The notes under the pieces were generated by a model. The model was not told the DNA's origin. It saw only the letters and a program-made list of their open reading frames with translations, and did no database searches. Below are positions 1 to 30,541 of a DNA stretch of 30,541 nucleotides, piece by piece (within the stretch, counting starts at the first letter, position 1; each line of letters begins with the position of its first letter). The translations under genes and the position numbers were made by a program. The stretch is from a virus: IMG/VR virus record IMGVR_UViG_3300044846_001269, positions 1 to 30,541 of that record. One strand, given 5' to 3'.

Positions 1-594
1 GTAGAAGGTATGGGCCCTGTGCTCCTGCTTGATGCCGAAGGTGGGGCATCTGCCATTGCAAGAGACTGGAAGAATGTTGATGTACTAAACATCTCAACAC
101 ACGAACAGTTTGTAGCAGTGACTGATGACCTGCTATCAAAGCCTCATAAATACAAGACTGTAATCATAGACACGATTGGTGTAGTAATGGACAGGGCAGA
201 AAAGTATTTTGGGGAAAAACCAGAGAACCAAAATAATAAGTTTGGTCGCTGGGGTGATTTGAAGAACTGGGCTAACAATGTTTTTAGGTCTTTGCACTCA
301 GCACCATTCACTTCAATTATCATAGCTCACTCTCTTGATGACAAGGACGAAAATACTGGAGCAGTTAAGACAACTGCAATGCTTCCTGGTTCATTCAAGA
401 GCACACTCCCAGGAATCCCTGACATTGTTGGTTATCTAACAGTTGAAGAGGTTGAGGGAGTACCACAGCGGGTGCTGATTGTAGCACCTTCTAACAGATT
501 GATTACTAAGAATAGATTCAATCTACCAGCAAAAATAACACAACCATCCATGAAAAAAATCATGGGTCTGATTAAAGAAGGAGGTACCAAGTAA
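1..594 (+). CDS. Sak4-like AAA ATPase (AAA_24 type), 5' end outside window
   Basis: Probable RecA-like, Sak4-type ATPase that helps load or anneal single strands during phage recombination and replication. The reading frame is open to base 1, so the first visible ATG (10) is probably internal and the P-loop lies upstream of the window. Visible family features are the strand GPVLLLDAEGG near the start, and the hydrophobic strand KTVIIDTIG, which fits a Walker B strand. Later come a conserved-looking IIIAHS strand and a C-terminal part rich in Lys. The next gene, an SSB-like protein, overlaps by 1 base (TAATG), and Sak4-type ATPases are often paired with such a protein. The family is fairly clear; the exact recombination role is inferred. 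Confidence 0.72.
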   Translation, partial: VEGMGPVLLLDAEGGASAIARDWKNVDVLNISTHEQFVAVTDDLLSKPHKYKTVIIDTIGVVMDRAEKYFGEKPENQNNKFGRWGDLKNWANNVFRSLHSAPFTSIIIAHSLDDKDENTGAVKTTAMLPGSFKSTLPGIPDIVGYLTVEEVEGVPQRVLIVAPSNRLITKNRFNLPAKITQPSMKKIMGLIKEGGTK

Positions 595-1070
595 TGGGTA
601 TCAAGATTACAGGTATTACCGAAGATGCACTAGCAACATCACAGTCAAGTGGTGCGCCTATGTCAGCTATTCCAGCTGGTTCATACAACGCAACTATCTT
701 TGACGTGAAGCAAGAGCAGGTGCGTTCGGGTCCAAACGAGGGAAAGCCTAGACTAAATATTCAGTTTAGAATCTCTGATGGGCAGTACGAGAATCGTAGA
801 GTGTTTGCTTACATCGCACTCTATGTAGCAGGTGACTTCTGGAAGACTCAGAGCTTCTTTAAGGCACTTGGCTTTGATATGAAGTCTGGAGACTTTGAGG
901 TTCCAGAAGCCAATGAGCTCATGGGCAAGTCCATTGGAGTTCGTGTCAAGGTGGGGAAAGACCAGAACGGCGAGGATAGAAACGAAGTAGCAGGTTTTGA
1001 TAAAGCTACCGCCGAGTCCTTGTTGGGGGCATTAGGCGCAACAGCAGTTGTCTCGGATGTCTGGGCCTAA
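594..1070 (+). CDS. DUF669-like single-stranded DNA-binding protein
   Basis: A 158-residue protein resembling the phage DUF669/SSB-like family, which coats ssDNA during recombination and replication. Residues about 25-135 read as an OB-like beta-rich domain: AIPAGSYNATIFDVK, then KPRLNIQFRI, then ELMGKSIGVRVKVGKD followed by an NEVAGF strand. A strong Shine-Dalgarno AAGGAGGT (578-585) sits 8 bases before the ATG, inside the end of the upstream ATPase gene. Translation of the two genes is probably coupled. The protein lacks the long acidic tail of bacterial SSB. Its pairing with a Sak4-like ATPase supports the call; without a profile search the family name remains likely, not certain. Confidence 0.68.
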   Translation: MGIKITGITEDALATSQSSGAPMSAIPAGSYNATIFDVKQEQVRSGPNEGKPRLNIQFRISDGQYENRRVFAYIALYVAGDFWKTQSFFKALGFDMKSGDFEVPEANELMGKSIGVRVKVGKDQNGEDRNEVAGFDKATAESLLGALGATAVVSDVWA

Positions 1071-1085
1071 GTAATGGGCAACGTG

Positions 1086-1116
1086 GGGTGCGTCACGTAA
1101 ACAACGCACATCACCC
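1086..1116 (+). other. Hairpin upstream of tRNA-like element
   Basis: Bases 1088-1093 (GTGCGT) pair perfectly with 1104-1109 (ACGCAC) around a 10-base loop. GGG at 1085-1087 could add pairs with CCC at 1114-1116. The same CCC forms one side of the acceptor-like stem of the element that follows, so the two folds would be mutually exclusive. No T-run follows, so this is not an intrinsic terminator. Confidence 0.5.
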
Positions 1117-1183
1117 TCCGCTGGAGCTTCACACCTTCCTCCTTTGTGTGTGCAACAGAGTTCGATTCTCTGTCGAGGGACCA
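1114..1183 (+). ncRNA. tRNA-like element without D arm, anti-Shine-Dalgarno loop
   Basis: The gap 1071-1222 holds no gene but can fold like a tRNA 3' part. The acceptor-like stem is CCCTC (1114-1118) with GAGGG (1175-1179). The anticodon-position stem is CACAC (1130-1134) with GTGTG (1146-1150). A 5-base variable segment TGCAA follows. The T stem is CAGAG (1156-1160) with CTCTG (1168-1172) around a canonical TTCGATT loop, then discriminator A1180 and CCA (1181-1183). Only about 11 bases replace the D arm, and the anticodon-position loop has 11 bases instead of 7. So it is not a normal tRNA. The loop contains TCCTCCTT (1137-1144), complementary to the Shine-Dalgarno at 1209-1216. Alternatives are a decayed tRNA or the tRNA-identity part of an attachment site. 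Confidence 0.5.
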
Positions 1184-1208
1184 TACAAATTAATATTCAT
1201 TTATACTT

Positions 1209-1216
1209 AAGGAGGA
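1209..1216 (+). promoter_or_regulatory. Shine-Dalgarno deciding TTG start of primase-helicase
   Basis: AAGGAGGA lies 6-7 bases before the TTG at 1223 and fixes this non-ATG start. It is exactly complementary over 8 bases to TCCTCCTT at 1137-1144 in the loop of the upstream tRNA-like element. Confidence 0.75.
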
Positions 1217-1222
1217 TACATA

Positions 1223-3418
1223 TTGAAGACAGGTGATTTCTTCGATGCGATATATGGTAGTGCAACTGGTCTTGCTACTATCGTCACTAGGCATCCAGTA
1301 AGCGGTGAGCTTACCGACCAGAAGTTCTTTGAATACCCAGAGCAAAAAGAGCAGATGGTTATTCACGCAAGCAACAATGCCAACAGTGATGTTTACTTCT
1401 CGCCAATTTTGTTTGGCTCACCGAGAAGAATAAAAGAAAACGCTAAAGTTGTGTCTGTAGTTTACGCAGATGCTGACACCTGCGCCCCAGAAAACTTTTT
1501 GGTTGAACCATCTATCTCTGTGCAAACAAGCGAGGGTCGCTGGCACACTTACTGGATTCTTGACGAGGCACAAGACCCACAGGACGTAGCATTAATAGCT
1601 AAGAAGATTGCCTATGCTCACTCTCATCAGGGTTGTGATAGGTCTGGTTGGAACAGCACTAAGTTGCTAAGAGTGCCTAACAGCATGAACCGAAAAGAGG
1701 GCAAGGACTATCCAGTAACAGCTACCTGTACTGGTGTTATCTACAGCCTGTCTGAAATCAATGACCACTATGGAGATGTAGATGTTGAGCCAATCAAAGA
1801 CCTATCGCTAAAAGAACTACCTGCACAGTGGCCTGACCTTATGGCAACTATGGCAAAGATACAAAGCAACCCAGAAATTATTGGGCTTTACATGGAGCAA
1901 CCGCCAGCTAATGCTGATATGTCTAGGCTTCTTTGGAAACTTGAGCTTGAGCTATTTAGGCAGGGACTGACACAAGAAGAAGTGTTTGTTGTTGCTAGAA
2001 ACGCAAAGTGCAACAAGTATCACTCCCCACTAAGACCCAAGCGTGGAGATGCAGACGGAGACCTGTGGCGTGAAGTTCAACGTGCTGGCTCCTCACACCA
2101 GCAAGGTGCTGTCGAAGAGTACCAGCCAGTTGAGCCGTTGGTTGAGGCTGTTGCAGTAGTTAAAGAGGATGCAAAGTTTCTAACTGATGACGAGCGGTAT
2201 ATCGTGGATACTCGTAGGACCTTTATTGATGACTACTTAGACTGGGCTAGGTCTAAAACCGATGCCGCATATCAGTACCACATTGCGAGCGCATTTACTG
2301 TGCTGTCATCGGCTTTCTCTGACATTGGCTATGCTATCCCAAAGTACGGCAAGATGGGCTTGAACCTGTGGTTTATGGTCCTTGGTGAGACTACCCTAAC
2401 TCGTAAGTCCACAAGTCGTAATCTAATGCTTAGAATGATTCGTGAGTTTGAAAAATACTCTGGCTACCAGATTGACATTGGTTCTGATGCAACACCAGAA
2501 GGTGTGACTTCAATTCTTGCTGAGCGTGATGGTAAAACTAGCCTTCTGCACAGAGATGAAGTACAGGGTATGTTCAAGGACTTTATCAATAAGACTTACA
2601 TGGCATCCGCTGCAGAACGATTTACCGAGCTTTACGATGGACACGTTCCAGTTGTGATTCGGTCTGGTAAGGGCAAGTCTCAGACTGAAAGAGCAACCAC
2701 TAACTTTGTGATGTTCTTGATGGGTATCACAAGCAAGGTTGCAGATGTTTTGACAACTGAGTATTTCCGCTCAGGATTCTTGGCACGATTTATTTACGTT
2801 ACTGCTGAGACACCAGACAGAAGTAAAGAGCTTGAGGATATCCAGCAAGCTGATGAGTATGAGGTTATCGTTAAAGATAACGTGATGGACAACCTTGTGA
2901 AGGGAATCTACAATGCTGTGGTATTCTGGCAGAAGAAGGGCGAGCCAAGCCCAAGACCAATTAGATTGACTGAACCAGCCCTAGAGCGATTTAATCAGTT
3001 TAAATGGGAGATGGGCAACTGGGCAGACAACCACACAGAGCGTGACTCTATTGAGCCATCACGCCAGCGACTTGCTTTATCGGTTTGGAAATGTGCAATT
3101 CTTTTGGCGATGCACGAACAGAAGGAACAGGTTGAGCTACGTCATATGCTAACCGCTATTTACTACTCACAGGATTGGTTTAAGAACCTAATCAAGATGG
3201 CTAGTGCCATCTCTGCTTCTGAGTGGCAAAGAGATGTTGATAAGCTGGAGGCTCTGGTAATTGACAGAGGTGGCAAGATTCGCTATGAAGAAGCTTACCG
3301 AAAGTTTAGCAACAAGCGTAAGCGTGAGTTCGATGAGATGGTTCAGGCACTTCATTCTCAGGCTAGAGTTCAGATTGCTGTTGATAACCGCAAGAGTTAC
3401 CTAGAGGTGATTGCGTAA
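1223..3418 (+). CDS. Primase-helicase: RepB-type AEP primase plus DUF3987-like ATPase
   Basis: A 731-residue replication protein expected to prime and unwind DNA at the fork. The N-terminal half reads as an archaeo-eukaryotic (RepB-type) primase: VVYADAD gives D83 and D85 as metal ligands, GRWHTYW gives H108, and RSGWNSTKLLRVPNSMNRK (about 140-158) forms the last motif. The C-terminal half is a helicase-like ATPase: GETTLTRKST (388-397) stands at the P-loop, with Arg in place of the usual Gly before Lys, as in some DUF3987-like proteins. D445-E446 in HRDEVQG gives Walker B. Start is TTG at 1223, chosen for its strong Shine-Dalgarno. The stop overlaps the next ATG (TAATG). The primase half is more certain than the ATPase subfamily. 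Confidence 0.78.
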   Translation: MKTGDFFDAIYGSATGLATIVTRHPVSGELTDQKFFEYPEQKEQMVIHASNNANSDVYFSPILFGSPRRIKENAKVVSVVYADADTCAPENFLVEPSISVQTSEGRWHTYWILDEAQDPQDVALIAKKIAYAHSHQGCDRSGWNSTKLLRVPNSMNRKEGKDYPVTATCTGVIYSLSEINDHYGDVDVEPIKDLSLKELPAQWPDLMATMAKIQSNPEIIGLYMEQPPANADMSRLLWKLELELFRQGLTQEEVFVVARNAKCNKYHSPLRPKRGDADGDLWREVQRAGSSHQQGAVEEYQPVEPLVEAVAVVKEDAKFLTDDERYIVDTRRTFIDDYLDWARSKTDAAYQYHIASAFTVLSSAFSDIGYAIPKYGKMGLNLWFMVLGETTLTRKSTSRNLMLRMIREFEKYSGYQIDIGSDATPEGVTSILAERDGKTSLLHRDEVQGMFKDFINKTYMASAAERFTELYDGHVPVVIRSGKGKSQTERATTNFVMFLMGITSKVADVLTTEYFRSGFLARFIYVTAETPDRSKELEDIQQADEYEVIVKDNVMDNLVKGIYNAVVFWQKKGEPSPRPIRLTEPALERFNQFKWEMGNWADNHTERDSIEPSRQRLALSVWKCAILLAMHEQKEQVELRHMLTAIYYSQDWFKNLIKMASAISASEWQRDVDKLEALVIDRGGKIRYEEAYRKFSNKRKREFDEMVQALHSQARVQIAVDNRKSYLEVIA

Positions 3419-3825
3419 TGAATAGAATTGAGCAACTGAGGATATCGGAACTATTGAATCTAGCCATCTGGGTTAGGGATAATGTCTACTCTATTGATGC
3501 ACAAGAATTAAATAAGCAGATAATGTTACTTGCTGATTACGATATGTTATCAAGTAGGCAGATATCTGCGATAGTAAATAACAAAGTAAGTCACAGTTCA
3601 ATAAGCAAAATGATTGGTAAAAAATCTAAGACTGGAGGCAATTTAAATGTGGGTACACTTGAAATACTACGTTCTGTACTTTATTCTAGGTCGAACGGGG
3701 AAACCGACTACGGACTCATCTCCGAGGCACTCAAAGGGGCCACGTCACAAGGCATGATTTCAAGGCTAACTGGTGTTAGTCAAAGTTCAATAAGTAGGAG
3801 GTTGGGTAAGAATGGACAAGTTTAG
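3418..3825 (+). CDS. Small protein with two HTH-like repeats
   Basis: A 135-residue basic protein, probably DNA-binding. Two similar segments each look like a helix-turn-helix: LSSRQISAIVNN followed by KVSHSSISKMIGKK (about 44-71), and ATSQGMISRLTG followed by VSQSSISRRLGK (about 108-132). Both end in VS-x-SSIS-(K/R)-x-(I/L)-GK, and the underlying DNA is also similar, so an internal duplication is likely. It starts on the ATG that overlaps the stop of the primase-helicase, so translation is coupled. Its end overlaps the next gene by 14 bases. Regulator, replication-origin binder and sigma-like factor are all possible; no family is recognised with confidence. Confidence 0.55.
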   Translation: MNRIEQLRISELLNLAIWVRDNVYSIDAQELNKQIMLLADYDMLSSRQISAIVNNKVSHSSISKMIGKKSKTGGNLNVGTLEILRSVLYSRSNGETDYGLISEALKGATSQGMISRLTGVSQSSISRRLGKNGQV

Positions 3826-4024
3826 TCGCAAAGCTAGCTATGATAAAGTAAGATACGACATGGATGCAGTGAAGTTTCATGCTGATAAGTACCTCAATGG
3901 AGCTGTATACCCATTGGCGAAGCAGTGCTTTCAGTTGACTCAATATCTTGCAAACAGGGGGATTTATCAAGTGTACTTAGATGAATTGGAGGAGAACCTT
4001 GGAACAAGTAATACTAAGCCTTGA
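3812..4024 (+). CDS. Hypothetical small protein
   Basis: A 70-residue protein with no recognised family. It is rich in Lys, Tyr and Asp, begins MDKFSRKASYDKVRYDMD and is predicted by eye to be mainly helical. A Shine-Dalgarno AGGAGG (about 3796-3801) lies 10 bases before the ATG. The gene overlaps the HTH gene by 14 bases and the resolvase by about 26, so it sits inside a tightly packed replication operon. No signal peptide or membrane segment is seen. Confidence 0.55.
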   Translation: MDKFSRKASYDKVRYDMDAVKFHADKYLNGAVYPLAKQCFQLTQYLANRGIYQVYLDELEENLGTSNTKP

Positions 4025-4439
4025 CCCAGGTGGTACCACTGGGTATACTTTAATTGAGGTCAGTGAAAATACAGAACTAGAGATTCTCAGGGTGGGTCAA
4101 ATCAAGAATAGTCTTAAAGGCTTTTTGGATTTCCACTGGGACGTTCTAGAGGACTGGAAGATAGACAAGATTATCTGCGAGTCCTTTACTCTCCGAGAAG
4201 GAATCTATGGTGCAGACCTATCTCCTGTGTACATCATTGGAGCACTTGAGGCTTTATATCCAACAACAGAGATTATATATCAAGAACCAAAGCTCAAACC
4301 CCTGTGTGACAATGACAGGTTGAAGAAACTGGGTCTTTATATTCCAGGAAAAGAACACGCAATGGATGCTGTCAGGCATGGGGTTATCCATCTAAGAAAT
4401 TCAAAACATATGCCAACACTAGAGAAAGGCTGGAGATAA
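3999..4439 (+). CDS. RuvC-like Holliday junction resolvase
   Basis: RNase H-fold nuclease expected to resolve branched DNA made by recombination or replication before packaging. From TTG 3999 the protein has 146 residues. Catalytic acids are D9 in ILSLDPGGTTGY, E61 in IICESF, and D123 with H120 in KEHAMDAVRHG, which is the RuvC-like layout. An ATG at 3981 is in frame, but the Shine-Dalgarno GGAGGAG (3988-3994) lies downstream of it and just before TTG 3999, which also starts right before the first beta strand. The gene overlaps the upstream small gene and ends in TAATG with the next. The fold is clear; substrate preference is inferred from the family. Confidence 0.78.
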   Translation: MEQVILSLDPGGTTGYTLIEVSENTELEILRVGQIKNSLKGFLDFHWDVLEDWKIDKIICESFTLREGIYGADLSPVYIIGALEALYPTTEIIYQEPKLKPLCDNDRLKKLGLYIPGKEHAMDAVRHGVIHLRNSKHMPTLEKGWR

Positions 4440-4618
4440 TGCCATACTATATTACAAAAAAACACCCAGAGTGTAAAAGTGGTTGGGCTGTGGTTAAGGG
4501 GAACTACGAAATGGTAGCCTGTCATAGAACAAAAATTAAAGCAATTAATCAGATGATAGCAATAAGCAGGGCCGAAGATATCGAACCTGGTGGAACACAT
4601 CCTAAGGACGCAAAATGA
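4439..4618 (+). CDS. Small conserved-type phage protein (59 aa)
   Basis: A 59-residue gene that fills the space between the resolvase and the exonuclease. Its ATG overlaps the resolvase stop (TAATG) and its TGA overlaps the next ATG (ATGA), the tightest possible operon packing, which argues that it is real. The protein starts MPYYITKKHPECKSGWAVVK and continues with MVACHRTKIKAINQ. This resembles small phage proteins with the pattern hPxCxxGWAVVK...GCHxTKxxAxxQ, seen from memory in actinophages and somewhat like DUF2188. It contains two Cys and two His. Function is unknown. Confidence 0.65.
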   Translation: MPYYITKKHPECKSGWAVVKGNYEMVACHRTKIKAINQMIAISRAEDIEPGGTHPKDAK

Positions 4619-5349
4619 AAATACTATTTCTTGACTTAGAAACAAGCCCCAACTTAGCGTTTGTTTGGGGACTATGGCAACAGAATGTTTCAATCAATCA
4701 GCTAATGGAATCAACCGAAGTGATTTGCTTTGGCGCTAGGTGGTACGGTGAGAAGAAGGTAAACTTCAAGTCTGTGCACCATCACGGCAAGAAGGCAATG
4801 CTTGATGAGCTACATAAGCTCATGGAAGAAGCTGATGTACTTGTTGGCTGGAACTCAGCTGCATTTGATAGTAAGCATATCAAGCGAGAGTTCCTAGAGA
4901 ATGGCTATCTGCCACCATCGCCGTACAAGGAGATGGACTTGATGCGTGTCGTAAAGTCACAGTTCAAGTTCCCATCTAACAAGCTTGACTACGTGGCTCA
5001 GACCCTTGGGGTTGGAGCTAAGGTTCAGCACTCAGGTTTTGACCTGTGGGTTGGCTGTATGGCTGATGATAAGAAGTCTTGGGCCAAGATGAAGGAATAT
5101 CAGATTCAGGATGTAGACCTGCTGATTGACCTTTATGAGATACTAAAGCCTTGGATTAAAAATCACCCACACTCAGCATTGTATAATGGTATTGAGGGTG
5201 GATGTAGTAATTGTAGTTCTACTAACCTACAACGCAGAGGTCAGGCAAGAACCATTACAGCCACTTATCAAAGATTTCAGTGTATGGACTGCGGTAAATG
5301 GCTCAGGGGAGACAAGTCTATTGAGAAGACTACTTATAAGTCTATATAA
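4615..5349 (+). CDS. DEDDy 3'-5' exonuclease (RNase H-like) with C-terminal zinc ribbon
   Basis: A 244-residue nuclease of the DnaQ/PolB proofreading superfamily. Visible catalytic residues are D7 and E9 in LFLDLET, D85 in VGWNSAAFD, and the ExoIII motif Y162-x3-D166 in KEYQIQDVD, which makes it DEDDy. After about residue 190 comes a zinc-ribbon-like tail with C197-x2-C200 and C223-x2-C226, which may bind DNA or a partner. The gene overlaps the upstream small gene by 4 bases and the next Cys-rich gene by about 29. Its role may be proofreading, primer trimming or host DNA breakdown. The nuclease call is strong; the exact role is open. Confidence 0.8.
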   Translation: MKILFLDLETSPNLAFVWGLWQQNVSINQLMESTEVICFGARWYGEKKVNFKSVHHHGKKAMLDELHKLMEEADVLVGWNSAAFDSKHIKREFLENGYLPPSPYKEMDLMRVVKSQFKFPSNKLDYVAQTLGVGAKVQHSGFDLWVGCMADDKKSWAKMKEYQIQDVDLLIDLYEILKPWIKNHPHSALYNGIEGGCSNCSSTNLQRRGQARTITATYQRFQCMDCGKWLRGDKSIEKTTYKSI

Positions 5350-5659
5350 CCTGCTTGGTGATTCACTGGTAAAAAGTGAAATAAAGAGGCTAGAGTCTAA
5401 GCCATTCATATATCCTGCTGGTCCTTTCTACGGCTTGGACCAGAACTCCTTGTCATATATGACTTCCACCATGTATGACGAGGAGGAGGATGTAGAAATA
5501 AATATCAAATACATTTGCTCCTGCGACGAATACGTTTACTCGATGAAGGTTGAGGGGAGCTTCGCCTGTGTGCACTGTGATTCTGAGTGTAGCTTCCCAG
5601 GCTGTTTCTTGTGCGAAGCTTTAAGGGAAAGGGATTTGTGGTCAGATGCCAACTTATAA
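5321..5659 (+). CDS. Cys-rich hypothetical protein, probable zinc binder
   Basis: About 112 residues from a TTG at 5321, which has AGGGGAG (5305-5311) upstream; the frame stays open back to 5186 inside the exonuclease gene, but that longer start has no good ribosome site. The C-terminal half holds CSCDEYVYS, then ACVHCDSECSFPGCFLCEALRE, giving seven or more Cys in about 45 residues, likely one or two zinc sites. The middle is acidic (YDEEEDVE). No family is recognised. The end overlaps the next zinc-ribbon gene by 14 bases. The start is uncertain; the reading frame is supported by the dense Cys pattern and operon position. Confidence 0.5.
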   Translation: MRRLLISLYNLLGDSLVKSEIKRLESKPFIYPAGPFYGLDQNSLSYMTSTMYDEEEDVEINIKYICSCDEYVYSMKVEGSFACVHCDSECSFPGCFLCEALRERDLWSDANL

Positions 5660-5846
5660 TTATAAATGTAAAAACTGCTCTAAGCTTTATAGCGAAATAA
5701 GGGGTATGGGCGAAGAGCCTACTGTGGGTAACTGCACAGACTGCAAGGTGCCAGTTGTGAGGCTTTATGAGGTTAGGGGCATCTCATTCAAGGGGGATGG
5801 CTTCTACTCCAATGACAAGAAAGCTACTTTAGAGCTAAACCTATAA
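5646..5846 (+). CDS. FmdB-like zinc ribbon protein
   Basis: A 66-residue protein of the FmdB/regulatory zinc ribbon type. The N-terminus MPTYNYKCKNCSKLYSE is the family signature, with C8-x2-C11, followed by C31-x2-C34 in GNCTDCKVP. The C-terminal part, GISFKGDGFYSND, also matches the FmdB pattern. Such proteins are small zinc-binding regulators or adaptors; their phage role is not established. It overlaps the preceding Cys-rich gene by 14 bases and ends about 30 bases before the last rightward gene. Confidence 0.75.
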   Translation: MPTYNYKCKNCSKLYSEIRGMGEEPTVGNCTDCKVPVVRLYEVRGISFKGDGFYSNDKKATLELNL

Positions 5847-5856
5847 GATATAATTA
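5847..5856 (+). promoter_or_regulatory. Candidate promoter -10 (GATATAATTA)
   Basis: A perfect TATAAT at 5849-5854 in the only larger gap between 5646 and 6523. It matches the GATATAAT form seen before leftward genes. Predicted start is near 5861, just before the ribosome site AAGGAAAGG. No clear -35 is seen. Confidence 0.45.
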
Positions 5857-5875
5857 ATATAAGGAAAGGCACCAA

Positions 5876-6523
5876 ATGAAGAGACTACAAGAGTTCAGCC
5901 AGCCACTATACGACCAGACATCTGGTGACGAGAGGGCTTTAATTGACGCAATGCTTGGCGTTGTGGAAGAGTTCGGAAAGTTCCAGTCTGAAGGTAGCTC
6001 AATTAACGCTGGATACGACAACGCACAGAACAACCCAAACCTTGACATTGGTGTTAAGTGCGGCAACTGTGTATTCCACATGGGCGAAGGCGAAGACATT
6101 GAGTGTTCCGCAATTGAGCAGGACATTGAAGAAGACGGTGCTTGTAGATTTGCGGCTATCCCACCAGGACTTGTAATGGCTCCAACCAATGTTGCAGAAG
6201 CTGCAGCAACCTATAAAGTTCCTGCTGGAGTTCAGTCTGCAGCTAGAAGAGCTTTAAAGTGGATTGAAGATGGAAAAGCTGGAGATGGATTTACAAGCGT
6301 TGGAAGACGTAGGGCATCACAGTTAGCATCTGGCGGAAACATTACCAGAGATGTTGTTGCAAGAATGAAGTCTTACTTTGCAAGGCACAATGTTGATAAG
6401 CAGGCTACTGGATTTAATTCTGGCGAGGAGGGCTACCCATCACCAGGTCGTGTTGCTTGGGATGCTTGGGGTGGAACGGCTGGTCAAGCTTGGGTAAATA
6501 GACTGGACATAGGAAAGAAGTAA
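5876..6523 (+). CDS. Two-part phage protein: Cys cluster plus conserved C-terminal domain
   Basis: A 215-residue protein of unknown function. The N-terminal third is acidic. Residues about 61-90 hold a Cys cluster: CGNCVFHMGEGEDIECS then GACRFAAIPPGL, four Cys in a C-x2-C...C...C layout. The C-terminal half has a strongly patterned domain: AARRALKWIEDGKAGDGFT, GRRRASQLASGG, RMKSYFARHNVDK, then PSPGRVAWDAWGGTAGQAW. From memory this RMKxYFxRHxVDK...GRVAWDxWGG domain is attached to several phage structural or portal-linked proteins, but its activity is not known. ATG 5876 is chosen after AAGGAAAGG. It is the last rightward gene and is followed by a terminator. A metal-binding role for the first part is inference. 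Confidence 0.65.
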   Translation: MKRLQEFSQPLYDQTSGDERALIDAMLGVVEEFGKFQSEGSSINAGYDNAQNNPNLDIGVKCGNCVFHMGEGEDIECSAIEQDIEEDGACRFAAIPPGLVMAPTNVAEAAATYKVPAGVQSAARRALKWIEDGKAGDGFTSVGRRRASQLASGGNITRDVVARMKSYFARHNVDKQATGFNSGEEGYPSPGRVAWDAWGGTAGQAWVNRLDIGKK

Positions 6524-6535
6524 TTTTAAAAAGTA

Positions 6536-6567
6536 AAACCCCTTAATCAGAAATGACTAAGGGGTTT
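6536..6567. terminator. Bidirectional intrinsic terminator between convergent blocks
   Basis: AAACCCCTTA (6536-6545) pairs perfectly with TAAGGGGTTT (6558-6567) around 12 bases; TCA/TGA may add inner pairs. On the minus strand TTTTACTTTTT follows, on the plus strand a weaker T-run. It lies between the last rightward gene and the last leftward gene, so it ends both transcripts. Confidence 0.85.
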
Positions 6568-6579
6568 AGCTTTGCCCAA

Positions 6580-6849
6580 TTACTGTGGTAAGTTTGCTAA
6601 GATGTTTATTGCTGTTGCGATAAAAGCTAAAGTAGCAAACAACAAAGCCAAGTTTTCTTTTGTTTGGCTTCGCTGAGTCTCTAGCTTTTGAACGTCAAGT
6701 TCAAGCTCCTGGACATCATCTTTAATCTCTTTAATCTGGACATCTTGAGCATCTGACTTCTTCTCCAAACGCTCAATTGAGTTACGCACCGACTTGATAC
6801 CTTCCTCAATGCGCCCAATAGCAACTAGAACTTCCGTGTAATCTTCCAA
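6580..6849 (-). CDS. XhlA-like membrane protein, probable holin partner
   Basis: An 89-residue protein with a long charged coiled coil (about 8-66: IGRIEEGIKSVRNSIERLEK and onward with regular heptads) and one membrane segment near the C-terminus (LALLFATLAFIATAINILA). This layout matches XhlA-type haemolysin/holin accessory proteins, which act in the inner membrane during lysis. The start is TTG at 6849, three bases after the holin stop, with AAAGG upstream. It is the last gene of the lysis cassette and ends 13 bases from the shared terminator. A second holin or antiholin is also possible. Confidence 0.65.
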   Translation of the reverse strand: MEDYTEVLVAIGRIEEGIKSVRNSIERLEKKSDAQDVQIKEIKDDVQELELDVQKLETQRSQTKENLALLFATLAFIATAINILANLPQ

Positions 6850-6852
6850 TTG

Positions 6853-7098
6853 TTAGCCTTTGGGTTCCTGAGGCTTGTTAGCAGCCTTTCCAAATACAGC
6901 ATTAATCTCATCTGGGTCAAGCATACCGTCTGATAGATAGGAGCGTGAAAGCTCCTGTGCAACACCCATAACACCAGCAACAGCAGCCATAACAGCAGCT
7001 TGCCAAACTTCAATTCCAATTACGGAACCACCAACAAAGGCTCCAGTGATGTTGAGAATTACAACGGCGATAGTTCTGCGAATAATGTCGAATAACAT
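6853..7098 (-). CDS. Holin, r1t type
   Basis: An 81-residue membrane protein expected to permeabilise the inner membrane and time lysis. Two hydrophobic segments are seen: TIAVVILNITGAFVGGSVIG (about 9-28) and VWQAAVMAAVAGVMGVAQEL (about 31-50). The stretch after them, RSYLSDGMLDPDEINAVFG, is characteristic of the phage r1t holin family (SYLxDGxLxxDEIN). A basic tail follows (KAANKPQEPKG). It lies directly after the endolysin in transcription order, with its own promoter candidate in the 58-base gap. The call rests on pattern recognition plus context. Confidence 0.82.
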   Translation of the reverse strand: MLFDIIRRTIAVVILNITGAFVGGSVIGIEVWQAAVMAAVAGVMGVAQELSRSYLSDGMLDPDEINAVFGKAANKPQEPKG

Positions 7099-7129
7099 TT
7101 ATTTCCAATCTCGCCCATTATCTTTTTCT

Positions 7130-7137
7130 ATTATATC
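7130..7137 (-). promoter_or_regulatory. Candidate promoter -10 for holin (GATATAAT)
   Basis: Minus strand GATATAATAG with a perfect TATAAT (7135-7130). Predicted RNA start near 7123 gives a leader of about 25 bases before the holin ATG at 7098. GACAGG stands just upstream. It would allow the two membrane proteins to be made apart from the endolysin. Confidence 0.45.
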
Positions 7138-7156
7138 CTGTCAGTCTTTTACTAAC

Positions 7157-7927
7157 TTATTTAGTAAGCAGCTCCCATGTTTCTAAATCTACAATTCCAG
7201 ACTCAGGCTTGCCCTTTGCTTTTTGAAACTTTTTGACAGCAGCCTCAGTGATAGGACCAAACTGACCATCAGCTTTTAGGCTTAGCTTTTTCTGCACGGC
7301 AATAACAGTCTTGCCTTTTGAGCCAAGCTTTACAGCCTTAAATGGCTGTGGCTTTTTTACTGGTTCGTGAACTGGTGCTGGCTGCACCTCTCCTGTGTCT
7401 GGTGTTGCCTTGTCTACTTCTTGGTCAATCTCCCACTTGGCAATCACAGTCTTGATGAACTTGAGTGGGTCCACAAAGCCTGAGCCGTCAGATGTCCAGC
7501 GGTGAACTCTGCCCTTGCAAATCTCAAAGTGTAAGTGTCTCCCAGCGGATGCACCTGTGTTGCCCATGATGCCCAACCGAGTGCCTGGCTTTACAATCTC
7601 GCCAACCTTTACCTGCAGTGAGTTCTCAACCATGTGTGCGTATCTTGCAACATAAAACTTGCCATTTATCTTTGAGCGAACATCAACAAACCAGCCAACC
7701 CCACCAAGTGAGCCGTCAGCGTTTTTTAGCTTTGAGGTGCCAGCAGCAATAACCTTGCCAGTGTGCCAAGCCTCGTTCCAAATCTTTGGCTTTGGACCCC
7801 ATAGGTCTACGCCGTTATGGTGTTTTTTACGTTGCTCTATGGGATGCACGCGGTATCCATAGGCGCTGGTTACCTTCCAGTCTTTGCCAAACTTGCCGTC
7901 AAGTGGCATCTGTGGTTTTGCTGTCAT
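7157..7927 (-). CDS. Endolysin: M23 peptidase plus peptidoglycan-binding domain
   Basis: A 256-residue lysin that should cut peptide bridges of the host wall. Residues about 15-160 are an M23 metallopeptidase: H37 and D41 in KHHNGVDLWG, H98 in YAHM, and H131-x-H133 in GRHLHFE supply zinc ligands and catalytic His. A Pro-rich linker (about 170-197) leads to a PG_binding_1 domain (about 198-256: VKLGSKGKTVIAVQKKL, DGQFGPITEAAVKKFQ). No signal peptide is seen, in keeping with holin-dependent release. It is followed by the holin and XhlA-like genes. The Shine-Dalgarno is CAGGAA before the ATG. Confidence 0.9.
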   Translation of the reverse strand: MTAKPQMPLDGKFGKDWKVTSAYGYRVHPIEQRKKHHNGVDLWGPKPKIWNEAWHTGKVIAAGTSKLKNADGSLGGVGWFVDVRSKINGKFYVARYAHMVENSLQVKVGEIVKPGTRLGIMGNTGASAGRHLHFEICKGRVHRWTSDGSGFVDPLKFIKTVIAKWEIDQEVDKATPDTGEVQPAPVHEPVKKPQPFKAVKLGSKGKTVIAVQKKLSLKADGQFGPITEAAVKKFQKAKGKPESGIVDLETWELLTK

Positions 7928-7944
7928 TCTACGTTCCTGTCGTT

Positions 7945-8625
7945 TTAAAGTGCGTAAGAGAAATTTAAAGTAAAGTAGTTGCCAGTTGCTACTTCTGCTG
8001 GTTTATTTTTTACCGCAAAGTTAGCGTCTACGTTTGAAAATTTAAGTGGGCTTGAGTTTTCATAGTAAGCAATAATTGATGATGTAGTCATCTGAAAAAC
8101 CCTAAGCGGATATATGGTAGTGTCTTTTCTGAAGGAGCCTAAACCAACAGGGAATCTTTCATCAACAACTGAGCTCGAACTTACTGGCAAGGTTAGCTGA
8201 AGGCTTGTAAATAGACCAGTAGTTGGAGTGGAGTTTTTTGTCATTTTAATATTTACATTAACTATGTTATTACTAATTGTGTAGCGAGCTGTATTAAAGG
8301 TAAACCCAGTGACAGCAGTAGGAGTGTATGTAGTCCAAGGAACGTAAACTGGAATCCAAGATGTGCCGTCGTATGAATAGCGAGATTTAGTTGCAATTAC
8401 ATATGCGTTCGAGCCAGGGATTACTGAGGTAAGTGCGTTCATTGCTGTGACGGTATCAACGCTGTAATTAGCGGTTTGAAGCCTATTAACAATCGGAGTT
8501 AGGTTTTCGTCGAAAGAATCATACACGCTATCTGCGAGTGTAGCAAAGGCGCTATGTAGCGGTGCTATAGGGTCAGAAGCTTCTGGGTACCAAATTGGAT
8601 ACGGTTCTGGGGTTGTAGTTGACAT
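7945..8625 (-). CDS. Minor tail / receptor-binding protein candidate
   Basis: A 226-residue, Thr/Ser-rich, beta-structured protein. The N-terminus (TPEPYPIWYPEASDPIAPLHSAFATLADSV) resembles the attachment segment of actinophage tail proteins, with an APLHSxFxxLADSV helix. The middle has the short motif SRYSYDGTSWIPVY, and the rest is a likely beta-sandwich tip. It is the last tail gene before the endolysin, a common place for a host-binding protein. The gene has no ribosome site: a TAGAAT element ends 6 bases before the ATG and overlaps the stop of the upstream gene, predicting a leaderless mRNA. Function is inferred from place and composition. Confidence 0.55.
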   Translation of the reverse strand: MSTTTPEPYPIWYPEASDPIAPLHSAFATLADSVYDSFDENLTPIVNRLQTANYSVDTVTAMNALTSVIPGSNAYVIATKSRYSYDGTSWIPVYVPWTTYTPTAVTGFTFNTARYTISNNIVNVNIKMTKNSTPTTGLFTSLQLTLPVSSSSVVDERFPVGLGSFRKDTTIYPLRVFQMTTSSIIAYYENSSPLKFSNVDANFAVKNKPAEVATGNYFTLNFSYAL

Positions 8626-8631
8626 ATATCT

Positions 8632-8637
8632 ATTCTA
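8632..8637 (-). promoter_or_regulatory. -10 element predicting leaderless mRNA
   Basis: Minus strand TAGAAT (8637-8632), then AGATAT, then ATG at 8625. The spacing puts the RNA start on the A of the start codon. The element lies within TATGATAGAATAG, which overlaps the TGA of the upstream fibre gene. Confidence 0.5.
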
Positions 8638-9819
8638 TCATACAAGGACTCGCCAGCCGCCAGCGACTGAATCATACCTTTTAATTAAACCGAGCTCTGT
8701 GCTGAGAAAAACTGTGTAACCTTCCACTGATGCACTGTAGGGCCCAGTTCCCACAGAGTTAACTGCAGCTACATCAAGAGTAAAAGATGTATTAGTTGCA
8801 AGCCCAGTGAGGGTAAAGCTAGTTGATGTGCTTCCAGTTAAAACGGTTGCGCTAGTTGAAGAGCCAAATGGGATATATCTTACGCTATATTCTGTTATTG
8901 CAGCTCCACCGTTAGATGCAGGTGCTGTCCAAGATAGGTCAATGCTAGTTTTTTCGGTTGATGGCGTAAAAGCTAAGGCTGTCGGTGGTCCAGGAACGGT
9001 TGCGCTAGTAGTTGGTGTAAGGGTTCCGCTAAGTGTTCTGTAAGCTCCCGTGGTTGAAGCTGCCGTGGCTACTGAGTTTACTGCTGCAATCCTAAAGTAA
9101 TATGCTGTTCCGTTTGTCAATCCAGTTACAGTAAGTGTAGTTCCAGTGACACCTGTGGTTGTAACTAAGCCTGTAGTAAAGCCAGAGTTGGTTGCTCTTT
9201 GGAGAGTGTAGCTTGTAACTGATGTACCGCCGTTATCGCTTGGTGCAGTCCAATTGAGTGTGACCTGTGCCTGACCAGCAACTCCAGTTAGAGATGCAGG
9301 GGCAGTTGGAAGGGTATAGTAGTTTAGGTTTCCAACTAGGCTAGAATCCGTACCGAAAGAGTAGGTTCCGCTATCCGTAAAGTTTGCTATGCTAGAGTCT
9401 GTTGTTGTATCGTAATAAATATCTTTCCCGCTTTGACTGCTTTCATCAACTTGCATATACACAGCTGATTTTCCAGAAACCCAAAAGCCTGCCCTTATTG
9501 TGCTTGTTGTAGTCGTGTTTATAAGCTCAGCGGATTGAAGGTCTTTGTAAGATGTCTGAGGTGCAGAAGTTGAGGCAGCAACTGTGAAGTTATCAGTTCT
9601 AGCCAAAAGTGACAAGCCAGAACTCCATAAACCTAATGCAATAGTTCTGCTTGCATCTCTACCACTAACACCCATTCTCATTTGGTAAACGGAAATATAC
9701 TTAGTACCAGATGGGTTTGCGTTACCGAGAGCAGACACTGACATAGTGCATGAGGTCTGCTGGTAGGCAGCCCAGTACACCTGTGTATTAACTGCTCCGT
9801 TTATTGCTAGATTGGGCAT
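8638..9819 (-). CDS. Tail fibre protein with two fibronectin III domains
   Basis: A 393-residue structural protein. Residues about 1-170 look like a beta-rich domain (IALGLWSSGLSLLARTD, AGFWVSGKSAVYMQVDESS). Two fibronectin type III domains follow: about 172-262 (QVTLNWTAPSDNGG, YTLQRATNSG, LTNGTAYYFRIAAVN) and about 273-372 (IDLSWTAPASNGG, YSVRYIPFG, TSFTLDVAAVNSVG). The end GLIKRYDSVAGGWRVLV is a short cap. FN3 domains in phage tails are thought to give weak carbohydrate contacts or act as spacers. It sits between two other fibre candidates. The FN3 calls are firm; the role is inferred. Confidence 0.75.
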   Translation of the reverse strand: MPNLAINGAVNTQVYWAAYQQTSCTMSVSALGNANPSGTKYISVYQMRMGVSGRDASRTIALGLWSSGLSLLARTDNFTVAASTSAPQTSYKDLQSAELINTTTTSTIRAGFWVSGKSAVYMQVDESSQSGKDIYYDTTTDSSIANFTDSGTYSFGTDSSLVGNLNYYTLPTAPASLTGVAGQAQVTLNWTAPSDNGGTSVTSYTLQRATNSGFTTGLVTTTGVTGTTLTVTGLTNGTAYYFRIAAVNSVATAASTTGAYRTLSGTLTPTTSATVPGPPTALAFTPSTEKTSIDLSWTAPASNGGAAITEYSVRYIPFGSSTSATVLTGSTSTSFTLTGLATNTSFTLDVAAVNSVGTGPYSASVEGYTVFLSTELGLIKRYDSVAGGWRVLV

Positions 9820-9837
9820 TTTATTTGTCCATTTCCT

Positions 9838-11544
9838 TTAAGCTACGATGTAAATTGAGTTTAGGTCTAAGATAAAGCCTGTAGGAATAGTTACTCCGCT
9901 GCTAACTGATGTGAGAACTATTGAACCAGCTGTGCTGATGTAAGCCATGGCAACTGGTCCACCTACTCCAGTGCCAGCGAAAGCTTCTATGATTGGTCTC
10001 CGACCAGAAGCAAGCGTTCCCATAGTCGAGTTGCCTATGTTTCCATTAGCAGGAACGCTGATTGCAGCGCCAGTTCGTTCAAATTGGCAGCTAAGCATAG
10101 CAATTCCATTGCGTTGACGGTACAGCTGGCTATTTACCGACCAACCCGTTGCTGCTGTGATTACTCCCGAAGTCAAGTCTCCAACGTTGCCTATCGAAAG
10201 TGTACCGTCTCCGCTAATTGTTGAAGTTGCACTTCCTAGCTGAATGTTTCCGCCATGAGGGTTCACGTAAATAATCGAACCACTGGTTCCGTTGCGAGCC
10301 ATTATTTCATCGTTGTCAATTAGTAGATTAACTCCGCCAGTGGGCCCGATTTGCAAGGCGTGGTCTGTTGAGGTGAGGCTTGCCTCGGTAGTTGATGTCA
10401 GCCTAAGCCGAGGCCCAGTCATATCACCTGTGAAAAAAGGGTCTTCGCTATCTGCTGAGTTTTGTGGGTCAATCCACAAGTCACCATCTGCTGGGCTTGC
10501 AGGTTCTTCGGACTGAATATAGACACGTGTGTCTCCCACAGAGAAAGACTCAACTGCGGTGACCGAGGGTGTTATTAATCCGTCTCTTCCCAGCACGGAA
10601 ATAGCTTCATCAAGGTTTCCACCGTCTGGTCCAACTGAAATTCCTTCTGGTCCAACCATAGCACCAAAGTTTGCATTAGTACCACCTGGGCCACGCACGG
10701 ACAAAATGCTCTCATAAACCTCATTGGGCTTGTTAGATGAAACTTCTCCACCAGCAACATATGTTATAGCGGAAGAATCTTTTAGAGTTTTAAACTTAAG
10801 GTAAACACCAGCAGATAAATCTATCTCAACTATAAGTGCGTTAGTCTGATTAAGGTCCTCTGGGTCACATCCAGTGATGTTTACATATTGTCCAGCTGTA
10901 ATGATTGCAATGTTTTCATCTGTAGGTGCAACTTCATATATTGTAACTGGAATTTCATCTTCTGGGTCTCCATCAGACCAGTCTGTGCCCTGTTCGTATA
11001 TTATACCAGAAGTAACGTCAAGTATATCTGCCCTGTACCCAGGAAGTGCAGACTGGTTGCTAAGAGTAATTGCTAGTCCGTCACCAGATATCTGACCATA
11101 GGCGTTCATGTTTATGGAAGTATCGTTTATTAGAAATTCGGCTGGAGTATAGAAGTCTTTTTCCGTTACTGGGTTTACGTCAAAGCTTCCAGGGCTTATC
11201 TTAAAATAAGGGGCAGAACCGATAGCTTCTAAACCCTCTACACCCTCTTCAAATTCAACTCTTTCTCCAACGGTGATAGACTTATCAACCGTAAGGGATT
11301 CACTGGATTTTATTTCTCCAACAAAATTTACAGCGCCTACCTCTGTGGATATTTCGCCGTCTTCTTGATTGATAAAGTTAAAGGTATTATCTAAACCTGC
11401 GTTTAATTTAACGTCAGAGCCAATACCAGCATTTTGCAACTGCACAGATAGGCGTTCAATTACGTTTTTTAATGCTTCAATCTCGGATTCAGTTTGTCGA
11501 ACCCAGGGCTGCATATCGCTTGGTGCGTTGCTGTCTTGAATCAT
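9838..11544 (-). CDS. Tail fibre / baseplate protein sharing a module with the collagen-like fibre
   Basis: A 568-residue protein. The N-terminus holds a coiled coil (about 12-38: WVRQTESEIEALKNVIERL), likely a trimer seed. The centre is beta-rich and acidic, with a DGDLWID motif (EEPASPADGDLWIDPQNS) common in phage tail fibres. At about 370-440 lies a module (PRLRLTSTTEASLTSTDHAL, NLLIDNDEIMARN, YVNPHGGNIQLG) that closely matches one in the collagen-like fibre at 22337-24565. The C-terminus looks like a globular tip. Its ATG overlaps the stop of the upstream tail gene, so they are co-translated. An attachment or side-fibre role is likely. Confidence 0.65.
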   Translation of the reverse strand: MIQDSNAPSDMQPWVRQTESEIEALKNVIERLSVQLQNAGIGSDVKLNAGLDNTFNFINQEDGEISTEVGAVNFVGEIKSSESLTVDKSITVGERVEFEEGVEGLEAIGSAPYFKISPGSFDVNPVTEKDFYTPAEFLINDTSINMNAYGQISGDGLAITLSNQSALPGYRADILDVTSGIIYEQGTDWSDGDPEDEIPVTIYEVAPTDENIAIITAGQYVNITGCDPEDLNQTNALIVEIDLSAGVYLKFKTLKDSSAITYVAGGEVSSNKPNEVYESILSVRGPGGTNANFGAMVGPEGISVGPDGGNLDEAISVLGRDGLITPSVTAVESFSVGDTRVYIQSEEPASPADGDLWIDPQNSADSEDPFFTGDMTGPRLRLTSTTEASLTSTDHALQIGPTGGVNLLIDNDEIMARNGTSGSIIYVNPHGGNIQLGSATSTISGDGTLSIGNVGDLTSGVITAATGWSVNSQLYRQRNGIAMLSCQFERTGAAISVPANGNIGNSTMGTLASGRRPIIEAFAGTGVGGPVAMAYISTAGSIVLTSVSSGVTIPTGFILDLNSIYIVA

Positions 11545-13067
11545 TATACTGGCTCCATCAGTGGTATTATTGCAAAGTCGCTAAAGCTCATAGCCTCAGT
11601 TGGGTTTGTTGCTGGGTTAAACATTGTATCTGTAAAGTCTCCGTACGTAAGCCCACTCCACAAGGTATTAAACTGTGCAAAGGTCACATACTGAACTGCT
11701 GTAATTCCAATATTTCCATAGTCGTAGCTAACGGATTCAACTCTATATGTCGAGTCATTCCAGTTAAATATAGCCCCAGGCAAAAAGCCAAACTCTTGGT
11801 TATCTGCCTCATCAACCATGTCGGTTGATAGGTCTATTATAACATTTGGCCCAGAGAGTTTCTGAGCAGATTTAAAAGCTGAGTCATAAAGGTACTTTTT
11901 GTTAATGGCAAATGGGTTCAAGGGGAAACTTACACCTTCATTACCCTCAACGCTTCCAGTGTTAAAAATATGAATAGAACTGTCAACTTTTACTCCAGTC
12001 CCAGTAATCATTAACGCTGGGTTTCCTGATGAAAACTCAATAGTCCAAGGAGCATTTGTTGCCTCTTTAGGACCAGTTACCTTAATGTTTAACTCAAATG
12101 GATTGTCGGGGTTTTTTTCTACCACTAATCCAGCACCAGTTGCAGTTACAATTTCAGGTAAAACCCTACCGCCGTTTTTATCTAGGAAACAGTAAAACCC
12201 ATTAGGGTTTGAGCTTGGGACTATACCGACAGAAGTTGGCAAAACATACTTAGCAAGTAGCTCTGGTGAGTCTACTGTGTACTCTGGCTGATTAACTTCA
12301 TCTACAGAAAAACTCACAGGAAGAATTATTTCTGCAGTTGCTCCAGCTTCAACGCTTGCAACAGTCTCTCCCTTATCGTAAGTCTTTATAATTCCGTCAA
12401 CAACATAACTGGTTTTCCCAAATGTTGAAACAAAACTTTTAACGGTATTACCTATTTCAAATTGAAAACTTTCTGATTCGGAGTTTGACAGCTGCAGGGT
12501 TTTTAAAGCTACTGGTCTTACGTAAATTACGTTATTCTGGAAATACATCTCTGCACCAACTGTGGCACAGAGTAGCTTAAGCTGAACCCAAACATTTTCA
12601 GACCACCCAGGGTATACCACATTTATTGATGCAAATGATGAGTGAATATTGTAGTCAGTGGAGATTAATCCACCAAGCTGAAAGTAAGAGGCAAATGCCG
12701 CCGCTAGTGTGCCATTAATGCTAGGCGATGTTTTAACTGAGTTTAATGACTCAAACCTAGATTGTGCTGAAATAGTAACTGTGTCATTTGAAAGCGAAAC
12801 GCCCATCACTTTACCGCTAAAGATACCCCTAACACTGTCAGTGAATACAATCTGGTTGTTTAAGAGTAATTTACTTGATGGGTGGGTTGCACCAAGCGTC
12901 TCTATAGAGTTGCTTTCACCGCTTATGTTAAGGGTGGGTATTTCCCCAGCTGTATCAACTGTGGCAATAGGTGTTGCACCTTCGGAAAGTCCGTAGCCAA
13001 TAACAACTTCAGATTGGTCTTTGGTTGACAGCTTGCCATTGCCATCTATAGTTAATTTTACGCCCAT
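11544..13067 (-). CDS. Minor tail (distal tail/baseplate) protein
   Basis: A 507-residue protein in the place where siphoviruses code the tail-associated or baseplate-hub protein, after the Dit-like gene. The first 200 residues are beta-rich (LTIDGNGKLSTKDQSEVVIG, ENVWVQLKLLCATVGAEMYF), the latter resembling a domain of tail-hub proteins. The rest is Asn/Thr/Val-rich and lacks a recognisable enzyme motif. It overlaps both neighbours by one base (TAATG), so it is in a coupled series. I recognise no named family; the call rests on gene order. Confidence 0.6.
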   Translation of the reverse strand: MGVKLTIDGNGKLSTKDQSEVVIGYGLSEGATPIATVDTAGEIPTLNISGESNSIETLGATHPSSKLLLNNQIVFTDSVRGIFSGKVMGVSLSNDTVTISAQSRFESLNSVKTSPSINGTLAAAFASYFQLGGLISTDYNIHSSFASINVVYPGWSENVWVQLKLLCATVGAEMYFQNNVIYVRPVALKTLQLSNSESESFQFEIGNTVKSFVSTFGKTSYVVDGIIKTYDKGETVASVEAGATAEIILPVSFSVDEVNQPEYTVDSPELLAKYVLPTSVGIVPSSNPNGFYCFLDKNGGRVLPEIVTATGAGLVVEKNPDNPFELNIKVTGPKEATNAPWTIEFSSGNPALMITGTGVKVDSSIHIFNTGSVEGNEGVSFPLNPFAINKKYLYDSAFKSAQKLSGPNVIIDLSTDMVDEADNQEFGFLPGAIFNWNDSTYRVESVSYDYGNIGITAVQYVTFAQFNTLWSGLTYGDFTDTMFNPATNPTEAMSFSDFAIIPLMEPV

Positions 13068-13972
13068 TATACTACCTCTATTAGAGTGGCACTCATTCCT
13101 ATTTGACCATCATTTATAGCTGCACTTACGTAATCAATTGACATATCGCTAAACTCAAGTTGCTGTGTTCCACGACCTGAGATAAACTTCCCAGTTGGAG
13201 GTGTAACTCCAGTTGGCAATAGTTGTGCAATCAAGCCAACAATGAAAAACTCACATTGACCAGAAGCAGTCTTCTTTAGGTAAAACTCAACTCGCTTTAC
13301 CGAAGTGCTGGCAAAAGATGTGTTTACTCTAGTGGTGGTATCTACGCCAAGGGCGGTCAACTGGACATCCGTTCCAGCCACACCAGACGCATTGTATGGA
13401 GTTGCAAATGCGCCACCAGTTGAACCATGCTTACCATGCAGGCCTAAGTGAAGCGTGTAGCCATCTGGAATAATAAAAGTATACTTATAGCTTTCTGCAT
13501 TTGGTCCTGCCACTGTGTACTTGGCAGACTTGTAAGGATACCCTTGAGTGTTAGTTCCAATTCCAGTCACTGCGGATGTCAGCACAGTCTCCCTAGTTAC
13601 TGGTGAGTCTTCTAGGTCGGGGCAAATTCCAGACCAGTCGAAATCAATTGACATAAACGGAGCTGCCCAGCCAGGAGCGAATAAGTTCTGGTCCATAGCA
13701 TATGGGTCAACCCAGTAGTATGGCCCATCACCATAAAGTCCGTCTGCGAAGTCCTTTATAATAGAAAGGTCGTTAATGCTGCTTGGGTTGTTCATTGAGC
13801 CGTTCCAAGCCATGTCAAACACCCTGTGGGAGCCCTTAGAACGCCTCACAGAGGCCCCGCCGTTAAGAAACACAGAGGATTCCGAGAATGACTGTGGCGA
13901 GGCGTTCATGCCGCTTAGAGGGGCTTTTATCCAGCTTTGGTGGTTCTTGTTTCCAAAGTAAACTTTACTCAT
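13067..13972 (-). CDS. Dit-like distal tail protein
   Basis: A 301-residue protein directly after the tape measure gene, the usual place of the distal tail protein that closes the tube and carries the baseplate. The N-terminal part (VYFGNKNHQSWIKAPLSGMN, FLNGGASVRRSKGSHRVFDM) resembles the first domain of actinophage minor tail proteins. It is followed by YGDGPYYWVDPYAMDQNLF, a stretch often seen in that set, and by a beta-sandwich part. It overlaps the tape measure stop (TAATG) with GAGGT upstream. No catalytic motif is seen. Confidence 0.65.
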   Translation of the reverse strand: MSKVYFGNKNHQSWIKAPLSGMNASPQSFSESSVFLNGGASVRRSKGSHRVFDMAWNGSMNNPSSINDLSIIKDFADGLYGDGPYYWVDPYAMDQNLFAPGWAAPFMSIDFDWSGICPDLEDSPVTRETVLTSAVTGIGTNTQGYPYKSAKYTVAGPNAESYKYTFIIPDGYTLHLGLHGKHGSTGGAFATPYNASGVAGTDVQLTALGVDTTTRVNTSFASTSVKRVEFYLKKTASGQCEFFIVGLIAQLLPTGVTPPTGKFISGRGTQQLEFSDMSIDYVSAAINDGQIGMSATLIEVV

Positions 13973-16900
13973 TATCTACTACCTCTTCTAGCAAGTTCTT
14001 TATTGCCAGCGTTAGCGCTTTCGGCAATCTTTCTATCTGTTGTGTAAAGGGAGACTGGCCTGTCAATTGCTTTTCTTAGTAGGGCCCTGTCCATCTCAGA
14101 CAAGTATACAGTGCTAGATACTGAACCGCCCCGCTGTGCAGCCACAGGACTTGGCTGAGCCGAGCCAGACTTAATTTGATTTAGAGAATCGAAGAAACCA
14201 ACTCCATGCCTTTCTACGGCAGCTGCTCTAATAACATACTCCCCGCTTGAAAGCATTGCTGGTATTGAGTCGGATGTTTGAGTTCCAGGACCAGATACAT
14301 AACCTCCAGTTGCGTAGCCTCGAAGGGCTTTTCTTCTCGCTCTAGCTTGTTTCAACTCAAGGTCAATTACTGCAGTAGACTGACCAGCACCAATTCTCCA
14401 GACCCTTTGCTCTTGCAGGGTTGAAATCTGCTGGTTTAGGGTTTCAATTTCTGCAGTTTTTGACAGCTCTCTAAATAGTTTCGCTATCTGAGCTGCCATA
14501 ACTGAAACATTTAAATTAGGGTCAACAGTAACGCTAGTGCTTTTCTTTTTTGCAAGATAAGCATCAATAGCTGTTGTTACTGGGTTTAGATTAACATCAA
14601 CATTTGGTGGAGTAATATTTCCAGCAGCAGTACCAAAACCACGAATTACATCAGTGTACTGAGCAAGCTCGTCTGCACTAAATCCAATCGCTCTTGCTTG
14701 GCTTGCAAAGTCACGTGCTATTTTTCTGGCGTAAGCTTTGACTTCAGCTGCTGTTGGTAGCTTTCCATTTGCCTTCGCTGTCTGTGCATAGGCAGTAATG
14801 AGGTCTTTTGAATCATCTACTCTAGCACGAATTTCTGCTCTGTTTTCTCTAGCTGCACGAGTATTGCCCTTTAGAGTTAGGGAGGCCCTGCCTTCTTGGT
14901 AAGCTAACTCTTCTCCTGATTCCGCTACACGTGCATCAAGTGCTTCAATCTCTGCAGTGATTCTACGAATCTCATTTATATCGCCATATCTTTTAGCGAT
15001 GTCTAACTGGTTTTCCAGAGAACGCCTATCTGTGGCTGACTCGGCAAGTTCTTTTTTAATGTCAATTACTGCTTTTCTTGCAGACTTTACAGAACGAGTT
15101 ATAGACTCCCAGCCTTCTCTGGAGTTATCTGTGGCTATTTGAGATGCAAAAGCAAGTTGAGTTATGTTATCAAATATACTATTTAGCTCACTGACGTAAT
15201 CAAATACTGTTCTTACTTCTCTTCTTGCAGCCCTTGAGGTGTCTGACATAGATTGCTGCAGCTGTGCAAATATAGATGAGAATACATCGCTAAATTCACC
15301 GCCACTAAGCAATTTACTGATTTCAGCTCTTGCAGCTGCAGAAACTCCAGCAGTTGTAAGGATAGCTTGACGAAGCTGGTCTAGTGTACTGAAGGCTGTA
15401 GGGTCAAGTTTAATATCGTATTCTTCGTTAAGTTTCTCCACAAGGCCAGTTAATTGGGAACTCGCATCTCCACCTGCCTGTTCAACAACTTGAATTGCAG
15501 CCGCTGAAGCCATCAAAGCCTGAGGAAGGTCTGTCCCAGCCTTATCTGCAATGGCATTTATCATTCCCTCAAAAGCAGTAAATGCTTTTCTTCCGTCTTC
15601 GGCAAATACGTTAATGCCATTTTTTGAATCCTTTAAAGCTTGTAGAAAGTCAAGTGTTGATACTGTAAAGTTTGCCATATTCTTTTGAGGTGTAATAAAT
15701 GCAGCAGTTAAATCCTCTTTAATTGCAGCTGCAACATCCCTGAGCTCATCCGCAGCATCGGTCTCTGCTATTCTATCTAAACCGTCTGCTACAATATTTA
15801 AGTTCTCAGCATAGTTTGGGAATATTGCATTGAGCTCAGTTGTGCTCATTCCGATTCCCTCAGATTGATTTTTTATTTCAGCCATTAGCTCGCTGGCTTT
15901 TTGATACTCTCCCTCATCAATTAATTGCTGTAGGGCTGCTTTAACCCTGAGTATCTGGGCTTGCTGTTCAGTTAGATTCCTAATTCCTCCGCTGAGGTAA
16001 GATATAGCATTTGCTGCTTGTGGATTTGCTGCAGTAGACTGGAAATCGTAAAGAGCGTTTTGGAAATCGCTAAGAAGCCTTACCCCGCTGCCATCAACAA
16101 GAATTGATAATGCACTGCTATCTGTAAATAAAGAAAATTCCTCGACAGACTCTAGGGAAAGTATTTCACTCTTTAGTTCAGAAACGCCATACTTTGCACG
16201 TTCAGTTGCGTCTTTAAATTCAATAAAAGACTTTACTGCTTGAAAGGCAAAACCAGCAGCTGCTAAAAATGGAATTGCTTTTATGAATAAGCCAAATGCT
16301 CTCGCCCCTGTACCTCCAGCTTTCATTGCAGCGGTAATCTGTGCAATGCTTACATTAGCTTTACCAGTTGCAGGAGTTAGCTCAAGCATCCGACCAATTA
16401 GGTTTCTTATGCTTAAGGTTGACAAAGCGGTAGCTCCGCCAAGGTCCCCAATGGCCGTTTTATAAGCAAGGGCGCTAGCCGTTGCTTGTAATAGAGCTGA
16501 TTTGTATAGTAAAAATGCACCAACTCCAATACCAACTGCTGCAGTCAAAGCAACTATAGCTGCTAAAGCGTTATTTTGTGAAATAAACTCTAACACATTG
16601 TTTACTAGCGTAAGAGCCAAAGTCAACGTAGCCATAACAGGGAGAAAGTTCCCTGCTGAATCTGCAATGGCAGCTATGTTATTTTGAAATCTTGCCAGTT
16701 GCTCAGTAACAGTTCCCATGACCTGTTCGAACTGAGCCGCAAGGTCTGTGTTTTCTTTATAGGCACTAGTTGCATCATTTAAAGAGTCCACAAGAAGTTC
16801 GTGGTTTCCAACAAGTCTTTCAAGTACGTTTATCTCTCTTGTGTTTGTAATTCCAATTTGACCAAGAACAACGTTCATATCGGTTCCAGCAGCCTGCGCA

Positions 16901-18021
16901 TCACCAAGTGCTTTAGTTAGTGCGACAAAGAAGTCTGGACCACCAGCTTCGTAAAGATTTCTAGTTGCTTCTGTGGTCATTCCCAAAATTGCTGCGTAGT
17001 CTGCAAGGTCTTTACCGTTTTTAGCCATTGCCTTGTCGAAGTCTGCAAACAAACGAAGAATAACACCACGTGCTTGTTCGGGCTGGATTCTTAGAGACGC
17101 TAGTGCGGTTCCAAGGCCGACTGCTTCGGATGCTAAAAATCCTGCAGCTTCCGCTGAGGCTGCAATTTGTGTCGTAACAGAAAGGATTTCGGCTTCAGTA
17201 GCAACCGAGTTTCTACCAGCATAAAGAATGGAGGACGCAAGATTATCATATTCGTCAGATGTCACTCCCAGAAGTTGTGCTATTCTACCGAATGACTGTG
17301 CTGTATTTTCTACGGTTACTCCAGTAACAGCAGAGAACTTCGCAACGGTCTCTGAAAACTCTGCTATGTTTTCGCCTTCAATACCCATCTGGGCAGCCAG
17401 GGTTGCCAGTCTAGCTACGTTTGTGAATGAAACAGATGTTCCAGTAGAGATTTCTATCAGGCTTTTACGTAAGCCATCAAGGTCGCTACCAACAAGTCCA
17501 GTTGTTCTTTGAACATCAACAAAACTTCTTTGAAAGTCTGCGCCTACTTTTACAACAGCCAAGGACAGACCAGTCATTATTGTTCCGACTCGCCTTGCCT
17601 CGTTAGCTAGGTCGTATAGGGCATAACGTGCTCTTACTATGTTAGCTTCTGGGGTTTTGGGTTCTGGGACTGGTGCAAGTGATTGGGCTATGGCTTTATT
17701 AGCTGCTGCAATCTCTGCAGCGTACTCAAGCCTTCCAGCTCCTACGGACTGTCTTGCTAGCTCTACCGTATTGGCTCTAGGTTTTTTAAGTTTTTCTAGT
17801 CTGTCAAGTTCTAAGATTTGCTTTTTTAGTTTTTTAGCAGCCTCGTTAGCTCTTTCAAAATATTGCTCAAGGCCCCTGTCTTTACCTAAGGCATTAAGGC
17901 TCAGAACGCTTTTATCTATTGCCTTATTTAGCTCACCAGTTTTTTTACCAGCCCTAGAAGCTTCTTTATTAAAGTCGCTAATATTAGCTTTGAGCTCGTA
18001 CTCTATTAGAAATTTAGCCAC
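13972..18021 (-). CDS. Tape measure protein (TP901/PhageMin_Tail type)
   Basis: A 1349-residue protein that sets tail length and is ejected with the DNA. The first 100 residues are charged coiled coil; about 150-400 match the TP901-type core (TGLVGSDLDGLRKSLIEIS, TNVARLATLAAQMGI). Hydrophobic segments at about 460-515 and 574-600 can insert in the host membrane. A long coiled coil occupies 1000-1130. Near 1232-1267 lies the typical tape measure ending GGYVSGPGTQTSDSIPAMLS followed by SGEYVIRAAAV. At about 1.5 angstrom per residue the tail would be near 200 nm (inference). The start is GTG at 18021; the upstream ATG codons are out of frame. Confidence 0.92.
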   Translation of the reverse strand: MAKFLIEYELKANISDFNKEASRAGKKTGELNKAIDKSVLSLNALGKDRGLEQYFERANEAAKKLKKQILELDRLEKLKKPRANTVELARQSVGAGRLEYAAEIAAANKAIAQSLAPVPEPKTPEANIVRARYALYDLANEARRVGTIMTGLSLAVVKVGADFQRSFVDVQRTTGLVGSDLDGLRKSLIEISTGTSVSFTNVARLATLAAQMGIEGENIAEFSETVAKFSAVTGVTVENTAQSFGRIAQLLGVTSDEYDNLASSILYAGRNSVATEAEILSVTTQIAASAEAAGFLASEAVGLGTALASLRIQPEQARGVILRLFADFDKAMAKNGKDLADYAAILGMTTEATRNLYEAGGPDFFVALTKALGDAQAAGTDMNVVLGQIGITNTREINVLERLVGNHELLVDSLNDATSAYKENTDLAAQFEQVMGTVTEQLARFQNNIAAIADSAGNFLPVMATLTLALTLVNNVLEFISQNNALAAIVALTAAVGIGVGAFLLYKSALLQATASALAYKTAIGDLGGATALSTLSIRNLIGRMLELTPATGKANVSIAQITAAMKAGGTGARAFGLFIKAIPFLAAAGFAFQAVKSFIEFKDATERAKYGVSELKSEILSLESVEEFSLFTDSSALSILVDGSGVRLLSDFQNALYDFQSTAANPQAANAISYLSGGIRNLTEQQAQILRVKAALQQLIDEGEYQKASELMAEIKNQSEGIGMSTTELNAIFPNYAENLNIVADGLDRIAETDAADELRDVAAAIKEDLTAAFITPQKNMANFTVSTLDFLQALKDSKNGINVFAEDGRKAFTAFEGMINAIADKAGTDLPQALMASAAAIQVVEQAGGDASSQLTGLVEKLNEEYDIKLDPTAFSTLDQLRQAILTTAGVSAAARAEISKLLSGGEFSDVFSSIFAQLQQSMSDTSRAARREVRTVFDYVSELNSIFDNITQLAFASQIATDNSREGWESITRSVKSARKAVIDIKKELAESATDRRSLENQLDIAKRYGDINEIRRITAEIEALDARVAESGEELAYQEGRASLTLKGNTRAARENRAEIRARVDDSKDLITAYAQTAKANGKLPTAAEVKAYARKIARDFASQARAIGFSADELAQYTDVIRGFGTAAGNITPPNVDVNLNPVTTAIDAYLAKKKSTSVTVDPNLNVSVMAAQIAKLFRELSKTAEIETLNQQISTLQEQRVWRIGAGQSTAVIDLELKQARARRKALRGYATGGYVSGPGTQTSDSIPAMLSSGEYVIRAAAVERHGVGFFDSLNQIKSGSAQPSPVAAQRGGSVSSTVYLSEMDRALLRKAIDRPVSLYTTDRKIAESANAGNKELARRGSR

Positions 18022-18048
18022 GTTCCACCATCATTAAGTCCTTGAACT

Positions 18049-18468
18049 CTATTTTACCTTATCTGACAGGGATTTGTAGAACTGAAGTCTTGAGGGCATG
18101 GGCCTCTCATCATACGAGAAAGCAACTGGATAAAATATAGCACCAGGCTTTGGCTTGTAGTTCTTTTTCTTCTCCTGTGCGCTTTTCCATTTATCCATTT
18201 CTTCTTTTGCAAAACAGACAGAGCTTTTTACTTTAAAGCCAATCCAATCAGCCTCTTCGTTCCTGCAAACCCAAATCGGATTGCCGCACTCACCACAAGT
18301 TTCTTCCTGTAGAATCTGATAAGATTCAAGAAGCATAAAGTCAAATTCAGTCCATGGGTCTGTGGGCTGTTCGTGAAATATCATTGAGACTGGTCTAATC
18401 CCAACCGAGATGGCTGCCTTTATCTTTGTGATAAACTGCCTATTATTTTCCCAGGTTAGGACTTCTGT
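18049..18468 (-). CDS. Tail assembly chaperone, frameshift extension
   Basis: The second half of the chaperone, made by -1 frameshifting from the gene at 18456-19031. In the -1 frame, codons run without a stop from the slippery site (18468) through 28 residues to an internal ATG at 18384 and on for 111 more, giving a fusion of about 327 residues. The extension holds C-x2-C (ETCGECGNPIW) and a further Cys pair region, then a basic part. It lies just before the tape measure gene, as GT-type extensions do in lambda-like phages. Separate translation from ATG 18384 cannot be excluded, but no good ribosome site precedes it. Confidence 0.75.
   Translation of the reverse strand, partial: TEVLTWENNRQFITKIKAAISVGIRPVSMIFHEQPTDPWTEFDFMLLESYQILQEETCGECGNPIWVCRNEEADWIGFKVKSSVCFAKEEMDKWKSAQEKKKNYKPKPGAIFYPVAFSYDERPMPSRLQFYKSLSDKVK
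18051..18056 (-). promoter_or_regulatory. Candidate promoter -10 for tape measure gene
   Basis: Minus strand GGTAAAATAGAG with TAAAAT at 18056-18051, overlapping the TAG stop of the chaperone extension. Predicted start near 18044 gives a leader of about 22 bases. The same GGTAAAATAGA string occurs before the gene at 20209-20430. Confidence 0.4.
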
Positions 18469-19031
18469 AAAAAACCTGCATCAGTTATCCCCTTAAAGAT
18501 TCCAGTAGCTAGTGTCAGCTGCTCAACTGCCTCCACTAGCATCATCCAAGATTCCTGGGGAAGTAATGAATATAGCTTAGAGGCATCTTCTTTTGTAAAT
18601 TCTTTTTCGTCAACTTCACCAGCGTGGTTTTCAACTCTAACTATGCTGGCAGCAACTAGGCCAATAATATAGTTCTTGCTCCAAGTTAAATCCGTTGGGG
18701 AGTCGGACTGCACAGAGTCACCAATAGCGTCAACTTTATCTTGGGGGATTCCACGCATTAGGAATACTAGCTTTGATTCTGTAACTCTTGAGGCTAGCTC
18801 TTCTGATTTTTTCTCAAGCTCAGAGTAGGTTTTTGCATCTTTAGCGATGGCAGACAGTTCCATTTTTTCATTCAGCTCGTGTAGCTCTCTTGCTGAAACT
18901 ACGTCTGTGTATATAACAACAGACTTTTCTGGGTAGGCCCTATCCTTAATTGCATCAACAAGATTAAACTTGCCTCGCTTATGCGCCTCGTCTACTAAAT
19001 CTAAAATTTCTTTTGTTGAGTTCTCGTCCAT
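18456..19031 (-). CDS. Tail assembly chaperone (G-like)
   Basis: A 191-residue, acidic and helical protein between the major tail protein and the tape measure gene, which is where the G-type tail chaperone is found. It would bind the tape measure protein while tube subunits add. Visible features are the charged N-terminus (MDENSTKEILDLVDEAHKRG) and Trp-containing segments DLTWSKNYIIG and QESWMMLVEAVEQL. Its last codons include GGT TTT TTA, which form a -1 slippery site; most ribosomes end at the TAA (18458-18456). The upstream terminator at 19075-19115 should lower its expression relative to the major tail protein. Confidence 0.78.
   Translation of the reverse strand: MDENSTKEILDLVDEAHKRGKFNLVDAIKDRAYPEKSVVIYTDVVSARELHELNEKMELSAIAKDAKTYSELEKKSEELASRVTESKLVFLMRGIPQDKVDAIGDSVQSDSPTDLTWSKNYIIGLVAASIVRVENHAGEVDEKEFTKEDASKLYSLLPQESWMMLVEAVEQLTLATGIFKGITDAGFLQKS
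18468..18474 (-). other. -1 programmed ribosomal frameshift site (T TTT TTA)
   Basis: Minus strand heptamer TTTTTTA in the correct zero-frame phase (GG-T TTT TTA), seven codons... four codons before the chaperone stop counting CAG AAG TCC TAA. It is the same heptamer type used by known -1 frameshift genes. The -1 frame is open for 139 codons beyond it. No strong downstream stem or pseudoknot is obvious by eye. Confidence 0.82.
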
Positions 19032-19074
19032 TTTTACGCCTTTCGTTGCACCATTTGTTCACCCATTTAATAAA

Positions 19075-19115
19075 GGTCGGGATGGGGTGAATGGGCGCAA
19101 AACCCCACCCCGACC
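19075..19115 (-). terminator. Intrinsic terminator after major tail gene
   Basis: The 14-base arms at 19075-19088 and 19102-19115 pair at 13 of 14 positions around a 13-base loop. On the minus strand TTTATTAAA follows. It lies 7 bases past the major tail stop and probably lets only part of transcription through to the chaperone genes. Confidence 0.82.
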
Positions 19116-19121
19116 AGCTTA

Positions 19122-20219
19122 TTAGGCTACAGCTTCTACGTTTACCGCTAGCTGTCCCTGAGGCATGAAGTTAACCATGAACTTCACGGAATCTTCACCC
19201 TCAGTGTCATCCATTACAGCATCTGCAATGAACTTGTAAACTGATACAACATCATCCGCTGCCAAAGCACTTAGAGCTGGTTTTCCAATTCGAGTGATAA
19301 GGAATCCAGAAACTCTAGCATCGGTAGATGCCTTGAAGGTCTGGAAAGCGTTGTAGTAAGCGCCAGTGGTCTCCGAGGTGATTCCACGGAAGAAGGCAAG
19401 TGAGCCGCTGAACTGAGCGAATCCACGAACCTCGGCGTTTGACTTGTCTGCAATACCCTTGTCATCAATCTTGTTTGACTCGCTTGCACCAAGCTCGTAT
19501 CCTTCCCAAGCAATAGCTTCGGTTAGGTTTACACCGTCAGCAATAACATCTGCTGCACTTGGACCCGCTAGGAAGGTAACCTCGTTAGTTACCTCTGCTG
19601 CTGGCATCCAGTAAACAGAAACGTTTCCGTTAGACTGTAGCTTGGTTCCAGTTAGTGTCTTCTTGGTTGGACCAGCGCCTGCTGTTCCAGTTCCAACTGC
19701 AACGTTAACTGCAACTTCACCAGTGTTCAGGAATCTAGCACCAATGCGAATCATTTCGCCATCGCCAATTAAGTCAACTGGGAAGTCGGTGGTTACACCG
19801 AATACGCTGATTAGGTCACCAGCGGCAAATGCTGCATCGTGAACCTTACCAATTCGCTTGATTAGGTAGTACTTGGTTCCAACTGCTGCATCGGCAAATC
19901 TTGTCTTAAACAAGTTGTAAGCTGAGTCAGCTGAGGTGCTTGCGTCACGGAAGCCATCTAGGGATGCTTCGTAGTTGTATAGGGTTGGGGTTTCAACAGT
20001 TGCGTTGTCAACGATAGCTAGTGAGCTGTCGCTGTCAGAGTCAGCCATGTTTAGTGTATAGTCATCTGTAACTGCCTGTGAAATGTTAAAGACCTTAGTA
20101 GCATCTGTAATCTGTGCGAGTGTAGGTGCCCAGGTAGATGCAGTAATGTCTGCTCCACCAAAAGCATCAGAGCTTGCGACATAAATGCCTACGTTAGGTC
20201 GAAGTAGCTTAGTTGGCAT
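19122..20219 (-). CDS. Major tail tube protein with internal duplication
   Basis: A 365-residue tail tube subunit in the place before the chaperone pair. Two similar halves are visible. The first (about 100-178) has YNLFKTRF, KYYLIKRIGK, AAGDLISVFGV, GEMIRIGARFLNTGEVAVNV. The second (about 288-365) has YNAFQTFK, GFLITRIGK, AADDVVSVYKF, EDSVKFMVNFMPQGQLAVNV. Both thus carry the LI-x-RIGK and GxxAVNV patterns, so the protein holds two copies of a tube-type fold or a duplicated domain. It overlaps the upstream small gene by 11 bases and ends in a strong terminator, as expected for a gene needed in many copies. Confidence 0.78.
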   Translation of the reverse strand: MPTKLLRPNVGIYVASSDAFGGADITASTWAPTLAQITDATKVFNISQAVTDDYTLNMADSDSDSSLAIVDNATVETPTLYNYEASLDGFRDASTSADSAYNLFKTRFADAAVGTKYYLIKRIGKVHDAAFAAGDLISVFGVTTDFPVDLIGDGEMIRIGARFLNTGEVAVNVAVGTGTAGAGPTKKTLTGTKLQSNGNVSVYWMPAAEVTNEVTFLAGPSAADVIADGVNLTEAIAWEGYELGASESNKIDDKGIADKSNAEVRGFAQFSGSLAFFRGITSETTGAYYNAFQTFKASTDARVSGFLITRIGKPALSALAADDVVSVYKFIADAVMDDTEGEDSVKFMVNFMPQGQLAVNVEAVA

Positions 20220-20430
20220 CTTCTAGTTCCTCGTTCTCTTCGATTTGGTTTTTTAGCTCAGGCTTTTTAGCCCACGCCTTTGGAGCAAACTGCTCCTTGG
20301 TTTCTTTCTTTGGTGCAGCCTGAACCTCTGAATCAACAGATACAAGGTTCTTGCCCAAAACTGGGTGTCCAATGTAGTGGGACGGAACACTGATAATTTG
20401 ACCAGTCTTCTTGTGTTTAGCTATAGCCAT
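20209..20430 (-). CDS. Small hypothetical protein before major tail gene
   Basis: A 73-residue, Lys/Glu-rich protein with no recognised family. The N-terminal part may be folded (KKTGQIISVPSHYIGHPVLG) and the C-terminal half is charged and likely disordered (PKAWAKKPELKNQIEENEEL). ATG 20430 has GAAGGA upstream and a -10-like TAAAAT some 25 bases away. The stop overlaps the start of the major tail gene by 11 bases, so the two are translationally linked. Confidence 0.6.
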   Translation of the reverse strand: MAIAKHKKTGQIISVPSHYIGHPVLGKNLVSVDSEVQAAPKKETKEQFAPKAWAKKPELKNQIEENEELEDAN

Positions 20431-20454
20431 TGTAGTCCTTCCATGCTATCTTCT

Positions 20455-20460
20455 ATTTTA
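20455..20460 (-). promoter_or_regulatory. Candidate promoter -10 for small gene and major tail gene
   Basis: Minus strand GGTAAAATAGAAG with TAAAAT (20460-20455), overlapping the TAA stop of the tail terminator gene. Predicted start is near 20448, upstream of GAAGGA and ATG 20430. With the terminator at 19075 it would frame a short tail-tube transcript. Confidence 0.42.
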
Positions 20461-20883
20461 CCATACGGTGTTAGCAATAAATGTAAATGCAACCTCTGCT
20501 GTGTACCGATTTGGTCTCACATCTTGAATGGTAAAAACTCTTGAGCCAACTGCTAGCCTAAGTTCCCCAGCATCAGTTGGCTTAAATCCAGTTAGTTTGT
20601 TGCGAACAACGTCAGCAACCTGTCTTGAGGAACGTTCTGTGGGGCCAATGCACGAGACAATTATATAGGACTGCATGGTGTTATACCTTGCCCCAATTAT
20701 CCCGTTTCCAAGTCCTAGCTCCTGTAGGTCCGAAAACTCAATAACTGCGTAGGGCAGGATATTTCCATTTGCGTCAAAAGTCAGCTTGCTGTCATCTGGG
20801 GCAGATGTCTCGTAAACATCCTGTGGAATTTCCCTGAGCTTCTGGGCAATCTGGTCCTGAATATTAAGTAGGTTTAGGCTCAT
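20458..20883 (-). CDS. Tail terminator protein
   Basis: A 141-residue protein in the connector series, between the gp10-like gene and the tail tube genes. Its pattern fits tail terminators: an N-terminal helix (NIQDQIAQKLREIP), a strand around LPYAVIEFSD, then SYIIVSCIGPTERSSRQVAD and VADVVRNKLTGF, ending with an aromatic strand (TAEVAFTFIANTVW). Such proteins cap the tube and join it to the head. Its ATG overlaps the upstream stop (ATGA), after AGAGGGG. Confidence 0.68.
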   Translation of the reverse strand: MSLNLLNIQDQIAQKLREIPQDVYETSAPDDSKLTFDANGNILPYAVIEFSDLQELGLGNGIIGARYNTMQSYIIVSCIGPTERSSRQVADVVRNKLTGFKPTDAGELRLAVGSRVFTIQDVRPNRYTAEVAFTFIANTVW

Positions 20884-21476
20884 TTAGAACCCCTCTTTCC
20901 GCTAACAAAGTTCTTCATGTATAGAGCTACATCCTGCCTAACGTCTGGAGTAATATCCATATAGGTTCTAAGCACTGACCTCATTGGCTTAATTGTGGCA
21001 GTGCCGTTTTCCTGGAAACCAAAGTACTTGTACCAAAGCCTTGTCCAACCGATGCTGGACGTAATTTTATATTTTGTTCCTTTGGTTGTTCCGTAAATTG
21101 AGTTACGCATTAGGCTTGTATCTTCCCTGTTTGCGTAGTTGCTCATTACATTCTTACCAAGGGCAGAAAGGTTTTTTGCAAATTCATTAATGTCTTGATA
21201 AATTTCAGCGTCATTGGGCAGTTTAATAGTTCTTGAGATAACCGAATCTATGTCTTTTTTGCTAACAGATTTTGGCGATATAAAACCATACTGCTTGCCA
21301 CTCCTATCGCTGCCATCCAGCTCTTTGTGCAGCCTGTAGGCTAAGTCAACAAGACCAGCCTTTGCCTCTCTAGTTTTTACCGCAAAGTCTGAAAAGTCAA
21401 ATGAGATATCTATCTGAGTATCGAACTCATCTTTTCCAGTAGTCTCATAGCCTACCCTTTTACCCGCCTCATACAT
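20880..21476 (-). CDS. HK97 gp10-like neck/tail completion protein
   Basis: A 198-residue basic protein placed between the stopper and the tail terminator, where HK97 gp10-like proteins occur. Residues about 95-170 fit that family: FAKNLSALGKNVMSNYANRE, then TSLMRNSIYG, SSIGWTRLWYKYFGFQENGT (the xYxxFxExGT-like motif), and a helical end. The N-terminal 60 residues are beta-like (FDTQIDISFDFSDFAVK). It overlaps the stopper gene by 8 bases and the terminator gene by 4. Confidence 0.65.
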   Translation of the reverse strand: MYEAGKRVGYETTGKDEFDTQIDISFDFSDFAVKTREAKAGLVDLAYRLHKELDGSDRSGKQYGFISPKSVSKKDIDSVISRTIKLPNDAEIYQDINEFAKNLSALGKNVMSNYANREDTSLMRNSIYGTTKGTKYKITSSIGWTRLWYKYFGFQENGTATIKPMRSVLRTYMDITPDVRQDVALYMKNFVSGKRGSK

Positions 21477-21936
21477 TAGTTGGGTCCAGCTCGGTGTCTA
21501 CTCTACAAATTAAAGTTCTCTCCCAGGCATTGCTGCTGTTTAGAACATCCACAACGGTGTAGATAAACTTCTGAAGGGTTGTGTTGTAAGGCGCTGAGTT
21601 CACCAACATTCTGTCGTTTGGTCTGATATCTGGGACAGGCTGAGATGGATTCTGTACTTCATTTTTATAGTAAGGAATCTGCACACGAACAGTCTTTATG
21701 AAAGTAGGGTTATAGGTATCAGAGTTTTCAAATACAGCGTTTATTGGCTGAATCCTAGCTGGGCCTTCGTAAAGCACAACAGAGGAGCCAGTCCAGGTAT
21801 TTGTTGTGGCATTGTATTGTTTGTTTTGGCTAGAAGGGTTGTAAATTTCAACAGTTGCAAGTTGAAGGCCGTAGCCTACAGGCATATTGTGGGTTAACCA
21901 TCTAGGGTCAATAGCAGACCTTGAGTTTAGTCCCAT
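21469..21936 (-). CDS. Head-tail stopper (head closure) protein
   Basis: A 155-residue beta-rich protein between the adaptor and the gp10-like gene, matching the order of head closure proteins (DUF6093-like in actinophages). Visible pieces are VVLYEGPARIQPI, TFIKTVRVQIPYYKN, PDIRPNDRMLVN and AWERTLICRVDTE, a barrel-like set of strands. I place the start at ATG 21936; a TTG at 21948 would add four residues but has no better ribosome site. The ATG lies within the last codons of the adaptor gene. Confidence 0.65.
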   Translation of the reverse strand: MGLNSRSAIDPRWLTHNMPVGYGLQLATVEIYNPSSQNKQYNATTNTWTGSSVVLYEGPARIQPINAVFENSDTYNPTFIKTVRVQIPYYKNEVQNPSQPVPDIRPNDRMLVNSAPYNTTLQKFIYTVVDVLNSSNAWERTLICRVDTELDPTNV

Positions 21937-22322
21937 AGCAAATCCCAACTGGATGGACGCTCTACAATTTCAAAGTAATCGTAATCGTCCAGCAAGTCAT
22001 CTTTGTCTGCTTCCTCTCTTAGCTCCTTTGCCTGAGCACGTAGCTCTGCACCCAACTTAGCACCATCTGTAGTGTAGTCAGCTGTGCGAATAACTTTGTT
22101 GATTAAAGACTCTGAAGTAGCAAGCACAAGCTTAGCCTGAGCTGCGGCTCTTTTTATGTTGTTAGAGTATAGAGATAGAAACGCTTGAATCTGAGCGTCA
22201 TTAAATACGTATTCACTAGCCGCACTTGGGTTTGCTAGATTAGCTAGTTGTTCGGTATCTGGAATAAGAAGGCGAACTTGACCGATTGCGGTTGCGTAGT
22301 TAGGAGGGGTTACGTCTGGCAT
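21927..22322 (-). CDS. Head-to-tail adaptor protein
   Basis: A 131-residue, mainly helical protein, the first connector gene. The pattern is that of gp6/gp15-type adaptors: ATAIGQVRLLIPDTEQ, YVFNDAQIQAFLSLY, KRAAAQAKLVLATS, then TDGAKLGAELRAQAKELREE. The start of such proteins (xVRxLIPDxxxxxxFxDxxI) is well known in actinophages. It has no ribosome site; TACAAT ends six bases before the ATG, predicting a leaderless mRNA. In many related phages it directly follows the capsid genes; here an island of about 6 kb separates them. Confidence 0.75.
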   Translation of the reverse strand: MPDVTPPNYATAIGQVRLLIPDTEQLANLANPSAASEYVFNDAQIQAFLSLYSNNIKRAAAQAKLVLATSESLINKVIRTADYTTDGAKLGAELRAQAKELREEADKDDLLDDYDYFEIVERPSSWDLLWD

Positions 22323-22328
22323 AGTATT

Positions 22329-22334
22329 ATTGTA
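22329..22334 (-). promoter_or_regulatory. -10 element predicting leaderless adaptor mRNA
   Basis: Minus strand TACAAT (22334-22329), then AATACT, then ATG at 22322. The spacing again puts the RNA start on the A of the start codon. GATAAGATACAAT upstream resembles GATAAGATAGAAT before the fibre gene at 24565. Confidence 0.5.
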
Positions 22335-22336
22335 TC

Positions 22337-24565
22337 TTATCTGTTTTTAAGTTGTTCAATTTCATTTTTTAATTCCATAATCATTCTGTGTTGTTCTCTA
22401 ACAATCTGCTGAGTTATTACGGCAAACTTTGTGTAATCAAGACCTTCAACCGAGCCATCTTCTTTATAATATACAAGCTCGGTAAGCCCAGCGTCGTGTA
22501 GGTCCTCAGCAATAAAACCAAGCTCTAGGGGGGCATTTTCGCCCATAATTTCTACGGCTTCATTGTACTTAAAAGTTTTAGGCTCAATAGAAATAATCTT
22601 GTCATACTCATAGCTGGTTGGATTAATCTGCTGCTTTACTTCACGAGATGAAGATGCTGCGTTACCAAGGGTTCCGTTTAAATCTATCCAAGCAGCTTTT
22701 CTTAATCTTCCTAGCGAAGCCCAGTCATTGCCTGTTGTGTAAGCTGCTTCATTAATTAAGTCTCCAGAGCTTCCGCCTATTCCAACGTCTCCACCATCGT
22801 TGTTTATAAAAAGACTTGATGTTGCACCATTGTTCCTAGACATAATCTCATTGCCATCCATAATGAGGTTTGTAGCGCTTGAAGAACCAATTTGAAACGC
22901 ATGACCAGTTGAAGATAAGCTAGCGTCTGTTGTAGTGGTTAGCCTAATGACAGGAGAGGTTACTGTTCCTGTAAAGGTTGGGCTAGCTATTGGCGCAATG
23001 TTAGAAAGGCTAATGCCGACAGCCTGTGTTCCAGAGTCATAAGTAATAGGTGCGGTTGCGGTAACTACCCCACTTGGTCCCGTAGGACCAGTTGGTCCTG
23101 TTGCACCAGTATCTCCTGTATCGCCCTTTACTCCTTGAATACCTTGGGCTCCTGCGGGTCCAGTTGAACCAGTCAAGCCAGTAGGACCAGTGAGGCCAGT
23201 ATCACCCTTGGGTCCCTGGATGCCCTGGTTCCCTTGGTCACCAGCATCGCCCTTAAGACCTTGAATACCCTGAGCGCCAGTAGCGCCTTGTGGTCCAGTT
23301 GCACCCGTTGCACCCGCTGGGCCAGTTGCACCCTGAATACCCTGTGGACCCACTTGTGTGTACATAACCTGCACAGCGGTAAGAATAATTGATGGTACTG
23401 CTGGGTAAACTGGTGAAGTTCCCGCTGGTAATGACTCAACACTCAACTGTGTGCTGTCACCAGCCCAATAGACCTGAACGTAATCGTCAGCTTCAGCGGT
23501 TGCTACATAGTTGATTGTTATAACTTGACGGTTAGGATTGCCAGAGCCCTTACGTGGCTGCAAGTCCATTTCTGTTGCAGAGTCTGGATAATCAACTCCA
23601 TTTTTCTTCACCCAGAAAACTGCCTTTTGCACAGAGTTGGCATAGTTAGTAATCTGAGCGGAAAAAGTCAAGCTGTAAGTTCCTTCAAATTCAAAAGTAA
23701 CTTCATCTGCATTTTCAATGCTTACGCCGTTAGCTTCAGCTAAAGTTCCAATTGCAATTGGTTGAGCAACTGAGATTGACGCAAGTGGCTGGTCAGTCAT
23801 ATCATAGAAAGAACCAAAGTAACCTAGCGCACCACCAGCTCCAGTGGCACCTGTGTCACCCTTATCTCCTTTGTCACCTTTTGGCCCAGTAGCACCAGTG
23901 GCACCTGTTGCTCCAGTAGCACCTGTGGCACCTGTTGGTCCAACTAAGCTTGCAAGCCACTGGGCTTCGGTTCCAGTAAAGCCCTCAATAACGGCAACTT
24001 GATAAGCGGAAAAACCATTTGCGCCTTGGCTACCAGTTAGACCAGTATCACCCTTAGCACCTGCTGGGCCAGTGTTTCCAGTATCACCTTTGACTCCAGG
24101 GATTCCTTGGGGCCCTTGGTCACCAGTATCCCCCTTGGGTCCAGTTTCTCCCTGTAAACCTTGCTCGCCCTGAATACCTTGAATACCTTGTATTCCTTGG
24201 TTTCCAGTATCACCCTTTGCGCCCGTTGCGCCCTGTATGCCCTGCTCGCCCTGTATGCCCTGAGGACCGACTTCTCCTTGTAAACCCTGTTCGCCCTGGG
24301 GTCCAGCCTCGCCAGGCTCTCCTTGAGCCCCCTGAGCGCCTTGTATACCTGTTTCTCCAGTGTCTCCTTGGTCACCCTTTGCTCCAGCTGGTCCCGTTGG
24401 TCCAGTTGGTCCAGTTGGTCCTGCAGGCCCTGGGGTACCTCCACCTTCGCTATCGCCACCGCCACCACCGCTTGGCTTCTTGTCGATGCGGTTGATTTCT
24501 TTTTCAACCTTTTCGCCCCACTCTTGCGATTGGGGTGCTAAGTTGCTATCAGGCCAGATTATCAT
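22337..24565 (-). CDS. Collagen-like tail fibre with S74 intramolecular chaperone
   Basis: A 742-residue fibre. Gly-X-Y collagen-like runs occupy about 45-182, 207-245 and 405-500, broken by two folded parts (182-207 and 245-405, the second a likely beta domain with DQPLASISVAQPIAIG). At about 535-590 lies a module shared with the gene at 9838-11544. From about 638 comes a Peptidase_S74 domain: SSREVKQQI gives the Ser-x4-Lys dyad of self-cleavage, followed by IEPKTFKYN and LELGFIAEDLHDAGL, ending in a coiled coil. The chaperone should trimerise the shaft and cut itself off. It lies between nrdF and the adaptor gene, not with the other fibres. Confidence 0.88.
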   Translation of the reverse strand: MIIWPDSNLAPQSQEWGEKVEKEINRIDKKPSGGGGGDSEGGGTPGPAGPTGPTGPTGPAGAKGDQGDTGETGIQGAQGAQGEPGEAGPQGEQGLQGEVGPQGIQGEQGIQGATGAKGDTGNQGIQGIQGIQGEQGLQGETGPKGDTGDQGPQGIPGVKGDTGNTGPAGAKGDTGLTGSQGANGFSAYQVAVIEGFTGTEAQWLASLVGPTGATGATGATGATGATGPKGDKGDKGDTGATGAGGALGYFGSFYDMTDQPLASISVAQPIAIGTLAEANGVSIENADEVTFEFEGTYSLTFSAQITNYANSVQKAVFWVKKNGVDYPDSATEMDLQPRKGSGNPNRQVITINYVATAEADDYVQVYWAGDSTQLSVESLPAGTSPVYPAVPSIILTAVQVMYTQVGPQGIQGATGPAGATGATGPQGATGAQGIQGLKGDAGDQGNQGIQGPKGDTGLTGPTGLTGSTGPAGAQGIQGVKGDTGDTGATGPTGPTGPSGVVTATAPITYDSGTQAVGISLSNIAPIASPTFTGTVTSPVIRLTTTTDASLSSTGHAFQIGSSSATNLIMDGNEIMSRNNGATSSLFINNDGGDVGIGGSSGDLINEAAYTTGNDWASLGRLRKAAWIDLNGTLGNAASSSREVKQQINPTSYEYDKIISIEPKTFKYNEAVEIMGENAPLELGFIAEDLHDAGLTELVYYKEDGSVEGLDYTKFAVITQQIVREQHRMIMELKNEIEQLKNR

Positions 24566-24574
24566 TATAAACCC

Positions 24575-24580
24575 ATTCTA
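24575..24580 (-). promoter_or_regulatory. Candidate promoter -10 for collagen-like fibre
   Basis: Minus strand GATAAGATAGAAT with TAGAAT (24580-24575), nine bases before ATG 24565. Predicted start near 24568 leaves a leader of only about three bases; no ribosome site is present. Confidence 0.42.
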
Positions 24581-24593
24581 TCTTATCCCTAGA

Positions 24594-24671
24594 GGAAAAG
24601 ACGGCCCTGGAGTATTCTCAACAAGGCCGCCTTCTCGCAACACACACACGATGAAAGGAGGGACATCATGT
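24594..24671 (-). ncRNA. Candidate small RNA with anti-Shine-Dalgarno loop
   Basis: The 145-base gap 24566-24710 holds no gene but reads as a complete small-RNA unit. A -10 element (TAGAAT 24683-24678) predicts a start at 24671. A 7-bp hairpin follows at once: CATGATG (24670-24664) with CATCGTG (24653-24647, one wobble), and its 10-base loop is TCCCTCCTTT. After a GTGTGTGTTGCGAGAA linker comes a terminator (24631-24600) and a T-run, giving about 78 bases. CCTCCTTTC in the loop and stem equals the anti-Shine-Dalgarno tail of typical 16S rRNA. It could also be a processed 3' end of the nrd mRNA. No expression is known. Confidence 0.45.
24600..24631 (-). terminator. Intrinsic terminator after nrdF / small RNA
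   Basis: GGCGGCCTTG (24631-24622) pairs with CAGGGCCGTC (24609-24600), ten pairs with two wobbles, around a 12-base loop. TTTTCCTCT follows on the minus strand. It would end both the nrd transcript and the small-RNA candidate. Confidence 0.78.
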
Positions 24672-24677
24672 AGTGCT

Positions 24678-24683
24678 ATTCTA
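24678..24683 (-). promoter_or_regulatory. Candidate promoter -10 for small RNA
   Basis: Minus strand TATGATAGAATAG, with TAGAAT at 24683-24678 and a predicted start at 24671. The 13-base string is the same as at the leaderless tail gene (8640-8628). A TATGAT hexamer overlaps as an alternative, with TTGTGG 16 bases upstream of it. Confidence 0.45.
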
Positions 24684-24710
24684 TCATATATTACCTAGTA
24701 TTGCCCACAA

Positions 24711-27766
<3,056 letters not shown>

Positions 27767-27799
27767 GTTTCTCCTTTAGGTAGGGTTAAAGTTTATTTA

Positions 27800-28024
27800 T
27801 TATGCAGCAAGTGACTGGATGCGTTCAGGTCTGAATCCACTCCAGTGCTCTTCGCCTGCAACAACCACAGGGGCTGCACTATAACCCAAAGCCTTTACCA
27901 TTTGGTAGGCTTCCTCATTAACGCTCAAGTCTACCTCACGGTATTCAACGTTAATCTTCTGCATCATTCTTTTGGTTGTATCGCACTGGACACAGGATGG
28001 TAAAGTATAAATTACAACTGGCAA
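27800..28024 (-). CDS. nrdH: NrdH-type glutaredoxin-like redoxin
   Basis: A 74-residue thioredoxin-fold electron donor for NrdE. The active site is C11-x2-C14 in LPSCVQCDTTK, and the C-terminal WSGFRPERI is the NrdH signature that sets it apart from glutaredoxins. PVVV at the cis-Pro position is also visible. The start is TTG 28024 after AAAGGAGG. The ribosome site sits in the loop of a 7-bp hairpin (28056-28050 with 28031-28025), and a TATAAT promoter candidate lies in the same gap. It is the first gene of the nrd set. Confidence 0.92.
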   Translation of the reverse strand: MPVVIYTLPSCVQCDTTKRMMQKINVEYREVDLSVNEEAYQMVKALGYSAAPVVVAGEEHWSGFRPERIQSLAA

Positions 28025-28056
28025 GTGATTCCTCCTTTAAAATAGTTTAGAATCAC
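28025..28056 (-). promoter_or_regulatory. Hairpin presenting the nrdH ribosome site
   Basis: On the minus strand GTGATTC (28056-28050) pairs perfectly with GAATCAC (28031-28025), directly before the TTG start. The 18-base loop holds most of the Shine-Dalgarno AAAGGAGG. RNA from the TATAAT at 28063-28058 would start near 28051 and could not form the full stem, whereas read-through RNA could. Confidence 0.4.
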
Positions 28057-28057
28057 T

Positions 28058-28063
28058 ATTATA
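28058..28063 (-). promoter_or_regulatory. Candidate extended -10 promoter for nrdHEF
   Basis: Minus strand TGTTATAATAG: a perfect TATAAT (28063-28058) with the TGN extension. It stands in the 46-base gap after the peptidase gene, and would start RNA near 28051, upstream of nrdH. Confidence 0.5.
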
Positions 28064-28070
28064 ACATTGT

Positions 28071-28643
28071 CTAGAAATCTATCCTAGTATAAGTAATTCT
28101 TGGGTAGCCGTCCATGTATTTTTCAACTGAAGATACCCTAGTTCTTGTACCAGGCCTGGGAGAGTGTACAAACAAGCCCTCGCCTATGTAGATTCCATTG
28201 TGGAATCCCATCAATGAACCAGGATATGAAAAGGAAATTATGTCTCCTGGCAAAGGCTTTTTTACAATCTTTCCAGAGTTCATTTGTGCAGTTACGGAAT
28301 GTTTAAGTTCTACTTGAAGGTCAGAGTAGAACCACATGACTAACCCAGAGCAATCCCAGCCCCCTGGGGTAGAACCAGAAAACACGTACCAAGTTTTATC
28401 AACGTGTTTTTCTAATTTTGTAATTCTTTCAGACATTGTGGCAGCTCTTAGTTGTGCGGCTTCAAATTCTGCCTGTTGCTGCTCTAGTAGCGTCTGCCTT
28501 GCTTTATAGTCTATTAAGAAATCAATAAACGAACTCGTATATCCCTGTTCGTCTAACGAATCCTTTTCTGCTGAAGTTGCTGCAGATGGTGAGTAGCTAG
28601 CCAAGGCTAAAGCTATTGCGGTAATTAATGTTAGCTTTTTCAT
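28071..28643 (-). CDS. Secreted NlpC/P60 peptidase
   Basis: A 190-residue cell wall peptidase that probably leaves the cytoplasm by itself. Residues 1-25 are a Sec-type signal (MKKLTLITAIALALASYSPS, then AATSA). Residues about 40-80 are a coiled coil (RQTLLEQQQAEFEAAQLRAA). The C-terminal NlpC/P60 domain shows C98 in GGWDCSGLV, H148 in GFHNGIYIG and H160 in LFVHSP, a complete triad. The layout is like secreted actinobacterial wall hydrolases. It has its own promoter candidate after the capsid terminator. Possible roles are lysis help, wall changes that bar other phages, or a virion-independent accessory gene. The peptidase call is strong; the role is open. Confidence 0.85.
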   Translation of the reverse strand: MKKLTLITAIALALASYSPSAATSAEKDSLDEQGYTSSFIDFLIDYKARQTLLEQQQAEFEAAQLRAATMSERITKLEKHVDKTWYVFSGSTPGGWDCSGLVMWFYSDLQVELKHSVTAQMNSGKIVKKPLPGDIISFSYPGSLMGFHNGIYIGEGLFVHSPRPGTRTRVSSVEKYMDGYPRITYTRIDF

Positions 28644-28708
28644 TTGACCACCTTTCCTTGCGTTAGTACTGGTCTCTTGTAATTATGCCCTTATTAAATT
28701 ATTCATCT

Positions 28709-28725
28709 ATTATATCACAATTGTG
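28709..28725 (-). promoter_or_regulatory. Extended -10 promoter with palindrome, before NlpC/P60 gene
   Basis: Minus strand TGATATAATAG: TATAAT at 28714-28709 with a TGN extension. A perfect 10-base palindrome CACAATTGTG (28716-28725) overlaps its upstream side and could be an operator. Predicted start is near 28702, leaving a leader of about 58 bases. Confidence 0.48.
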
Positions 28726-28737
28726 GGTAAAAGAAAA

Positions 28738-28757
28738 CCCCCCACCGAAGTGAGGGG
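28738..28757 (-). terminator. Intrinsic terminator after major capsid gene
   Basis: On the minus strand CCCCTCAC (28757-28750) pairs with GTGGGGGG (28745-28738), eight pairs with one wobble, closed by a stable TTCG tetraloop. TTTTCTTTT follows. It lies 20 bases past the capsid stop. Confidence 0.92.
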
Positions 28758-28776
28758 CTATCTTTTAGCTCAGTTC

Positions 28777-29880
28777 TTAGGAAGCTGCTCCAGTAGAAGC
28801 AATAGTACCTGCAGGAACGAAGAATCCACCTGTAGCGATGTGGCGGATTCTCATCTGCCAGTCATCGTTGTCGAATGAACCGTAGTTCTCAGGAACTGCG
28901 CCACCACCGAAGTACTGACCTGCAGCAGCCTTAACACGAAGCTCAGGAGCCTCGAAGCCACGTAGGAAGCCAAGTACAACGCTTGGGTTTAGAGTTGCTG
29001 ATGGTACTGGGATTAGGAACCAGTAGGCACCTGCACCAGAGTTAATCTTGGTAATCCAGTCGTTAACAACAATCTCAACCTGGGTACCGATTGGGTTTCC
29101 AGTGATGGTCTTGGTTAGGATGGAGCCAGATGTTACTGATGTCTCAACAGTCTGAACTGCAAGAATCTTCTTTGCTGTAAGCTCAAGCGCACGTGGGATT
29201 ACCAATGCGAAGCGGCTTACAGGCTGAATTAGCTTGCCGTTGTACTGCTGTAGGTTTGCTGCCTGGATAGCTGCCTCAAGAGAGGTCAGGGTTAGGGCAG
29301 GGTTGCCAGATAGCAAGTTGTTGTTAGCTGACTTGAAGTTAGTGGTGTTTAGACCACCAGATGCAACAAGCTGCTTAGTAACTTCTTCGTCTTCTTTTCC
29401 AGCAGCCTTTAGGCCTAGCTCGATTGGTAGACGCTCTAGTAGAGAGATGTTTCCGTCGTTAACAACAGCTTCCCATGAGAAACGTACTCTCTGTCCAGCC
29501 TTCTTAACTGCGAAGTCTGCCTCAGTTACTGAGAAGAATCCTGCACTTGGGTACTCATCGTACTCGCCAACGGTAGGAAGTGAGCCCTCACGGAACTTGT
29601 CTCCCTGGTTGTCCATGCCCTCATCTTCATAACGAAGGTTTAGGTACTGCTGCTTGCGGAAGTCATCAACAACTAGACGAGTTGCAAAAGTATCCCAAAC
29701 CTTTGGGGTAGCTTCGTAGTTCTGCAATAGAATCTTGTTGATTACTGGTGCTAGCTGGATAGGTAGGTCGCTAGTGGAAATACCTTCTTGTAGCTTTAGC
29801 TTGTCACGGCGGTCTCCACGAAGTGCACCTTCGAGAAGCTTAGCTGCCTCAACCTGCTTTGATGTAGTGTTTTCTGTCAT
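28777..29880 (-). CDS. Major capsid protein (HK97 fold)
   Basis: A 367-residue protein, the shell subunit. The first 100 residues include a charged N-arm and DLPIQLAPVINKILLQNY; then an E-loop-like region (NLRYEDEGMDNQGDKFREGS, about 81-100) and RVRFSWEAVVND, which resembles the spine helix entry. The A-domain part runs to VLGFLRGFEAPELRVKA and the final strands (WQMRIRHIATGGFFVPAG) are typical. Position fits: a decoration-type gene and a scaffold/protease fragment lie before it, and a very strong terminator after it. Ribosome site AAGGATAGG. Length is usual for siphovirus capsid proteins without a large insertion. Confidence 0.82.
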   Translation of the reverse strand: MTENTTSKQVEAAKLLEGALRGDRRDKLKLQEGISTSDLPIQLAPVINKILLQNYEATPKVWDTFATRLVVDDFRKQQYLNLRYEDEGMDNQGDKFREGSLPTVGEYDEYPSAGFFSVTEADFAVKKAGQRVRFSWEAVVNDGNISLLERLPIELGLKAAGKEDEEVTKQLVASGGLNTTNFKSANNNLLSGNPALTLTSLEAAIQAANLQQYNGKLIQPVSRFALVIPRALELTAKKILAVQTVETSVTSGSILTKTITGNPIGTQVEIVVNDWITKINSGAGAYWFLIPVPSATLNPSVVLGFLRGFEAPELRVKAAAGQYFGGGAVPENYGSFDNDDWQMRIRHIATGGFFVPAGTIASTGAAS

Positions 29881-29893
29881 TTTTTACCTATCC

Positions 29894-30244
29894 TTAGTTC
29901 TGTGCTAGACGAACAACAACAGTTGCAGTCAACACCTTGGTAACGTGTCCCATTAGCTTTGCGCTAGTTGAGGACTCCTGGGCTTCAGGGATGATACCAC
30001 TAGTCGAGTTAGCAACACCGTAAGCCTTCTGGCCTACGTCGAATGTGTCACCTGACTTGAATGGGATTTCAAATGCGCCAGTCAACTTTAGAGTAGCGTA
30101 TGTAGCTGCATCCTCACCAGTCACTGCGTCGTTCTGTGCGACACCTACGAGGTCTCCAACCTTTACAACATCTCCAGAGTCAACTGAGGTGTGTACAGGG
30201 AAAACTAGTTCGTTAGCGTCTTTGTAAATTTCGTTAAGAGCCAT
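29894..30244 (-). CDS. Capsid decoration protein (DUF2190-like)
   Basis: A 116-residue, Val/Ala/Thr-rich protein just before the major capsid gene. The pattern SGDVVKVGDLVGVAQND, FEIPFKSGDTFDVGQKAYG and KLMGHVTKVLTATVVVRLAQN matches DUF2190-type or similar head-stabilising proteins: xxGDxVxxGxLxGVA at the start and a closing VxxxATVVVRL strand. It would sit on the outer capsid surface as trimers (known for the family). Ribosome site AAGGAAA before ATG 30244. Confidence 0.75.
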   Translation of the reverse strand: MALNEIYKDANELVFPVHTSVDSGDVVKVGDLVGVAQNDAVTGEDAATYATLKLTGAFEIPFKSGDTFDVGQKAYGVANSTSGIIPEAQESSTSAKLMGHVTKVLTATVVVRLAQN

Positions 30245-30260
30245 TTACTTTTTCCTTACT

Positions 30261-30541
30261 TTACTTGCCAGCGATGCGAGACACAATTGCGTCTAGCTCG
30301 TCTACTGGGCTGGTGTTTGATGCCTCGTGGATAACACCAAAGGTGTCAGCTACAGGGGCGCTTACAGACTCGCTTACAGCTGAGACATATGCCTTCTCAT
30401 CTGCGATTAGCTCATCTACGGACTTTTCAGAGCCTGACTTCATTGCCTCAGCTACACGCTGAAGGGCAAGCTTAGGCAGACCTGATTCGTTGAATTTAGT
30501 AGCTACGTCTACTGGGTCAATTGCGTCTTCGGTTTCTTCTT
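30261..30541 (-). CDS. Scaffold or head maturation protein, C-terminal end (partial)
   Basis: The frame is open to the window edge, so only the last 92 residues or so are seen, reading from EETEDAIDPVDVATKFNESG to DELDAIVSRIAGK. An ATG at 30443 is internal. The visible part is acidic and helical (LPKLALQRVAEAMKSGSEKS) with little hydrophobic core, which fits the scaffold part of a capsid assembly or protease-scaffold protein. It precedes the decoration and capsid genes, the usual place for it. No catalytic motif is visible in this part; the call is from place and composition. Confidence 0.5.
   Translation of the reverse strand, partial: EETEDAIDPVDVATKFNESGLPKLALQRVAEAMKSGSEKSVDELIADEKAYVSAVSESVSAPVADTFGVIHEASNTSPVDELDAIVSRIAGK

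Follow-up and report, generated by a model that had tools for sequence, protein, structure and literature searches.

A conserved tRNA-like RNA with a 5' pseudoknot, upstream of a phage primase gene, that appears to be a hitherto unreported RNA switch or antisense regulator

The window, namely the whole stretch of DNA analysed here, is a viral record of 30.5 kb (IMG/VR record IMGVR_UViG_3300044846_001269; 30,541 nucleotides). A Sak4-like ATPase gene (10-594) is followed by an ssb-like gene for a single-strand DNA-binding-like protein (DUF669; 594-1070, + strand; PHROG and Pfam matches) and by a DNA primase-helicase gene with a TTG start (1223-3418, + strand; phrog_10514 DNA primase, E 8e-168; Pfam DUF3987), which is the gene predicted to be regulated. 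The gap of 152 bases between the ssb and primase genes contains, in order, an AAUGGGC box, a pseudoknot, a tRNA-like structure and the primase ribosome-binding site. The corresponding element of relatives also begins shortly 3' of the ssb stop codon. The sole result of a Megablast comparison of the window with phages was a short match to a polymerase gene in another part of the window. Because no relative of the primase was found among the 84,980 bacterial and archaeal genomes searched, the element-bearing records look like non-integrated phages.

The box, an H-type pseudoknot and the tRNA-like fold make up a single conserved element that spans positions 1073-1183 on the + strand. The box (1073-1079; AAYGGG in relatives) is near-invariant among relatives. 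Its pairing with the acceptor was considered and rejected because by-eye comparison shows that this pairing is not preserved, and AUGGGC was rejected as a start codon because relatives have AACGGGC and shifting frames. The pseudoknot (1081-1109) consists of stems S1 (1081-1085/1094-1098) and S2 (1088-1093/1104-1109), both of which covary, and its third loop (1099-1103) is A-rich. In the tRNA-like structure (1114-1183), the acceptor stem (1114-1118/1175-1179) has five good pairs, beyond which come a C.C mismatch and a G.U. The D stem is absent, and TGG is present at 1122-1124. Comparison with relatives L001 and L218 places the middle stem at 1130-1134/1148-1152, and this stem carries a pyrimidine-rich loop of 13 bases, CUUCCUCCUUUGU (1135-1147), in the anticodon position. 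The T arm (1156-1160/1168-1172) with its T loop TTCGATT (1161-1167) is followed by the discriminator A1180 and an encoded CCA (1181-1183). Within the pyrimidine-rich loop, TCCTCCTT (1137-1144) is complementary at every base to AAGGAGGA (1209-1216, + strand), which is the primase ribosome-binding site and the predicted partner of the loop.

An earlier note on this DNA had already described the position and sequence of the tRNA-like fold, its T loop, discriminator and encoded CCA, the missing D arm and the 8-base complement, and all of these agree with the sequence. It had also recognised three stems in tRNA order; the T arm and the covarying stems stand, but the acceptor is limited to five pairs and the register of the middle stem is shifted. 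The 11-base loop given there arises from a slipped register inside GTGTGTG. The fold does occupy 1114-1183, but the element starts further upstream, with the box and pseudoknot that had been overlooked.

A protein search with the primase yielded 74 viral loci, and nearly all of those with sufficient upstream sequence have the element downstream of ssb. Its pseudoknot occurs as a C-type (AGTC C TGAGACA T GACT TAAAAC TGTCTCA) and as a G-type (ACGTG GG GTGCGT CACGT AAACA ACGCAC), the latter being the form in the window, and concerted changes are seen in both pseudoknot stems across clades. In alignment A2, which comprises 15 C-type and related sequences from outside the window, double-sided changes are found in 21 of 30 pairs and 89.6% of cells pair, a level reached by none of 500 shuffles. 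In alignment A3, which comprises 17 G-type sequences with the window among them, pairing reaches 98.8% of cells, compared with 26-54% in a slid-partner control, and 14 of 20 pairs show double changes. Five acceptor pairs are conserved among 55 distinct elements, with position 6 paired in 58% and position 7 in 38%; the parser used for this count forces pairing on the other helices, and the covariation test consists of A2 and A3. The third acceptor pair is C-G in 49 of 50 elements and U-A in the remaining one. The T loop, the elbow GG and A73-C74 are kept among relatives, and a CUCC(U)UU core is found in the loop of nearly all of them; the encoded CCA is shared by few.

Single-sequence folding of the element region gives an ordinary energy (z about -1), and so the case for the structure rests on comparison. 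This ordinary energy, together with the encoded CCA and T loop of the window, would suit a decayed tRNA, a chance structure or an attachment site copied from a host tRNA. However, compensatory changes throughout dozens of loci already contradict such an origin, and there is no sign of integration, primase relatives being absent from the 84,980 genomes; we therefore consider it exceedingly improbable. At the level of sequence comparison, the analysis has shown that the structure is conserved and covaries, and that each phage has it at a single locus, 3' of ssb and 5' of the primase-helicase gene. We regard it as almost certain that the conserved element is real.

A covariance model, R1, was built from A2, with the window excluded. 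In the window, R1 matches 1070-1183 (66.7 bits, E 1.9e-14). Matches were obtained in 56 of the 66 sources searched, including the 15 training sources, namely in the window and in 55 more loci with relatives of its primase; the ten sources without a strong match are distant relatives. Each of fifteen large viral records has one strong copy. Scanning IMG/VR by the pseudoknot patterns alone and then by R1 retrieved 25 copies with E values of at most 3e-7; 23 of these lie on newly encountered contigs, and some are mutually identical. As a separate observation, G-type pseudoknots that lack the tRNA-like fold occur at L182:6608-6642 and L198:751-784, one of these contigs being 160 kb long; no Rfam match was found near the L198 pseudoknot.

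ARAGORN found nothing in the ssb-primase gap, and no family of Rfam 15 matches the element at the gathering score. A search at permissive thresholds, as the earlier note had advised, also left Rfam without a match to the element. The RNA family is absent from Rfam, and a search of the open literature found no report of the RNA. The element resembles phage tRNA genes (RF00005) in its T arm with a TTCRANY loop, its elbow GG and A73, and its position among tRNA genes in relatives. In contrast to them, it has five acceptor pairs instead of seven, no D stem, an extended loop with no defined anticodon instead of a D arm and a 7-base anticodon loop, and a pseudoknot directly 5'. Because it has no D stem, a five-pair acceptor and a 13-base loop and is unrecognised by ARAGORN and Rfam, the element is not a tRNA, whether intact or decayed. 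Its reading as a non-decoding tRNA-like RNA, put forward in the earlier note, is borne out, and covariation over dozens of phage loci excludes the decayed tRNA that had been weighed against it.

The element shares with the tRNA-like domain of tmRNA (RF00023) a D loop without a D stem, the elbow GG, a hairpin that replaces the anticodon arm, and an H-type pseudoknot. Unlike that domain, it has no G3:U70 and no tag reading frame, its hairpin being too short for a tag; its pseudoknot lies outside and 5' of the fold, and its acceptor has five pairs. Because G3:U70, a tag and an Rfam match are all lacking, the element is not a tmRNA. A domain-only form of tmRNA is known in mycobacteriophage DS6A, and a similar molecule has been reported to inhibit tmRNA (PMC4131195, PMC11915505). 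RNAs of this kind, in which the tag and pseudoknot region is missing, are also present in L078 (53.2 bits against an Rfam tmRNA gathering score of 47) and L218 (37.1 bits, E 1.6e-13), and the five such RNAs seen all appear by eye to retain G3:U70.

Much of the match between loops and primase leaders is expected because the loops are pyrimidine-rich and the leaders purine-rich. The 8-base match of the window had been taken as an argument against tRNA decay; it is indeed exact, but in the window alone it is marginal, since shuffled loops equal it with p 0.053. In 43 representative loci, the longest complementary run that a loop shares with the leader of its own primase gene has a mean length of 7.74 nt, compared with 6.76 nt for swapped leaders (z 5.9, p 5e-5). 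The duplex energy also differs between own and swapped leaders (p 0.0008), although less significantly than the match length. Because shared lineage could mimic a coupling of loop and leader, leader swaps were confined to lineages of similar primase. Such swaps gave p 0.0013 with five lineages, p 0.004 with six lineages and p 0.02-0.036 with eight to twelve clusters. The same swap test revealed no effect for the ssb leader (p 0.5). The leader of the Sak4-like gene has matches in some phages and is significant overall; the overall fit disappears within lineages (p 0.09), and so this leader was rejected as a second target.

The cases that seem most persuasive for loop-leader pairing are matches outside the Shine-Dalgarno consensus. 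They are GGAGAAGAAG in L033 and L042, GGAGAAAAACG in L149, AAGGAGAAG in L133 (818 nt downstream), AAAGGAGAC in L152 (apart from the ribosome site, which is closer to the start codon), GAGAAAGGG in L030 and AAGAGGAG in L090. In L033, L042, L133, L149 and L152, the partner adjoins the ribosome site rather than being the site itself. The match is weak in L004, L089, L036 and L147, and the clade of L055-L057 and L086-L088 has kept the fold but lacks the match. Taken over the loci compared, the loop has been shown to covary with its own primase leader, at or just upstream of the ribosome site, the strength being moderate after lineage control. A functional pairing between the two is probable.

The loop core also bears on whether the element acts more generally. 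CUCCUUU is identical to the usual tail of 16S rRNA, and the element might be a 16S anti-Shine-Dalgarno mimic acting on many messages or a decoy for a protein that handles tRNA or tmRNA, such as SmpB. The elbow without a D stem, the separate tmRNA-domain-only RNA beside the element in some relatives, and the matches to the Sak4-like leader in some phages would fit. However, the element has no G3:U70 and no Rfam tmRNA match, and the flanks of the core track the primase leader in particular, which makes such a decoy or mimic improbable.

The element lies at most 60 nt from the primase gene in about half of the loci. At the other loci, a small hairpin, tRNA genes (Asn, Thr, Trp, Gln) or more tRNA-like RNAs intervene, and in many relatives the RNA and the primase gene are 100-800 nt apart, often with tRNA genes between them. 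The match is no weaker at a distance (z 3.9 in the 19 loci with a separation of at least 100 nt; z 2.3 in the 19 that are adjacent). At all 11 adjacent loci that were folded, the loop:leader fold excludes the tRNA-like fold, with the acceptor and middle stem opened. It lies 2.7-22.6 kcal/mol below the intact tRNA-like fold in nearest-neighbour energy, a measure that leaves out the tertiary contacts from which the tRNA-like fold would gain, and no other predicted fold of these loci lies more than 5 kcal/mol below it. Because loop pairing and the intact fold are mutually exclusive and the former is lower in energy, the element plausibly acts as a two-state switch at adjacent loci. In L033 and L042, the partner starts about six bases past the discriminator base, a tether that is presumably too short to let an intact L-shaped fold bring its loop to the leader.

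The earlier note had proposed a cis switch in which the loop hides the adjoining ribosome site until cleavage by tRNA enzymes exposes that site. The adjacency of RNA and gene in the window and in about half of the loci, the covariation of loop and leader, the competing fold predicted at 11 of 11 adjacent loci and the retention of the T loop, elbow GG and A73-C74 all agree with a switch. However, the strictly local form is too narrow because the match is at least as good across 100-800 nt and the partner is sometimes other than the ribosome site; moreover, conservation of the acceptor extends to only five pairs, and we regard this form as unlikely. At non-adjacent loci, any such action must be long-range or in trans. 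With regard to the covariation in related phages that the earlier note had suggested as a check, the stems covary strongly, as does the pseudoknot, and the loop/leader pair covaries too.

The most likely role for the element would be regulation of primase translation through long-range or trans base pairing. The loop would pair with the primase leader, this pairing would lower ribosome access to the primase message, and the RNA would thereby set the level or timing of primase. It could act over a long range in cis or, at loci with intervening tRNA genes, be released as a tRNA-shaped antisense molecule that works in trans; where it adjoins the gene, as in the window, competition between loop pairing and the intact fold would give a two-state switch. 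That loop pairing represses primase, whether in long-range cis or in trans, has about an even chance of being right. More tentatively, tRNA enzymes may mature the element out of the replication operon as a tRNA-shaped antisense RNA that owes its stability to the tRNA-like fold and acts in trans on the primase message through its re-purposed loop in the anticodon position. If so, it would give the phage feedback control of replication. Release by RNase P and RNase Z is uncertain because the conserved acceptor has five pairs.

Likenesses to known regulators can be found. One is the thrS leader of E. coli, a tRNA-like operator to which the synthetase binds because of its mimicry of anticodon arms. 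Both it and the phage element are tRNA-shaped mRNA elements upstream of a ribosome site, with control of translation in thrS; the proposed partner of the phage element is, in contrast, the message itself and not a synthetase. Trans-acting antisense small RNAs that mask ribosome sites likewise pair through a pyrimidine-rich loop at or just upstream of the Shine-Dalgarno site, whereas the phage element has a scaffold of tRNA-like fold and pseudoknot and is encoded in the operon of its target. As a tRNA scaffold that would serve to control replication genes by base pairing, the element is open to direct testing.

The pseudoknot may serve to protect the 3' end of the ssb mRNA, as a protein site or as a folding aid. 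The pseudoknot and tRNA-like fold might instead direct cutting between the ssb message and that of primase and protect the new ends, with the loop match being incidental. The same slot often also houses tRNA genes, and a pseudoknot of this kind is kept in Amigo and Molivia, two cultured Arthrobacter phages, in front of a gene deposited as tRNA-Gly, which replaces the fold. However, such a processing mark leaves unexplained both the weak acceptor stem and the covariation of the loop with the primase leader, the ssb leader showing none, and is quite unlikely. The deposited tRNA-Gly genes (L076:2075-2152 and L082:2100-2177) have an abnormal anticodon loop, are called tRNA-??? by ARAGORN and are probably not decoding tRNAs. 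On this point, the paper describing these phages says no more than that tRNA genes are present in the cluster (PMC5513430). The family is common to dozens of phage records, and its derived form in these phages is annotated as tRNA. This points to a regulatory instead of a decoding role for some 'undetermined' phage tRNAs.

Other apparently structured RNAs are seen around the same gap. L014 and L015 share GATGATTCTAGACAATCGC between the tRNA-like RNA and tRNA-Asn, within an apparent unannotated structured RNA, and other relatives have similar spacers with long hairpins. In Clavibacter phage CN1A (L079:2350-2510), a very small tRNA-like fold, GGGCA ... TGCCCACC, lies just upstream of primase and has a T arm and no anticodon arm.
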